The notes beneath the pieces are model-generated. The model saw nothing but the letters and a program-made list of their open reading frames with translations, was not told where the DNA came from and ran no database searches. The position numbers were made by a program, and so were the translations under genes. Below are positions 1-64,000 of a stretch of 64,000 nt of DNA, piece by piece. Every line of letters starts with the position of its first letter. The stretch's first letter is position 1. This stretch comes from Alphaproteobacteria bacterium (GTDB lineage: Bacteria; Pseudomonadota; Alphaproteobacteria; Micavibrionales; Micavibrionaceae): assembly GCA_020443075.1 (NCBI GenBank), contig JAGRIU010000060.1, forward strand, positions 1-64,000, read 5' to 3'.

Positions 1-1
1 A

Positions 2-94
2 AAAGGCTTTGTGCGTCAGGAACAAATTGATCTGGATGTATTCTTAAAGAACCGCTTCGGACAATATTATTCAAGAAGGGAAGCTTCGCGATGA
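2..94 (+). CDS. C-terminal tail of a saccharopine dehydrogenase-like protein (partial)
   Basis: Only the last 30 codons of this gene lie in the window; the start is off the left edge. The tail contains GFVRQE followed by FLKNRFGQYY. I recall this as the ending of bacterial saccharopine dehydrogenase / lysine-ketoglutarate reductase family proteins. Its TGA stop overlaps the next ATG as ATGA, so the two genes are probably translationally coupled. The downstream aminoadipate-semialdehyde dehydrogenase is the next enzyme of the saccharopine route of lysine breakdown, which supports the identity. With so little sequence the call rests partly on context. Confidence 0.5.
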   Translation, partial: KGFVRQEQIDLDVFLKNRFGQYYSRREASR

Positions 95-1593
95 GCTATG
101 ACGAGATTTTAACCGCGTGCGGATTGGATGTATCGAGCCTGCAAAACGGTGCGCGTGCAGTGCATACGCCCATCGACGGATCACTCATCGCCCGCGTGGA
201 TGATAATACGGAAGATGATGTTCGCGCCGCTATCGCAAAATCGCAGGCTGCCTTTGAGGTCTGGCGCAAAACGCCGGCCCCCGTGCGCGGAGAATTTGTG
301 CGTATTCTCGGCGAGGAATTGCGTGCCGCCAAAGCGGAGCTGGGCCGCCTTGTGACGCTGGAATGCGGCAAGATTTATCAAGAAGGCTTAGGCGAAGTGC
401 AGGAAATGGTTGATATCTGCGTCTTTGCGGCGGGCTTGTCGCGCCAGCTTGACGGCAAAACTATAACGTCTGAACGCCCCGGCCATCACATGCGCGAAAC
501 ATGGCAGCCTATGGGTCCGTGCGGGGTGATTAGCGCCTTTAATTTTCCCGTGGCGGTCTGGTCATGGAATGCAGCACTAGCGCTGATCTGCGGTGATCCG
601 GTGATCTGGAAGCCATCGGAAAAAACGCCGCTGACCGCGCTGGCTTGTCAGGTCATTTTCGACCGCGCGCTGAAGAAGTTTGGCGAGGCGCCTGAGGGCC
701 TTAATCAGCTCATTCTCGGCGATGGCGCCATCGGCAATATCATGGTCGAAAGCAAAGATGTGCCGATCATCAGCGCCACAGGCAGCACCGCCATGGGCCG
801 CATCGTCGGCCAGAAAGTCGCTGCACGTTTCGGGCGCAGCATTCTGGAGCTCGGTGGCAATAACGCGATGATTGTTGCACCGTCGGCTGATCTGGATATG
901 GCCGTGCGCGCGATCCTGTTTTCCGCTGTCGGCACAGCCGGGCAGCGCTGCACAACGCTGCGCCGTTTGATCGTTCACGAAGATGTTTATGAACCGCTTT
1001 TGACCAGCTTAAAAACCGCGTATGGCTCGATTAAAATCGGCGACCCTCTGAACGAGGCACATCTGATCGGCCCACTCATCGATGAACAAGCTTTTGTGCA
1101 ATATGAAAGCGCATTAAAAGCGGCAAAAGAGCAGGGCGGCGCTGTGCATGGCGGCGGACGCGCCTTGCAAAACGAATATCCGCAAGGCCGCTACGCCCGT
1201 CCGGCGATTGTCGAAATGCCCAAGCAAACCGATGTCATGCGCCATGAAACGTTTGCACCCATTCTCTACGCGCTGAAATATAAAACACTGGACGAAGCCA
1301 TCGCTGCGCAAAACGATGTGCCGCAAGGCTTGTCTTCGTCCATCTTTACGACCGACGTGCGCGAGGCCGAAACATTCCTCTCCGCAGTGGGCTCGGATTG
1401 CGGCATCGCCAATGTGAATATCGGCACCAGCGGCGCGGAAATCGGCGGCGCGTTCGGCGGCGAAAAAGAAACCGGCGGCGGACGCGAGTCTGGATCGGAT
1501 GCGTGGAAAGGCTATATGCGCCGCATGACCTCGACGGTGAATTACTCTTCTGAACTCCCGCTCGCCCAAGACATTAAATTCGGCGAGGATTAG
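91..1593 (+). CDS. amaB: Alpha-aminoadipic semialdehyde dehydrogenase, ALDH7 family
   Basis: A 500-residue NAD-dependent aldehyde dehydrogenase of the ALDH7 (antiquitin-like) subgroup. It would oxidise 2-aminoadipate 6-semialdehyde to 2-aminoadipate in cytosolic lysine catabolism. Visible motifs are FNFPVAVWSWN with the oxyanion Asn near residue 151, the cofactor Lys in WKPSEKT (about 174), the GSTAMG cofactor loop (231-236), general-base Glu253 in LELGGNN, and the nucleophile Cys287 in GQRCTT. Length is normal for the family. ATG 91 overlaps the upstream stop (ATGA). The 3' end overlaps the convergent malonyltransferase-like gene by 4 bp. Activity on piperideine-6-carboxylate or other semialdehydes cannot be excluded. 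Confidence 0.9.
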   Translation: MSYDEILTACGLDVSSLQNGARAVHTPIDGSLIARVDDNTEDDVRAAIAKSQAAFEVWRKTPAPVRGEFVRILGEELRAAKAELGRLVTLECGKIYQEGLGEVQEMVDICVFAAGLSRQLDGKTITSERPGHHMRETWQPMGPCGVISAFNFPVAVWSWNAALALICGDPVIWKPSEKTPLTALACQVIFDRALKKFGEAPEGLNQLILGDGAIGNIMVESKDVPIISATGSTAMGRIVGQKVAARFGRSILELGGNNAMIVAPSADLDMAVRAILFSAVGTAGQRCTTLRRLIVHEDVYEPLLTSLKTAYGSIKIGDPLNEAHLIGPLIDEQAFVQYESALKAAKEQGGAVHGGGRALQNEYPQGRYARPAIVEMPKQTDVMRHETFAPILYALKYKTLDEAIAAQNDVPQGLSSSIFTTDVREAETFLSAVGSDCGIANVNIGTSGAEIGGAFGGEKETGGGRESGSDAWKGYMRRMTSTVNYSSELPLAQDIKFGED

Positions 1594-2612
1594 ATCACCA
1601 AAGCCCTTTGCTCATCAATCCCCATCGACAGGATCAAGGGATCATCTTTTTGCTGCGCTGTAAAATCGTCTTTTGTGCACAGGCCGCGCCAGCCGATCTC
1701 GATTAAACTTTGCGCCACCGCCCCGCCTAACGTATTGCCGGGACCCAGAATAATAATCTTATCCGGCGCAAATTCTTTGACGCCCACCTGAACGCTGCGT
1801 GTGAAGTTGTAAGGCGTGCATACTTGCGTGCCCAGCGTATACGCACGCAATTGCGCCGGATCACTAGAGTAGGGGCTCCAGATATGCCCGCGCCCGTCGA
1901 TCAGGGAAAGGACGGGCTGCGTAAACAAATCCGCTCCCAGAGCCGCCTGACCTTTGGCGGCAATCGGCGCCATCATCTCTGTGTGAAACGCGCCGTGATA
2001 TTTTAAACGCAGAGGAAAACGGCTCTGCGCCGGTTCAAGGCGTTTCATTAGCATATCAAGCGCGGCGCCCTCTCCGGCAAACACAATCATCCCGCCCAGC
2101 TCAATCGACAGATAAAGCCCGTCAATCTCGCTGGTCAGCGCCATTAACGCCTCACGCTGCCCCGCTATGGGCTGCCAGTTTTCATCAACAAACGGATATA
2201 GCACTTGCCCGCCCGGCGCATTGTGGTGCATGAGCGTGCCCATCGTGTTGACAATCTGCGCTGCATGCTCCGCGCTTGCCGCTCCGCCGCACGCCAGCGA
2301 TATGTACCAGCCCATCGAATTGCCGCACACCGCCGCCACGTCGTAACGCTCTCGGTTTATGGAGAGAAAATCTGAGTAAGCGCAAGCATAAATCAGCGCC
2401 GAGGCATTCTCGCCGCTCATGTGCACCGCTGTCTCATACGCATCGCGTCCGTCCAGTTCGCTGATCGGGATTTGTCCTTGCGCATCGCGCATCGCATCAA
2501 TTGCGCCGATGAACGCCTTTTGATCGCCGTGATGGCGGCGAAAATACCCCAGCTCATCCTTGTTATACGTTCCGCGCCCGGGGCAAATCACCAGCGCCGT
2601 TTGTTTAGTCAT
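1590..2612 (-). CDS. ACP S-malonyltransferase-like acyltransferase
   Basis: A 340-residue protein with the FabD-type fold signatures. There is an N-terminal PGRGTY loop in place of PGQGSQ. The nucleophile elbow is GNSMGW with Ser99 (GHSLG in classical FabD), and GAFHTEMM carries the catalytic His210. Family members move malonyl groups from CoA to acyl carrier protein. Here the gene overlaps the end of the fused E1 dehydrogenase by 8 bp and no fatty-acid genes are nearby, so it is probably dedicated to the acyl product of that dehydrogenase or to a related CoA thioester. The divergent GNSMG elbow points to a sub-branch rather than housekeeping FabD. Substrate is unknown. Confidence 0.7.
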   Translation of the reverse strand: MTKQTALVICPGRGTYNKDELGYFRRHHGDQKAFIGAIDAMRDAQGQIPISELDGRDAYETAVHMSGENASALIYACAYSDFLSINRERYDVAAVCGNSMGWYISLACGGAASAEHAAQIVNTMGTLMHHNAPGGQVLYPFVDENWQPIAGQREALMALTSEIDGLYLSIELGGMIVFAGEGAALDMLMKRLEPAQSRFPLRLKYHGAFHTEMMAPIAAKGQAALGADLFTQPVLSLIDGRGHIWSPYSSDPAQLRAYTLGTQVCTPYNFTRSVQVGVKEFAPDKIIILGPGNTLGGAVAQSLIEIGWRGLCTKDDFTAQQKDDPLILSMGIDEQRALVI

Positions 2613-4809
2613 GACGGCCCTCCATTAAATTCATGGCGGCTTCGATAATGCTCTCCTTACTCGGCAGGGTCACCGCCGAAGCGCGCCCCAGCGGGATAAA
2701 ACAATCACTCGCGCTCAGGCGCACCATTTTCGGTGCAGGGGCGGCGCATTCATGGATCAAAGTCATGAGCTCTTCGCTCGGTGATCCGCTCTTGCGGCAT
2801 TCATCGACAATCAAAACACGCTGGCACGGCTTGATCGCTTCCAGAATCGCCTCGGCAGGCAGCGGCGTCAGCCAGCGCAGATCAATAACGCGCAGCTTTA
2901 CACCTTGGTCTTCCAAAACTTTGGCCGCCTGACGCGAAAGATAATACTCGTTGCCGTAGGTCAAAATGCACAGGTCTTTGCCGCTGCCGTACTGTCCCAC
3001 TTCACCAAACGGAATAGCGTTCTGAGCCTCATATTTAAAGGCCCATTCTCCATCGCCGCTTTGGTGCAGATCGCGGGTCATATACAGCGCAATCGGTTCC
3101 AAGAAAACGACGACCCGCTGTTCCTCGCGTGCCAGCCGCACGCACTCGCGCAGGAGCGCCGGAGCCTCGCCCGCGTTCGATGGACACGCCACAATAAGCC
3201 CCGGAATGTCGCGCAAAACGCCCAGAGCATTGTCGTTGTGAAAATGCCCTCCAAAGCCTTTTTGATACCCCAGCCCCGCAATCCGCACCACCATCGGGTT
3301 CGCGTATTGCCCTTGGCTGAAAAAGCTTAGCGTTGCGGCCTCCCCGCGCAGTTGATCCTCGGCGTTATGCAGATAGGCGAGAAACTGGATTTCAGGAATC
3401 GTCAGGATGTCATTATGCGCCATCCCGATCCCCAGCCCTAAAATGCTTTGTTCATCCAGCAGCGTATTAATCACCCGCGCACCGCCAAAACGCGCATGCA
3501 GGTTTTTCGTCACCGTATAGACCCCGCCCTTGGGGCCAATGTCTTCACCCGCCAGCACGATATTATCCTGTTCCAGCATCAAATCATGCAAAGCCCAGTT
3601 CAGCGTTCGCGCCATGTGTTGCGGCTGATCCATCAACGCCCACTCATCCCCGAACAGTTTTTCGCGCTGCTTTTGTGATGGTTTTGCGGGCGGCGGTATG
3701 TCGCGCTTCGGAGGGATCAGGCTTTCGGCCACTTCATCTGCGTTCGAAAGTTTAGGCCGTTTAATGACCTCTTCCGCGGCGCGCGCGCATCGCTCCCCGA
3801 TCCCGTTATAAAGCTCCAAAATCTGTTCAGGACTTAAAATGCTTTGCTGAATAAGCTTCGCCGCCGAGTGCAAAAGCGGATCATGCGCCTCCATCCGCTC
3901 GATCTCTTGCTTGCTCAGATAGCTGTTTTGCACGTCCGGCCCCGCATGCCCGAACAGGCGCACGCATTTCATATGCAGGAATACAGGCTTGCGCTGCGTC
4001 CGTGCATAGGTTTCCGCTTCACAGGCGGCTTTATAAGTGTCGAAAAAATCCAGCCCGTTACAGGCGATATATTTGATGGACGGACGCGCCTTCATCGTCG
4101 CCTCGACCCACCCTTGAGGCGTCATCGTCGAAATGCCGAGCCCGTTATCCTCGCAGAGAAACACCAAAGGCATTTCGAGATTCTGATACGCCGTCCAGCA
4201 CGCGGTATTAATCGCCCCTTGCGCCGTCGAATGGTTTAACGATGCATCACCAAAGCTGCATAGAATGACCGCATGTTCCGGTAAAACGCCCTCGCGCTTC
4301 AGGCGCTTGTTTTGCCCGATACTGAACGCAGCCCCGACCGCCTTGGGCAGGTGCGAGGCAATCGTCGAGGTTTGCGGCGGAATAAAAAGCGCTTTGCTGC
4401 CCAGAACTTTATGCCGCCCGCCCGAAATCGGGTCTTCGCTGGAGGCCACAAAGCTCAGCAGCATATCCCACAGCGGCGTTTGCCCCGCCAACATCTTCGA
4501 GCGCTGGATAAAAAACGCCCCGCTGCGGTAATGCAGAAAAGCCATATCATCGACGTTAAAGGCAGCCGCAATCGCGGCATTGCCTTCGTGGCCGGAAGAG
4601 CCGATTGTATAAAACCCTTCGCCGCGCGCCTGCAATTTGCGGGAAATATTATCGAGCTGGCGGCTTAGCACCTGACTTTCGAAAATCTCGACCGCCTGCG
4701 CCGCGCTCAAGCCTGCATCCGCCAAAGACAAAGCGCTCGCCGCCGGTAAATTCTGCGCGGGAACCCGCCTTAAAAAATTCTGGTGAACAATCTCTGCACG
4801 ATCCTGCAT
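2605..4809 (-). CDS. Fused alpha/beta E1 component of a 2-oxoacid dehydrogenase
   Basis: 734 residues that join both E1 subunits in one chain. The alpha-like half (about 1-390) has the thiamine-diphosphate motif from GDAS (187-190) to EDNGLG (about 220-225). The beta-like half (about 395-734) starts with [12 protein letters not shown] and contains EDIGPKGGV, a pyrimidine-binding domain and a transketolase C-terminal domain. Such enzymes decarboxylate branched-chain 2-oxoacids, pyruvate or 2-oxoadipate and acylate the lipoyl group of an E2. No E2 or E3 lies in the window. The setting, between aminoadipate-semialdehyde dehydrogenase and glutaryl-CoA dehydrogenase, makes 2-oxoadipate an attractive substrate, but this is inference. 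It overlaps the acyltransferase gene by 8 bp and is divergent from gcdH. Confidence 0.85.
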
Positions 4810-4878
4810 ATGGACAAGATTACCATTCCCCCTTTATCATGTATAGCGAAACAAAAGCGCTTACAGTGTGGGGGAAGC
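4810..4878. promoter_or_regulatory. Divergent control region between fused E1 gene and gcdH
   Basis: 69 bp separate the two start codons, so both promoters must lie here or reach slightly into the coding regions. A G-rich ribosome-binding stretch (GGGGGAAG) directly precedes the chosen gcdH ATG. I see no convincing -35/-10 pair or palindrome. Shared control of the two genes is plausible from the arrangement only. Confidence 0.4.
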
Positions 4879-6063
4879 ATGACCAAAAAGAACACTTTTC
4901 ACTGGGATGATCCGTTATTGCTGGAGACGCAGCTCGGCGAAGAAGAACGCATGATCCGCGATTCCGCCCGTGCATACGCCGCCGATAAACTAGCTCCGCG
5001 CGTGATTGAGGCCTACCGCGAAGACACGTTCGATCCGGCTGTTATGCGGGAAATGGGCGCGCAAGGCTTGCTCGGTGCAACCCTGCCCGAAGAATATGGC
5101 GGCGTCGGTGCCAGCTATGTTGCCTACGGACTGATCGCCCGTGAAATCGAGCGCATCGATTCCGGCTACCGCTCCGCTATGTCCGTACAATCCTCGCTGG
5201 TTATGTACCCCATCTATGCCTATGGCAGCGAAGAACAAAAGAAAAAATACCTGCCGGGCCTCGGGGCAGGGGAGTTAATCGGCTGTTTCGGTCTGACCGA
5301 ATCCGATGCGGGCTCTGATCCGGGCGGCATGAAAACAACGGCGGAAAAAACCGCTAATGGCTATCGCTTGAATGGCACTAAAATGTGGATCAGCAATTCC
5401 CCCATCGCCGATGTGTTCGTTGTCTGGGCCAAATCAAAAGCTCATGACGGTAAGATCAAAGGCTTTATCCTCGAAAAAGGCATGAACGGCCTTTCCGCGC
5501 CGCGCATTGACGGTAAGTTGTCCCTGCGCGCATCCATCACTGGCGAGATTGTCATGGACGGCGTTGAGGTCGGCGAAGACGCGCTGCTGCCCGAAGCCGA
5601 AGGGATGAGCGGCCCGTTCGAATGCTTAAACCGCGCGCGCTACGGCATCGCCTGGGGCGTAATGGGAGCGGCGGAGTTTTGCTGGCATGCGGCAAGGCAA
5701 TATACGCTGGACCGCCAGCAATTTGGCCGCCCGCTGGCCGCAACCCAATTGGTGCAGAAAAAACTTGCCGACATGCAAACCGAAATCACGTTAGGTCTGC
5801 AAGCGGCCCTCAGGGTAGGACAACTTTTCGATAGCGGCGAAATGGCACCGGAAATGATCTCTCTGATCAAACGCAATAATTGCGGCAAGGCTCTGGAGAT
5901 CGCCCGCGCCGCCCGCGATATGCACGGCGGCAACGGCATTTCCGAAGAGTTCCAGATCATGCGCCATATGTGCAACCTCGAAGCCGTCAACACCTATGAA
6001 GGCACACACGACATTCACGCCCTCATCCTCGGCCGTGCCCAGACGGGACTGGCTGCTTTTTAA
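4879..6063 (+). CDS. gcdH: Glutaryl-CoA dehydrogenase
   Basis: A 394-residue FAD-dependent acyl-CoA dehydrogenase that oxidises and decarboxylates glutaryl-CoA to crotonyl-CoA, passing electrons to electron-transfer flavoprotein. Diagnostic features are [13 protein letters not shown], carrying the Arg and Ser that contact the glutaryl carboxylate; the [12 protein letters not shown] flavin loop; and [10 protein letters not shown] with the catalytic Glu. The frame is open upstream to 4783, but that would run back into the divergent E1 gene. ATG 4879 has a G-rich Shine-Dalgarno sequence and gives the normal family length. It is the last step of the lysine/2-oxoadipate route in this cluster. Confidence 0.95.
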
Positions 6064-6080
6064 GAGGAGGAAAAACAGAA

Positions 6081-6166
6081 TGGTGGGCCCGGGGGGACTT
6101 GAACCCCCACGATCGAAAGATCAACGGATTTTAAGTCCGCAGCGTCTACCATTCCGCCACGGGCCC
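6081..6166 (-). tRNA. tRNA-Leu (anticodon UAA)
   Basis: Read on the minus strand, the 86 nt fold as a class II tRNA. The 7-bp acceptor stem pairs GGGCCCG with CGGGCCC. The anticodon loop CTTAAAA contains TAA. The long variable arm is GATC-TTTC-GATC. The T arm pairs GGGGG with CCCCC around TTCAAGT, and the discriminator is A. The 3' CCA is encoded. The gene lies 17 bp past the gcdH stop on the opposite strand. Confidence 0.97.
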
Positions 6167-6225
6167 GTAAAAGAGCATTGCCAAAGACCATAGCGCCCGC
6201 GCCTCGTCCATGCAATTCCAAAATT

Positions 6226-6573
6226 CTAATTTATCTCTTCGAAAACGCCGCTGACCTGCTCCATAAAATGGCGGCCTTTAGGGCTAAGGAAAAGTTCTTT
6301 TCGCCGCTTTTCACATGCCGCGATCTGTACATAGATCAATCCGTAATGCCGTCCTTGTTCGGGCGGGTTGCCAAGGGCATGCCCCAGAGCCGTAATGATC
6401 CGTGAGATTGTCGGCAGGCTCAGGCCTGTTTGCTGCGCCAGCCCCGTCAGAGATATTCCCTCGTTCAGGGCAATTTCCGCCAGGCACACCGCATATTGCA
6501 GAGGAAACTCCGGGTGAATGCTTTGAATCTCCCGGAGCAAGCGCAAAAGGCCCTGTATTCTATTTTTATCCAT
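6226..6573 (-). CDS. Small MarR-like winged-helix regulator
   Basis: A 115-residue DNA-binding protein. Residues from about 23 to 65 contain the helix-turn-helix SLTGLAQQTGLSLPTISRII, followed by a wing that includes RHYGLIYVQ and a C-terminal helix. This matches the MarR-type or plasmid-replication-type winged-helix layout, and it is short for MarR. No effector-binding features are visible. A palindrome (TCAACCTATAGTTGA on the plus strand) sits about 35 bp before the start and overlaps a TTGACA box. A related palindrome precedes the neighbouring pentapeptide gene, so this protein is a good candidate regulator of itself and of that gene. Confidence 0.65.
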   Translation of the reverse strand: MDKNRIQGLLRLLREIQSIHPEFPLQYAVCLAEIALNEGISLTGLAQQTGLSLPTISRIITALGHALGNPPEQGRHYGLIYVQIAACEKRRKELFLSPKGRHFMEQVSGVFEEIN

Positions 6574-6583
6574 AGATCAGGGC

Positions 6584-6620
6584 AGTATATAAAAAAGGAC
6601 ACTATGTCAACCTATAGTTG
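6584..6620 (-). promoter_or_regulatory. Putative promoter and operator of the winged-helix gene
   Basis: On the minus strand there is TTGACA (plus 6605-6610) followed 15 bp later by TATACT (plus 6584-6589), just ahead of ATG 6573. The inverted repeat TCAAC-CTATA-GTTGA (6607-6621) covers the -35 box and lies at the very end of the pentapeptide gene. The overlap suggests repressor binding. The 15-bp spacer is shorter than ideal. Confidence 0.45.
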
Positions 6621-7239
6621 ATTGTTTTTCGGAGGTTGACAAACGCAGGCGAGCGCTCAACTTTTGAGAAAGAGCGTGCAGGCTTTCACGCTTGATCGTC
6701 GTATGGCCTTCCTTGATATCCTGATCAAGAATAATCAGCGGATGATGGCTAAGGCCATGAATAACGACCGGGGGATAAGACATTTTTGAAAGCGTTCCAA
6801 CGGCATCGACGAACAGGCATTCTTCCATATGCAAGGCGGCCGAAAAATTCAGGCTAAAACAGGAAAGGGTGGAAAAGCGGGCGCGCCCCAAGATAGCGCC
6901 GAAAATATCTGTCGCGCCGAACGAACTGTCTTCAAAAATACATTCGCTGAGGTTTGAATAACAAAGGCAGGCACCATGCAAGGTCGCATTTTTAAAAACA
7001 GCGCCGCGCAGATGACTCTCCGACAAATTCACGCCGTTCAAATTGGAATGACTGAAATCCGCCCCCGGCATAACAGCATTATCCAGATTCGCATGACTGA
7101 GGTTTTTATGACGTAAATCGACATTATCGAGCGTAATTTTTTTGCGGACCGCCGATTCAAGGCAGTCCTTGAAAGAAGGAAACGTGCCCTCAAATAAAAC
7201 TTCCTGGGTTTTAACCGTTTGTAGCGTGTATGTTTTCAT
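6607..7239 (-). CDS. Pentapeptide-repeat protein
   Basis: 210 residues. From about residue 38 to 135 there are tandem A(D/N)LxX repeats, for example VDLRHKNLSHANLDNAVMPG followed by ADFSHSNLNGVNLSES, which predict a right-handed quadrilateral beta-helix. After the helix comes a non-repeat C-terminal region of about 75 residues with VVIHGLSHHPLIILDQD. There is no signal peptide, so it is probably cytoplasmic. Some pentapeptide proteins mimic DNA and protect gyrase, but nothing here proves that. The ribosome-binding site AGGGAG is about 10 nt before ATG 7239. The gene may be controlled by the adjacent winged-helix protein (shared palindrome) and carries a strong hairpin in its leader. Confidence 0.8.
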   Translation of the reverse strand: MKTYTLQTVKTQEVLFEGTFPSFKDCLESAVRKKITLDNVDLRHKNLSHANLDNAVMPGADFSHSNLNGVNLSESHLRGAVFKNATLHGACLCYSNLSECIFEDSSFGATDIFGAILGRARFSTLSCFSLNFSAALHMEECLFVDAVGTLSKMSYPPVVIHGLSHHPLIILDQDIKEGHTTIKRESLHALSQKLSARLRLSTSEKQSTIG

Positions 7240-7293
7240 GTTTTTGTCTCCCTAATTCCCTCCGTTCATACATTCGAAGGTGCTATGTTGTAA

Positions 7294-7322
7294 GCCGTGT
7301 CTTTTCTTGGGAAAGACACGGC
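7294..7322 (-). other. Perfect 11-bp hairpin in the leader of the pentapeptide gene
   Basis: GCCGTGTCTTT (7294-7304) and AAAGACACGGC (7312-7322) pair perfectly around a 7-nt loop. It lies about 55-80 nt before the start codon of the pentapeptide gene, downstream of its putative promoter, so it should be transcribed. There is no trailing U run, so it does not look like a terminator. A regulatory leader structure or a protein-binding palindrome are both possible. Confidence 0.5.
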
Positions 7323-7366
7323 CGTGTGTTATGCATATGAAGCGTGCCCGCATAGTTTGAATACAA

Positions 7367-7397
7367 TCAATAGTTGATAAAGTGCAACTTTTGTCAA
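7367..7397 (-). promoter_or_regulatory. Putative promoter/operator of the pentapeptide gene
   Basis: On the minus strand there is TTGACA (plus 7392-7397), with the palindrome TCAA-TAG-TTGA (plus 7367-7377) placed where the -10 would be. ATAGTTGAT is shared exactly with the palindrome in front of the winged-helix gene at 6613-6621. This is consistent with one regulator acting at both sites. Confidence 0.4.
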
Positions 7398-7486
7398 GGT
7401 AAAAATAGTTTTACATAGCACCGTAAGGGGCGTTTTTTATAAGAAAGTGTTTATATAGAGCTGATTTCAAAGGATTTTATGAAATC

Positions 7487-9352
7487 ATGGATGACGAGCT
7501 GAAAAATACAAAAAATCTATCAGGGGTTGTTCTTGTTAAAGAATTCGTGAAAAAACTGCCCGAGACCCCCGGCGTTTACCGCATGATTGGGGCGGGCGGG
7601 GAGGTGCTGTATGTTGGTAAGGCAAAATCCCTGAAAAAGCGCGTGGCGTCTTATACGCAGGTCGGGCGCATGACAATGCGCCTGCAAAAGATGGTTTCTT
7701 TGACGCAAGACATGGTGTTTGTCCACACCCACACTGAAGCCGAAGCGCTGTTGCTGGAATCCAACCTGATCAAAAAGCTCAAGCCTCGCTATAATATCCT
7801 GCTGCGTGATGACAAGTCTTTTCCCTATATCCTGCTGACCGGCGATCATGATTTTGCGCAGGTGATGAAACACCGCGGAGCCAAAAAACGCAAAGGCCGC
7901 TATTACGGACCCTTTGCCTCGACGCGGGACGTCAATAAAACCGTTGTCATTTTGCAAAAAGTTTTCCAGCTTCGGAATTGCAGCGATAGCTATTTCGAGA
8001 CCCGTAAGCGCCCGTGTTTGCAATATCATATCAAGCGCTGCACCGCCCCGTGTGTCGGGCTGGTTGGCAAAAAGGACTACGCCCGGCAGGTGAAAGACGC
8101 CCAAGCCTTTTTGGAAGGTAAAAGCGATGCCTTGCAAAAACAAATGGCCCAGGACATGCAGGCCGCCAGCGCGGCGCAGGACTATGAAAAGGCTGCGAGC
8201 TACAGAGACAAAATCAAGGCGCTAACCGCAATTAAAACCCATCAGGATATTAATATCGAGGGCCTGAAAAATGCCGACATCATGGCGTTGGCGCAAGAAG
8301 GAGGAAAAAGCTGCGTGCAGGTCTTTTTCTTCCGCGCCGGACAAAATTACGGCAACCGCGCGTATTTTCCCCGTCACAGCGCCGACGAACCACCGGAAAA
8401 TATTATGGCGGCCTTTATCGCCCAGTTCTACGAAGGCAAAGCCGTGCCGCAGGAAATTGTTCTAAACACCGGTGTCGTGGAGAAAGAGCTTCTAGAAGAG
8501 GCTTTATCGCGTGATGGGCATCGCATCAGCATATCCGTGCCCCGCCGCGGCGCGCGCAAACGGGCGCTCGAATTCGCGCTTAAAAATGCGCAAGCGGCGC
8601 TTAAATCCCATCTTTTGGCCAAACTCAGCGAGCAAAAATATCTCGAAGATCTGGCCGCCTTATTCAAAATGGATAGCCCGCTTGCGCGCATAGAGGTTTA
8701 CGACAACAGCCATATTTCCGGCACCAATATGGTCGGTGCGATGATTGCCGCCGGAGAAGACGGCTTTATTAAAAGCGCCTACCGCAAATTCAACATCAAA
8801 ACAGCCGCCGCCGGAGATGACTACGCCATGATGCGCGAAGTGATGCGCCGGCGCTTCCGCAGTGTTTTGGAAGAGGGGGAGAGACAAAATGATAAATATG
8901 AATGGCCGGACGTGCTGCTGATTGACGGTGGCAAAGGCCAGCTCGAAGCCTGCTGTGAGGTGCTGGAAGAATACGGTATTCTCGAAGATCTGACGATTGT
9001 AGCCATTTCCAAAGGACCCGACCGTAACGCAGGAAGAGAAAAATTTCATATGCGCGGCCATCCGGTTTTCGATCTGCCGGAAAAATCACCGCTTTTGCAC
9101 TATCTCCAGCGTTTACGCGATGAGGCGCACCGCTACGCGATTGGCGCACACCGGACCCGCCGTAAAAAAGATATCAGCGCCTCTCCGCTGGATGCGGTGT
9201 CCGGCATAGGGACAAAGCGCAAAAAGGCGCTGCTCCTGCATTTTGGCTCGGCCAAAGCCGTCGAAAACGCCGGAATTTCCGATCTGCAAAGCGTAGAAGG
9301 AATATCACACGCGATAGCTGAAAAAATCTACGGCCATTTCCACGAAGAATAA
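7487..9352 (+). CDS. uvrC: Excinuclease ABC subunit C
   Basis: 621 residues, normal for UvrC, the endonuclease that makes both incisions in nucleotide excision repair after UvrA/UvrB damage recognition. Domains in order: GIY-YIG nuclease (about 25-110, with PGVYRM and VLYVGKAKSLKKR); a Cys-containing region (CLQYHIKRCTAPCVG); the UVR helical hairpin that contacts UvrB (about 205-240); the RNase H-like 3' or 5' incision domain with EVYDNSHISG and LIDGGKGQLE; and a C-terminal helix-hairpin-helix pair (about 565-621). The gene stands alone on this strand, with its own upstream region after the divergent pentapeptide gene. Start ATG 7487 follows an AAAGG element. Confidence 0.97.
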   Translation: MDDELKNTKNLSGVVLVKEFVKKLPETPGVYRMIGAGGEVLYVGKAKSLKKRVASYTQVGRMTMRLQKMVSLTQDMVFVHTHTEAEALLLESNLIKKLKPRYNILLRDDKSFPYILLTGDHDFAQVMKHRGAKKRKGRYYGPFASTRDVNKTVVILQKVFQLRNCSDSYFETRKRPCLQYHIKRCTAPCVGLVGKKDYARQVKDAQAFLEGKSDALQKQMAQDMQAASAAQDYEKAASYRDKIKALTAIKTHQDINIEGLKNADIMALAQEGGKSCVQVFFFRAGQNYGNRAYFPRHSADEPPENIMAAFIAQFYEGKAVPQEIVLNTGVVEKELLEEALSRDGHRISISVPRRGARKRALEFALKNAQAALKSHLLAKLSEQKYLEDLAALFKMDSPLARIEVYDNSHISGTNMVGAMIAAGEDGFIKSAYRKFNIKTAAAGDDYAMMREVMRRRFRSVLEEGERQNDKYEWPDVLLIDGGKGQLEACCEVLEEYGILEDLTIVAISKGPDRNAGREKFHMRGHPVFDLPEKSPLLHYLQRLRDEAHRYAIGAHRTRRKKDISASPLDAVSGIGTKRKKALLLHFGSAKAVENAGISDLQSVEGISHAIAEKIYGHFHEE

Positions 9353-9476
9353 GCCCATCCAAATATATTTTTTTTGCTTTTAAAACATAGGGTTATCGGA
9401 AACATCTAAAACAAGTCTTGCAGGCATCGTTTGGCCGTGCTAACGTCCGCCATACTCAATCATCGTAAAGACTTAA

Positions 9477-9496
9477 GGTCGCGCTTGTGCGCGGCC
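9477..9496 (+). other. GC-rich hairpin in the bactofilin leader
   Basis: GGTCGCGC (9477-9484) and GCGCGGCC (9489-9496) pair with one G-U around a TTGT loop. It ends 27 nt before ATG 9524 and just upstream of the GGAAGGGG ribosome-binding site. A role in mRNA stability or translation is possible. Confidence 0.35.
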
Positions 9497-9523
9497 GGAT
9501 AACATCGGAAGGGGATATAAACC

Positions 9524-10381
9524 ATGTTTCATCGTGTGAAATCTGAATCACAGGAAACCACGGCGCAGCCGCAGCCAATGCGAAATGATAATAACAAGCC
9601 GGAAATTCAGGCAGAAGAAGCCGAAGAAAACGAGGCTGTAGCTGAAGCGCAAGCAGAGGCGGAAGAACAGGAAGAAACATCTTACGAAGAAGAGCAAGAA
9701 AGTACCGAGAGCGAAAATCAAACAACCAGTGAAGCCGAAGAGGATAACGAAGACATGAGCGACAATTCACAGCAGGACACACAACCACAATACCAAAGCG
9801 CGCCTTCTGCCGCCGCGCCTTACCAGCGTCCGGGCCAACCCGGCGTTCTGGGCCGCAGCGCACCGGGGGGATACCCTGGGTCCTCCCCTTATTATGCCGC
9901 GCAGCCGGATGCTTCGTCTGCTACAGAGCGTCGTCTGACCATTGGCGCCGGCATCACAATGTCCGGGGAGATTGAATCGTGTGACTACTTGCTGGTTGAG
10001 GGGACAGTCGAGGCGGCTTTGAAAGGTGCAAAAGTGCTGGACATTGCCGAAAGAGGCGTATTCTACGGCACAGTTGAAATCGGCGATGCGAATATTGCCG
10101 GTCGCTTTGAGGGCGATATCACAGCGCATGGCCGCCTGACCATCAGTGCGACAGGCACCGTGACAGGCTCGATTGCTTATAAGGAGCTGGAAATCGAAGC
10201 CGGTGCGGTTATCGACGGAAAACTGACCCCGATCTCCGCACAGGGAACCGCTGCGGCAAAAAAGCCGGAAGCGCCGAAGGCAGCAAAGAAAGCGGCGCCG
10301 GCAAAAAAGCCTGAAGCCCCGCAAGAGCCGGCTAATAATGACGGCGAATTGTTCAGCAAGGCTGCCACAGCCGCTGAATAA
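9524..10381 (+). CDS. Bactofilin with long acidic N-terminal extension
   Basis: 285 residues. The bactofilin beta-helix core covers about 140-240 (TIGAGITMSGEIESCD, followed by GTVEAALKGAK and GRFEGDITAHGRLTIS). Bactofilins polymerise without nucleotide and scaffold envelope or shape functions at the inner membrane. The core is preceded by about 130 disordered residues very rich in Glu, Gln and Ser, then Pro/Gly-rich sequence. It is followed by an Ala/Lys/Pro-rich tail of about 45 residues with repeated KKPEAP. Typical bactofilins are shorter, about 150-200 residues. ATG 9524 has a strong GGAAGGGG site; an internal Met near residue 85 could give a short form. A terminator follows. Confidence 0.88.
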   Translation: MFHRVKSESQETTAQPQPMRNDNNKPEIQAEEAEENEAVAEAQAEAEEQEETSYEEEQESTESENQTTSEAEEDNEDMSDNSQQDTQPQYQSAPSAAAPYQRPGQPGVLGRSAPGGYPGSSPYYAAQPDASSATERRLTIGAGITMSGEIESCDYLLVEGTVEAALKGAKVLDIAERGVFYGTVEIGDANIAGRFEGDITAHGRLTISATGTVTGSIAYKELEIEAGAVIDGKLTPISAQGTAAAKKPEAPKAAKKAAPAKKPEAPQEPANNDGELFSKAATAAE

Positions 10382-10418
10382 GGCGAAAACCAAGGACATT
10401 TGTAAATTGACAAGCATT

Positions 10419-10460
10419 AAGCCAGACCACCCGATAAATAAGGGGTCTGGCTTCGCTTTT
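10419..10460 (+). terminator. Rho-independent terminator after bactofilin
   Basis: AAGCCAGACC (10419-10428) pairs perfectly with GGTCTGGCTT (10444-10453) and is followed by CGCTTTT. Good intrinsic terminator for the bactofilin transcript. Confidence 0.8.
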
Positions 10461-10522
10461 AAAAAAACAGGGTGAAAAAGAGGCTAAAAAAGCCCGAATA
10501 ATTTGGAGTAAACGGTTTTAAA

Positions 10523-11020
10523 ATGAAACGTAAAATACTGAGTTTTGGGAGTGCTGCGGCGATCGCGGTCTTCTTGATGATGGCGGCGCATTGGTTGAAT
10601 ACAACAGACGGACAGGCTCAAGCCTCGGCAAGCCGTTTCGCCGCGGGCGTGCCTGAGAAATATTCCGCCGGTAAACGCCGTCAATTGCGGCGCAGCGTCA
10701 GTATCTCCCCGGCCAGCATTGTCGATCTGTCTGGGCGCGACATCATAGAAATCCTCCATGAACCCGAACTGGTCCGCAAGGATTTGCCGACTGTCATCTG
10801 GCAATACCGTAATAAGGTTTGCACGCTCGATCTGTTTTTCACCGCGGCCAAGGATGATGTGTTGAATTCTCCGGTTGTGCACTATGAAATGCGCGCGCGC
10901 AGCACAGGCGAAGATGTTCAGCCCGCGCAGGAAAAAAAGTGCATGGGCGCGTTGGTCAGAAGCGGCAAAAACAACTTCAAACCCATAAACTTCCAGGCCT
11001 TTTATAAAGCAGGAGTTTAA
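10523..11020 (+). CDS. Secreted conserved protein of unknown function
   Basis: 165 residues with an N-terminal signal or anchor segment (about 8-34). The core LSGRDIIEILHEPELVRKDL then WQYRNKVCTLDLFF resembles a family common in alphaproteobacteria. In that family a short module predicts hydrophobic contact with a lipoprotein or envelope partner and carries the pattern WQYR..xCxLDLFL followed by a second Cys (here ECGA-like, KKCMGALV). The two Cys residues could form a disulfide. No enzyme motif is visible. It follows the bactofilin terminator and has its own upstream space, so it is probably transcribed separately. Confidence 0.6.
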   Translation: MKRKILSFGSAAAIAVFLMMAAHWLNTTDGQAQASASRFAAGVPEKYSAGKRRQLRRSVSISPASIVDLSGRDIIEILHEPELVRKDLPTVIWQYRNKVCTLDLFFTAAKDDVLNSPVVHYEMRARSTGEDVQPAQEKKCMGALVRSGKNNFKPINFQAFYKAGV

Positions 11021-11029
11021 CTCTTCCGT

Positions 11030-11662
11030 TTAGAGGTTTTTCTCTTTAAACCCGCACAGATCGGCCACAGCACATTGCTTGCACAAAGGCTTACGCGCTT
11101 TGCACACGTAACGCCCTTGCAGGATCAGCCAGTGATGCGCATGCAGCGCAAATTCATCCGGCACGACCTTTAACAGCGCTTTTTCCACCGCCTCCGGCGT
11201 TTTCCCCGGGGCCATGCCCGTACGGTTGGCGATGCGGAAAATATGCGTATCCACTGCCATGGTTGGTTGCTTGAACACGATATTGAGCACGACATTGGCC
11301 GTTTTGCGCCCCACACCGGGCAGCTTGACCAGCGCCTCACGCGTATCCGGCACTTTGCCGCCATGCTCGCGGATCAATTGCTCCGACAGCGCCATCACGT
11401 TCTTGGCCTTCGTGTTATACAGCCCGATCGTCTTGATATGCTCTTTGAGGCCATCCAGCCCCAGATCCAGCATTTTCTGCGGGCTGTCGGCGATCTTGAA
11501 AAGACCGTGCGTGGCTTTATTCACCCCCGCATCCGTGGCCTGCGCCGAGAGCACAACCGCCACCAACAGCGTATAGGCGTTCGTCCACTCCAGATCACTC
11601 TTCGGCTCCGGGTTCTGCGCCTTTAAGCGCGCGAAAAATTCATGAATTTGTTTTTTGGTCAT
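11030..11662 (-). CDS. nth: Endonuclease III
   Basis: A 210-residue bifunctional DNA glycosylase/AP lyase that removes oxidised pyrimidines in base-excision repair. The HhH-GPD motif LPGVGRKTANVV carries catalytic Lys120, and VDTHIFRI carries Asp138. The [4Fe-4S] loop has Cys187, Cys194, Cys197 and Cys203. These positions coincide with those of the E. coli enzyme. The frame is open upstream to 11797, but that part is hydrophobic nonsense overlapping the divergent neighbour; MTKKQIHEFF at 11662 is the family start. It is convergent with the preceding secreted-protein gene, 9 bp apart. Confidence 0.96.
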   Translation of the reverse strand: MTKKQIHEFFARLKAQNPEPKSDLEWTNAYTLLVAVVLSAQATDAGVNKATHGLFKIADSPQKMLDLGLDGLKEHIKTIGLYNTKAKNVMALSEQLIREHGGKVPDTREALVKLPGVGRKTANVVLNIVFKQPTMAVDTHIFRIANRTGMAPGKTPEAVEKALLKVVPDEFALHAHHWLILQGRYVCKARKPLCKQCAVADLCGFKEKNL

Positions 11663-11696
11663 ATTGGTGTATTGATTGATATATCCCGTAAAAAAT

Positions 11697-12230
11697 ATGA
11701 ATGACCCTAAATGTAAAAAGAGTAACAAGCAGATGGAAGCAGAATTTAAAGAAAAAAGCGGTGGCGTGGAAATATGGCTGTTGCAAGGGGGCGGCATTCA
11801 TTCCCCCGTGGATATTGATGATATTTCTGCAAACAGAAAGAAATCCATAAGAGAGGTCATGCATGTTCTGATGGAAGTTGCTGAAGAGACGGGGGCTGAA
11901 ATCCGCGTGACCCCGGCGCCGGAGTGGCCAACAGAAATTGATATGTATGTTTGCGATCCAGACAGCAAAGAGAGCATCGGTGCGGAACGCTTGGTTTGTA
12001 CAAATAGACTTTCTTGGGGCGGTTTTGTACCTGTGGCAGGGTTTGTCATGGAGAAAAAATTCAAAGTTGCAACGCCGGAAGGCCGTGAAAGTTTTAAAAC
12101 GCGAATGACAAAAGCTGTAGAAGCTATTTTGAATTACGAGGCGAAACGGCGTCCGGAAAAAGAACATAAAAAAAGGCAATACCAGCAAGCGGTGAGCCAA
12201 CTGGAAACAATAGTAAATGGCCCCGAATAA
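11697..12230 (+). CDS. Hypothetical protein
   Basis: About 177 residues, hydrophilic, with no signal peptide or membrane segment. I do not recognise a family. Visible features are a mixed alpha/beta centre (SIREVMHVLMEVAEETGAEI then WPTEIDMYVCDP) and a highly charged C-terminal helix (YEAKRRPEKEHKKRQY). The start is uncertain: TTG 11676, ATG 11697 and ATG 11733 are all in frame and none has a strong ribosome-binding site. Base composition is more AT-rich than that of its neighbours nth and ogt, which may hint at a later acquisition. Confidence 0.5.
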   Translation: MNDPKCKKSNKQMEAEFKEKSGGVEIWLLQGGGIHSPVDIDDISANRKKSIREVMHVLMEVAEETGAEIRVTPAPEWPTEIDMYVCDPDSKESIGAERLVCTNRLSWGGFVPVAGFVMEKKFKVATPEGRESFKTRMTKAVEAILNYEAKRRPEKEHKKRQYQQAVSQLETIVNGPE

Positions 12231-12259
12231 GATTATTTGAGAGAAGGAGGCGTTGTCTC

Positions 12260-12781
12260 ATGGAAAAAATCATCTACGGCCTGCACGAGAGCGAATTCGG
12301 CGAAATCATCATCGCCCGGAGCGACAAAGGCTTATGCTGGCTCGGCTTTATGGTGCAGGGCTATAAAGGTGACGGGCTGAACCGTTTGCGCAGCTTTTAT
12401 CCTGAGAGTGAATGCATTCGCGATGATGCGCAAACCCTGCCGTTATTCAAAAAAACCATGCAAGCCTGGACAAGCGGGCAGAGCAGGGGGCTGGAGCTGG
12501 ATTTGCGAGGCCGTCCTCTCCAACGCGCCGTGTGGAACGCACTTTTGGATATTCCGCGCGGACAACTCCGCACCTATAGCGATCTTGCCGCCGCCATCGG
12601 CCGCCCGAAAGCCGTGCGCGCCGTGGCCAGCGCCGTGGGAGAAAATCCGGTGTCCTTGCTTGTGCCGTGCCACCGGATCGTGCGCAAAGACGGCGGGCTG
12701 GGTAATTACGGCTGGGGAATTGAGTTAAAACGCGCCTTGCTGGACGCTGAATGCGCCGCCCCGCTTAAAAACGCCGCTTAA
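12260..12781 (+). CDS. ogt: Methylated-DNA--protein-cysteine methyltransferase
   Basis: 173 residues. This suicide repair protein takes methyl groups from O6-methylguanine onto its own cysteine. The active-site motif is VPCHRIV with Cys137, preceded by the DNA-binding helix RAVASAVGENP (recognition helix and Asn hinge) and followed by GGLGNYGWG. The N-terminal ribonuclease-like domain (about 1-85) is present and there is no Ada regulatory domain. A strong GAAGGAGG site precedes ATG 12260. It overlaps the convergent dapB by 4 bp. Confidence 0.95.
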   Translation: MEKIIYGLHESEFGEIIIARSDKGLCWLGFMVQGYKGDGLNRLRSFYPESECIRDDAQTLPLFKKTMQAWTSGQSRGLELDLRGRPLQRAVWNALLDIPRGQLRTYSDLAAAIGRPKAVRAVASAVGENPVSLLVPCHRIVRKDGGLGNYGWGIELKRALLDAECAAPLKNAA

Positions 12782-13560
12782 ATCCCTAAAACATCGCGCA
12801 TGGAATAAAGCCCCGGCGCTTTTCCGGCGCTCCACAGAGCCGCCCGCAACGCGCCTTTGGCGAAAATAGCGCGGTCTTGCGCCCGGTGTGTAATCTCCAG
12901 CCGCTCTCCCTGACCGAAAAACAGCGCCGAATTCTCCGCAATCACATCGCCGCCGCGCTGCACGGAAAACCCGATCGTGCCTTGCTCGCGCGGCCCCGTA
13001 TGCCCTTCACGCGCTAAAACCAGCTTGTCATCCGAAGTCTCGTCCTCGCCGCGGCCCTTCAAAATCGCCCGCGCCAGCGCATAGGACGTCCCCGAAGGCG
13101 CATCAACCTTATATTTGTGATGCAAATCCAGAATTTCCGCATCCCACTCCGGCCCCAGACGCGCCGCCGCTTGCTCAACCAGCGCAATGAGCAAATTCAC
13201 GCCCACGCTCATATTCGCCGCATAGATAATCGGCGTAGCTTTCGCCGCCTCAACCATCGCCGCTTCGTCTTCTTTGCGCACGCCGCTCGTGCCGATGATC
13301 AGCGTTTTTTTGTGCGCGGCCGCCAGAGCGATATGATCCGCTGTAGCTTCGGGCAGGGTAAAATCAATCAGCACATCCGCGCGCTCGAACAGTTCTTCGG
13401 CCTTATCCGTCACAAAATACTCCGCCGCGCCGACCTTGCGCGTATCCCGCACCGTTCCGCCGACCAACGTGAGGCCGCGAGCGTCCCAATCACCCGAGAG
13501 CAATTCCTTCACAATCAAGGCCCCGACCCGGCCCGTGCATCCCAATACGCCAATGTTCAT
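12778..13560 (-). CDS. dapB: 4-hydroxy-tetrahydrodipicolinate reductase
   Basis: 260 residues. It reduces the dapA product to tetrahydrodipicolinate with NAD(P)H in the diaminopimelate/lysine pathway. The nucleotide-binding motif is GVLGCTGRVG at the N-terminus. The catalytic signature DLHHKYKVDAPSGTS has His147, His148 and Lys151. Length is typical. It lies downstream of dnaJ and a 75-residue protein on the same strand, the usual dnaK-dnaJ-dapB order of alphaproteobacteria, and may be co-transcribed with them. Confidence 0.97.
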   Translation of the reverse strand: MNIGVLGCTGRVGALIVKELLSGDWDARGLTLVGGTVRDTRKVGAAEYFVTDKAEELFERADVLIDFTLPEATADHIALAAAHKKTLIIGTSGVRKEDEAAMVEAAKATPIIYAANMSVGVNLLIALVEQAAARLGPEWDAEILDLHHKYKVDAPSGTSYALARAILKGRGEDETSDDKLVLAREGHTGPREQGTIGFSVQRGGDVIAENSALFFGQGERLEITHRAQDRAIFAKGALRAALWSAGKAPGLYSMRDVLGI

Positions 13561-13587
13561 CTTTTTATCTTTCGATCTCCATAAAAT

Positions 13588-13815
13588 CTACGAGAAGGGT
13601 GGGGTGGGTTTGCCATCGTCGCTAGCTAACACGACCGACCCATATTCTCTTCTGAACGCTTCATCTAGTGCAAGTTTTACCCCGTTGTGGAAAAACGCGT
13701 CCACTTCCGCTGCTATAGCAAGATTATCCGCCTTGACGGCCTTGGCAAAATTATCCAATGTCCCCGGTTTTCCTTCTAATAAAGCAATGATTCTTTTTGA
13801 TCTGTCCTTATCCAT
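13588..13815 (-). CDS. Small hypothetical protein between dnaJ and dapB
   Basis: 75 residues, soluble, mostly helical, ending in a charged and proline-containing tail (ASDDGKPTPPF). No family is recognised. It sits 12 bp after dnaJ and 27 bp before dapB on the same strand, so the spacing fits an operon member. The ribosome-binding site is weak. It could be a real lineage-specific gene or a decayed remnant. Confidence 0.45.
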   Translation of the reverse strand: MDKDRSKRIIALLEGKPGTLDNFAKAVKADNLAIAAEVDAFFHNGVKLALDEAFRREYGSVVLASDDGKPTPPFS

Positions 13816-13827
13816 AGGGTTTACCCA

Positions 13828-15009
13828 TTAATCCTTCAAATCATCCCAAAATTCACGCACCTTGCCGAAAAAGCCGCTGGCTTCGGGCGAATGTTTGCGC
13901 CCGCCGTTTTCCGCCGAAAATTCTTCGTCCAGTTGCTTGAGCATCTCTTGCTGTTTTTTGCTCAAATTCACAGGCGTTTCGACAAAGGTTTCGATATACA
14001 GATCGCCGCTCGCATCCGATCCTAAAACCGGCATGCCTTTGCCTTTGAGACGGAATTGCTGGCCCGTTTGCGTGCCGGCCGGAATTTTAACCTTCGCTGC
14101 TTTGCCTTCGATGGTTGGCACTTCGACGTCTCCGCCCAGCGCCGCGCGGGTCACGGTAATCGGCACGCGGCAAAACAGGTTCGCCCCGTCGCGCTTAAAG
14201 AGCTTGTGCGGCTTCACAGCCAGCAAGACGTAAAGATCACCGCGCGGCCCGCCCATCAGCCCGGCTTCACCCTCGCCGGACAGGCGGATGCGCCGCCCCG
14301 TATCCACGCCTTTGGGTATTTTAACCTGAAGGGTTTTGGTTTTCTTGATGCGCCCTTGGCCGCTACAGGCCTTACACGGGTCTTTGATGATACGTCCCGC
14401 GCCGTGACAGGTCGGACAGGTGCGTTCAACCGTGAAAAAACCTTGTTGCTGACGGATGCGCCCCTGACCATCGCAGGTCGAACAGTTGTCCGCACCGCTA
14501 CCGCTTTCAGCCCCGCTGCCGCCGCAGGATTCGCACGTGTCATTGACAGGAATTTTAATTTTGGCGTCCTTGCCCTTAAAGGAATCCTCCAGCGAGATTT
14601 CGAGCGTATATTGCAGGTCTGAGCCACGCTGCGGACCAGCCGATCGGCCTCCGCGTCCACCGCCTGCGCGCCCGCCCATAAACTCGCCGAACATGTCTTC
14701 GAAAATATCGGAGAACGCGCCCGCGCCTCCAAAGCCGCCAGCCGCCCCGCCAGCACCGCCGCCACCGAAGCCGCTCCCCATGCTGCCGTCGAAAGCCGCC
14801 GTACCGAAACGATCATACGCTGCGCGCTTTTGCTCGTCCTTCAGCACGTCATAAGCCTCGTTGATTTCCTTGAACTTGGCTTCGGCTTCGGGATTGTCTT
14901 TGTTTTGGTCGGGGTGATATTTCATCGCCAGTTTGCGGTAGGCTTTTTTCAGCTCGTCCGCGCTGGCGCTTTTTTCGACCCCGAGGGTTTTATAAAAATC
15001 CTTGCTCAT
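13828..15009 (-). CDS. dnaJ: Chaperone protein DnaJ
   Basis: 393-residue class I Hsp40 co-chaperone that stimulates DnaK ATPase and delivers unfolded clients. The J domain (1-70) has HPD at 32-34. It is followed by a Gly/Phe-rich linker (about 75-125), four CxxCxGxG zinc-binding repeats (about 155-220, CESCGGSG / CSTCDGQG / CPTCHGAG / CKACSGQG), then the two client-binding beta domains. It is downstream of dnaK and a short J-domain gene on the same strand. Confidence 0.98.
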
Positions 15010-15025
15010 GTTCGTAATCTAAAAT

Positions 15026-15361
15026 CTATGTCTTTTGCTGACCGGAGTTTGCAGGTTTGAAAAAAGCCCCGAACTGCGCCCAAAAACCTTTGGTTATGCG
15101 TGTATTGTCATTACCGGCCCGCATATTTTGTTTTTGTAGCCGGAGTTTACGGTTGTAGGCAATACGGTTTTCGCGGGTTTTTAACCCCGCATAGGCTTCG
15201 CTGATGAGACGAAAGCGCAGCTCGGCCAGCCTCCGGTTTTGTGGGTTGCGGTCGGGATGAAACTGCTTGGCCAGATGACGATACGCGCGCCGCACCTCAT
15301 CATCCGAGGCTCGGGAAGAAACATTGAGAATCTCGTAATAAGAGGCCTGAGTGTTATCCAC
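15026..15361 (-). CDS. Short J-domain protein
   Basis: 111 residues. Residues 5-70 form a complete J domain with HPD at 35-37 and the typical YYEILNVS start. The C-terminal 40 residues are basic and lack the Gly/Phe linker, zinc repeats and client-binding domains of DnaJ. Such proteins activate DnaK for a specialised client or location. It ends 16 bp before dnaJ and begins 70 bp after dnaK, so the locus encodes two J proteins for one DnaK. No membrane segment is visible. Confidence 0.85.
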   Translation of the reverse strand: MDNTQASYYEILNVSSRASDDEVRRAYRHLAKQFHPDRNPQNRRLAELRFRLISEAYAGLKTRENRIAYNRKLRLQKQNMRAGNDNTRITKGFWAQFGAFFKPANSGQQKT

Positions 15362-15393
15362 GCTGTTTGTTTTCCAAGTTTTCTAGCCAAAAG

Positions 15394-15420
15394 CCCCTCT
15401 CTCCCGAAGGAAGAGAGGGG
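15394..15420 (-). terminator. Hairpin after dnaK
   Basis: CCCCTCTCT (15394-15402) pairs with AGAGAGGGG (15412-15420). On the minus strand the stem is followed by CTTTTGG, so it can act as a partial terminator between dnaK and the short J-domain gene. The sequence also resembles a common CCCTCTC/GAGAGGG dispersed palindrome. Confidence 0.55.
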
Positions 15421-15431
15421 TATGGTATGAC

Positions 15432-17384
15432 TTACGCCGATTTCTTTTCGTCATCATCGTCTTCGATTTCCAGATCCGTAAAGTCGGCCTCCAGAACATC
15501 ATCATCCGAAGAAGACGCATCGGCCGTGGCCGCATCATCGGTGCTTTCATCATCGCCCGATACGCCCGCAGACTCTTCCTGCGCCTTGCGATAGGCGATT
15601 TCGCCCATCTTCATGCTGGCTTGGGAGAGAGCCTCGGTCTTGGCTTTGATGTCTTCTGCATCGCCGCTATCCAGAACGTCTTTGAGCTCCTGTAGAGCGT
15701 TCTCGACATTGGCTTTGTCATCGTCCGGCAACTCGCCGCCAAGCTCATCCAGAGACTTTTCTGTGGCATGGATCATGCTTTCCGCCTGATTGCGCGCCTC
15801 GACAGTTTCACGCTTTTTCTTGTCCTCATCGGCGTTGGCTTCGGCGTCCTTGACCATTTTCTCGATGTCATCATCGGACAAGCCGCCGCTGGCTTGGATG
15901 CGAATTTGCTGTTCCTTGTTCGTGGCCTTGTCTTTGGCCGTCACATGAACAATCCCGTTCGCATCAATATCAAAGGTCACCTCGATCTGCGGCACGCCGC
16001 GCGGAGCAGGGGGAATACCCACCAGATCAAACTGTCCGAGCAGCTTGTTATCAGCCGCCATCTCGCGCTCGCCCTGAAAGACGCGGATCGTCACCGCATT
16101 CTGGTTATCCTCGGCCGTCGAGAATGTCTGGGATTTTTTTGTCGGGATCGTCGTGTTGCGGTCGATCAAACGTGTAAACACGCCGCCCAGCGTTTCAATC
16201 CCCAGCGATAGAGGCGTAACATCAAGCAATAGAACGTCTTTTACGTCGCCTTGCAAAACTCCGCCTTGAATGGCAGCCCCATCGGCCACGACTTCATCCG
16301 GGTTCACACCTTTGTGCGGCTCCTTGCCGAAATAGTCCTGAACGGTTTTGATGACTTTAGGCATACGGGTCATCCCGCCCACCATAATGATATCGTCGAT
16401 ATCGGACGGTTTCAGCCCTGCATCCTTAAGCGCTTTTTTCACCGGATCAATCGTGCGCTTGATCAGGTCGTCCACGAGGCTTTCCAGCTTCGCACGGCTC
16501 AAATTGATTTGCAGGTGTTTCGGCCCCGAAGCATCCGCCGTCACAAACGGCAGGTTTACTTCCGTGTTGCTGGTCGAAGACAGCTCGATCTTGGCTTTTT
16601 CTGCCGCTTCCTTCAGGCGTTGCAAAGCCAGCTTGTCTTCGCGCAGGTCAATCCCTTGCTCTTTTTTGAATTCGTCGGCGAGATAATCAATGATGCGCAG
16701 GTCAAAATCTTCCCCGCCGAGGAACGTATCCCCGTTGGTGGATTTAACTTCAAACACGCCATCGCCAAGCTCCAGAACGGACACATCGAACGTCCCGCCG
16801 CCAAGGTCGTACACAACGATCGTGCCTGCGGCTTTTTTATCCAAGCCGTAAGCCAGCGCGGCCGCTGTTGGCTCGTTAATAATCCGCTCGACCTCAAGAC
16901 CGGCAATTTTCCCGGCATCCTTTGTGGCTTGGCGCTGGGAGTCGTTAAAGTAAGCCGGAACCGTAATCACGGCCTTGGTCACTTTTTCACCCAGAAACGC
17001 CTCGGCGGTTTCTTTCATTTTTTGCAGGATCATCGCCGAAACCTGAGCCGGCGCCATTTTTTCGCCGTCGATTTCGACCCAGGCGTCCCCGTTATCGCCT
17101 TCGACAATGTGGAAAGGGGCTTTCTTGACCAGATCCTGCACTTCCGCATCTTTGAAACGGCGGCCAATCAGGCGCTTGATCGCATACAGCGTATTGCTCG
17201 GGTTCGTAACGGCCTGACGCTTGGCGGGCTGACCGACCAGACGCTCCCCGTCTTTCGTGAAAGCCACCATGGACGGGGTCGTCCGCGTACCTTCGGAATT
17301 CTCGATAATCTTGGCTTCCTTGCCGTCCATAACGGCGACACAGGAGTTGGTTGTTCCCAAATCGATACCAATAATTTTGCTCAT
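15432..17384 (-). CDS. dnaK: Chaperone protein DnaK
   Basis: 650-residue Hsp70. The actin-like ATPase domain (about 1-385) contains [25 protein letters not shown] and [10 protein letters not shown]. The interdomain linker is [13 protein letters not shown]. The substrate-binding domain follows, with the helical lid and then a long acidic tail ending in [12 protein letters not shown]. It folds client proteins with DnaJ and GrpE. The acidic Ser/Asp/Ala-rich tail from about residue 605 is longer than in E. coli. Regulation by heat shock is expected. A candidate promoter lies about 100 bp upstream, and no CIRCE operator was found. Confidence 0.98.
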
Positions 17385-17480
17385 TTTATGACCTCTTTTG
17401 TTGTGGCGAACATCTCAGGCAGCCCTCCAATAGGCACCGCCCTTTGTTCCCGGAAGTTAAAGTTAATATCTTGAGGCGCC

Positions 17481-17510
17481 AATATACACAGCCGCCCAAA
17501 ATATTTCCAG
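17481..17510 (-). promoter_or_regulatory. Candidate dnaK promoter
   Basis: On the minus strand CTGGAA (plus 17505-17510) and TATATT (plus 17481-17486) are 18 bp apart, about 100 bp ahead of dnaK. This could be a weak RpoH-type or housekeeping promoter. The match to the CTTGAAA heat-shock -35 is only partial. Confidence 0.3.
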
Positions 17511-17588
17511 AGCGCAGAGGCAAACAATCCCAAAAAAAAAGTGATGCCCGCCGCTACGAAAATATATGTATGGCAAAAGAAAGTATGG

Positions 17589-18617
17589 TCAAGGGCCGGA
17601 AGCGGGAGTGTTAGGAGGAGTGTTAGGTGCCACCTTGGGGACGTGACGCTTTCCGTGGCTACAAACCTCGTCCCACAAAGGCGTTCTCATGACATCGCCA
17701 AGGGCGTTGACGACGGAATCTAAATTGGCCAGATCATCATCGGCAAGAGGACCGCAATGCGCATAGCTATTGATAAGGGATGTATAGACGCTAGCAATGT
17801 TGGGCGTGTTTAAGGCCGCTCTCAGAGCCGGATACAATTCGGCTTGATCTGGCTTGAAATTGTCACAATCGACGAAGGTGTGTAATGTAAGGTAAGAGCT
17901 CGGTGTCCAGTCCGGCTTTGTGATGATGCGCATATCTGGTTGAAGCCCGTGTAAAACAGGTTTGTTATCCACGCCTGCATGGGCAGATAATATAAATTCA
18001 CCCGGGTAGTAACTTTCAAGCGCGCATCGGGTTGTATGCCCGAAATACAGCCCGTCGCTGCTGGGGAGAACAACGGGGGCCATGCCGGTGTTTTCTTCGT
18101 TTTCGCGCATGATCTGGGGATGTGTTATGGCGAACAAAAGCCCGGTGATAAGAGTCCATTGAAACTCTGTGTCATCATAAACCATAGGACGCTCGGCTCT
18201 TTCTTCAAAACGCTCTTCTATGTGCTGAGAAGAAAAAAACAGGGGAAGCTGGCGGTTGGAAAAAGAAAGTAAATCTTGCCGCATCACCGCTTTGATGAGG
18301 GTCGGTGTGTATTTATCCGGCATCGGATTGCCTTTTTTGTTTAGGCGAAGCCCCATGCTGGATAAAAATAAAGATATCTCTTTCTCTCCGAGAGGCGCTG
18401 TTGGATCGTATCTGTAACTGTCTATGACCTTAACGGGCGCAGCGGCTCTTAATTGTTCAAAATAGTCATGGGCTTGCTCGAAATGTCTCTCTCCAAATTT
18501 TCTTTTTTGAAGCGTGTTGCAAAGCTGAATAATTGTTCCACGCTCAGGATGACAAAGCCCAGATTTAGTGAAATCCGTAATAGCTCTTACTATGCGCTGC
18601 CCTTCTCGAAAACCCAT
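17589..18617 (-). CDS. Hypothetical protein between dnaK and grpE
   Basis: 342 residues, soluble, with no signal peptide or clear membrane helix. I do not recognise a domain. It has acidic and hydrophobic helices in the middle (IEERFEERAERPMVYDDTEF) and a proline-rich C-terminus (PKVAPNTPPNTP). It is more AT-rich than dnaK and grpE and lies between them on the same strand, interrupting the heat-shock group. About 200 bp separate its end from dnaK. A stretch near residue 20 (LCHPERG) recalls a dispersed repeat but lacks a palindrome. Confidence 0.55.
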   Translation of the reverse strand: MGFREGQRIVRAITDFTKSGLCHPERGTIIQLCNTLQKRKFGERHFEQAHDYFEQLRAAAPVKVIDSYRYDPTAPLGEKEISLFLSSMGLRLNKKGNPMPDKYTPTLIKAVMRQDLLSFSNRQLPLFFSSQHIEERFEERAERPMVYDDTEFQWTLITGLLFAITHPQIMRENEENTGMAPVVLPSSDGLYFGHTTRCALESYYPGEFILSAHAGVDNKPVLHGLQPDMRIITKPDWTPSSYLTLHTFVDCDNFKPDQAELYPALRAALNTPNIASVYTSLINSYAHCGPLADDDLANLDSVVNALGDVMRTPLWDEVCSHGKRHVPKVAPNTPPNTPASGP

Positions 18618-18672
18618 AAAACATCACCTCTCGCCAAAACGATAGATAACTTAGCCGAGGCGTCGCGTTATG

Positions 18673-19407
18673 TCAAGCTTGCGTATCAATATGGCCGCCG
18701 GGGTGTGGGGGCGTATTCCCGCCGCCTTGCGTGCCGTCATCTTTCGAAATACCCACGCGCGCGGGGCGCAACAGGCGATCATGCAGGATATAACCCGTTT
18801 CGATAACCTGCATTACAGTCCCCGCAGGCTTGCCGGGAACGGGCGCTTCGAACATGACTTCGTGGAAATTCGGATCAAACGGCTCATCCAGCGGCTCCAG
18901 CTTTTTAATGCCGTGGGTATCGAACGCTTTTAACAGCGTGCGCTCGGTGGCTTCGATGCCGTCCACCAGATTTTTAAGGCGCGGCTCGCTCTCCAGCAAA
19001 TCCTCCGGCACGGCCTCCAGAGCCCGGCGCAAATTGTCCGAAACATCCAGTAAATCCTTGGCGAAGCGTGCGATGGAATATTTTGTAGCGTCTTCGCGCT
19101 CACGGGCGGCGCGGCGGCGGGTGTTTTCCGCCTCGGCCAGCGCACGCATGGCCTGATCTTTGGCTTTGTCCAACTCATCTTGCAAAGCACCAACCACACC
19201 GCGCATATCGGCGCCGGCTCCCGTATCATCGGTCGATGGAGGCGGCTCGGGGGCCAACGGGTCCTCGGCCTTTATGTCAGGGGATGGCTCTGCCGCAGCC
19301 TGCATCTTCGCCGCTTCGGCCTCCATACGCGCCGAACGTTCGATCAACGATTCTTCGCGCTCATCTGGAGAATTGGAAGAACTGGGGGCGTTTTGATTCG
19401 TATTCAT
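18673..19407 (-). CDS. grpE: Nucleotide exchange factor GrpE
   Basis: 244 residues. GrpE releases ADP from DnaK. A charged disordered N-terminus (1-70) precedes the long dimerising helix (about 70-135). The beta-wing domain follows with the family signature FDPNFHEVMFEAPVPG, then VMQVIETGYILHDRLLRPA. The C-terminal 25 residues are Gly/His/Pro-rich. It has its own upstream gap after a terminator, with TTGATT and TATATA 18 bp apart as a possible promoter. Confidence 0.96.
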   Translation of the reverse strand: MNTNQNAPSSSNSPDEREESLIERSARMEAEAAKMQAAAEPSPDIKAEDPLAPEPPPSTDDTGAGADMRGVVGALQDELDKAKDQAMRALAEAENTRRRAAREREDATKYSIARFAKDLLDVSDNLRRALEAVPEDLLESEPRLKNLVDGIEATERTLLKAFDTHGIKKLEPLDEPFDPNFHEVMFEAPVPGKPAGTVMQVIETGYILHDRLLRPARVGISKDDGTQGGGNTPPHPGGHIDTQA

Positions 19408-19458
19408 AAGGCTTATATAAAGAGCTAGGGATTAAAAAATCAACCGGCGACAAAATGA

Positions 19459-19488
19459 AAATCAAAAGACCGCCCAAACTGGACGGCC
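19459..19488 (-). terminator. Terminator after the 325-residue secreted protein
   Basis: On the minus strand GGCCGUCC and GGGCGGUC form an 8-bp stem with wobble pairs (plus 19481-19488 and 19468-19475), followed by UUUUGAUUUU. This separates grpE from the upstream hrcA-side transcript. Confidence 0.75.
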
Positions 19489-19507
19489 TTCAAGAAAAAA
19501 GCAAGGC

Positions 19508-20485
19508 TTACTCGCGCGCGCCCGGAACGCGGGCATAAACGGGCTTGTTGATCCGGCGCTCCTCCGGTCCTTCGGGACCGTAATACATCTCGCCGAGCTG
19601 AATAGAGCCGATATTAACCGTGCCGTGCGTGGCCAGCTGTGCGGCATAAACTCCGCCCTGATCGACGAAATACATTTTATTACGGTTTTCCTTCGTCGTT
19701 CTGAACTCCGGATAAATATCCGTCAGCGGTACAAGCCCCTTGGCGCGCGCCATCTCCGCAATCTTGCGCCCGGTTTCTTCCTTGCCGAAATCCAGTCCCG
19801 AATTATAAAGCACTAAAGTGTTTTTCGGATAGAACCAGAACTCCTGCTTGTTCACGCCGTTCTTATAAGGAAGCCCCAAACGCATAAGGTCGGTCAGTTT
19901 TGCCGTAAACAATACGCGCTCCTCACCGGGTTTAACGTCATAATCCAGCAGCGGCCCTCTGTGTTTGATAATCAACTGAATCTTGTTGATATTGTTCTGT
20001 AACAAATCGTCCCGCGTGAAAACATATTCGGCCTGAGCCGCGGCACGTTTAACCTCACAGGCATGCTGGGAGTATTCGGTGTAATTGCGCTCGACATTCA
20101 AACGCGGCGGTTTGATCTCGATCCGCATGATCCGGCCCAGGGTTTTGGATTCAATGACAGGGTCTGTTAAATCCATACATCCGCTGAAGGCGCCTGGAAA
20201 ATGAATAAGAAAAGCCAACTCACCGGGCTCGCTGTGCTCCGGACGCACGATATCGACCTTTAACTGGCCGTTGGTAATCAGGGTCGAGCTTTCGTAAATC
20301 TCGTCCTCGTTTTTATTCATTCCCGGCACACCGGGCTGCGGACGGTACTTCGGGTCATACTGGTTGACGAAATCGTCATCTTCCTCGGCCTTATCCTGCG
20401 CATAAGCCGGAAAAGCCTGAAAAACAGGGGCGCTGAGAAGAAGAGCGGAAAGAAAAAACAAGAAAAAACGCTTGGACATGATCAT
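19508..20485 (-). CDS. Secreted protein of unknown function
   Basis: 325 residues (or 323 from the second Met, which starts MSKRFF). It has a classical Sec signal peptide: basic start, FLFFLSALLLSAPVF, cleavage near AYAQ at about residue 30. The mature part begins acidic (DKAEEDDDFVNQYDPKYRPQ) and is otherwise mixed beta-rich, with two Cys residues about 45 apart that could be disulfide-bonded. I do not recognise a family. It lies between hrcA and grpE on the same strand with 87 bp to hrcA and a terminator after it. Periplasmic location is inferred. Confidence 0.65.
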   Translation of the reverse strand: MIMSKRFFLFFLSALLLSAPVFQAFPAYAQDKAEEDDDFVNQYDPKYRPQPGVPGMNKNEDEIYESSTLITNGQLKVDIVRPEHSEPGELAFLIHFPGAFSGCMDLTDPVIESKTLGRIMRIEIKPPRLNVERNYTEYSQHACEVKRAAAQAEYVFTRDDLLQNNINKIQLIIKHRGPLLDYDVKPGEERVLFTAKLTDLMRLGLPYKNGVNKQEFWFYPKNTLVLYNSGLDFGKEETGRKIAEMARAKGLVPLTDIYPEFRTTKENRNKMYFVDQGGVYAAQLATHGTVNIGSIQLGEMYYGPEGPEERRINKPVYARVPGARE

Positions 20486-20572
20486 AACTTTTACTGGTTT
20501 CCCTAATTAACTTATAAAGCATTACAAAATAAAAGCGCTGGCGGCAACATTAAACGTGTTTCATCAAACACT

Positions 20573-21619
20573 TCATCCACCAGCTTTCTCGATAATCTTC
20601 TGTATAACCTTGGAGGTATAATCGACCATCGGTATTATTCTATCGTAGTTTAGGCGTGTAGGTCCAATAACACCGATCGCCCCGACAATTTCCTGCTCGC
20701 TGTTTTTATACGGCGAGACAATCATGGACCAGCCGGACTGGTCGAAAATCTGGTTTTCCGCCCCGATGAAAATCTGCACACTCTCCGCTGCGTCAATCGC
20801 GCCGAGCAGATTCAGCATATTTTGCTGTTCTTCCAGGTAATTCATCAATGCCCGCGCGCGCTCGAGATCTTCCAGCGCCTTCACATCCTCCAGTAAACGC
20901 GATTGTCCGCGGATGATAATATGGCCGCCGCTCTTGTCTTTCGGCTGCACGGCCAGCCCGCGCAACACCAAATCCTGCGTCAGGGCATCAAGCTGTGTTT
21001 TGTTTTGCGCGATGTCTTCGTGAATGCGCTGCACCGCTTCTTCAATCGTTTTATTGTTCAAACGTGCGTTGAGATAATTAGCCGCCGCTTGTAGGGACGA
21101 AGCGCTATAATCCTCGTCCGTATCCAAAACGCGGTTTTCCACCAACCCGTTTTTGAGCAACAACACAATCATGATCTTGCGTGGCTGAAGCTGGACGAAC
21201 TGGATGCTCTCGACCGCTTTTTTGCTTTTCGGCGCAATGACAAGCGAAGCGCAAGACGATAAGCCCGCCAACAAAGAAGAGGTTTGCTCCATAAGCACAT
21301 TCACGGAAGGATCAAGTCCTTCATACATGCCCTCGATTTGCCGCCGCTCTTGCGGGCTCAGGCCGCCCACCTGCATCAGCCCGTCAATATACAGCCGCAA
21401 CCCCATCTCGGTCGGAAGCCGTCCCGCAGAGGTGTGCGGCGAAAACAAAAGCCCCGCATCCTCCAGATCGGCCATCGTATTACGGATGCTGGCCGGAGAC
21501 AGCGTAATGCCTGAACGCTGCGAAATCGTGCGCGAGCCTACGGGCGAGCCGGTCGCCAGATAGGAATCCACAATAAAACGGAAAATTTCGCGGGATCGTT
21601 CGTTTAACTCGGGTATCAT
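20573..21619 (-). CDS. hrcA: Heat-inducible transcription repressor HrcA
   Basis: 348 residues. HrcA represses chaperonin genes by binding CIRCE inverted repeats and is kept active by GroEL. The N-terminal winged helix (about 1-75) includes [21 protein letters not shown]-type helices, followed by the dimerisation/GAF-like domain with an inserted segment. The C-terminus has [20 protein letters not shown]. It is divergent from rph across 68 bp, the usual alphaproteobacterial arrangement. No CIRCE site was found here, so its targets, probably groESL, are elsewhere. Confidence 0.96.
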
Positions 21620-21687
21620 TCTTTAAATTTATCAGTTACAACGAACGCGGATCAAGAGAGTTATTAACGACTAGGATAATGAAAACG

Positions 21688-22410
21688 ATGAGCAGACCTT
21701 CGGGCCGCAGTGCCGACCAGATCAGAGCCATAGAAATCATTCCTCATATCTCCAAACATGCCGAAGGTTCCTGCATGATTAAATGCGGAGATACCCATGT
21801 GCTGTGCACCGCCAGCGTCGAGGAAAAAGTACCGGGCTGGATCAAGGGCAGCGGACAGGGCTGGGTCACGGCAGAATACGGCATGCTGCCGCGCTCCACA
21901 GGTCAGCGCATGGACCGCGAGGCCGCGCGCGGCAAACAATCGGGGCGCACGCAGGAAATCCAGCGCCTCATTGGCCGCGCTCTGCGCGCCGTGGTGGATA
22001 TGAAAGCGCTGGGCGAGCGTCAGGTTCGCGTAGATTGTGACGTTATTCAGGCCGACGGCGGCACGCGCACAGCCTCGATCACCGGCGGTTTTGTTGCTTT
22101 GCATCTGGCCATGCAGCATCTGGTTAAAATCGGCCTGCTTGAAACCGTGCCTTTTAGCGACCATGTCTGCGCCATTTCCTGCGGGATTTATAACGGAATG
22201 CCAGTCCTTGATCTCGATTATGACGAGGATTCGACGGCTGAAACAGACGCGAACTTCGTCCTGACCGGCAAGGCTGGCATCGTCGAAATTCAGGGTACAG
22301 CCGAAAAAGAACCTTTCAGCGAAGCCGAATTCATCGCGCTGCTGGAACTGGCGAAAAAAGGCTGCGCCGATATCGTCGCGATCCAGAAACAGGTGCTGGA
22401 GCAGGGGTAA
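21688..22410 (+). CDS. rph: Ribonuclease PH
   Basis: 240 residues. A phosphorolytic 3'-5' exoribonuclease that trims tRNA 3' ends. The conserved core includes [19 protein letters not shown]-type sequence (residues 30-50), the phosphate-site region [20 protein letters not shown], and [18 protein letters not shown]. An in-frame ATG lies 9 nt upstream (21679), but AGGATA is better placed for ATG 21688, and MSRPSGR is the usual family start. The stop shares a base with the rdgB start, so the genes are coupled. Confidence 0.96.
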
Positions 22411-23012
22411 TGGCGCGCCGGTTTGACAAAAACGAACTCGTCATTGCAACCCATAACGCCGGAAAGGCGCGAGAGATTGCCGATCTGCTGCAAGGGCGCG
22501 TTGAGAAGTTTTTCACGGCCGCAGATTTAAACCTGCCCGAACCCGAAGAAACGGGCGCGACCTTCAAGGAAAACGCAGAGCTTAAGGCACTGGCCGCCGC
22601 CAAGGCTTCCGGCAAAGTCGCGCTGGCCGATGACAGCGGCCTGAGCGTGACGGCGCTCGGCGGTGATCCGGGCATCTATTCCGCGCGCTGGGCGGAAAAG
22701 CCCGATGGGACGCGCGATTTTGCCTATGCGATGGAAAAAGTGAGGGCGGCGCTGGGCAATTCACCGGACACAAGCGCCGCCTTTATCTGCGCTTTGTCGC
22801 TGGCCTGGCCGGACGGGCGCGTCGAAACGGTCAAAGGGCGTGTAGACGGGCATTTGAGTTTTCCTCCGCGCGGCGACAAAGGCTTCGGCTACGACCCGAT
22901 TTTTATTCCTAATGGCTACGATATCACCTTCGCCGAAATGGAGCCGCAGGCTAAACACGCAATCTCCCACCGCGCGGATGCATTTTCTAAATTAATCAAT
23001 CTCTTCTTCTAA
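22410..23012 (+). CDS. rdgB: XTP/dITP diphosphatase
   Basis: 200 residues of the HAM1/RdgB family. It hydrolyses ITP, dITP and XTP to keep deaminated purines out of nucleic acids. Motifs include [13 protein letters not shown] at the start, [34 protein letters not shown] and [12 protein letters not shown]. The start overlaps the rph stop (TAATG). Confidence 0.96.
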
Positions 23013-23155
23013 AAACCTCATATTTTACATACGAAAAGAGCCGAGTTTTCCACAGGCTCGCTTGAAATTTTGTTTACAGAAAACTTGACTTTTATTTCCG
23101 AAAGGCGTAAAGAATTCATCAACACTCGCATGCATAAAAAAGACGAATCAGTCCG

Positions 23156-23171
23156 CCCCGTAAGGACGGGG
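23156..23171 (+). other. Short hairpin in the leader of the IcmD/DotP-like gene
   Basis: CCCCGT (23156-23161) and ACGGGG (23166-23171) pair around an AAGG loop, 26 nt before ATG 23198. The 185-bp gap from rdgB suggests a separate promoter for the downstream gene. Function unknown. Confidence 0.3.
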
Positions 23172-23197
23172 AGTGCAAGCCCAAAGGAGAAGATGAA

Positions 23198-23614
23198 ATG
23201 AACAAGATTAAACAAAAAATACTGGGTGCTCAGGCCGCTTTTGTTGTCGGTCTTTTAGGGTTTGCAACAGACGCACATGCACAATTCGCGCCGACAACGA
23301 CATTCGATGATCCTACATTCAGCACGATTGCCCGCAATATTACGCAATCCGTCGAAGAAATTCCGGGCCTGATGGCCAGCGTGGCTTACATGCTCGGCTT
23401 GTTGATGGGCGTAATGGGCGTGATCAAAATCAAAGACCACGTTGAAAACCCGACCCAAACACCGATGAAAGACGGCGCAGTCCGTCTGGCCGCCGGTGGC
23501 GCTCTCTTCGCTCTGCCGATGGTTTTCGAAGCCATGTTGAACACAATCGGGACGACAAGCACGGCGATTGCACCGGCTAAATTGGCACCGGCAACATTCG
23601 AGCTGACGAACTAA
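23198..23614 (+). CDS. IcmD/DotP-like (type IVB secretion) membrane protein
   Basis: 138 residues: a signal peptide ending near AHAQ (residue 29), then two hydrophobic segments (about 53-72, MASVAYMLGLLMGVMGV, and about 92-112). They are separated by the motif IKIKDHVENPTQTPMKDG. A K(F/I)K-x-H-x-(D/E)NPTQ linker between two membrane segments is what I remember for IcmD/DotP and the related DotE/IcmC of Dot/Icm systems. A VirB2/TrbC-like pilin is the alternative. No other secretion genes are in the window. It sits between rdgB and hemW with its own upstream gap and a GGAGAAG ribosome-binding site. Confidence 0.55.
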   Translation: MNKIKQKILGAQAAFVVGLLGFATDAHAQFAPTTTFDDPTFSTIARNITQSVEEIPGLMASVAYMLGLLMGVMGVIKIKDHVENPTQTPMKDGAVRLAAGGALFALPMVFEAMLNTIGTTSTAIAPAKLAPATFELTN

Positions 23615-23633
23615 GCCGAATAGGCTCAATTAA

Positions 23634-24827
23634 ATGATCGAAACGGGCCAGATGGGATTGTATTTTCACTGGCCCTTTTGTTTGTCCAAATGTCCGTATT
23701 GCGACTTTAATACCCATATCCGCGAAAACGTAGACCGGCAGCGCTGGCTGGATGCGTATAAATGCGCGATGGATTTCTACGCCGAAAAGCTGCCGCACAG
23801 GATAATATCATCGATTTTTTTCGGCGGCGGCACGCCGTCTTTAATGCCTCCGCAAACGATCGGTGAAATCATCGCTCACGCGCAAAAACTCTGGCCGCAA
23901 GTCAACGACCTCGAGGTGACGCTGGAGGCAAACCCGACTTCCGTCGAGGCCGAGAAATTCGCAGCCTTCGCCGATGCGGGAGTTAACCGCGTTTCGATCG
24001 GCGTGCAGGCTCTCAACGATAACGATTTAAAGTTTCTGGGCCGCCAACACGATGTAAAAGCGGCCCGCCGCGCCATTGATATCGCCTGCAAAAACTTCCC
24101 GCGCTATAGCTTTGATCTGATTTATGCCCGCCCCGGTCAAACGCTGGAAAGTTGGAAAAACGAGCTAGACGAAGCTTTTGATTTGAGCGGCGGCCATCTT
24201 TCGCTCTACCAGCTCACCATCGAGCGCAACACGCCGTTTTACTTCGCCCACGCACAAAAGCGTTTTGCCATGCCTGAAGAAGACCTCGCCGCCGACTTCT
24301 ACCATTTGACGCAGGAAGCTACGTCCAAAGCCGGATTGCCAGCCTATGAAGTCTCTAACCATGCCGCCGAAGATCATCAATCGCGTCATAATATGAATTA
24401 CTGGCGCTATGGCGATTATATCGGCATCGGCCCTGGTGCGCATGGGCGCCTGACGCTGGAGGATGGCGTGAAATACGCCACGCGCGAACACCAATCACCG
24501 GATATCTGGCTCGAATGGGTCGGAGAAAAAGGCAGCGGCGCGCATCCTTTCACGCCCTTAAGCCGCGCCGAGCGTTTTAACGAATGCCTGATGATGGGGC
24601 TGCGCATGAGCGAAGGGCTGAACTTCGTTCGTCTGGAAGAGCAAGGGGCGTGCCGTTGGCAGGAGCGCATCAATGAAGAGCGCCTGAAAACCCTTCAGGC
24701 AGAAGGCTGGCTCAGCTACGACGATGAACGCATCATCTTAAACGCCGAAGGACTCTTGCGCCTCAATGCTATTTTGCCCTACATCCTGCTTGAGGCAGGC
24801 GAGGGGGGCGCGAAAAGCGCGGCCTAA
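23634..24827 (+). CDS. hemW: Radical SAM heme chaperone HemW
   Basis: 397 residues. The radical-SAM cluster motif is CLSKCPYC (Cys16, Cys20, Cys23), in FHWPFCLSKCPYCDFNTH. The SAM-binding FFGGGTPSLM and the HemW-type HNMNYWRYGDYIGIGPGAHG follow, with the C-terminal HemW domain. These proteins were long labelled HemN-like coproporphyrinogen oxidases but lack the extra HemN features and bind heme for insertion into client proteins. Order rph-rdgB-hemW is conserved in alphaproteobacteria; here one small membrane-protein gene intervenes. It overlaps the convergent gene by 4 bp. Confidence 0.94.
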   Translation: MIETGQMGLYFHWPFCLSKCPYCDFNTHIRENVDRQRWLDAYKCAMDFYAEKLPHRIISSIFFGGGTPSLMPPQTIGEIIAHAQKLWPQVNDLEVTLEANPTSVEAEKFAAFADAGVNRVSIGVQALNDNDLKFLGRQHDVKAARRAIDIACKNFPRYSFDLIYARPGQTLESWKNELDEAFDLSGGHLSLYQLTIERNTPFYFAHAQKRFAMPEEDLAADFYHLTQEATSKAGLPAYEVSNHAAEDHQSRHNMNYWRYGDYIGIGPGAHGRLTLEDGVKYATREHQSPDIWLEWVGEKGSGAHPFTPLSRAERFNECLMMGLRMSEGLNFVRLEEQGACRWQERINEERLKTLQAEGWLSYDDERIILNAEGLLRLNAILPYILLEAGEGGAKSAA

Positions 24828-26503
24828 AACGGCCATTTGATTTGCGACAAGATCGGCAGGGCCTCTTGGCCGTTCAACAAAAATTGCCCTTGCTCGGTCA
24901 AAGACAGCTCAAAGACATAGGTGTTACGGCCCTCTTCGTCGCTTTCAACGCGTCCGATATTTTTAAGCTGTTGTAAAAACGCGATGCTGTCCTGATAAAT
25001 GACAATTTTCGATGACTCCGACGCGGCTGTGTTTTCGGCTGCGGCTTTATAAAGATCCAGCTTTTCCAGCAGGCCTTCGAGATTGCTCAGGCGCGCGGTG
25101 ATAACCCCCGTAGCCCCGCTAAGCGCGGCAATGTCGGCTTTAATGTCGCCCGTTAAATTGAGGTGATACAGCGCATTACCGATATCGCTTTTAAGCTCGA
25201 AATGCGTGCCCGCACCGGAAAGCAAGGCGGGGAGTTTCATCAGAAGGATCATCGGCCCCATCGCCGCCATCGGGTTGCTCGGATCAGCCTGTGCGCCGTT
25301 ATTCAACACTTTGACAATCCCGCGAAGAGGAATCTTTTCGCTGTGCAGGGATAAAGTCGCCTCCTGTGGCAAAAAGTCCCGCACTTGCGGTTCCAGCGGT
25401 TCAATGCCCAAACCCTTGTATCCGAAGGCGATCAACGTATTGACCGGACCGCTGCGCACATTGTCTGCCCCCAGCGTGAAGTAGAGTTTATCAAGCTTTA
25501 AAGATTCGAGCGTATTCAGATTTTGAGCCGCAGCAGAGGAGCCGCCAAGAACCTCACTGATTTCATCACTACGCGTGCTGTTAAAACTGACGTCACTGAT
25601 CTTAAAATCGGAAACAACCTCATCAAGACTGTCGAGGATGCCCAGAAAAGCGTCCGCATCAAAGGGAGAAGGGGCTTCGATTGGAGGCGTCGCATCTTCG
25701 TTAGCAGAATTTGCATCTTCCAAAGGTCCGCCCGCCGTGATCGCGTTTTCTGCCTTTTTCGCGGTTTGCTGAAGCGCATAGGCGCTTTGAATGGCTTTGC
25801 TTTGCGCAGCTAGCCTGAGGAGGTCGACTTTGGCGATGTTTACCGTGCTTTCGATCGTGCCGATATTCAGGCTTCCTGTATTCGTTGCAGAGGCGATTTT
25901 AAAGTTATTCAGCCGCACAACCATCGGCCCCGTCCAGGCTTGCGGAGTTTCTTCGTTCAAATCATAACGAGCCCGCACCGCGCCGATGGAAAAGGTTACA
26001 GGCTTTTGTTTCTGGTCTATCGTCTGGACCTGAATATTGTCGTACAAAGCATCAAGCTGGACGAAATTCTCGAAATCTTCATGCCATATGCCGCGGGCTT
26101 TTTGCCCGCCGAATGTAATGTTGAAAATTTCGGTGTTACGCGCATCAAAGCCGTGGATGGCCGGGGGAAGGGTCAGGTCCATCTTCCACTCTTTGGGCTT
26201 TTCGGTTGGCTCCGCATTAATGGAAATTGTACCCAGAGTAATCGTGTTGCCGTCCGCATAGTGCATTTTGGCAGCCGGCAAGCTCACAGCGTAATGCGTA
26301 TCCGTAGGCTCGACCGTAACAGCGCCGTCAAATTCAATTGTATACTCTTTTTGCACGTTCGCGAGCTGCGCCTGACGTTCCAGAATATTCTCGAAAACGC
26401 TTTTGAGATGCTCGGCGCCTTGTGCGCTGATGGCTTCTTGTGCCTGTACGCTGGAAATAGAAAAGGCCAGTACAGCCAAAATGCTCAAAAAGAAAAGACG
26501 CAT
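24824..26503 (-). CDS. Large secreted protein of unknown function
   Basis: 559 residues with a signal peptide (cleavage near VQAQ, about residue 22). The mature protein looks beta-rich, with repeated stretches such as TLGTISINAEP, FNITFGGQKARGIW and IGTIESTVNIAKVDLLRL. This is the kind of elongated fold seen in DUF2125/DUF945 or AsmA-like envelope proteins, although I cannot assign a family. Residues about 245-290 are a Glu/Asp/Ala/Pro-rich linker. A periplasmic role is inferred from the signal peptide only. It is divergent from the next gene and overlaps hemW by 4 bp. Confidence 0.6.
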   Translation of the reverse strand: MRLFFLSILAVLAFSISSVQAQEAISAQGAEHLKSVFENILERQAQLANVQKEYTIEFDGAVTVEPTDTHYAVSLPAAKMHYADGNTITLGTISINAEPTEKPKEWKMDLTLPPAIHGFDARNTEIFNITFGGQKARGIWHEDFENFVQLDALYDNIQVQTIDQKQKPVTFSIGAVRARYDLNEETPQAWTGPMVVRLNNFKIASATNTGSLNIGTIESTVNIAKVDLLRLAAQSKAIQSAYALQQTAKKAENAITAGGPLEDANSANEDATPPIEAPSPFDADAFLGILDSLDEVVSDFKISDVSFNSTRSDEISEVLGGSSAAAQNLNTLESLKLDKLYFTLGADNVRSGPVNTLIAFGYKGLGIEPLEPQVRDFLPQEATLSLHSEKIPLRGIVKVLNNGAQADPSNPMAAMGPMILLMKLPALLSGAGTHFELKSDIGNALYHLNLTGDIKADIAALSGATGVITARLSNLEGLLEKLDLYKAAAENTAASESSKIVIYQDSIAFLQQLKNIGRVESDEEGRNTYVFELSLTEQGQFLLNGQEALPILSQIKWPF

Positions 26504-26645
26504 AAAAAACCTCCGGATTTGGCTTGCAAAAAGCAGATATCTTGATGATATGCTCTTATAAACCGTATTTGGTTAGACATCGGCAGTGGTTTTGTTTTAT
26601 ACCCAAAGCCTGTCGGTAAAGGCAAATAAATGTTGGAGAAAATTC

Positions 26646-27821
26646 GTGAGTATAGTCCAGACGCAGGATTCACAATTAACGCTCGATGAAAACGGATATG
26701 TTCTGTATCAGGCAAAGCTGGGCAATCCCTTGCCCGGCGAGCCTGTGGCGAAACTCGAATGCGGCGACACGCCTTTGCGGCCTAAGCTATTATTACTGGA
26801 TGCGGAAAGCGCAAGAGGCGAAGAGCGTGGCCCCTTGCATCAACGCCTTGAAAGCTGGATGGCCGGCCATATCAAAGCCGTTCTTGAGCCGTTGGCCGCT
26901 CTGGAAAACGAAGAGGGCATATCCGGCCCGGCCAAAGGAATTGCTTTTCAGGTCTATGAATCCTTAGGGATTGTCCCGCGCGCCGATCTTGAATCCCTGA
27001 TCGCCGATCTCGATACCGAAGGCCGTCAGGCCCTGCGCGCCCGCAAAGTACGCCTTGGCCCCATTCTGGTTTTTATTCCGGCTTTGAATAAACCGGCCGC
27101 CGTGCGTCTGCGCGCGTTGCTCTGGGGCATTCATCACGGCAAGGCCTTGCCCATGCAAACGCCGAAGGACGGCGTTGTGTCCTTCGAAATTGATCCCTCC
27201 GCCGTGGATAAGCGTTTCTATCAGGCCGTGGGCTATCCGGTTTTTGGCCGACGCGCCATCCGCATCGATATGCTCGACCGGGTGATCAACGCGGTCTATG
27301 ACGGCGCTGAAAACGGCAAATTCCGGGCGCAGCACACGATGGCCGAATGGCTGGGCTGCTCAATCGATGGGCTCTATGATGTGCTGGAGGCTATGGGCCA
27401 CCGCCGTATCAAGGAAGAGCTTAAAGACGTTACACCGGAAGAAAAGGCAACCGAAGAAACGCCGGAAGCGCCTTCTGAAACACCTTCTGAAACGCACCCC
27501 GAAGAAGAACAAGGCGCAGAGAAAAAAGAGGAAGAGACCAAAGCGCAAGAGGAAAAAGCTCAGGACGAAAAACCCGCCTTGGCGATGTTTTTCCTGAAAA
27601 AAGGCAAAGCCTTCCAGCAATCGCGTCCGCCGCACCAAAAGCCTCACAAAAAGTTTGATCACGCAAAGGGCGAAAAACCCAAAGGCAAAGAAGGCGGCAA
27701 AGGCAAACGTAATCAATCGACGAACCGCACGCCCAAAATCATGAGCACAGGCCCCAAGCCGAAACCCGAGGATTCACCCTTTGCAATCCTGCAACAACTC
27801 AAGAAGCAATCCGATGGCTAG
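26646..27821 (+). CDS. Orphan C-terminal domain of an alphaproteobacterial helicase
   Basis: 391 residues from GTG 26646, which has a TGGAGAAAATTC leader. Residues about 1-260 match what I recall of the region after the motor domains in long alphaproteobacterial DEAD/DEAH (SUV3-like) helicases: GEPVAKLECGDTPLRPKLLL, RLESWMAGHIKAVLEPL, GPAKGIAFQVYESLG and PAAVRLRALLWGIHHG. The helicase motor with Walker A and DExH is absent; the upstream neighbour runs the other way. The C-terminal 130 residues are a Glu/Lys-rich, then basic, disordered tail that could bind RNA. It could be a truncated relic or a functional stand-alone RNA-binding accessory protein; the frame is intact. Confidence 0.6.
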   Translation: MSIVQTQDSQLTLDENGYVLYQAKLGNPLPGEPVAKLECGDTPLRPKLLLLDAESARGEERGPLHQRLESWMAGHIKAVLEPLAALENEEGISGPAKGIAFQVYESLGIVPRADLESLIADLDTEGRQALRARKVRLGPILVFIPALNKPAAVRLRALLWGIHHGKALPMQTPKDGVVSFEIDPSAVDKRFYQAVGYPVFGRRAIRIDMLDRVINAVYDGAENGKFRAQHTMAEWLGCSIDGLYDVLEAMGHRRIKEELKDVTPEEKATEETPEAPSETPSETHPEEEQGAEKKEEETKAQEEKAQDEKPALAMFFLKKGKAFQQSRPPHQKPHKKFDHAKGEKPKGKEGGKGKRNQSTNRTPKIMSTGPKPKPEDSPFAILQQLKKQSDG

Positions 27822-28191
27822 AGGCGGAGGCGTTTTTTGCGTACTGGCTGTGCTACTGTTTATGCAGACCGCACCGGTGCGCGCCGCGCAATTCTCCGGC
27901 GACTACCTTCTACGGGTGTGTGCGTCCGATAAAAACGGAAACGAACTCAGTCCCGGCTCCCATGCAGCCTGTCAGTCCTATATCGCAGGCATCATGGATT
28001 ATCACACGCTAATTCGTTCTTTGGGCACGTCCCCCAGCGTTGATTTCTGCGTCCCCGAAGGCACAAGCCTGAATGAAATCCAGCAGCGCGTTGCCAGCTA
28101 TTTGTTCCACAATAAACACGAGCAAGGCCCGTTTATTGCCGCTCCGGCTGTCGCTTTGGCGCTGTACAAAGCTTATCCGTGTAAAAACTAG
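27814..28191 (+). CDS. Rap1a/Tai-family secreted protein
   Basis: 125 residues with an N-terminal signal peptide (VLAVLLFMQTAPVRAA). The mature part has the Rap1a/Tai layout: YLLRVCASD, ACQSYIAGIMDYH, DFCVPEGTSLNEIQQRVASYL and ALYKAYPCK, with four Cys that probably form two disulfides. Family founders are periplasmic immunity proteins against type VI effectors, but many members are of unknown role. No effector or secretion gene is adjacent. The start overlaps the preceding gene by 8 bp, indicating coupling. It overlaps the convergent permease gene by 4 bp. Confidence 0.75.
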   Translation: MARGGGVFCVLAVLLFMQTAPVRAAQFSGDYLLRVCASDKNGNELSPGSHAACQSYIAGIMDYHTLIRSLGTSPSVDFCVPEGTSLNEIQQRVASYLFHNKHEQGPFIAAPAVALALYKAYPCKN

Positions 28192-29225
28192 GCGTTCATT
28201 AAAAGCGCGAGAAATATAATCTGCGGCACGGTCACTAAAGGCAAAGACAACGCAACTTTCCAGGATTGACTGAATTCTTTGACCACCAGAATTTCCGTGT
28301 AATCGGTCGATACGCCCGCCATCAAAAACGCAAAACCGTTCCCCGGCGCGCCCGCGCTGTTCATGATTTGCGCGGCAATCGGCGCGGAGCCCTCCGAGCA
28401 CACCTCGATAATCGTTGCCACAACCAGCGTCACAAAAAGCCCGATCAGGCTCGGCCCCAGCCAATAAGCAAACAAATCGGCGGGAATAAAGGTCTTCATC
28501 AGCGCGGCAATCAGTGTTCCGAAAACGATCCAGCGGACGATCATTCGTCCGTCTGCCCAGCCTGCCTTCACAACGTCTTTCACCCATGCGCGTGAAAGCC
28601 GGAAAGAGGCGAGGCGCTGCTTCATATCGGGCCAGATTTTGAAATCCTCATCATGCGCCGCCGTATGCGGGTTTTCCGGCAAAACCCCGTTTTTGACCAG
28701 CCGCAAATACACAAGCCCGGAAACAAAGGCGATAACCATAGACGCAACCGTAAACAGCAAGGTCCATTTCAAGCCGATCAGAGAAATCAAAACAAAGGTC
28801 AACGTCAGGGAGTTCCAAGGGCTGGCGATTAAAAACGCCATAATCTGTGCCAGCGAGAGCCCGCGATCATACAGCTTGGCCGAAATCATCAAAATCCCGT
28901 GATTGCAGATATCCAAAGCCACGCCTGCAATCGTCGCCTTAAGGATATCGCGCGCCGTTTCACCGCGCCCCATAACGGCCGTGAAATATTCGCGCGGCAC
29001 TTTATCCATCAGCCCGACCGTCAATAGCCCCAGAGCCAGCCCCCACCACATCGTCGAAAAAAGCTGGATCAGACTATCGGCCAATGGTCCGATATAGGGC
29101 AGGGGGGCATTCAAAAACGACAAGAGAATGACAGGTGCAATGACCGCCAATGACCCGTGCATGATCGGGTCAAAACGGTTCTTTTTATGTGGGTGGCAAC
29201 AATGCTCTGCGGACTCTTCGCTCAT
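28188..29225 (-). CDS. DUF318/ArsP-type permease with Cys/His N-terminus
   Basis: 345 residues with about 8-9 membrane segments in two repeats. Each repeat carries a short conserved loop, LDICNHGILM in the first half and EVCSEGSAPIA in the second, which are variants of the CSCG loops in the DUF318/UPF0718 permease family (ArsP, SO_0444). The cytoplasmic N-terminus contains HCCHPHKK, a likely metal-binding patch. Known relatives export organoarsenicals or are proposed Cu/Zn exporters; the substrate here is not known. No metal-responsive regulator is adjacent. It is 39 bp downstream of the polyprenyl synthase gene on the same strand. Confidence 0.75.
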   Translation of the reverse strand: MSEESAEHCCHPHKKNRFDPIMHGSLAVIAPVILLSFLNAPLPYIGPLADSLIQLFSTMWWGLALGLLTVGLMDKVPREYFTAVMGRGETARDILKATIAGVALDICNHGILMISAKLYDRGLSLAQIMAFLIASPWNSLTLTFVLISLIGLKWTLLFTVASMVIAFVSGLVYLRLVKNGVLPENPHTAAHDEDFKIWPDMKQRLASFRLSRAWVKDVVKAGWADGRMIVRWIVFGTLIAALMKTFIPADLFAYWLGPSLIGLFVTLVVATIIEVCSEGSAPIAAQIMNSAGAPGNGFAFLMAGVSTDYTEILVVKEFSQSWKVALSLPLVTVPQIIFLALLMNA

Positions 29226-29264
29226 GCCGCTATCGTAGGCGCATTTTATATCGGCGGCAATGCT

Positions 29265-30278
29265 TTAAGACGAACGCTCGATGCTATAACGCACCAGTTC
29301 CTCCAGCACGGGGCGCAAGGTGTGGTCTGGCGCTTCGGCCAGAGCCTCGATGGCTTTCTCCCCGTACCCGCGCGCCATATCCAGCGTTTGTGCGTAAATA
29401 TCATGTCGCTGCAAAATGGCCTGCGCCTGCTTCAAATCTTTGTCGCTGGTCTCGCGTCCGCTCAAAGTGCGCTGCCAGAAGGCGCGTTCATCATCATCGG
29501 CCTTTTGCAGGGCCAGAAGCACTGGCGCGGTCATCTTGCCTTCGCGGAAATCATCCCCCACGGTTTTGCCTAGCGTCTCCCGCTCGGCCATATAATCCAG
29601 AGCATCATCGGCGATTTGGAACGCGATCCCCAGATAAAGCCCGTATTCCGCCATCGCCTTGGCCGCATCCGGCCCGGCCACCGCAATCACAGGCCCGACT
29701 TCGCAGGCCGCCGTAAACAGCGCCGCCGTCTTGGCTTTGATCACGGCGATATAATCATCCATCGTTGTGGAGAGATTGTTGGCGGTGGTGAGCTGCATCA
29801 CTTCCCCCTCGGCGATAATCGCCGATGCGCCGGACAGAATGCGCAGCACATCCAAAGACCCGTCCTCGGTCATAAGCTGGAACGCGCGAGAAAACAGGAA
29901 ATCCCCGACGAGAACGCTGGCCTGATTGCCGAAAACCAGATTGGCCGAATCCTGTCCGCGCCGCTCGGCGCTTTCATCGACCACGTCATCATGCAAAAGC
30001 GTCGCTGTATGGATAAACTCGACAGAGGCCGCCAGACGGTGCGCCCGCGCCATCTCGCCACCATATATTGCCGTCGATGCCAGCGTCAAAAGCGGGCGAA
30101 TGCGCTTGCCGCCTGCCGCAATCAAATAGGCCGCCAGTTGCGGGATCAGCTTCACATGCGAATCCATCTTCTCGATGATCAGCGCGTTAACCGCACGCAT
30201 ATCCTCATCCAGCATCGCATTCAGCCGCGTCGCCGGATTGCCGTCCTGTGAAACCGTTTTTGCCTGTGTCATCGCCAT
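29265..30278 (-). CDS. ispB: All-trans polyprenyl diphosphate synthase
   Basis: 337 residues. It condenses isopentenyl diphosphate with an allylic primer to build the side chain of ubiquinone. The first Asp-rich motif is DDVVDE (Asp97, Asp98, Asp101), with the GGKRIRP substrate loop before it. The second is ADDALDYM (Asp224, Asp225, Asp228). The residues before the first motif (HTATLLHDD) are small, which is typical of long-chain (C40-C50) enzymes. Whether the product is octaprenyl or decaprenyl cannot be told. The first ATG at 30278 is followed closely by a second Met (residue 3). Confidence 0.92.
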   Translation of the reverse strand: MAMTQAKTVSQDGNPATRLNAMLDEDMRAVNALIIEKMDSHVKLIPQLAAYLIAAGGKRIRPLLTLASTAIYGGEMARAHRLAASVEFIHTATLLHDDVVDESAERRGQDSANLVFGNQASVLVGDFLFSRAFQLMTEDGSLDVLRILSGASAIIAEGEVMQLTTANNLSTTMDDYIAVIKAKTAALFTAACEVGPVIAVAGPDAAKAMAEYGLYLGIAFQIADDALDYMAERETLGKTVGDDFREGKMTAPVLLALQKADDDERAFWQRTLSGRETSDKDLKQAQAILQRHDIYAQTLDMARGYGEKAIEALAEAPDHTLRPVLEELVRYSIERSS

Positions 30279-30349
30279 AGAATTGAGATTTAAAGGAGCA
30301 AGCCCATCAGAACAAGAAGATTTTTCGGGCTTGAAAAGTGCTCATCCCC

Positions 30350-30955
30350 TTAATCATTCGCCTGATAGTTCGGATTTTTGATTTTCGGTGTTGGCATAGA
30401 GCGGGTCTGGATCTTTTTCTGGGATTCTTTGTTGTGTTTGTATTCCTGTAGCAATTGAAGCAGAGTGTTTTGCTGCTCGGCCTGTAGTTCCTCAAGAGCT
30501 TTCTCTTTATCCTCTTCGGAAAGCTCTGCCCCATCTTCATCGTCCGCAGGCTCGTCTTCGGCCTTCTCAACGGCAGGCGGCGGTGCGCTCTTGGCTTTTT
30601 TGACGCTGCGTTTATCGGAAGAGCCGTCCTCATCCTCGTTCTCGGCGTCCTGAGCCGCCTTGGCCTCTTCTTCGGCTTTGCGCTCTTCGGCGAGCGACTT
30701 ATACTTGTTCCAGATACGCTTCTGCTCTTCTTCGCCGTCGGCATCTTCAATGTCGTGCGGTTGCCCGTCGCGCCAGATTTGCGTGGCGCTGCGCTTTTGA
30801 GCTTCAACTTGATCCGCATTTTCGCCGCTATCATGGTCTTTAGGCTGAACATATAGCGTTTTGGAATGGATTTGCGTATCATAATCCCGCTCCTGCGCGT
30901 GTGCGGCGAAAGGCAGGACGGAACAGGCAGTAATCAACAAAAGACGTTTAAGCAT
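30350..30955 (-). CDS. Secreted charged coiled-coil protein
   Basis: 201 residues from MLKRLLLITACSVLPFAAHAQ, a clear signal peptide; an upstream Met at 30991 would hide it. The mature protein is very rich in Glu, Asp, Lys, Ala and Gln. It has a helical stretch (KRIWNKYKSLAEERKAEEEAK split over residues 80-105), an acidic linker and a final coiled coil (EELQAEQQNTLLQLLQEY). No domain is recognised. It could be a periplasmic structural or scaffold protein. Its start is 30 bp from the divergent GNAT start, so the two share a very tight control region. Confidence 0.6.
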   Translation of the reverse strand: MLKRLLLITACSVLPFAAHAQERDYDTQIHSKTLYVQPKDHDSGENADQVEAQKRSATQIWRDGQPHDIEDADGEEEQKRIWNKYKSLAEERKAEEEAKAAQDAENEDEDGSSDKRSVKKAKSAPPPAVEKAEDEPADDEDGAELSEEDKEKALEELQAEQQNTLLQLLQEYKHNKESQKKIQTRSMPTPKIKNPNYQAND

Positions 30956-30985
30956 AGAAACAGTGTAAAACAGGTTCTCATCACG

Positions 30986-31501
30986 ATGCAATTGGAAAAA
31001 CTAGCGATCCGTCCGGCTACCTCTAGAGACTTGAAACTGTTGCAGGATATAGCCAATGCTATGCATTCGGCCAAAGATATCGGCTATTTTGAAAAGAGCC
31101 TTCACCTTCAAAGCGAAGGCTCGCGGCTGATTCTGATCGCCGAATATGACGGTGCGCCTGCCGGTTATACGATGCTGGCCTGGCAGCCTAAGTACGCTTT
31201 TTTCAAAGCGATGGGCTTTCCCGAAATACAAGACCTCAATGTTTTGCCCGCCCTGCGCCGCAAGGGAATCGCCCGCGCAATCATTGCTCATTGTGAGGCA
31301 CTGGCGCGCAAGAAAAAGCTCACGCACATGGGGATCGGCGTCGGTATGGATGCCTCATACGGCGCGGCCCAGCGTTTGTATGTGAAGCTCGGCTATATTC
31401 CAGATGGCTACGGCATAACCTATGACCGCAAAACCGTGACGTTCGGTGAACTCAAACCCATCGACGACCATCTGAGTTTAATGATGGTCAAAGAGCTTTA
31501 G
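30986..31501 (+). CDS. GNAT-family N-acetyltransferase
   Basis: 171 residues from MQLEKLAIRPATSRDL. The acetyl-CoA binding motif is LNVLPALRRKGIARAIIAHCE (split by the limit, residues about 84-104), with motif B in RLYVKLGYIPDGYGITY near the C-terminus. The fold fits ribosomal-protein or small-molecule acetyltransferases; the substrate is unknown. Frame is open upstream to 30866 but that part overlaps the divergent secreted-protein gene. It overlaps the next, convergent pseudogene by 4 bp. Confidence 0.85.
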   Translation: MQLEKLAIRPATSRDLKLLQDIANAMHSAKDIGYFEKSLHLQSEGSRLILIAEYDGAPAGYTMLAWQPKYAFFKAMGFPEIQDLNVLPALRRKGIARAIIAHCEALARKKKLTHMGIGVGMDASYGAAQRLYVKLGYIPDGYGITYDRKTVTFGELKPIDDHLSLMMVKEL

Positions 31502-32107
31502 GAGGGCTGCTCCAGCCCCAGTGCGGTAAGGATTTCAATACTTGTAAGTTCGGGAACGTCCTTGAGTTTTTCATGGAGTGGGCCTCCGGGATATATCAGA
31601 TCAGATATGGCAACCATATTGTATCCATGCTTCAAGCCGTCGTATAAAGCTGCAAAAACGCAGTCTTGACGCTTAGTACTAAGGACCATGCCCAGAGAAT
31701 CTTTTTGAGGAATGTATTTCTCGAGATCTGTCTTTAAAAAAGGCGACATAAAATGTTTTCCAAGAACTCTGTCACCTTCTTGAGGAGGAGTTTCAGGAAA
31801 AAGAAGGTCGTACCTCTGAGAACCGTCAACATCTACAGTATGGCCATACCGCTGTTCAGGAGCATAGAGTTTGTTCTCGGCACGCCAAGCGCGTAAAGCC
31901 GCAGTATCGTGCCAGATATGAGTAATATCAACGAAAGGGCGAACATAATTTAAAAAAAGGCTGAACTTTTTGAGCAAGTTCTCTGCAGCCAGATTCATTT
32001 ATGTACATATTATCCAAATCAACCGACAACAACCACAGGCGCGGAGAGGGGCGGCAGATATCCTGCGCCGCGTCTCTGATCATCGCGAGAGCTTCTTGTT
32101 TTTTCAT
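31498..32107 (-). pseudogene. Isochorismatase-like cysteine hydrolase with frameshift
   Basis: Two frames together reconstruct a cysteine hydrolase of about 202 residues. The upstream frame, from ATG 32107, gives the first strand with the putative catalytic Asp30 (LLSVDLDNMY) and continues as ELAQKVQPF. The downstream frame supplies LNYVRPFVDITHIWHDT, the Lys in DRVLGKHF and the Cys in KRQDCVFAAL. The frames meet at a run of seven A on the plus strand (31952-31958). Removing one base there restores a single open frame of exactly 203 codons. The downstream frame alone could start at ATG 31998 but would lack the Asp. This is either a real disrupting indel or a homopolymer sequencing error. Confidence 0.75.
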
Positions 32108-32167
32108 GGTGTGATTTATACAAAAACTTCAATAGAATGTCAAAAGTTATGCAAAAGAAAACTCTTC

Positions 32168-32186
32168 TTTTGACTCTGCGTCAAAA
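32168..32186 (+). promoter_or_regulatory. Inverted repeat in front of ppdK
   Basis: TTTTGAC (32168-32174) and GTCAAAA (32180-32186) form a perfect inverted repeat around TCTGC, 45 bp before the ppdK start. Each arm contains a TTGAC-like box, so it may be an operator overlapping a promoter. No cognate regulator is identified. Confidence 0.4.
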
Positions 32187-32231
32187 TATGCTAAACCCAG
32201 CAGCGGAACGCGTTTTTCAGGAGAGTAATGA

Positions 32232-34934
<2,703 letters not shown>

Positions 34935-34956
34935 ATTTTAACGCCAAATCATCGTC

Positions 34957-34979
34957 ATCACACGGCTTGTCCGTGTGAT
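34957..34979. repeat. CTTG-centred REP-like palindrome (copy 1)
   Basis: ATCACACGG (34957-34965) and CCGTGTGAT (34971-34979) pair perfectly around CTTGT, followed by CTAT. A second element with the same design (ATC..CGG, CTTG centre, GATCTAT flank) is at 42668-42688. There is no U run, so it is better read as a dispersed palindrome than as the ppdK terminator. Confidence 0.6.
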
Positions 34980-35036
34980 CTATTCAGTGCATAATGGATT
35001 TACGCGCATGAAACGTGCAAGGACGGGAATAAATTC

Positions 35037-35255
35037 ATGAATCAGGAAGATACAGAGAAAAAACAAGGCGGGTGCGGCGGACATTGCGGCTGTGCCCACA
35101 AAGGCGAAGGAAACGGCCCGGAAAATGGTGAAGTCCTCAAAACCTTCGACATGTACCATTTCTTCAGCCGCAAGGACGTTATTCTGGCGATTATATTTCT
35201 CATCGTGTTTTTGATCTTTTCGCTGGCAGTGCTGTTTTATCCTGATGTGATCTAA
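35037..35255 (+). CDS. Small Cys-rich tail-anchored protein
   Basis: 72 residues. The N-terminal half is soluble and contains GGCGGHCGCAHKG, a compact Cys/His cluster likely to bind a metal. Residues about 45-68 are one hydrophobic membrane segment (VILAIIFLIVFLIFSLAVLF) with the C-terminus outside. That gives a tail-anchored topology with the metal-binding part in the cytoplasm. No known family is recognised. It lies 100 bp after ppdK and is followed by a very strong terminator. Confidence 0.65.
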   Translation: MNQEDTEKKQGGCGGHCGCAHKGEGNGPENGEVLKTFDMYHFFSRKDVILAIIFLIVFLIFSLAVLFYPDVI

Positions 35256-35270
35256 CTATTTACATACCAT

Positions 35271-35316
35271 AAAAAGCATTCATCCTGCCCCTCTCGGGCA
35301 GGATGAATGCTTTTTT
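35271..35316. terminator. Strong bidirectional terminator
   Basis: A perfect 20-bp inverted repeat: arms 35271-35290 and 35296-35315, core GCATTCATCCTGCCC, loop CTCTC, with an A run on the left and T run on the right. It can terminate transcription from either side, ending the ppdK-side transcript after the Cys-rich gene. Confidence 0.9.
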
Positions 35317-35327
35317 AGTTTGAGAAC

Positions 35328-35594
35328 ATGGTCATGCAGAACAATTTCTGTCTCTTAAGTTTCGCCTCAGGTTTGTTATTAGGTGCAGCGTCAGTCGTGT
35401 CGGACTGTGGAACTGTGACGGACGCTTTTGTAGATGCGGCAAATAAGAAACGACTGACGCCAAACTTATTGTGCGCGGAATTGGCCCGAGAAAACGGCTA
35501 TATAGATTACTTAAACGGACGCTTAGTGTATCAACAAATCGTTGTAGCAAGCAAAGAGAAATGCCCTGACGTTTTTCAAGTTGTTCCTAAATAA
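35328..35594 (+). CDS. Small secreted or lipoprotein-like hypothetical protein
   Basis: 88 residues (86 from the second ATG at 35334). The N-terminus MQNNFCLLSFASGLLLGAAS is hydrophobic and could be a signal peptide. Four Cys are present in total, two of them in the mature part (LLCAEL, KEKCPDVF). No recognised domain. Base composition is AT-richer than that of the flanking genes. There is no clear ribosome-binding site, and the gene begins 12 bp after a strong terminator, so expression is uncertain. Confidence 0.4.
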   Translation: MVMQNNFCLLSFASGLLLGAASVVSDCGTVTDAFVDAANKKRLTPNLLCAELARENGYIDYLNGRLVYQQIVVASKEKCPDVFQVVPK

Positions 35595-35600
35595 TTGCGA

Positions 35601-36446
35601 TTAGATAAATAAACTTCTCACCAGCGCCAACCCGATATCCCCGCAAGTTGAACGGATTTCCACAATGTCATTGCGAGGAGCCTCGGACAGAGTTCGGGGC
35701 GACGCGGCAATCCAGCGATCTGGATTGCTTCGCTCACTTTCGCTCGCTCGCAATGACGATTTGTATTGCACCGTCTCCAAATGCTTCTTTCCCAGCCCGC
35801 GGTAATGCATGCGTGCAGTCAGTTCTTGTCCGACATAACAGCCCTTTTTGTAATCAACGCCGTTCCAGCGATCCATATGCCCTTCATCCATGGTCGATGC
35901 CCCGACAACTAAATCCCGGCTGCCATCTGGAATGCCGAGTATAATCCGCCGCTTATCCCACTCTTCAAAAAGACGTTCCTCCAAATCCGGCTTGTCAAAG
36001 CTGCGCCGCCCCAAATCCGGATGGCGGGGATCAATAAAAGATGTAGGGATATTGGGATGAGGGGATGAGGAGAGCTTCCCGTCATCCCGTAATCCCTTCA
36101 TCGTCTCATCAAAAATTGCGTAGACGCGATTGTCTTCCTCAACCGAAATCTGCACATCCGCGCGCAGGCGGTACATATTTAGTCGCCGATACAAATCCTG
36201 CGCCCGTTCGCCACCTTCGCAGTCCAACAAGGTAAACCCGTCACCCTCCAGCACAAAAAAATCATGCAGGAATTTACCCTGAGGGTTCAAAAGACACGCA
36301 TAAAGGGGCCGGACAGGGGAGAGCTTGCCCATGTCATTGGTGATTAAGCCTTGCAAAAAAGCATGCCGATCCGGCCCTTCCAGGTGAAGGAGCCCGCGAT
36401 TTTTAAGGGTTACGAAGAAAGGCTTTTCTGGCATAGTGTCGCTCAT
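35601..36446 (-). CDS. ygfZ: YgfZ/GcvT-like folate-binding protein with two in-frame repeat insertions
   Basis: 281 residues from MSDTMPEKPF; AAGGATG is well placed before ATG 36446. YgfZ proteins bind tetrahydrofolate and help maintain Fe-S enzymes and tRNA modification. The signature KGCYVGQELTARMHYRG is present, with the Cys. Two segments do not belong to the family. One is about residues 120-137 (LSSSPHPNIP, repeat at 36045-36098). The other is about 30 residues after ETVQYK (SSLRASESERSNPDRWIAAS plus PRTLSEAPRND, repeat at 35667-35757). After the second insert the C-terminal barrel is short. The start overlaps the divergent glycosyltransferase start within CATG. Confidence 0.88.
   Translation of the reverse strand: MSDTMPEKPFFVTLKNRGLLHLEGPDRHAFLQGLITNDMGKLSPVRPLYACLLNPQGKFLHDFFVLEGDGFTLLDCEGGERAQDLYRRLNMYRLRADVQISVEEDNRVYAIFDETMKGLRDDGKLSSSPHPNIPTSFIDPRHPDLGRRSFDKPDLEERLFEEWDKRRIILGIPDGSRDLVVGASTMDEGHMDRWNGVDYKKGCYVGQELTARMHYRGLGKKHLETVQYKSSLRASESERSNPDRWIAASPRTLSEAPRNDIVEIRSTCGDIGLALVRSLFI
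35667..35757. repeat. Nested palindromic element inside ygfZ
   Basis: Outer arms GTCATTGCGAG (35667-35677) and CTCGCAATGAC (35747-35757) are perfect inverted repeats. An inner pair, GCAATCCAG (35707-35715) and CTGGATTGC (35720-35728), closes a 4-nt loop. The design matches the widespread GTCATTGCGAGCG.. dispersed palindromes. It is read through in frame by ygfZ and contributes about 30 residues. Confidence 0.9.
36045..36098. repeat. GATGAGGGGATGA palindromic element inside ygfZ
   Basis: GATGAGGGGATGAGG (36056-36070) and CCCGTCATCCC (36078-36088) recur in a second element inside coaBC at 56886-56918. The two sides are inverted repeats of GGGATGA / TCATCCC. In ygfZ it encodes KLSSSPHPNIP-like residues in a loop before the DPRHPDLG segment. 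Confidence 0.75.
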
Positions 36447-37437
36447 GAACATCCTTTTTATCACATCCAGCCGCATTGGCGATGCGGTTTTATCAACTGG
36501 TTTGCTAAATCATATTCAAACGCGCTGGCCCGCGGCCAAAGTTACGATTGCCTGCGGCACGCTGGCCGTATCGCTCTTTGACGGCTATCCGCTGCGCGCA
36601 CGCACCATCGCGATGAAAAAGGAAAAATATAACAAGCACTGGATCAAGCTCTGGCGGCAAGTCATCGCTACGCGCTGGGATATGGTGATTGATTTGCGCG
36701 ATTCGGCGGTCTCGCGGCTGGTTTGGGCCGGGCAGCGCTATATCTTTAGCCCGCGCCTGAATAAGGACAAAAAACTGCATAAGGCCGAACAAAATGCCGC
36801 TGTTATGGGGCTGGAAAATGTACCGGACCCAAAACTCTGGTTCTCGGCAGCGCAAACAGAAAAGGCCGCGCATTTAATCCCGGACGGCGCGCCCGTTTTA
36901 GGCGTTGGTCCGACGGCCAACTGGATCGGTAAAACATGGCCGGCCGAACGCTTTATAGAGACTGTAAGCTGGCTCACCGCACCGGATGGGTATATGGCGG
37001 GGGCCCGCGTAGCTGTTTTTGGCGCGCCAGGCGAAGAGGAAGAGGCACACAAAGTCCTGCAAAGCATCCCCGAAGAGCGCAGGCTCGATATCATCGCCAA
37101 AACCGATCCCGGCACGGCGGCCGCGACGATTGCCCGCTGTGATTTTTATATCGGCAACGATTCCGGCCTGATGCACTGCGCCGCTGCTGCAGGCGTGCCG
37201 ACGCTGGGGCTGTTCGGGCCGAGCTATGACAGTGTTTACCGTCCGTGGGGCACGCATGCACATTTTGTCCGCACGCCCGAAAGTTTTGACGAGCTTATCG
37301 ATTTCGAAGGTTATGACCCAAAAACGTTAACGAAAACGCTTATGGGCTCTTTAACGCTGGAAGCCGTCCAATCCGCACTGGATGAAATGTTTTTAGAGCA
37401 AAAAAACAAGGCGCCCAAAACAAGCGCCTCGCTCTAA
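36445..37437 (+). CDS. Glycosyltransferase family 9 (heptosyltransferase-like)
   Basis: 330 residues from MNILFITSSRIGDAVLST, the typical GT9 beginning that binds the nucleotide-sugar region. The C-terminal half has the GT9 signature: GVGPTANWIGKTWPAERF, then DFYIGNDSGLMHCAAAAGVPTLGLFGPS. Such enzymes transfer ADP-heptose or related sugars to lipopolysaccharide core at the inner membrane. The exact acceptor is unknown. A GTG three codons upstream (36436) is an alternative start. The ATG overlaps the divergent ygfZ start codon. Confidence 0.88.
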   Translation: MNILFITSSRIGDAVLSTGLLNHIQTRWPAAKVTIACGTLAVSLFDGYPLRARTIAMKKEKYNKHWIKLWRQVIATRWDMVIDLRDSAVSRLVWAGQRYIFSPRLNKDKKLHKAEQNAAVMGLENVPDPKLWFSAAQTEKAAHLIPDGAPVLGVGPTANWIGKTWPAERFIETVSWLTAPDGYMAGARVAVFGAPGEEEEAHKVLQSIPEERRLDIIAKTDPGTAAATIARCDFYIGNDSGLMHCAAAAGVPTLGLFGPSYDSVYRPWGTHAHFVRTPESFDELIDFEGYDPKTLTKTLMGSLTLEAVQSALDEMFLEQKNKAPKTSASL

Positions 37438-37462
37438 ACTGTCATTGAAAAAAACTGAAATC

Positions 37463-38026
37463 TTAATCGTTATAAACGAGTCGATTGAGCTTGCTGTAGT
37501 CACCTGTTTTTCTAGAGTCAAACAAGGCATCATTCTGCTCTTTTCTACGCTTCTCTGCTTCAGTGCGGGCTTTTTGGCCGTAATCGACATGGGCTTCCAA
37601 GTAATTCTCGCGACCCTTACGTGAAATGTTATAAGGGACATGTTCGACGCGTTCCCATCCTTTTTCGCCCATACAAGATTCGAAATCTGTGTAGTCGCTG
37701 TGCTCGGCAAAGAGCTGCTTATCGCGCTCGGGCGAATCCCAGTCCGCCATTTCCAATTGGTCTTCGCGAAGCACATGGCCTGCTAGATCGGTCGGGATAG
37801 CATTTTTAACCGCGCCTAAACGCTCCAGCTCGCGCAATTCCACGACGCAGCGTGAAATATCGCGGTTCAATATTTGCTGGGCTTTGGGGCCTTGAAGATA
37901 AATGGACTCTGAAGCATTGGTTCTCTGCCAGAATTCTCCGCCGACGTCACCGACGGCTTTAGCAGTTTCACAGGCAGGAAGGGCAAAGGTGGCGATAACG
38001 CCAAGAACAAGAAAGGAGTGTTTCAT
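37463..38026 (-). CDS. Lipoprotein of unknown function
   Basis: 187 residues from MKHSFLVLGVIATFALPAC; LPAC is a lipobox, so the mature N-terminus is probably lipidated Cys. The rest is soluble and helical, with two further Cys about 60 residues apart (ISRCVVEL, FESCMGEKGW). FESCMGEKGW recalls a motif in small alphaproteobacterial lipoproteins in which the Cys pair probably forms a disulfide. The C-terminal 50 residues are strongly charged. The frame extends 4 codons upstream without merit. Confidence 0.65.
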   Translation of the reverse strand: MKHSFLVLGVIATFALPACETAKAVGDVGGEFWQRTNASESIYLQGPKAQQILNRDISRCVVELRELERLGAVKNAIPTDLAGHVLREDQLEMADWDSPERDKQLFAEHSDYTDFESCMGEKGWERVEHVPYNISRKGRENYLEAHVDYGQKARTEAEKRRKEQNDALFDSRKTGDYSKLNRLVYND

Positions 38027-38092
38027 AGTGGTGCACATCTCAAATAAATCGTTATAACTCTTACACTAGCATAGCAAGCCTATGAAAAAGGC

Positions 38093-39823
38093 TCAATCAT
38101 GTTTTACATTTTTCTTGCCTTCGGTCCACCAGCTTTCCAAAACAGAGCCGTAAATCGGCGTTACGGAAGGGTGTGAAAGCGGCGGATGGTAAGCGATATA
38201 GTCAACCGGACTATAAAAAAGCGGGATCGAAAGCGTCTTGTCCCATAACAGCATATCCAGATGCCGTGCACGCCGCGTGAGCTCATTATAATCGCGTGCA
38301 TCGGCAATAGAGGCCGCCACGGTGTCAATTTGCGGGTCACAAATGCCGCTATAATTAAATCCGGCGGGCCGGCCTGCGGCATCGCAGCCCCAATACAGCA
38401 TTTGCTCGGTCCCCGGCGAAAGGCTGTTCTGCCAGTAATGCAGAACCATGTCGTAATCATAATCGCCGCTGCGCTTTTGAAACGTCGCGCTGTCCAGAAC
38501 GCGGATATCCATGGAAATGCCGAGCCGTTCCAGAGCTTTTTTTAAGTTGAGCGCGATTTTCTCATCTTCCTGAGCGTTAAGGATGATTTCGAAATGAAAA
38601 GGCTTCCCGTCTTTAACGAGTTTCCCGTCTTCAATCACCCATCCGGCCTGTTTTAACAGATCCGCAGCTTGCCGCAATTTCATGCGGTACGAGACGGCCT
38701 CATCCGGCGGAAGGGGACGCGATAAAACAGAGTTTGGAAAATAGCTTTGAATGCGGCGTTGTTTGCCGTAGTAAATATTTTTACCGATCCACTCTTCATC
38801 CAGCGCCAGCGCCAAGGCTTGCCGTACGTTCAAATCGTCAAACGGTGCGCGGCGCAGATTGAAGATCATCGCTTTAACGCGCTGCGGACGTTGATGCGGC
38901 GCTTCGTATTTAATCAGATTCGGATCATCCGTACCGTAGGCCGTCTCCCATTTTGAAGCGTTAAACTCATAACGCAAATCCAGATCGCCCTTCATAAAGG
39001 ACTCCAGCGCCGCTGTATCATCGCGGAAATAATCATAAGTGAGCGTATCGAAATTATAATGCCCCACGTTGGGCAGTAAATCCTTCGCCCAGTAATCCTT
39101 GACCCGTTCATAAACAATTTTGCGCCCCGGATGCACCTCTTTGATCCGGTAAGGGCCGTTCAAAAGCGGCGGCTCCAGCAAAGTTGCTTCGAAATCACGC
39201 CCTTCCCAGTAAGTCTTGGAAAGAACCGGCATCATCGCCACAATCATCACCGTTTCGCGGTCATAGCCCTCTCCAAAAGAAAAACGCACACCATGAGCGT
39301 CAAGCTTTTTCACATTTTCAACCAGCTTGTAAATCCGGCGCATATTCGGTCGCCCCAGATCACGCAGCGTTTCAAAGGAAAAAATCACATCATCCGCCGT
39401 CACGGGAGATCTATCATGAAAGCGCGCTTTCGGATTAATATGCACTGTCAAGGATGAACGATCCTCCGGCACGTCTACGCGCTCGGCAATCAAAGGGTAC
39501 AGCGTAAATGGCTCGTCCCACACCCGCGCCATCAGCCGGTCGTAAACAAGGTTCAATCCCTGCGCGGCCTGTCCCTTAAGCGCATAAGGATTAAGCGTAT
39601 CAAAAGACCCTGTTGCCGCCATCTTTATATCCCCGCCTTTCGGCGCTTCAGGATTGGCGTAATCCAGATGCGTGTCATTTGGTCCGTATTTGCTCTGCCC
39701 GTGCATCGCCAGCCCGAACGAAGGTGCATTTTCCGCTACAGGCTGCGCATTTTCAGCCTTGACAGGAAACGCGAAAAAGAGAAAGGAAATGGTAAGTATT
39801 TTCAGTGTATGATGAAAAGGCAT
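38093..39823 (-). CDS. Periplasmic peptide-binding protein, YejA-like (ABC transporter)
   Basis: 576 residues from MPFHHTLKILTISFLFFAFP, a signal peptide cleaved near VKAE. The mature protein is an SBP_bac_5 family binding protein of the YejA branch: GLAMHGQSKYGPNDTHLDYA, PKGGDIKMAATGSFDTLNPY, then ARFHDRSPVTADDVIFSFE. YejA delivers oligopeptides (microcin C-like or murein-derived) to the YejBEF importer, whose genes are not in the window. An upstream Met at 39859 would spoil the signal peptide. The chosen ATG overlaps the divergent macro-domain start within CATG. Confidence 0.9.
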   Translation of the reverse strand: MPFHHTLKILTISFLFFAFPVKAENAQPVAENAPSFGLAMHGQSKYGPNDTHLDYANPEAPKGGDIKMAATGSFDTLNPYALKGQAAQGLNLVYDRLMARVWDEPFTLYPLIAERVDVPEDRSSLTVHINPKARFHDRSPVTADDVIFSFETLRDLGRPNMRRIYKLVENVKKLDAHGVRFSFGEGYDRETVMIVAMMPVLSKTYWEGRDFEATLLEPPLLNGPYRIKEVHPGRKIVYERVKDYWAKDLLPNVGHYNFDTLTYDYFRDDTAALESFMKGDLDLRYEFNASKWETAYGTDDPNLIKYEAPHQRPQRVKAMIFNLRRAPFDDLNVRQALALALDEEWIGKNIYYGKQRRIQSYFPNSVLSRPLPPDEAVSYRMKLRQAADLLKQAGWVIEDGKLVKDGKPFHFEIILNAQEDEKIALNLKKALERLGISMDIRVLDSATFQKRSGDYDYDMVLHYWQNSLSPGTEQMLYWGCDAAGRPAGFNYSGICDPQIDTVAASIADARDYNELTRRARHLDMLLWDKTLSIPLFYSPVDYIAYHPPLSHPSVTPIYGSVLESWWTEGKKNVKHD

Positions 39824-40385
39824 GAAACCAGTCATAGCAGAGTTCGGGCAGGCGACCAAACCTTATTTGGAACGTGTGACGTTCGTTCGCGGGCGTATCG
39901 AGGAACAACCCGTCGATGCGATTGTTACCCTGTTGTCCCAGTCCTTGCGGTACAAAGGCAGCTTGAATGAAGCCATCCAAAAAGCCGCTGGCCACGCTAT
40001 GGATGTTTTTATCAACGAAAACATCCATGAGCCGCGCCTCGGCGATGTATACGCCGCGCCGGGATTCGATTTGCCGTGTAAGCACGTGCTCTATGCGGTC
40101 AGACCCACCTGGAAAGACGATTTCGAACGGCAGGACCGCGATCTGCTCATTCCCTGCCGCAAGGTGATGGAAGAGGCCCGCGCGATGTCGCTCAAAACAC
40201 TGGCGTTTCCGCCCTTGGGCTCCGGCCATCAAGGCTTTGCCAAACCGAAAGCGGCCCGCTTGATGATGCAGGCCATCATGGACCGCATGTACCCCGAAAT
40301 CGAAGAGGTGCGTATCGTCGCCCGCACACAGGAAACCCTCGATATTTTCCATGACCGCTTCACGGCGATGGTCGTGAAATCCTAA
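39822..40385 (+). CDS. Divergent macro-domain protein
   Basis: 187 residues. Macro domains bind ADP-ribose or its derivatives and may remove it from proteins or nucleic acids. The order of segments fits: VDAIVTLLSQSL (loop 1), GSLNEAIQKAAG (helix), RLGDVYAAPGFDLPCKHVLYAV (split at residues 69-90), then LAFPPLGSGHQGFAKPKAARL. However, the usual Asn in D-x-I-V-N-A-A-N is replaced (TLLSQS) and the Gly-rich GGGV loop is KGSL, so ADP-ribose hydrolysis may be lost. It is divergent from the peptide-binding protein. Confidence 0.75.
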   Translation: MKPVIAEFGQATKPYLERVTFVRGRIEEQPVDAIVTLLSQSLRYKGSLNEAIQKAAGHAMDVFINENIHEPRLGDVYAAPGFDLPCKHVLYAVRPTWKDDFERQDRDLLIPCRKVMEEARAMSLKTLAFPPLGSGHQGFAKPKAARLMMQAIMDRMYPEIEEVRIVARTQETLDIFHDRFTAMVVKS

Positions 40386-40455
40386 GCGCCGACTTGACTT
40401 TTTTGCTTAGGGAAAATAAAAAGGTTCGGAAGAACATTAATTATGAGATTTTGCT

Positions 40456-40941
40456 ATGAAACCTAGAATGAAAAGAGCGCTGTACCAGTTTGTTGGCGCC
40501 GCTGCGTGTGGCTTGGTAGCTTACGGGGCTGATACGAAGTCCGATGCAAATGTCCAACAAGCTGCGGAAGTTAAAAATGAAAGAGGCCCAAGGGTAGAGG
40601 CGTATATTAGGGAAAATTTTACGACGGTACGCGTGAAAGTCATGCAAACGAAACTCGATGGCTATGTTGAAGCGGCTTACAATTCTGTCAAGCAGGGCAC
40701 CGCAGCCATTATTCCTGAGATTAAACCCACAGATGAGGATGTTCTTTTACGGGCGCAGGAGATCGTGCAGCGCAAAGCGGAAGCACATGTTGATTCTATA
40801 ATTGAAAATCGTGAAGTGGATGCAAAAGGGTTTGCATTTCTTAGTTACGTTTTTTCAGCAAGCGCCTTGATTTTTTCGATGCGCGCCGTTCGAAACCTCG
40901 CTAGAAAAGAAGATGGTCTGGAAAAACCCGTGCCTGGCTGA
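40456..40941 (+). CDS. Hypothetical membrane-anchored protein
   Basis: 161 residues. The N-terminus (MKPRMKRALYQFVGAAACGL) is a weak signal or anchor. A charged middle (about 30-125) is predicted helical, with KVMQTKLDGYVEAAYNSVKQ. A hydrophobic C-terminal segment (about 128-147, FAFLSYVFSASALIFSMRAV) is followed by a basic tail. No family is recognised. AT-richer than its neighbours. No strong ribosome-binding site beyond TGAGA upstream. Confidence 0.5.
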   Translation: MKPRMKRALYQFVGAAACGLVAYGADTKSDANVQQAAEVKNERGPRVEAYIRENFTTVRVKVMQTKLDGYVEAAYNSVKQGTAAIIPEIKPTDEDVLLRAQEIVQRKAEAHVDSIIENREVDAKGFAFLSYVFSASALIFSMRAVRNLARKEDGLEKPVPG

Positions 40942-40961
40942 GCATATACGCATATGCAGCT

Positions 40962-41969
40962 CTAAGCCGCTTTCTTCAACAAATCCGCATACGAACAGCC
41001 CGGCCGCGGCCCCATGTGGGAAATGACCTCCGCTGCCGCCAGCGTGCCCAGCTTCCCACAGGTTTCGATATCCATCCCTTCGGTAAAACCGTACAGGAAA
41101 CCGGCGGCGAATTGATCGCCCGCGCCCGTCGTATCAATGACCTGCGTAACCGGAGCAGGGGGGATGATATGATGTTTTTGCTCGCCATTCACAATCACCG
41201 CGCCTTTTTCGCTGCGCGTCAGGGCGGCAATCTCGACATGCGAACTCACCGCGCTGGCCGCGTCTTCGAAGTTATCCTGCATAAACAGGGATTTGATTTC
41301 TTCCTCATTCGCAAACAGGATATCCACATGGTTTTCCACAAGCCGTAGGAAGTCCGAGCGGTGACGATCCACACAGAACGGATCGGACAGGGTGAGCGCC
41401 ACGCGGTGTCCGGCTGCATGCGCCGCTTCCGCCGCCATAATAAAAGCCTGCTTGGCTTGGTCGCGGTCGAACAGATACCCCTCCAGATACGTTACGCGCG
41501 CCTGCGTAATCAGCGCCTCGTCGATATCTAGCGGGCTGAGCTCCACGCTGGCCCCCAAAAACGTATTCATCGTGCGCTGCGCATCCGGCGTTACCAAAAT
41601 CAAACAGCGCCCGGTCTTCGCGCCCATAATCAGCGGCTGCGTGTCGAACTTTAGCCCCAAAGACCGCAAATCATGCTGGAAAATTCTCCCCAGTTCATCA
41701 TCGGCGACCTTGCCGATAAACGCGCCATGACCGCCAAAAGACGCAAAGCCAGCCATCGTATTGGCCGCCGAGCCGCCCGAGCTTTCAACACCCGCAGGCA
41801 TCTGGCCATAGAGATCAACCGCGCGCGCTTCATCAATCAGCGTCATCGCGCCTTTTTCCATGCCGTGCGCTGCATGTTGTTCGGCGATGAATTCCTCGCT
41901 CGTTTGCGCTAAAACGTCAACCAGAGCATTACCAACGGCGACAACGCCTAAAGGGGGATGTGAGGACAT
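40962..41969 (-). CDS. PfkB-family sugar kinase, adenosine kinase type
   Basis: 335 residues. The N-terminal GNALVDVLAQ and the SSGGSAANTMAGFASFGG substrate loop are those of alphaproteobacterial adenosine kinase-like PfkB proteins. The C-terminal signature DTTGAGDQFAAGFL carries the catalytic Asp and anion hole. The family phosphorylates adenosine or ribose-like nucleosides with ATP. I would favour adenosine kinase but a different nucleoside is possible. It is divergent from the TetR-like regulator across about 90 bp. Confidence 0.88.
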   Translation of the reverse strand: MSSHPPLGVVAVGNALVDVLAQTSEEFIAEQHAAHGMEKGAMTLIDEARAVDLYGQMPAGVESSGGSAANTMAGFASFGGHGAFIGKVADDELGRIFQHDLRSLGLKFDTQPLIMGAKTGRCLILVTPDAQRTMNTFLGASVELSPLDIDEALITQARVTYLEGYLFDRDQAKQAFIMAAEAAHAAGHRVALTLSDPFCVDRHRSDFLRLVENHVDILFANEEEIKSLFMQDNFEDAASAVSSHVEIAALTRSEKGAVIVNGEQKHHIIPPAPVTQVIDTTGAGDQFAAGFLYGFTEGMDIETCGKLGTLAAAEVISHMGPRPGCSYADLLKKAA

Positions 41970-42056
41970 AGCTTTAAATCCTGAAATTCTCGTTATTGTA
42001 TGATTCGTAAAAACTGCTTACAACACATACAGAAATTAAGAAGGCTGGCCAAGGGC

Positions 42057-42638
42057 ATGAGCGCAAAAAATATCAAGGATCAACTGGTTGAGGCCGCCAT
42101 GGAACTGGCGCAGGAGCAGGAGTGGGCCGCCGTGTCTCTGGCGGATATTGCGCGCCGCTGCGGCCTGTCCGAAAGCGAAGTCTACAATTATGCCGAAGAC
42201 AAAGAAGATATCCTGATCCTCATCAGCCGCATGATCGACCGCCACGTCGCAGAGAATACACAAGAATTCAATGGCGAAGACGAGTCTTTCGTATCTCAGC
42301 GCGACCGCCTGTTTGATGTGCTGATGGAGCGTTTTGATATTCTGAACGAATATCGTCCGGCCTTGCTTTCGATCCTGAAAAGCCTGCGCGCCGATCCTAA
42401 AAAGGCCGCTCTGTCGGCGCCGCATCTGTGCCGCTCAATGAACCGCATGCTGGAATTGGCGGGCATTCCCGCCGACGGTCTGCGCGGCGCGGCCAAAGCC
42501 GCGGCCCTGACGGCCATTTATCTCAAAACCCTGAAAGTCTGGAAAGACGATGACAGCCCGGATATGAGCCAAACCATGGCCGCGCTGGACAAAGACCTCG
42601 GCCACGCCGAACGACTGGCCGGCCTGTTCCGCCTCTAG
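42057..42638 (+). CDS. TetR-family transcriptional regulator
   Basis: 193 residues from MSAKNIKDQLVEAAME, with AAGGGC before ATG 42057; an upstream frame to 42000 is open but has no site. The N-terminal HTH is VSLADIARRCGLSESEVYNYAEDKEDIL (split, residues about 26-55), the TetR pattern with the variant NYAEDKE. The C-terminal ligand domain ends in LAALDKDLGHAERLAGLF-like helices that recall alphaproteobacterial TetR relatives. No target operator was recognised. It is divergent from the adenosine kinase gene, a possible target. Confidence 0.82.
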   Translation: MSAKNIKDQLVEAAMELAQEQEWAAVSLADIARRCGLSESEVYNYAEDKEDILILISRMIDRHVAENTQEFNGEDESFVSQRDRLFDVLMERFDILNEYRPALLSILKSLRADPKKAALSAPHLCRSMNRMLELAGIPADGLRGAAKAAALTAIYLKTLKVWKDDDSPDMSQTMAALDKDLGHAERLAGLFRL

Positions 42639-42667
42639 CATTTCGGCATCCCGCTCCCCATTTTGGC

Positions 42668-42688
42668 ATCCCGGACTTGATCCGGGAT
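42668..42688. repeat. CTTG-centred REP-like palindrome (copy 2)
   Basis: ATCCCGGA (42668-42675) and TCCGGGAT (42681-42688) pair perfectly around CTTGA and are followed by CTAT. This is the common alphaproteobacterial TCCCGGACTTGATCCGGGA-type palindrome. A partial direct copy of its left flank (TTCGGCATCCCG) lies 20 bp upstream. It lies between the TetR gene and the next gene and could also act as a terminator stem. Confidence 0.7.
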
Positions 42689-42784
42689 CTATAGCCTTTT
42701 AAAGGCACAAACGCGCGAGAGTTAACCTTTTTTCAACCATTTCCCCTCACAATATTCCCAAACGCGTAAAAATTGAGGGTAAGT

Positions 42785-44323
42785 ATGGCAGGCCAATCGC
42801 TAATCGAAAAAATAGAGCAAAACGTCAAAGCGGCGCCGATTCCGCAGCGTCTGGAAGGTTGGCCGCAAAACCTGCCCGAACCTTTGGTGCATGAGCCATC
42901 AGGCAAGACAATAACATTTTACGACAGTGACGTCAGAGAGCACATAGTCTTTCACGATCCGGAAAATCCCGGCGGTTATATGGCCATGCGCGCCGAAGAC
43001 ATGACGAATATGTTCCATCAAGAATCCTACGATATTCAGGCGGAAGGCAGCTTCGCAAATTCAACCATGAGCATAAAAGATGGGAGAGCCCTTTTTACAC
43101 CATCGGAAAACGCGAATTGGCCACTGATCAAAGAACTGGATCGGTACAGTGATCAGGTAAATAATCGCGGCCTTCTGGCACAAAATGTTTCGTTAGATGA
43201 ATTGCCGAAGCAGGGCATTCGTATTTTCCAGCCGCCCGAACAGGCTCCCGTGCAGAAAATTGTTAAGGAAGAGGTGAAGCCCCCTGTTCCTGCTAAGCCC
43301 TCTGTCGAAGACGTTGCTGCAGGCCGTCTGGCAGGCCTGAAATACTTTGCCGCTTCACATGCCGGACAAGCAAGTACCCCGCTGGACGGCTCGGATGCGG
43401 ACGCATTCAAACGTCAAACCGCGCACATAGAGGGACTCTTTGTCCGCGATCCCGGCATGAACGACCGTTACACTGCCGGCGATATCGAGCAAGCCATCAA
43501 AAGCGCGCCGGAGGCTATCCGGCCTCAAGTGGCCGCCTATGTAGCTAAACGCATTGAAACAGGCGCCGCGCCGGATACGGCAAACTATATCAAGGCTGAA
43601 GCGCCGCCGGTTCAAGCCGCGCCGCCATCCAAGAGCCTTGAGACGTTGGGCGTAAAAATCCCGGACGGCATGAACACACAGGTCGAATCCAATGCCTTGT
43701 ATAACGCGGCTTCGACGGCCTTTTGGGCTATTCAACGCGGCGATATGACGGCGGAAACTATGGCTGAATTGCGTGGAAAGCTTGAAGCGGCCTCCCCCAC
43801 AATCGGCGGGCAATATGCCGATTTGTTGCAGGAAAAGTTCGATAATCCGAACAGTACAAAGAATTTCATGGGCGGTTTAGCCCAAATACAGGACGGAGCC
43901 TACCAAGAACTGCAAGCCGCTCAACGTGAAGCGGAAGCTGTGCAGCAATTGGCGCAAAGGCGTCAGATAGTTGAAGGCGGGTTGCAAAGCTACATTGCAG
44001 AGCATCAGGATTTTGTGCGCGAAAGCTCAGCAGGTGGTGCGCCGGATAATAATGATACGCAATGTTGGGGGATACAGCATTACAATGGCGCCGCATACTT
44101 TATAGACGCGGTAAGAACAAACTTTAGCGGCGTGGTCAGCGGCGATTCAACGGACTTATCGACAATTCATTTTGATATGGATAAATTGCCCCAAGAATAC
44201 ACAAGTATTAGGGGCGAAATCGAACAGCTTCAGGGGATCGTCGAGGATGGAGCGAAATTTAAAGCTGACTATCCCAACGCCGCGTGCGAGCAGCCGCCAT
44301 CAACTCCACCTCAGAACTGGTAA
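42785..44323 (+). CDS. Large hypothetical protein (512 residues)
   Basis: 512 residues from MAGQSLIEKIEQNVK; GAGGGTAAGT precedes ATG 42785. No signal peptide and no membrane segment. A proline/valine-rich linker (about 155-185) separates an N-terminal part with FYDSDVREHIVFHDPENPGG from a helical second part. That second part has Ala/Gln-rich coiled-coil-like stretches (YQELQAAQREAEAVQQLAQR). It ends in a Pro-rich tail. No family recognised. The protein is transcribed alone and convergent with sodB. Modular linkers and coiled coils could suit a structural or effector-like role, but nothing proves one. Confidence 0.6.
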   Translation: MAGQSLIEKIEQNVKAAPIPQRLEGWPQNLPEPLVHEPSGKTITFYDSDVREHIVFHDPENPGGYMAMRAEDMTNMFHQESYDIQAEGSFANSTMSIKDGRALFTPSENANWPLIKELDRYSDQVNNRGLLAQNVSLDELPKQGIRIFQPPEQAPVQKIVKEEVKPPVPAKPSVEDVAAGRLAGLKYFAASHAGQASTPLDGSDADAFKRQTAHIEGLFVRDPGMNDRYTAGDIEQAIKSAPEAIRPQVAAYVAKRIETGAAPDTANYIKAEAPPVQAAPPSKSLETLGVKIPDGMNTQVESNALYNAASTAFWAIQRGDMTAETMAELRGKLEAASPTIGGQYADLLQEKFDNPNSTKNFMGGLAQIQDGAYQELQAAQREAEAVQQLAQRRQIVEGGLQSYIAEHQDFVRESSAGGAPDNNDTQCWGIQHYNGAAYFIDAVRTNFSGVVSGDSTDLSTIHFDMDKLPQEYTSIRGEIEQLQGIVEDGAKFKADYPNAACEQPPSTPPQNW

Positions 44324-44336
44324 GTGCCTGTCTGTT

Positions 44337-44957
44337 TTAAGCCGCGATCTTCAATGGCCCTTTTTCAAACAATTCGGCGACATAGTCCCAGTTCACCATA
44401 TGGTCGATAAACGCCTCGAGATACTTGGGTCGTGCATTGCGGTAATCAATGTAATAGCTGTGCTCCCACACATCGCACCCGAGCAGAGCCGTCTTGCCGT
44501 GCGTCAAAGGATTATCCGCGTTGGCGGTTTTAAGAATTTCCAGTTTGCCGTCGCTATTCATCACCAGCCAGACCCATCCCGAACCGAACTGTGAAGCACC
44601 GCCCTGAATAAAATCAACGCGGAAGGAGTCATAACTTTCAAAACTGTCCTGAATGGCTTTTTCAAGATTGCCGGGGAGCGCCCCGCCGCCATTGGGCTTC
44701 ATCCAGTTCCAGAAATGCGTGTGATTCCAGTGCTGCCCGGCATTATTGAACAGCCCCTGATTGCCGGATTTATGCGCATTCAAAACCACGGCCTCCAGCG
44801 TATCGCCCATATGGACCAAACCTTCCAGAGCCTTGTTCCCGTTATCGACATAGGCTTTATGGTGCTTGTCATGATGGTATTCCAGCGTTTCCGCAGACAT
44901 ATACGGGTCCAGCGCGTCATAGGCATAGGGAAGCTCGGGCAGTTCGAATGCAGACAT
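44337..44957 (-). CDS. sodB: Superoxide dismutase, iron type
   Basis: 206 residues. It dismutates superoxide in the cytoplasm. Metal ligands are visible: His28 (LEYHHDKHHKAYV), His79 (GQHWNHTHFW), Asp162 and His166 (DVWEHSYYIDYRN). The segment QFGSGWVWLV and overall pattern are those of iron-type enzymes, although the Fe/Mn preference cannot be fully fixed by sequence. ATG 44957 is preceded by GAGGAGAG on the minus strand. Confidence 0.96.
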   Translation of the reverse strand: MSAFELPELPYAYDALDPYMSAETLEYHHDKHHKAYVDNGNKALEGLVHMGDTLEAVVLNAHKSGNQGLFNNAGQHWNHTHFWNWMKPNGGGALPGNLEKAIQDSFESYDSFRVDFIQGGASQFGSGWVWLVMNSDGKLEILKTANADNPLTHGKTALLGCDVWEHSYYIDYRNARPKYLEAFIDHMVNWDYVAELFEKGPLKIAA

Positions 44958-45048
44958 TAATCTCTCCTCGGTAATTCATTCAATGAATAAGTAAGCCTAG
45001 CCTTTTTACAGCTTTGTTCAAGGAGAAATTTATGCTTTAAGAACGAGC

Positions 45049-45846
45049 ATGAGCCAAAATCTTCCCTATTGTGCACAGCTTGTCAAAACACATGACCCGG
45101 ACCGTTTCCTGCTCTCCATGCTGTATCCGCGTGCCGTAAGGCCCGCCTTGTGGGCGCTTTTTGCCTTCAATCACGAAATCGCCAAAACCCGCGAAGTGGT
45201 CAGCGAGACGCGTTTGGGGCTCATGCGCCTGCAATGGTGGAAAGACGAGATTGGCAAGCTCTATGACGGTACGCCGCCGCCGGACCATGAAGTGCTCGCC
45301 CCGTTGTCCGATGCGATAACCCGCTATAATCTACCCTTTGAAAGCTTTGAGCGTTTGATGTGCGCCCGGGAGTTTGATCTGGAGGACCGTCGCCCGTCCA
45401 ACATAGAAGGCTTGCTCAATTACGCGGACTTTACCACCTCGCCGCTGATGGCGATGGCTTTACGGATAACGCAGGAGGCCGAAGAGCCTGAAATTCTGCG
45501 CCGCGTCTCCGTAAACTATGCTCTGGCCGGGATAGTGCGCAGCGTACCATTCATGGCTGCGCACCGCCGCTGCTTGTTGCCTGAAGATCTTATGGTGAAG
45601 CATGAGCAACGCATGGATAAGTTCTATGAATTCAAAAGGGTAGAGGGCTTTCCTGAAATTATAAAAAAACTGAGCATGCAGGGGCAGGGGGCAATAAAGC
45701 CGCAAAGCCGTTTGCTTAAAGCCGCACAAAACTTGTCAAAACAGTACTTTAAGCAGCTCAAAAGCTGCGCCTATGACCCGTTTCACCCGCGTATGAAGCT
45801 CGATCCTCCACTTAAAGTTTTGTATACGGTTTTATCATCTATATAA
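45049..45846 (+). CDS. Squalene/phytoene synthase-family protein, NDUFAF6-like
   Basis: 265 residues with the helical isoprenoid-synthase fold: LPRAVRPALWALFAFNHEIAKT-like start, RLGLMRLQWWKDEI in the centre. The two Asp-rich motifs needed for catalysis are absent: the first site reads AKTREVVSET and the second IVRSVPFMAAHRRCLLPE. This is the pattern of the NDUFAF6 branch, which in mitochondria and alphaproteobacteria supports assembly of respiratory complex I rather than making squalene. I prefer that reading over a synthase, but experimental proof would be needed for this lineage. Confidence 0.72.
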   Translation: MSQNLPYCAQLVKTHDPDRFLLSMLYPRAVRPALWALFAFNHEIAKTREVVSETRLGLMRLQWWKDEIGKLYDGTPPPDHEVLAPLSDAITRYNLPFESFERLMCAREFDLEDRRPSNIEGLLNYADFTTSPLMAMALRITQEAEEPEILRRVSVNYALAGIVRSVPFMAAHRRCLLPEDLMVKHEQRMDKFYEFKRVEGFPEIIKKLSMQGQGAIKPQSRLLKAAQNLSKQYFKQLKSCAYDPFHPRMKLDPPLKVLYTVLSSI

Positions 45847-45874
45847 TTGATTTATATTGAATATTTGATATAAT
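45847..45874 (+). promoter_or_regulatory. Promoter of the 85-residue gene
   Basis: TTGATT (45847-45852) and a perfect TATAAT (45869-45874) are 16 bp apart, in an AT-rich gap 33 bp before the next start codon. This is the best sigma-70-type promoter match in the window. It overlaps the stop codon of the preceding gene. Confidence 0.65.
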
Positions 45875-45906
45875 AATAGACAGGGTAAACAAGGTTAGGG
45901 GTAACC

Positions 45907-46164
45907 ATGGTGAATTCAGTTTCAGGCATAGGCGGGCCGCAGCAAGCCTCGCCGGCGAATAAGGCGCAGGAGCAAAAAGCGCAGGCGCAAAAGCAGGACG
46001 AAAAGCGCCGCGCCGAACGTACTGCGGATAAAGTCGAGATTTCCAAGGAGGCTATCAGCCTCGCGCAGGCCGAACAAGCCGCCAAGCAGGTCAAGGATGA
46101 TTTGAAAAAGGATGACACTCTGACCTTGGGTCTGGACGCGGATTTCGAATCTATTGAGGCTTAA
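45907..46164 (+). CDS. Small Gln/Lys-rich hypothetical protein
   Basis: 85 residues. A disordered N-terminus (VNSVSGIGGPQQASPANKAQ) is followed by a Gln/Lys/Arg-rich helix and a C-terminal part with KVEISKEAISLAQAEQAAKQ. The D-K-V-x-I-S-x-E-A pattern is reminiscent of FlgM or other flagellar small proteins, but the rest of the FlgM sequence is missing. Function unknown. It has its own strong promoter and overlaps the convergent lipase gene by 14 bp. Confidence 0.55.
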   Translation: MVNSVSGIGGPQQASPANKAQEQKAQAQKQDEKRRAERTADKVEISKEAISLAQAEQAAKQVKDDLKKDDTLTLGLDADFESIEA

Positions 46165-46825
46165 ACCGTCCGTCCTCCAAAAACGCAAGAACCTGCGCGA
46201 TCACTTCCGGGTTAAACATCATGAATGTGTGTGTGGCCGCCATGACGATATGATCGCTCATGCCTTTGATCTTGGTGCGCTCCACAGGGACAATCCCGTC
46301 ATGGTCTCCGTCTAAAACCCACGGCGCCAGCGGGTTGATTGACGCGCTGCCCGCAATCACGCCCAGAGGGTAATCAATATCCCCGTCAATATGCCGGTAT
46401 CCGGTGGTGAGCTGTTCGCTGGCCGGACCGAAAATCGCGCGGAAAACCGGTCCCATAATCTGGCTTTCATTAAAGAAATCGGCGAATTCACTCCCCGTAT
46501 TCGGCGGGCTGAGCATCACGACTTTGCCGAGGGTTTGCGGTCTGTGCGTGGCGATATAGTAACGCGCCACCAGTCCGCCCATCGAATGCGTTACAAAATG
46601 AAGCGGCATATTCGGGTCATAATCCGGCGCATTTTCGATGCATTCGGCAACAAAGGTTGTAATGTCTTCCAGAGATTTTTCCCGTGAAGGATAAAGAATA
46701 TTGAGCGTTTGATAACCCTCTTTGCGCAGCGCGCGCTCCAGCATCAGCATATCGGTCTTGCTGCGCAAGATTCCGTGCAGTAGAACAACCGTGCCTTTAT
46801 GGCTCTCAGGCGGATTTTTGTTCAT
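46151..46825 (-). CDS. Alpha/beta-hydrolase, lipase/esterase-like
   Basis: 224 residues from [18 protein letters not shown]; an upstream frame to 46951 lies inside trmFO and is not needed. The oxyanion HG follows VVLLHGIL. The nucleophile elbow is [12 protein letters not shown]. The acid is probably Asp in DGDHDGIVP, and the His is ATHTFMMF near the C-terminus. The pattern fits small triacylglycerol-lipase-like or PGAP1-like hydrolases. No signal peptide, so it is probably cytosolic. It overlaps the trmFO end by 20 bp and is probably co-transcribed with it. Confidence 0.85.
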
Positions 46826-48314
46826 GAACATCCATCCATTCATCGAAATCCTGCGCCGCCCGCAGCGTATAGGCGCGCTTGCGGTCTTTCCCGCGTAACT
46901 TGGCCCGTTTGCTTTTACCGGACTTGGTTTCGTAGCGCACTGTCGCTTCATCTTTCGAAAGCGGCGGGAACAGGCCGAAATTGATATTCATTGGCTGGAA
47001 AGTCTCGGCCTCAGCCCCGCCCGTAATATGTCCCAGCAAAGCCCCCATCGCGCTTGTTTGCGGCGGTGGCGTAAATTGAAGTCCTAAAGCCTGCGCAGCG
47101 GCCATCCGCCCGGCCAATAGTCCGATCGAGGCGCTCTCGATATAGCCTTCGCAGCCCGTAATTTGCCCGGCGAAGCGAATAGTTTGTCCTTCTGTGCCTT
47201 CCTCGCGCAAGCGGGGATCTTTTAAAGGCCCCTGCTTTCGCAGGGGAGACATAAATTCCTCTTTCAACCGCAAGCCCTCATCCAGAAGTTTCGGTGAATT
47301 GATAAACGTATTCCTGTGCAGCCCGCCCAGCCGCGCAAATTCAGCCGTTTCCAGCCCCGGAATCATGCGGAAAACCCGCGTCTGCTCGCCCCATTTCATC
47401 TTGGTCTGAAAACCCACGATATTGTACAGCGTCCCCAGTGCGTTATCTTGCCGCAATTGCACGACGGCATAAGGCTCCTGACCTGTGCGCGGATTAACCA
47501 GCCCCACAGGTTTCATCGGCCCAAAGCGCAAAGTTTCCGGCCCTCGCGTCGCCATAACCTCGATCGGCATGCACCCGTCAAAATACGGCGTATCCTGCTC
47601 CTGTTCGGCCAATGTCGGGCTGCCGGAGGGAAGCTCCCACTCTTTAAACAACCCGTATTCCGCTGCCAAAAGCTCTTGTATAAAGGCTTCATATTGTGCC
47701 TTGTCCATCGGGCAGTTGATATAGTCTTTCCCCGATCCGGCGGGCCCGGCCTTATCATAGCGCGATTGAAACCACGCCTTATCCATGTTGATGCTCTCTG
47801 TATGCACGATCGGAGCAATCGCATCGAAAAACGACAGCTCTTTCTCTCCGGTCAATTCCGCAATCGCCTGCGCCAGCGGGTCAGAGGTCAAAGGCCCGGT
47901 CGCGATAATCACATTGTCCCACTCCGCAGGCGGCAAACCGTTAATCTCTCCACGCTCGATTGTAATGCGCGGATGCGCCGCCAAAGCCTCAGTGACGCCT
48001 TTGGAAAAGACATCGCGGTCAACGGCTAAGGCCCCACCAGCCGGCACGGCCGCCTTGTCGCCTTCGCGCATAATCAGCGAGCTGAGTTTGCGCATTTCCT
48101 GATGGATAAGGCCCACAGCATTATGTTCGGCATCATCGCTACGGAAAGAATTCGAGCACACAAGTTCTGCGCAATAATCGCTGCTGTGCGCAGGCGTGCC
48201 TTTTTCGGGGCGCATTTCGTGCAGCACAACGCGTGCGCCCATATTGGCCGCCTGCCAGGCCGCTTCGCTTCCCGCCAGTCCGGCGCCTATAATGTGAATA
48301 ATCTGAGAATTCAT
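46806..48314 (-). CDS. trmFO: tRNA m5U54 methyltransferase TrmFO with in-frame repeat insertion
   Basis: 502 residues from [20 protein letters not shown]. TrmFO uses methylenetetrahydrofolate and FAD to methylate U54 of tRNA. Conserved parts include the FAD site [26 protein letters not shown], and [19 protein letters not shown] stretch of about 22 residues, [20 protein letters not shown], lies where related proteins have only a short loop before RFAGQ, and it coincides with a palindromic repeat at 47201-47246. A frame open to 48743 upstream has no family similarity. The insertion makes the protein longer than the usual 440-470. Confidence 0.9.
47201..47246. repeat. Double-hairpin palindromic element inside trmFO
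   Basis: Two adjacent hairpins: CCTCGC / GCGGGG (47201-47206 and 47211-47216, loop GCAA, one G-T) and CCCCTGC / GCAGGGG (47229-47235 and 47240-47246, loop TTTC). This is a known type of alphaproteobacterial dispersed element (CCCCTGC..GCAGGGG..CCCGC). The gene reads through it in frame. Confidence 0.85.
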
Positions 48315-48440
48315 CGGCCAACAGGTAGCAAAAGCTATGCATATCCGCAAACAAAACCTTTTCTTTTTACCCAGTGCCTGTAAACTTTTTAGAAGAGGCG
48401 ACTCATGCCGTTTAAAAAAATCACCAAAGAGGTTTGAAAC

Positions 48441-49226
48441 ATGAAAAAACTCGCGCTGACAACAGCCCTTTGCCTTACTTTGTCTATGCCTGCGTTTGCC
48501 GAAGACCATGCATCCATGCCCGAACCTCAAGCCGAACCGCAGATTGAGTTGCACCGTGTTCACTGGGGGTATGACGGCCCGGGAGCCGCCAAGCATTGGG
48601 GCGACATCGATACGGCAAACGAAGCGTGCAAGTCCGGGAAAAGCCAGTCGCCTATCAATATAGCCCGCTTCCTGCAAGAAGACCTGCCGGATTTGCATCC
48701 CACCTATGCCGAAGCGTCTCTGGATATCGTCAATAACGGCCATACGGTGCAGATCAATTTTGCCCCGGGCTCAAAGCTGGAAGTCGGTGGCATAACATAT
48801 GATTTACTGCAATTGCACTTTCACACCCCTAGCGAGCACTACCTCGATGGCGCCCCCTATCCGATGGAAATGCATCTGGTGCATAAAGCCGAGGATGGCA
48901 CGCTTGGCGTTGTCGGCGTTTTAATCAAGGTCGGGGAAGCTAATCCGGAGATCGAGAAAATCTGGCAGAATGTCCCGCCTGCCGGTCGCGAGGTCAGTGT
49001 TCAAGACGTAAGCATCAACGCCGCAAATTTGCTACCAGAATCTTTGGATTACTACAGGTACGAAGGGTCTTTAACCACGCCGCCTTGCACCGAAGGCGTG
49101 CAATGGCATGTGCTCAAAGACACAATTGAAGTCTCTGAAGACCAGCTCCGCGCTTTCCAGTCTGTCTTTCCGGTCAATGCGCGCCCGGTCCAGCCTTTGA
49201 ATGAACGCGTCATTATCGGCGACTAA
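48441..49226 (+). CDS. Alpha-class carbonic anhydrase, secreted
   Basis: 261 residues with a signal peptide ([20 protein letters not shown]). It hydrates CO2 in the periplasm. The three zinc His are His126, His128 ([12 protein letters not shown]) and His145 (MEMHLVHK), with Glu at EH in SEH and the SQSPINI and [14 protein letters not shown] signatures. GAGG before ATG 48441 is the ribosome-binding site. Alpha-class enzymes are exported and zinc-dependent. Confidence 0.95.
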
Positions 49227-49237
49227 AGAGGTTTTTT

Positions 49238-49744
49238 ATGGAGCCTGAAAAGGGGATCAGTGACAGCCAGTTCTATATGTGGCGCACGCTTTTCGCGGTG
49301 GCGCATGCCGATAATGTCGTCACAGACGAAGAAGTGCGTTATATGGCTGAGGTTTTGGAAGATATTCCGTTTTCCGCCGATCAAAGAGCTATCCTGACAG
49401 AAGATAGCAAACACGCTCAATCGATAGAGGAAATGTTCAAGGGAATCACAGACGTGCGTGATCAGGCTGCTTTTTTCCAGTACGCCCGCGAACTGGTTCA
49501 TATTGATGGTGATTACGGGGAGGAAGAGCAAGGGGTGATGCTCAAACTCGGGGAAATACATTTAAAAAATGCCAACCTTGACGATCTGATCGGCAGCGTA
49601 TCGCTGGAGCTTGAGGAAGACTTCAATCCGGACTATGAAGAAACGGGCGACAGCTCGCGGCCGTTTGACGAGCAAAGAAACTTGAAGAAAAAGATATTCT
49701 CTTTCCGCGAGCGATTCTTGAAAGACCGTTTCGGTAAATCCTGA
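49238..49744 (+). CDS. TerB-like helical protein
   Basis: 168 residues. The TerB/DUF533-like core (about 10-120) shows FAVAHADNVVTDEEVRYMAE and ARELVHIDGDYGEEEQGVM, each with an acidic pair after A(H/D)xD. The founder family binds metals and appears in stress or tellurite-resistance loci. The C-terminal 40 residues are charged and basic (RNLKKKIFSFRERFL). No ter cluster is nearby. It lies 11 bp after the carbonic anhydrase, so the two may share a transcript. Confidence 0.7.
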   Translation: MEPEKGISDSQFYMWRTLFAVAHADNVVTDEEVRYMAEVLEDIPFSADQRAILTEDSKHAQSIEEMFKGITDVRDQAAFFQYARELVHIDGDYGEEEQGVMLKLGEIHLKNANLDDLIGSVSLELEEDFNPDYEETGDSSRPFDEQRNLKKKIFSFRERFLKDRFGKS

Positions 49745-49748
49745 TGCC

Positions 49749-50303
49749 TTATTTGAAAACGGCCTGCGCACTGCGAAAGGCCCGCGAATCGTAAGCCGGT
49801 AAATCCAAAGGTATTGAAGGGTAAGTCTGTCCGTCAAAGCGCAGTGCGACGTCTTTGGCTTTTTCCCAGCTTCCCGATACGCGCACAATCAGATTGCGCC
49901 AGCCGTTCGTGCGTTCATCCTCGATATACATCGGCCCGCGTACAGGCTGGATGGTATTCACCAGTGTGAAGCTGGTATCATGCGCCTGCATCACGAGTAA
50001 AGTACAACCGGGCATTCCGCACCAATACCCGTAAGGTGCATTGAGCATCACGAGGGCATCGCGCCGCGTATCACCATCTAAATCAATGCGGGTATATCTA
50101 TAGCCCGAAGAAACAGGGCCGTGATGCGTGAGTAAAAAAGCCCGTATAGCCTCATGAAGAACGGTGTTATCAGGATCAACAGGATCAGGAGGCATAGGGG
50201 TGAGGACGATCTCTTGCTGCGCCTCATGTACAGTGCCGGAACATCCGCCCGGCATCCACAGACAGAAAAGCAAGAGAGGGAAAATAAAGAAACGGCATCG
50301 CAT
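49749..50303 (-). CDS. Lipoprotein of unknown function
   Basis: 184 residues with an N-terminal signal and a Cys after GG (PGGCSG) near residue 21, a plausible lipobox. The mature part has IDLDGDTRRDALVML, an FG-GAP/EF-hand-like loop, and CGMPGCTLLVM with two Cys that could be disulfide-linked. The family occurs as stand-alone lipoproteins with GMPGCTLL-type motifs; I do not know a function. It is convergent with the TerB-like gene, 4 bp apart. Confidence 0.6.
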   Translation of the reverse strand: MRCRFFIFPLLLFCLWMPGGCSGTVHEAQQEIVLTPMPPDPVDPDNTVLHEAIRAFLLTHHGPVSSGYRYTRIDLDGDTRRDALVMLNAPYGYWCGMPGCTLLVMQAHDTSFTLVNTIQPVRGPMYIEDERTNGWRNLIVRVSGSWEKAKDVALRFDGQTYPSIPLDLPAYDSRAFRSAQAVFK

Positions 50304-50418
50304 AACGCTTCAGAGTATGGGGCATTCTCCTATTCGAACCCACACAGCAAAATGGCCTATACACAATTTTATCTGTTGCCATATAAAGGGGTGACGATTA
50401 TGCTCCAAAGCATAAGCT

Positions 50419-50443
50419 GACGCCCGCGCGTCGTTTCTTTTTT
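50419..50443 (+). terminator. Weak hairpin with T run before ferredoxin gene
   Basis: GACGC (50419-50423) and GCGTC (50428-50432) pair around CCGC, followed by GTTTCTTTTTT. It could terminate or attenuate transcription in the 178-bp gap before fdxA. No gene on this strand ends nearby, so its role is unclear. Another small palindrome, TTATGC / GCATAA, lies just upstream. Confidence 0.35.
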
Positions 50444-50481
50444 GTAAGCACGAAAACAAGAGAACTAGAAGGAGAAGGGGT

Positions 50482-50820
50482 ATGACCTTTGTGGTCACAG
50501 ACATTTGTATCAAGTGCAAATACACCGATTGTGTAGAGGTGTGTCCGGTCGATTGCTTCTACGAAGGGGAAAATATGCTGGTCATCAGCCCTGAGGAATG
50601 TATAGACTGTGGGGTATGCGAACCGGAATGCCCGATCGACGCGATCCTACCCGATACGGACTCTAAGGCGGATAAATGGGTGGAAATAAATCAGAAATAC
50701 GCTGAAATCTGGCCCAACATCACACAAACCAAGGAGCCGATGCCCGAAGCGGAAGCGATGAAAGATGTCCCCAACAAGTTTGAAGAACATTTCAGCGAAA
50801 AACCCGGAGAAGGGGACTAA
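50482..50820 (+). CDS. fdxA: Seven-iron (3Fe-4S/4Fe-4S) ferredoxin
   Basis: 112 residues. Cluster motifs [17 protein letters not shown] and [12 protein letters not shown] give the 3Fe-4S plus 4Fe-4S arrangement typical of alphaproteobacterial FdxA. Low-potential electron carrier in the cytoplasm. An acidic C-terminal extension (about 75-112) is present. A strong AAGGAGAAGGGG site precedes ATG 50482. It is followed within 30 bp by cysK, and a ferredoxin-NADP reductase lies just beyond on the other strand. Confidence 0.95.
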
Positions 50821-50850
50821 GACCGTCCGCTAGAAAATAAGGAGAAGACG

Positions 50851-51855
50851 ATGAGCTTTACAGCCATGCAAAACGAAGAAGCCAATCCTTTGAAACCGCA
50901 GCCTGAATGCCGCGGCCATATCTATGACAGCATTTTGGAAACCATCGGCGCGACGCCGTTGGTCCGCGTGAAAAAGCTTCAGGAAAAATACGGATTGCAG
51001 GCCGAAATCCTCGCCAAACTCGAATTTTTCAATCCCATCGCTTCGGTAAAGGACCGGATTGCCTTTTCCATGATCGAAGACGCCGAGCGCGCCGGAAAAA
51101 TCTCGCCGGGAAAAACGGTGATCATCGAACCGACATCCGGAAACACCGGTATCGCTCTGGCGTTTGTCGCCGTATGCAAAGGCTACCGCGTGATTCTAAC
51201 GATGCCGGAATCCATGTCTTTGGAGCGCCGCAAAATGCTGGCCTTCTATGGCGCGGAAATTATGCTCACCCCGGCTGAAAAAGGCATGAAAGGCGCGATC
51301 GAGCGCGCAGGCGCGTTAATGGAGGAACATGGCGCGGCAGGCTTCATGCCCTCGCAGTTTACCAACCCGGCCAACCCGCAAATCCACCGCGAAACCACAG
51401 CACTGGAAATCTGGAACGATACGCAAGGCGCCGTCGATATTCTGGTTGCCGGTGTGGGGACAGGCGGGACTCTAACCGGGATCTCGCAAGTCCTCAAAGC
51501 CAAAAAGCCGGGCTTCATGACCTACGCGGTCGAGCCGGCAGAAAGCCCCGTGATCGCAGGCGGTGATCCCAGCCCCCATAAAATTCAGGGCATCGGTGCG
51601 GGCTTTATCCCCGAGATTTTGGATACGAAACTGATTGACCAGGCAATCCCGGTCAGCAGCGCCAAGGCCATCGAAACAGCGCGCGAAGTCGCACGCCTTG
51701 AAGGTATCCCCGGCGGCATTTCCTCCGGCGCCGCCATGGCCGCCGCGATCGAAGTCGCCAAGCGCCCGGAAAGCAAAGGCAAAACCATCGTTGTCATTAT
51801 TCCGTCCTTCGCCGAACGCTATATCTCCACCGCGCTGTTTGAAGGGCTGGGGTAA
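50851..51855 (+). CDS. cysK: Cysteine synthase
   Basis: 334 residues. PLP-dependent O-acetylserine sulfhydrylase that makes cysteine from O-acetylserine and sulfide. The Schiff-base Lys is in NPIASVKDRIA (about residue 66). The Asn loop is TSGNTGIALAF, and the phosphate-binding GTGGTLTG follows. A 20-residue N-terminal extension (MSFTAMQNEEANPLKPQPEC) precedes the catalytic core, so an internal start is possible, but AAGGAGAAGACG lies directly before ATG 50851. It is probably co-transcribed with fdxA. Confidence 0.94.
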   Translation: MSFTAMQNEEANPLKPQPECRGHIYDSILETIGATPLVRVKKLQEKYGLQAEILAKLEFFNPIASVKDRIAFSMIEDAERAGKISPGKTVIIEPTSGNTGIALAFVAVCKGYRVILTMPESMSLERRKMLAFYGAEIMLTPAEKGMKGAIERAGALMEEHGAAGFMPSQFTNPANPQIHRETTALEIWNDTQGAVDILVAGVGTGGTLTGISQVLKAKKPGFMTYAVEPAESPVIAGGDPSPHKIQGIGAGFIPEILDTKLIDQAIPVSSAKAIETAREVARLEGIPGGISSGAAMAAAIEVAKRPESKGKTIVVIIPSFAERYISTALFEGLG

Positions 51856-51868
51856 AAGGAACGCCAAG

Positions 51869-55637
<3,769 letters not shown>

Positions 55638-55648
55638 ACTGTCTATTT

Positions 55649-55739
55649 AAACCACCAAGCGCGCCAAGACCAACAAGAAATCCACAATATCTACAGTTCA
55701 AATGTTTAACGACAAGAACGCTTGGCGATCTTGGTGGTT
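55649..55739. repeat. Palindromic element between dut and mutS
   Basis: TTTAAACCACCAAG (55646-55659) and CTTGGTGGTT (55730-55739) are inverted repeats bounding about 90 bp; inner CCAAG / CTTGG copies extend the pairing. Ends TTTAAACCAC..GTGGTTATGAA are the same as in the element between ubiE and murJ at 59031-59124. It occupies nearly the whole gap between dut and mutS. Confidence 0.8.
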
Positions 55740-55744
55740 ATGAA

Positions 55745-56203
55745 TTAGTCCTTCCCCGTCGAACCAAAGCCGCCGTCGCCGCGTGCGGTTTCATCAAGGT
55801 CTTTCACCACTTCCCACGCCACATGTTCAAAGCGCTCGACGACCATCTGCGCGATACGCATACCGCGTTCGATGGTAAAAGGCTCTTTGCCGTGATTGAT
55901 CAGAATAACTTTGATTTCACCGCGGTAATCCGCATCAATCGTCCCGGGCGTATTGAGCACCGTCACTCCGTGCTTGATGGCAAGGCCCGAACGCGGACGG
56001 ATTTGCGCTTCATAGCCTTCGGGCAGGGCAATCGCCAGCCCCGTCGGCACCAAAGCGCGCTCGCCAGCCCCGAGTTCAATGGCTTCTTCCAACGCCGCCG
56101 AAAGGTCCATCCCCGCCGATTGCGCCGTCGCATAGCTCGGCAGGTTCAGTCCCACAGCATGTTCTAGCGGCATCAGTTTGACTTTGGTTTCATTCAGCGG
56201 CAT
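55745..56203 (-). CDS. dut: Deoxyuridine 5'-triphosphate nucleotidohydrolase
   Basis: 152 residues, the trimeric dUTPase. It hydrolyses dUTP to dUMP and keeps uracil out of DNA. Family motifs are in order: [42 protein letters not shown] and GDGGFGSTG. The start overlaps the coaBC end by 14 bp, so they are coupled. Confidence 0.97.
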
Positions 56204-57470
56204 CGTTCATCTGTCCTTTTATAGCCTTAAAATAATCGGCAATGGCTTGTGTCAATCTCTCACCCACGGCGCTTTTGCTCATGGCGCCCCAATCATCGGT
56301 TGTCTTTGCCGATATAAAATAGACATGATTCTCGTCCTCGCCAAACACCTTTTTATCGTCCCCGCCGACCTGATTGGCTAAAATCCAGTCACAGCCCTTA
56401 CGAGCCAGTTTGCCCTTGGCGTGCTCCAGAACACCCTGCGTTTCCGCGGCAAATCCGGCAACCAGAGCAGGTCGCTGTGCATGATGGGATAGGATATACA
56501 AAATATCTGGGTTCTCTTTCAAAGAAAGCTGCGGAATTGTGCCTTCGGCGTCTTTTTTAATTTTTTGTTCTGCCGGAGCACTTGCGCGCCAATCACTGAC
56601 CGCCGCCGCGCACACGGCAATATCGCAGGGCAGAGCAGCTTCACAGGCCGCTAACATCTCCTGCGCGGTTTCAACGCGGATTGTCCGAACGCCGAACGGG
56701 TCGGGCAGGGCGGTCGGACCGCTCACCAGCGTAACGTCCGCTCCGAAATCTGCCAGAGCCTGTGCAATCGCATGCCCTTGCTTACCCGAAGAACGGTTGC
56801 CGATAAAACGCACAGGATCAAGCGACTCATAAGTTGGCCCGCTGGTCACAAGGGCGCGAAGGCTTTTCAGATGCGGGGATGATGTGATGAGGGGATGAGG
56901 CGAATCTCCCGTCATCCCTTCATCCAATAATCCCTTAATCCGATCAAAGATCGTTCCCGGCTCGCTCATCCGTCCGGGCCCATGTTCGCCGCACGCCATA
57001 TCGCCTTCTTCGGGGCCTGCAAACTTTATCCCTCTGTTTTTTAAGGAGTTTACATTGGTGCAAGTCGCGTCATTGACCCACATAGCATGGTTCATCGCCG
57101 GTGCAATCAGGATCGGTTTATTCGCGGCAAGCAACATCGTGCTGGCTAGATCCTGCGCTAGCCCGTGCGCCATTTGCGCGATAATATTAGCGCTCGCCGG
57201 AGCCACAACAATCAAATCGGCCTCCCGCGAGAGGCGAATATGTCCCATCTCTGTCTCGTCCTTAAGCGACCAGAGATCCGTATAAACAGGCTCTTCACAC
57301 AGGGCCGAAACCGAAAGAGGCGTGACGAAATGCGACCCGCCTTCGGTGAGAATACAGCGCACCTTCGCCCCGTCTTTCTTCAGTAGGCGGATCAATTCCA
57401 GCGATTTATAAGCGGCAATACCGCCGCTGATCACCAGCAGGATCGAAAGGTCTTTCAGGTTTTGTGTCAT
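56190..57470 (-). CDS. coaBC: Phosphopantothenoylcysteine synthetase/decarboxylase with repeat in linker
   Basis: 426 residues from [20 protein letters not shown]. The N-terminal CoaC flavoprotein domain (about 1-185) has the [15 protein letters not shown] start, PAMNHAMW and [16 protein letters not shown]. The C-terminal CoaB domain (about 215-426) has the GNRSSGKQG nucleotide site. Both activities build coenzyme A. About 20 extra residues ([20 protein letters not shown]) lie in the linker and coincide with a GATGAGGGGATGA palindrome like the one in ygfZ. An open extension to 57524 has no family match. Confidence 0.94.
56886..56924. repeat. GATGAGGGGATGA palindromic element inside coaBC
   Basis: GATGAGGGGATGA (56886-56898) and TCATCCCTTCATC (56912-56924) form a 13-bp inverted repeat with one mismatch. 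15 bases plus a further 11 (CCCGTCATCCC) are shared with the ygfZ element at 36056-36088. The gene reads through it in a different codon frame from ygfZ. Confidence 0.8.
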
Positions 57471-57492
57471 AGCAAGATCATTATAATGAAAA

Positions 57493-57516
57493 AGCCCCGC
57501 CGATAAAAGCGGGGCC
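57493..57516 (-). terminator. Terminator of the Ala-rich protein gene
   Basis: On the minus strand GGCCCCGC and GCGGGGCT pair around an 8-nt loop (plus 57509-57516 and 57493-57500) and are followed by a U run (GCTTTTT). Clear intrinsic terminator between the Ala-rich gene and coaBC. Confidence 0.85.
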
Positions 57517-57548
57517 TTTTGCAAATTCTGTATTGAAAGGGCTTACGA

Positions 57549-58085
57549 TTAGTGAGCCATTTCTTCCATATGATCAGCCGCATCATGAGCAGCATCTTCA
57601 GCCGTATCAGCAGCTTCGCCAGCCGCGTCATGCGCTGCATCTGTTGCTTCTTGAACAGCTTCATCAGCGGTCATGCCGGAAGCATCTTCAGTGGCAGCTT
57701 CAGCCGCGTCTTCTACAGCGCCTTCAACGGCGTCAGCAGCATCGCTGGCAGCTTCTTCGGCAGCATCCATAGCTTCGCTAGCCATGTCGTCTGCTTCAAC
57801 AGCCATATCATGGGCCGCTTCAGCAGTATCTTCAGCCATAGCAGCTGCGTCATCAGCCGCTTCAGTCATAGCGTTCGACGCATCTTCCGAAATTTGCTGG
57901 ATAGAATCTGAAATGTTTGAAAAACCATCTTGCATAGCGCTGGCGGCTTCGCTACCGGCGGCAGGCTCGATATAGGAAACGTCCGTTCCCGTGTTGCTGA
58001 CATTGTTGTAGATTGCAAAGATTGCAACCAGACCGGCAGCCAGCACAACGCCGGAATAAACGATAGATTTTGTAAAGTTATTCAT
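57549..58085 (-). CDS. Membrane-anchored Ala/Asp/Glu-rich helical repeat protein
   Basis: 178 residues. An N-terminal membrane anchor (about 9-27, IVYSGVVLAAGLVAIFAIY) is followed by a short linker. Then about 110 residues are made almost only of Ala, Asp, Glu, Met, Ser and Thr in imperfect 11-residue-like units such as EDTAEAAHDMA and EDAAEAATEDA. The pattern predicts one long amphipathic acidic helix, as in LEA-like or apolipoprotein-like proteins. His residues cluster at the C-terminus. Function unknown; stress protection or envelope spacing are speculation. It has an own promoter region with palindromes and its own terminator. Confidence 0.65.
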   Translation of the reverse strand: MNNFTKSIVYSGVVLAAGLVAIFAIYNNVSNTGTDVSYIEPAAGSEAASAMQDGFSNISDSIQQISEDASNAMTEAADDAAAMAEDTAEAAHDMAVEADDMASEAMDAAEEAASDAADAVEGAVEDAAEAATEDASGMTADEAVQEATDAAHDAAGEAADTAEDAAHDAADHMEEMAH

Positions 58086-58124
58086 GGAACGAGTCCTCTC
58101 CTTTAATCCTCACAGTATGAATGT

Positions 58125-58177
58125 CTACACAGTGTAGTTAGCGCATAGCTATGCGCCTTTATACTATTGTTTGTCAA
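58125..58177 (-). promoter_or_regulatory. Promoter region with two palindromes before the Ala-rich gene
   Basis: CTACAC-A-GTGTAG (58125-58137) and the perfect 16-bp palindrome GCGCATAGCTATGCGC (58141-58156) lie side by side, with TTGACA (plus 58172-58177) upstream, so the 16-bp palindrome covers the expected -10. A second TTGACA with TAAATT 16 bp later (plus 58231-58236 and 58209-58214) sits further upstream. The layout suggests regulated transcription; the regulator is unknown. Confidence 0.5.
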
Positions 58178-58232
58178 TAGAAAAAACATATTCAACTGAG
58201 CAGGTATGAATTTAACATATCGCGCAAAAATG

Positions 58233-59021
58233 TCAAGTTTTCAATCCGGAATGAATAGCAACAATCCCCGCCGATAAATTCGTATAACCCGCCTGCGCAA
58301 AACCGGCCTCGCGCATCCGCGCCGCCAAAGCCTCTTGCCGCGGCATTTTTCGAATGCTCTCTACCAGATATTGATAGCTGTCGCGGTCATTGGCCACGCG
58401 CGCACCAATCTCCGGGATGACACTATAAGAGTATAAATCATAAGCCTTGGCCAGCAGGCGCGGGCGCACATGCGAAAACTCCAGACAGTAAAACCGCCCG
58501 CCGGGCTTCAAAACACGCACGGCTTCGCGCAAGGCCTGATCAATCCGCGTCACGTTGCGCAGCCCGAAGGCAATTGTATAGACATCAAAGTGATTGTCGG
58601 GGAAGGGAAGATCCTCGGCATTGCCCGTCACCCAATCAAAATCATCCAGCCAGCCGCGGTCAATCGCGCGCCCCCGCCCGACCTCCAGCATATGCGGATT
58701 GATATCGCATACCACAATTTTCCCTCCCCCTTCTTGGGGGGGAGGGTTAGGGAGGGGGGGGACTCTATCTATCTTTCGACGTAGCCGAAACGCAATATCA
58801 CCCGTGCCGCCGGCCACATCCAAAAAACGCTGACCCGTGCGCGGGCGGATCATCCGCACCAGACGGTCCTTCCAGATCCGGTGCAGTCCGCCGGACATAA
58901 GGTCATTCATCAAATCGTAGCTTTCCGCCACCGAATCGAAGACCCCGCGCACCAATCCGGTTTTTTCTTCCGGACTGACGCTGCGCTCGCCAAATTGTGT
59001 GCTTTCAGGATTTTGTTTCAT
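58233..59021 (-). CDS. ubiE: Ubiquinone/menaquinone biosynthesis methyltransferase with repeat insertion
   Basis: 262 residues. SAM-dependent C-methyltransferase of ubiquinone or menaquinone synthesis. Core motifs are FLDVAGGTGDIAFRL, VVCDINPHMLEVG, DNHFDVYTIAFGLRNVT and LKPGGRFYCLEFS. Between the first two, the residues KIDRVPPLPNPPPQEGGG are not part of the family and coincide with a C/G-rich palindrome at 58722-58746. They lie in the loop before the second Rossmann strand. The start codon lies 10 bp from a palindromic element that fills the gap to murJ. Confidence 0.92.
   Translation of the reverse strand: MKQNPESTQFGERSVSPEEKTGLVRGVFDSVAESYDLMNDLMSGGLHRIWKDRLVRMIRPRTGQRFLDVAGGTGDIAFRLRRKIDRVPPLPNPPPQEGGGKIVVCDINPHMLEVGRGRAIDRGWLDDFDWVTGNAEDLPFPDNHFDVYTIAFGLRNVTRIDQALREAVRVLKPGGRFYCLEFSHVRPRLLAKAYDLYSYSVIPEIGARVANDRDSYQYLVESIRKMPRQEALAARMREAGFAQAGYTNLSAGIVAIHSGLKT
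58722..58746. repeat. CCCTCCCCC palindromic element inside ubiE
   Basis: CCCTCCCCC (58722-58730) and GGGGGAGGG (58738-58746) pair perfectly around a 7-nt loop, and a partial third copy (GGGAGGGGGGG) extends to about 58761. Read on the minus strand it gives PPLPNPPPQEGGG, a known translation of a dispersed palindrome. It lies in frame in ubiE. Confidence 0.85.
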
Positions 59022-59030
59022 AGAGCTTTT

Positions 59031-59124
59031 AAACCACAGAGATGAAGGAGTGAAAAGGAGATAAAAGAGAGTTTTAAATATTTTTCTCTTTCAACTCTGT
59101 TTTTACTCTTTAAACTCTGTGGTT
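59031..59124. repeat. Palindromic element filling the ubiE-murJ gap
   Basis: AAACCACAGAG (59031-59041) and CTCTGTGGTT (59115-59124) are inverted repeats at the ends of a 94-bp element whose interior has further GAG/CTC-rich complementary stretches. It occupies all but 9 bp of the divergent gap; the murJ ATG follows the right arm directly. Ends are shared with the dut-mutS element. Confidence 0.85.
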
Positions 59125-60675
59125 ATGAAACTGGCCAAAGCAATGGCGACGGTGGCGGGCTTAACGGGCCTCTCGCGCATCGCCGGATTTATTCGCGATA
59201 TTTTGACGGCAGCCATTCTCGGCGCGGGGCCTTTGGCCGACGCGTTTTTCGTCGCGCTCAAGCTCCCCAACTTCTTCCGCCGCGTCACCGCCGAAGGAGC
59301 CTTCAGCGTCGCCTTCGTCCCGCTCTATAGTGAAAAGCTGGAAAAAGAAGATCGCGCGCGCGCCGATTTGTTCGCTTCCAATGCGTTCATGGTCATGCTC
59401 AGCTTTCTAACCGTTCTCACGTTGTTGGCATTAGCGGCCATGCCTTATATTATCGACGTCATCGCGCCGGGCTTTGAAAGCGGATCGGAGCGCTACGAAG
59501 CCGCCATAGAGCTTTCGCGCATTACCTTTCCCTATCTGCTTTTTATGTCCTTAACGGCGCTACTGGGCGGGGTTTTGAATGCTCTGGACCGTTTTGCGCC
59601 GTTCGCCTTCGCCCCCGTGTTGTTTAACCTGTGTCTGATCGCCGCGCTGCTGCTCAACGGTTTTTTCGAAAGCGCAGGCCACGCGCTCTCCTACGGCATT
59701 CTAGCCGCCGGCGTGCTACAGCTTCTCTGGCTGTATACCAGCGCCCGCAGACAAGGCTTTCACTTGAAAATCGCCGTGCCGCGCATCGACGCGGACATGA
59801 AGCGCCTGTTTAAACTGATGGGGCCGGGCATTATTGGCGCGGGCGTCGTGCATATCAATCTCTTCGCCGATATGATCATCGCCTCGTTTTTGCAGGAAGG
59901 CTCGATCTCTTTTCTTTATTATGCCGACCGTTTGAACCAGCTTCCGCTCGGCGTCGTCGGGATTGCCGTGGGCACGGCGCTGCTGCCTATGCTCTCCAAA
60001 GCGCTCGCCGCCGACAATCTGGAGGAGGGGCGCAACCTGTTTAACCGCGCGCTGGAATTTTGCTTGTTGCTCGCGCTACCCGCGGCGCTGGCTTTAGGCG
60101 TGATCGCGCATGAGCTTGTGACTGTTTTGTTCCAGCGCGGCGCATTTGACGCGCATGACACGCAAATGACCTCGATGGTCCTGATTTGCTACGCCATAGG
60201 CTTGCCCGCCTACATAGCCACCAAGGTCTTTGCGACCGCCCACTGGGCACGCCACGACACAAAAACCCCGGTCAAAATCTCTATTTTCGCGACCCTGATC
60301 AACATTGCCTTATGCCTCGTCTTCATCCAGTTCATCGGCGTGGCGGGCATCGCGCTGGGCACGGGATTAACAGGCTGGCTGCAATTCGCCGCCTATGTCC
60401 GCAGCCTGCGCGCCCATCCGGCGGCCCGTTTCGATGAACGATTCCGACGCGCCGCCCCGCGCATTATTCTCTCGTCCTGCATTATGGCGGCCACGCTGTT
60501 TGTCGTCGCACGTCTTCTGCAAGGCATGATCTATGAACCCGGCATTCCCAAATATATAGCCTTGGCGGCGCTGGTGGCTTCCGGCCTGATCGCCTACGCG
60601 GCCTCCACACACATCAGCGGTGCATTCAAACTCACCGATTTAAAACGATACTTAGTGAAAAGGACAAAAACATGA
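59125..60675 (+). CDS. murJ: Lipid II flippase MurJ
   Basis: 516 residues with about 14 membrane segments of the MATE/MurJ fold. It moves lipid II across the inner membrane for peptidoglycan synthesis. The N-terminus MKLAKAMATVAGLTGLSRIAGFIRD matches (split at residues 1-25), with the RVTAEGAFSVAFVPLY loop typical of the family. The frame also begins 2 codons earlier at GTG 59119, within the palindromic element; ATG 59125 directly abuts the element, so no Shine-Dalgarno is present. The stop overlaps the trpS start (ATGA). Confidence 0.96.
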   Translation: MKLAKAMATVAGLTGLSRIAGFIRDILTAAILGAGPLADAFFVALKLPNFFRRVTAEGAFSVAFVPLYSEKLEKEDRARADLFASNAFMVMLSFLTVLTLLALAAMPYIIDVIAPGFESGSERYEAAIELSRITFPYLLFMSLTALLGGVLNALDRFAPFAFAPVLFNLCLIAALLLNGFFESAGHALSYGILAAGVLQLLWLYTSARRQGFHLKIAVPRIDADMKRLFKLMGPGIIGAGVVHINLFADMIIASFLQEGSISFLYYADRLNQLPLGVVGIAVGTALLPMLSKALAADNLEEGRNLFNRALEFCLLLALPAALALGVIAHELVTVLFQRGAFDAHDTQMTSMVLICYAIGLPAYIATKVFATAHWARHDTKTPVKISIFATLINIALCLVFIQFIGVAGIALGTGLTGWLQFAAYVRSLRAHPAARFDERFRRAAPRIILSSCIMAATLFVVARLLQGMIYEPGIPKYIALAALVASGLIAYAASTHISGAFKLTDLKRYLVKRTKT

Positions 60676-61679
60676 AACGTATTCTCTCCGGCATGCAGCC
60701 CACAGCGCAGCTCCATTTGGGCAATTATCTCGGCGCGCTGAAAAACTGGGTGGCCCTGCAAAATGAGCCGGACAGCGAGAATTTCTATATGGTGGCCGAC
60801 CTGCACGCCATTACGGTGCCTCAGGAACCCGAAGCGCTGCGCGCCGCCACGCGGGAAATCGCCGCCGCTTATATCGCGGGCGGAATCGACCCGGCCAAAT
60901 CCTCGATTTTTGTCCAGTCTGCCGTACCGGGCCATTCCGAGCTCATGTGGTTGCTGGCAACGATGACCCAGATGGGCAAGCTGGAACGCATGACCCAGTT
61001 CAAGGACAAGGCGGGTAAAAATGCCGAGCGCGCAGGGCTGGGCCTGTTTGCCTATCCGGTGCTGATGGCCGCCGATATCCTGATCTACAAAGCTACGCAT
61101 GTGCCGGTCGGTGAAGACCAGAAACAGCATCTGGAACTCGCCCGCGAAGTGGCCTCCACGTTTAACACGCGCTACGGACAAGACTTCTTTATCCAGCCCG
61201 AACCCTTCATCATGGGCGCCGCCGCCCGCGTGATGAGCTTACAGGACGGCACAAAGAAAATGAGCAAATCCGATGCCAGCGAAAAAAGCCGGATTAACTT
61301 AACCGACGATGCCGAGACCATCGCCAAAAAGATCAAAAAAGCCCAAACTGACCCTGAAGCCTTGCCGGAAACGCTGGCAGGATTAGAAGGGCGTCCGGGC
61401 GCGAAAAATCTGGTGACGATTTACGCGGCGCTGGCCGATATCACGCCCGAGGCAGTGATAAAAGACTGCGCCGGAAAAGGCTGGGGCGAATTCAAATCCG
61501 CACTGGCCGATCTCGCCGTGGAAAAACTCGCGCCTATGACGCGTCGCATGCAAGAACTCATGAGCGATCCGGCTGAGATTGACCGTATTTTGGCGCAGGG
61601 AAGTGAAAAAGCTGGTGCGCTGGCCGAGCAAACGGTTCGGCAAACGCGTGAAATTATGGGCTTCTGGCAACGCCCTTAA
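60672..61679 (+). CDS. trpS: Tryptophan--tRNA ligase
   Basis: 335 residues, class I aminoacyl-tRNA synthetase. HIGH-type motif PTAQLHLGNYLG at the N-terminus, GEDQKQHLELARE for tRNA/ATP contacts, and KMSKSDASEKSRI as the KMSKS loop. It is translationally coupled to murJ through an ATGA overlap, as in other alphaproteobacteria. Confidence 0.97.
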   Translation: MKRILSGMQPTAQLHLGNYLGALKNWVALQNEPDSENFYMVADLHAITVPQEPEALRAATREIAAAYIAGGIDPAKSSIFVQSAVPGHSELMWLLATMTQMGKLERMTQFKDKAGKNAERAGLGLFAYPVLMAADILIYKATHVPVGEDQKQHLELAREVASTFNTRYGQDFFIQPEPFIMGAAARVMSLQDGTKKMSKSDASEKSRINLTDDAETIAKKIKKAQTDPEALPETLAGLEGRPGAKNLVTIYAALADITPEAVIKDCAGKGWGEFKSALADLAVEKLAPMTRRMQELMSDPAEIDRILAQGSEKAGALAEQTVRQTREIMGFWQRP

Positions 61680-61778
61680 TGGTGTCTTTACATTCTCTCT
61701 GGCATCATGGATGCTGGTTTGCTATATTAAACAAGCAGGTTCACTCATCTGCAGGGCTTTATATTTGGGAGTAAGCTT

Positions 61779-62447
61779 ATGCCTTGGTTGAAAAAATCAA
61801 TTTTATCTCTATCGACTGTTGCGGCTTTGTCTATGTCGGCAGCGATTCCGGCAGCCAATGCCAGCGTGTTTGTCTGGCAAGCCGACGATCAAAGCGTCAG
61901 CGCCAGTTTCCCTGACTCATGGCAGCGCATCAGCAATCAGGCCCCTTCAACGCTTTTGACAATTAAAGCGCCCGGCGAATATGATTTTGCGACCTGCACC
62001 ATCAGTAAGACGCCGGATGACCGTTTCAAAATCTACCCCATTCACTACGCAGCTCAGATTCAGCGCGAATATGTCTCCCAGAACGTCTGGGATCGTTACT
62101 ACCATGCGCAAACGAACCCGGTCTTTCACATGGTAAAAGATGACAGCGGTCTGGGCCGCGGCTTTGCGACGATGTCTTCCGTATCTTATGAAACGGCCGT
62201 CGGGCCCAAAATGATAAAACGGGCCGTGGCCTTTGCCTCTTTGTATAATAAGGCAATTTATGTAGCGGAATGTTCCGCCGAACAAAGTGCCTATCCGCGC
62301 TGGCATAACGCATTCATGAGCTTCATGAAGTCCGTTGATTTCAAAGAATTCACCAATTACGCCCTAAGCGGCTACTACCGTAACTTTATCAGCGATGCGG
62401 ATTACAAGGTCGTTGGCCCGACAATTTTTGATACAACAAACCAGTAA
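61779..62447 (+). CDS. Secreted protein of unknown function
   Basis: 222 residues with a Sec signal peptide (ILSLSTVAALSMSAAIPAANA, split, cleavage near residue 28). The mature part starts VFVWQADDQSVSASFPDSW, a pattern of periplasmic proteins with a PsbP/MOG1-like or DUF1795-like fold, then has two Cys (FATCTI, VAECSA) that may pair. GGGAG precedes ATG 61779, and a TATATT box lies about 55 bp upstream. It is the only gene between trpS and a terminator. Confidence 0.6.
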   Translation: MPWLKKSILSLSTVAALSMSAAIPAANASVFVWQADDQSVSASFPDSWQRISNQAPSTLLTIKAPGEYDFATCTISKTPDDRFKIYPIHYAAQIQREYVSQNVWDRYYHAQTNPVFHMVKDDSGLGRGFATMSSVSYETAVGPKMIKRAVAFASLYNKAIYVAECSAEQSAYPRWHNAFMSFMKSVDFKEFTNYALSGYYRNFISDADYKVVGPTIFDTTNQ

Positions 62448-62471
62448 TTGGCAAAAAATATTGTATAAAAC

Positions 62472-62505
62472 AAAAACGCGCTGCTCGTCGGTGCGTTTTT
62501 CTTTT
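62472..62505 (+). terminator. Terminator after the secreted protein gene
   Basis: AAAAACGC (62472-62479) and GCGTTTTT (62493-62500) form an 8-bp stem ending in a T-rich run (CTTTT). Acts for the plus strand. The remaining 170 bp to the next gene hold no other clear signal; an imperfect GCCGT..ACGGC pair lies near 62600-62630. Confidence 0.7.
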
Positions 62506-62673
62506 GCAGTTTCGAATCTTCGTTAAATCCCGAAAGCCGCGCGCCGTCAGCCTTTTTATGCCGCCGTGCTAATATAAAAGTGTAAAAAAGCAAAAAAGCG
62601 CCGTTGTTTTCTTGCACGGCCTTTCCGTTTTATGCATATTTTTAACGAAAATAATCACTTCAGGGCGTAAAAC

Positions 62674-63591
62674 GTGCATATTTACCTGCCGATTGCCGAA
62701 ATGACGATTGAGGCCGAAACGATCTTTCTGCTCAGCGCCTTTGTTGGCTTTTTATCAGGCATATTCGGCGTCGGTGGCGGCTTTCTGACGACACCGTTTC
62801 TAATTTTTACCGGCATTCCACCTGTCGTGGCGGTTGGAACACAAGCCAGCCAGCTCGTCGCCTCCAGTGTCACCGGCGCCTTGGGGCATTTTCGCCGTGG
62901 CAACGTCGATATCAAGATGGGGCTGGTAATGTTGATCGGCGGTATTTTGGGCACGCTGGTTGGGATATTTATCTTCAAAGCTCTGCAATACACCGGACAA
63001 ATCGACCTAGCTGTTTCGCTGCTCTACATTACCTTGCTGGGAATTATCGGCAGCTTGATGCTCTTCGAAAGTTTCTCGGCGTTTTTCAAGAAAAAGAAAA
63101 AAACGGTCAGTAAAGAATTTAACACCTATCGCATGTCCTCTTTTGTTCATGCGCTGCCCTATAAAATGCGTTTCCCGCGCTCAAAACTCTACATCAGTGC
63201 GTTTGTACCGGGCGGTATTGGTTTTATCAGCGGTATTTTGGCCTCCGTACTAGGGATAGGTGGCGGATTTATTCTCGTTCCGGCCATGATTTATATTTTG
63301 GGCATGCCGATTTTGCTGGTTGCGGGAACATCCTTGTTCCAAATTATATTCACAGCCGCTTCAGCCACCATTTTGCATGCAAGCTTAAACCACACGGTCG
63401 ATATCATTTTGGCGCTAGTGCTGATCGTCGGCGGCGTTATCGGAGCGCAGATCGGGGTTGTCCTAGCCCGTTTCGTCAAAGGGAATTATGCCCGGATGTT
63501 TCTATCGGTTCTCATTATGCTGGTCTGTATTCGCTTGGGAGCGGATCTCTTCATGCAGCCTACGGACTTGTTTTCAACGGTGGTGCGGTAA
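62674..63591 (+). CDS. TauE/SafE-family sulfite/anion exporter
   Basis: 305 residues from GTG 62674. The first residues HIYLPIAEM match the alphaproteobacterial family start, which decides for GTG. About 8 membrane segments in two halves, each beginning with a Gly-rich GVGGGF loop (SGIFGVGGGFLTTPFLI and ASVLGIGGGFILVPAMI). Proposed exporters of sulfite, sulfonates or related anions, and sometimes importers. The next gene begins 2 bp later and encodes a TIGR02186 protein, the usual partner. Confidence 0.88.
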   Translation: MHIYLPIAEMTIEAETIFLLSAFVGFLSGIFGVGGGFLTTPFLIFTGIPPVVAVGTQASQLVASSVTGALGHFRRGNVDIKMGLVMLIGGILGTLVGIFIFKALQYTGQIDLAVSLLYITLLGIIGSLMLFESFSAFFKKKKKTVSKEFNTYRMSSFVHALPYKMRFPRSKLYISAFVPGGIGFISGILASVLGIGGGFILVPAMIYILGMPILLVAGTSLFQIIFTAASATILHASLNHTVDIILALVLIVGGVIGAQIGVVLARFVKGNYARMFLSVLIMLVCIRLGADLFMQPTDLFSTVVR

Positions 63592-63592
63592 A

Positions 63593-64000
63593 ATGCTGAG
63601 AGTTTTACTGATAGGGTTGACAGTTTTTACGGTAAACGCATTCTGTGTGACAAAAGCCCAATCCGCCAACCTGCTAAATCTCGATCTGGCCGAGAATCAT
63701 GTTGATATTACAACAGGCTTTATCGGAGGCTCGATTGTCATCTTCGGAACACGCAAGAGAGATGCTGACGACCTGATCGTGATCATGGAAGGTCCGCGTC
63801 ATGATGTTGTTGTTCGTCAGAAAAAAAACGTTTTTGGCGCATGGGTGAACAGAGAATCCGTAACATTTTCTGATGCGCCATTATATTACGATTATGCGAT
63901 CAGCTCCGAGAATGTTTTACAAACTATGGAAGCAAGAGCCAAAGAAAACTACCGCATAGGAATAGAAAATTTGTTACCTAGGCCCAAGGACAAAAAAGAG
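63593..64000 (+). CDS. TIGR02186-family transmembrane protein (partial at 3' edge)
   Basis: 136 residues before the window ends; the frame continues off the edge. A signal peptide (residues 1-22) is followed by the family opening LDLAENHVDITTGFIGGSIV and FGTRKRDADDLIVIMEGPRH, then RQKKNVFGAWVNRESVTF. These features match TIGR02186, a conserved alphaproteobacterial protein of unknown role that occurs downstream of TauE-type permeases and ends in a membrane segment. The start is 2 bp after the permease stop, so they form an operon. Confidence 0.85.
   Translation, partial: MLRVLLIGLTVFTVNAFCVTKAQSANLLNLDLAENHVDITTGFIGGSIVIFGTRKRDADDLIVIMEGPRHDVVVRQKKNVFGAWVNRESVTFSDAPLYYDYAISSENVLQTMEARAKENYRIGIENLLPRPKDKKE

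Follow-up and report, generated by a model that had tools for sequence, protein, structure and literature searches.

The window analysed here, a stretch of 64,000 nucleotides from a Micavibrionaceae genome, contains a ygfZ/IBA57-like ORF (35601..36476, minus strand; 291 amino acids) whose reading frame runs through a strong palindrome. The question is whether the residues encoded by this palindrome belong to YgfZ or were brought in by a repeat that the gene has tolerated. The ORF product scored 63 bits against TIGR03317 (cut-off 49). IBA57/YgfZ structures were closest to it by both sequence and fold, with human and fungal IBA57 as the nearest solved folds, followed by a related aminomethyltransferase and E. 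coli YgfZ. Our reading, to which we assign a probability of about 87%, is that the palindrome is a REP/RPE-like dimer of a dispersed repeat family, which inserted after divergence from the congeners and is translated as a tolerated in-frame loop.

Anatomy and dispersal of the ygfZ element

The element, here called F1, occupies positions 35666..35758 (no strand assigned) and measures 93 bp including its tags, or 91 bp (35667-35757) without them. The outer arms of 11 bp, GTCATTGCGAG (35667..35677, plus strand) and CTCGCAATGAC (35747..35757, plus strand), are 100% complementary, as are the inner arms of 9 bp, GCAATCCAG (35707..35715, plus strand), which is the end of the left unit including its CCA tail, and CTGGATTGC (35720..35728, plus strand). 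The single-strand fold reached -50.5 kcal/mol compared with -29.9 kcal/mol for dinucleotide shuffles (z = -6.45), and none of 200 shuffles equalled it. The nested palindrome noted in the preliminary description is confirmed by these perfect arms and by a fold far better than that of the shuffles. It is, however, better named an inverted dimer of a tagged hairpin. Its architecture, TGTC-ATTGC..GCAAT-CCAG / CTGG-ATTGC..GCAAT-GACG, joins two tagged hairpin units whose tags face outward (TGTC on the left and, on the right, CGTC when that end is read on the minus strand). On the minus strand the element encodes SSLRASESERSNPDRWIAASPRTLSEAPRND, 31 codons without a stop between ETVQYK and IVEIRS, in agreement with the earlier statement that the gene reads through it and gains about 30 residues after ETVQYK.

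A lone 11-bp arm might be a chance event in a sequence of 64 kb, and it is the recurrence in the genome that proves the element. The exact 11-mer arm had 17 matches in the 1.97-Mb assembly against two for the reversed control, mostly as an inverted pair enclosing the same inner palindrome. A search for all copies in this genome located F1 at 11 places, comprising nine dimers, in three of which one arm is mismatched, and two single arms, and only the ygfZ copy was wholly within a gene. Relatives carry from 0 to about 90 F1 arms per genome, with the reversed control near zero. Nine of these relatives add about 120 copies, four of them in real genes (pdhC, dxs, panC and bioA), where they sit in frame at linkers or loops. 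A census of 131 copies in ten genomes, picked for high copy number so that the fractions are not a lineage average, found 88 intergenic copies, 27 overlapping an ORF edge and 16 within an ORF call. Five of the 16 were accepted as internal insertions in named genes, namely ygfZ, pdhC (E2), dxs, panC and bioA. The matches inside ORFs at L196, L213, L252, L261, L284, L306, L324, L336, L337, L342 and L353 were set aside because they fell in 5′ extensions or in ORFs of doubtful status, a judgement made partly by eye.

The preliminary description had added that outside Rickettsia such elements are usually reported between genes. This holds for F1, which is a mainly intergenic family (one of 11 places wholly internal here, and five of 131 copies in named genes across the ten genomes), but not as a general rule, since intragenic copies have already been published for several non-Rickettsia lineages. 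Many intergenic F1 copies lie directly after genes or in 5′ regions. One copy, L054 1879-1963 (G000:C45), lies across the 3′ terminus of a thiE-like ORF, whose final codons and stop it provides.

Relation to known repeats

Across 132 distinct F1 dimers the median length was 84 bp, and CGTC or TGTC tags were present at 259 of 264 ends. All units begin with ATTGC and end with GCAAT, with A-T complementarity at stem positions one and two; 250 of the 255 units have a terminal stem of 5 bp and the others one of 6 bp, the interiors are long and variable, and the tail is CCA in 224 of 255 units. According to Di Nocera et al. 2013 (PMC3733652), Neisseria dRS3 and the R. conorii elements RPE-6 and RPE-4 belong to a superfamily of CGTC-tagged REPs, one family of which, CGTC-1, was reported from Micavibrio aeruginosavorus (PMC3733652). 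The published unit has a stem of 8 or 9 bp, a loop of 4 or 5 nt and an unpaired tail that is mostly CCA; these REPs include intragenic dimers encoding 20-30 amino acids, as well as double insertions in one ORF, and are without a dedicated transposase (PMC3733652). F1 resembles them in the CGTC/TGTC tag, the A-T pairs at the first two stem positions and the CCA tail, and also in forming inverted dimers that are mainly intergenic, with some in-frame intragenic dimers and no flanking transposase gene. It differs from them in its 5-bp terminal stem, as opposed to 8-9 bp, and in its long variable interiors. Because F1 shares the tag, tail and dimer features without the 8-9-bp stem, it was kept apart from the four published CGTC families, and it may be described as a CGTC-tagged family that is RPE-like in behaviour and lies outside those four.

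Bacterial MITEs can also be read in frame, and in-frame fusions have been described for Coxiella QMITE2 (PMC5896051). F1 would be similar to MITEs in being non-autonomous and sometimes read in frame, whereas MITEs are longer, with terminal repeats and with direct repeats at the target, none of which are shown for F1. The Rickettsia palindrome RPE-1 was reportedly found by Ogata and co-workers (in 2000 and 2002) in frame in housekeeping genes, where it adds a few dozen residues and is tolerated. F1, compared by behaviour only, is alike in placing an in-frame palindrome of a few dozen residues in a housekeeping gene, apparently with tolerance, and unlike RPE-1 in being mostly intergenic. The earlier suggestion of Rickettsia-like behaviour is borne out, in that the in-frame insert is missing in orthologues and the tags and tail match, by published description, the superfamily of RPE-4 and RPE-6.

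Inserts in YgfZ and their probable tolerance

In the orthologue alignment the F1 insert was absent from all six congeners (G001-G006) and from nearly all other relatives, indicating that its residues are non-native. This YgfZ reads LETV-QYK-[31 residues]-IV-EIRSTCGDIGLALVR, and its relatives read LETV-NINELPDK-AELRSSCGDIGLALVR. The net gain over insert-free relatives is 27 residues from 31 codons, so that about four native loop codons are gone; the insertion was not clean, with at most about four loop codons replaced. It could be argued that the residues are native to YgfZ, with a palindrome produced by chance or through a local duplication, as loop 2 varies in length among alphaproteobacteria. 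However, the sequence comes from a family with copies scattered through this genome and others, and the congeners are without it; the alignment and the dispersed copies have already refuted this argument.

The C-terminal barrel that follows is indeed short, as the preliminary description stated, and the insert had been suspected of costing part of the domain. This suspicion was rejected on the basis of the insert-free orthologues and a structure model. The C-terminus of insert-free congeners is equally short (LxTVxxNxLPxxAELRSSCGDIGLALVR), and the span from GQE to RS is 28 residues in the insert-free relatives of the subclade, versus about 40 in other alphaproteobacteria. The model, built from 55 sequences and replacing a poor earlier model from 17 sequences, had a mean pLDDT of 88.4 and kept both flanking strands (217-224 and 257-264), with the stretch between them at about 60-70. 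The F1 peptide is thus modelled as a low-confidence, floppy loop between two kept strands of an otherwise retained fold. The signature KGCYVGQE is intact, the remaining YgfZ positions are conserved, and the frame is open through two in-frame palindromic inserts.

The second insert, overlooked in the preliminary description, belongs to another family, F4, and lies in frame at 36040..36102 in the variable loop before DPRH (MKGLRDDGKLSSSPHPNIPTS). It is an inverted repeat with arms of 26 nt that are 81% complementary, forms a hairpin, and constitutes an extra loop 1 relative to the relatives. A copy 81% identical to it is found at 56869..56925 in coaBC (ORF 56190..57524, minus strand), in frame in the linker between the Pfam domains Flavoprotein (10-180) and DFP (203-387). 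It lengthens this linker and is absent in 19 of 19 aligned relatives. A third F4 copy is intergenic, at C5.

Inserts in ygfZ are not limited to this genome, as seven genomes among the 30 best family orthologues bear eight of them: two here, one in loop 2 of G033, one each in loop 1 of G051, G016, G061 and G034, and one at the C-terminus of G031. Different repeat families occupy the same two loops in different genera. The G034 insert, with a perfect 8-bp stem and a GAAA loop, is like published CGTC-1 units and represents another family than F1; the ends of the G016 loop-1 insert match and its hairpin is weak (z = -0.5). No clear palindrome was seen in the ygfZ loops of L126, L125 and L135. A comparable case is the dxs gene, where the same linker holds F1 in G117 (L277 2539-2632) and a different, partly palindromic insert in G115 (L326).

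These observations bear on two further explanations. The insert may have inactivated ygfZ, the open frame being that of a recent, undecayed pseudogene. The perfect arms would be compatible with a recent insertion, there are two inserts within one gene, and ygfZ may be dispensable given that it was undetectable in 2 of 37 or more relatives. We nevertheless regard inactivation as improbable, because the frame survives two inserts, the signature and core positions are conserved, the modelled fold appears intact, and in-frame inserts occur at the same two loops in several other genera. It is even less probable, in our estimation, that the element is kept for an mRNA hairpin action or for a selected function of its peptide. 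The hairpin is very stable, and the position of many intergenic copies just after genes or in 5′ regions is as published for REPs, but other genera have different families and peptides at the same loops, most relatives have none, and no particular sequence is kept.

Tolerance of a passive insertion is thus the reading that we prefer, and the reading phase of the inserted copies adds to it. Open frames of F1 numbered 72 in the S-L-R phase, 80 in the H-C-E phase and 61 in the V-I-A phase, and stops therefore do not dictate the phase. Eight of ten internal CGTC-like insertions were in the S-x-R phase (P ~0.004), in a small sample that pools F1 and GTCATCCC-type families, was partly chosen by eye, and was set against a null from F1 only. 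In YgfZ, E2 and DXS the F1 peptide is strongly hydrophilic. A filter on reading phase may thus act after insertion, and the in-gene copies would be those that selection spared because they sit in a loop or linker and are read in a hydrophilic phase. In ygfZ, a non-autonomous dimer most probably entered the gene after the species split from the sampled congeners. Its site is a beta-hairpin turn at the surface of the C-terminal barrel, and the reading frame was kept in a phase that has no stop. The insert would be translated as a hydrophilic, probably disordered loop in a YgfZ that presumably still works. The ygfZ inserts provide a natural map of where a conserved Fe-S protein tolerates insertions, and the combination of loop or linker site and hydrophilic phase offers a testable rule for surviving copies.

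Mobility, the F5 family and DUF559

F1 most likely is a passive, non-autonomous element, which would have moved by transposition through a trans-acting enzyme. No Y1/RAYT transposase was detected in this genome, and the copies in relatives are not flanked by F1, with a possible exception in G040. No shared gene emerged beside F1 copies, whose neighbours are only orthologous housekeeping genes. The lack of a RAYT or partner gene for F1 agrees with the published lack of a dedicated transposase for CGTC REPs. No target-site duplication was seen, the sole empty-site pair (G115 versus G060) being ambiguous; an exact-sequence scan of viral contigs gave no match, and a literature search by arm sequence returned unrelated papers only.

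A third family, F5, was recognized by a hairpin scan of the window and by its other copies in the genome. Its copy in ubiE (ORF 58236..59021, minus strand; Pfam Ubie_methyltran, 289 bits) lies in frame at 58690..58765 (VPPLPNPPPQEGGG), and this insert is absent from 19 relatives. The genome has F5 at six places, and in four of these, within ubiE, mfd, trmB and priA, it lies in frame with the gene; for mfd and trmB the evidence is the reading frame together with Pfam domains on either side. F4 and F5, with few copies each, are more often genic than F1 in this genome. In-frame palindromes of F1 were found in genes for five probably functional proteins, those of ygfZ, pdhC, dxs, panC and bioA.

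F5-type hairpins accompany genes for DUF559 (PF04480), a Vsr-like endonuclease, in the clade. Of 24 anchored loci, 23 had such hairpins within about 250 bp of the gene, and 15 had them on both sides, compared with 3 of 1568 background windows, which came from mostly coding loci; six further DUF559 loci could not be anchored. In six genomes (this one, G008, G035, G038, G041 and G056) priA contains DUF559 with its palindromes in frame. DUF559 with palindromes also apparently sits within trpF in G021, and in three other genomes it is fused to the front of a SufS-like frame. The priA of this genome was assigned by Pfam, and the names of the other DUF559-host genes are our reading of the sequence. 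In G035 the DUF559 insert is located immediately ahead of the Walker A motif of priA; at that point the priA of this genome has a bare F5 dimer. The priA locus here is L391 (G000:C45; ORF 338-3034), and the DUF559 loci of relatives are L394-L423. F1 arms were near just one of the 24 anchored DUF559 loci, and the DUF559 association therefore does not explain the loop-2 element of ygfZ.

DUF559 is thus a candidate, putative mobiliser of the F5 family and not of F1. A wider scheme, for and against which we see even odds, would have several protein-coding palindrome families in Micavibrio-like genomes, at least one of which, F5, would be the non-autonomous counterpart of a mobile element that centres on a DUF559 endonuclease gene with the same palindromes at its ends. 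The two forms would lie in frame in housekeeping genes, apparently at the same place in priA across genera, and F1 would use another enzyme. If the DUF559 association is causal, it would supply a mobilising enzyme for one class of protein-coding palindrome, which CGTC repeats have lacked. A literature search found no report of the association, which is weak evidence of novelty. Several families of apparently translated palindromes in the Rickettsia style (at least three in this genome) coexist in a Micavibrio-like lineage, and this pattern across families and genes, together with the DUF559 association, is more interesting than the single ygfZ copy. Between ubiE and the next gene, a strong A+T-rich hairpin at 59031-59120 ranks with the window's best when composition is taken into account.
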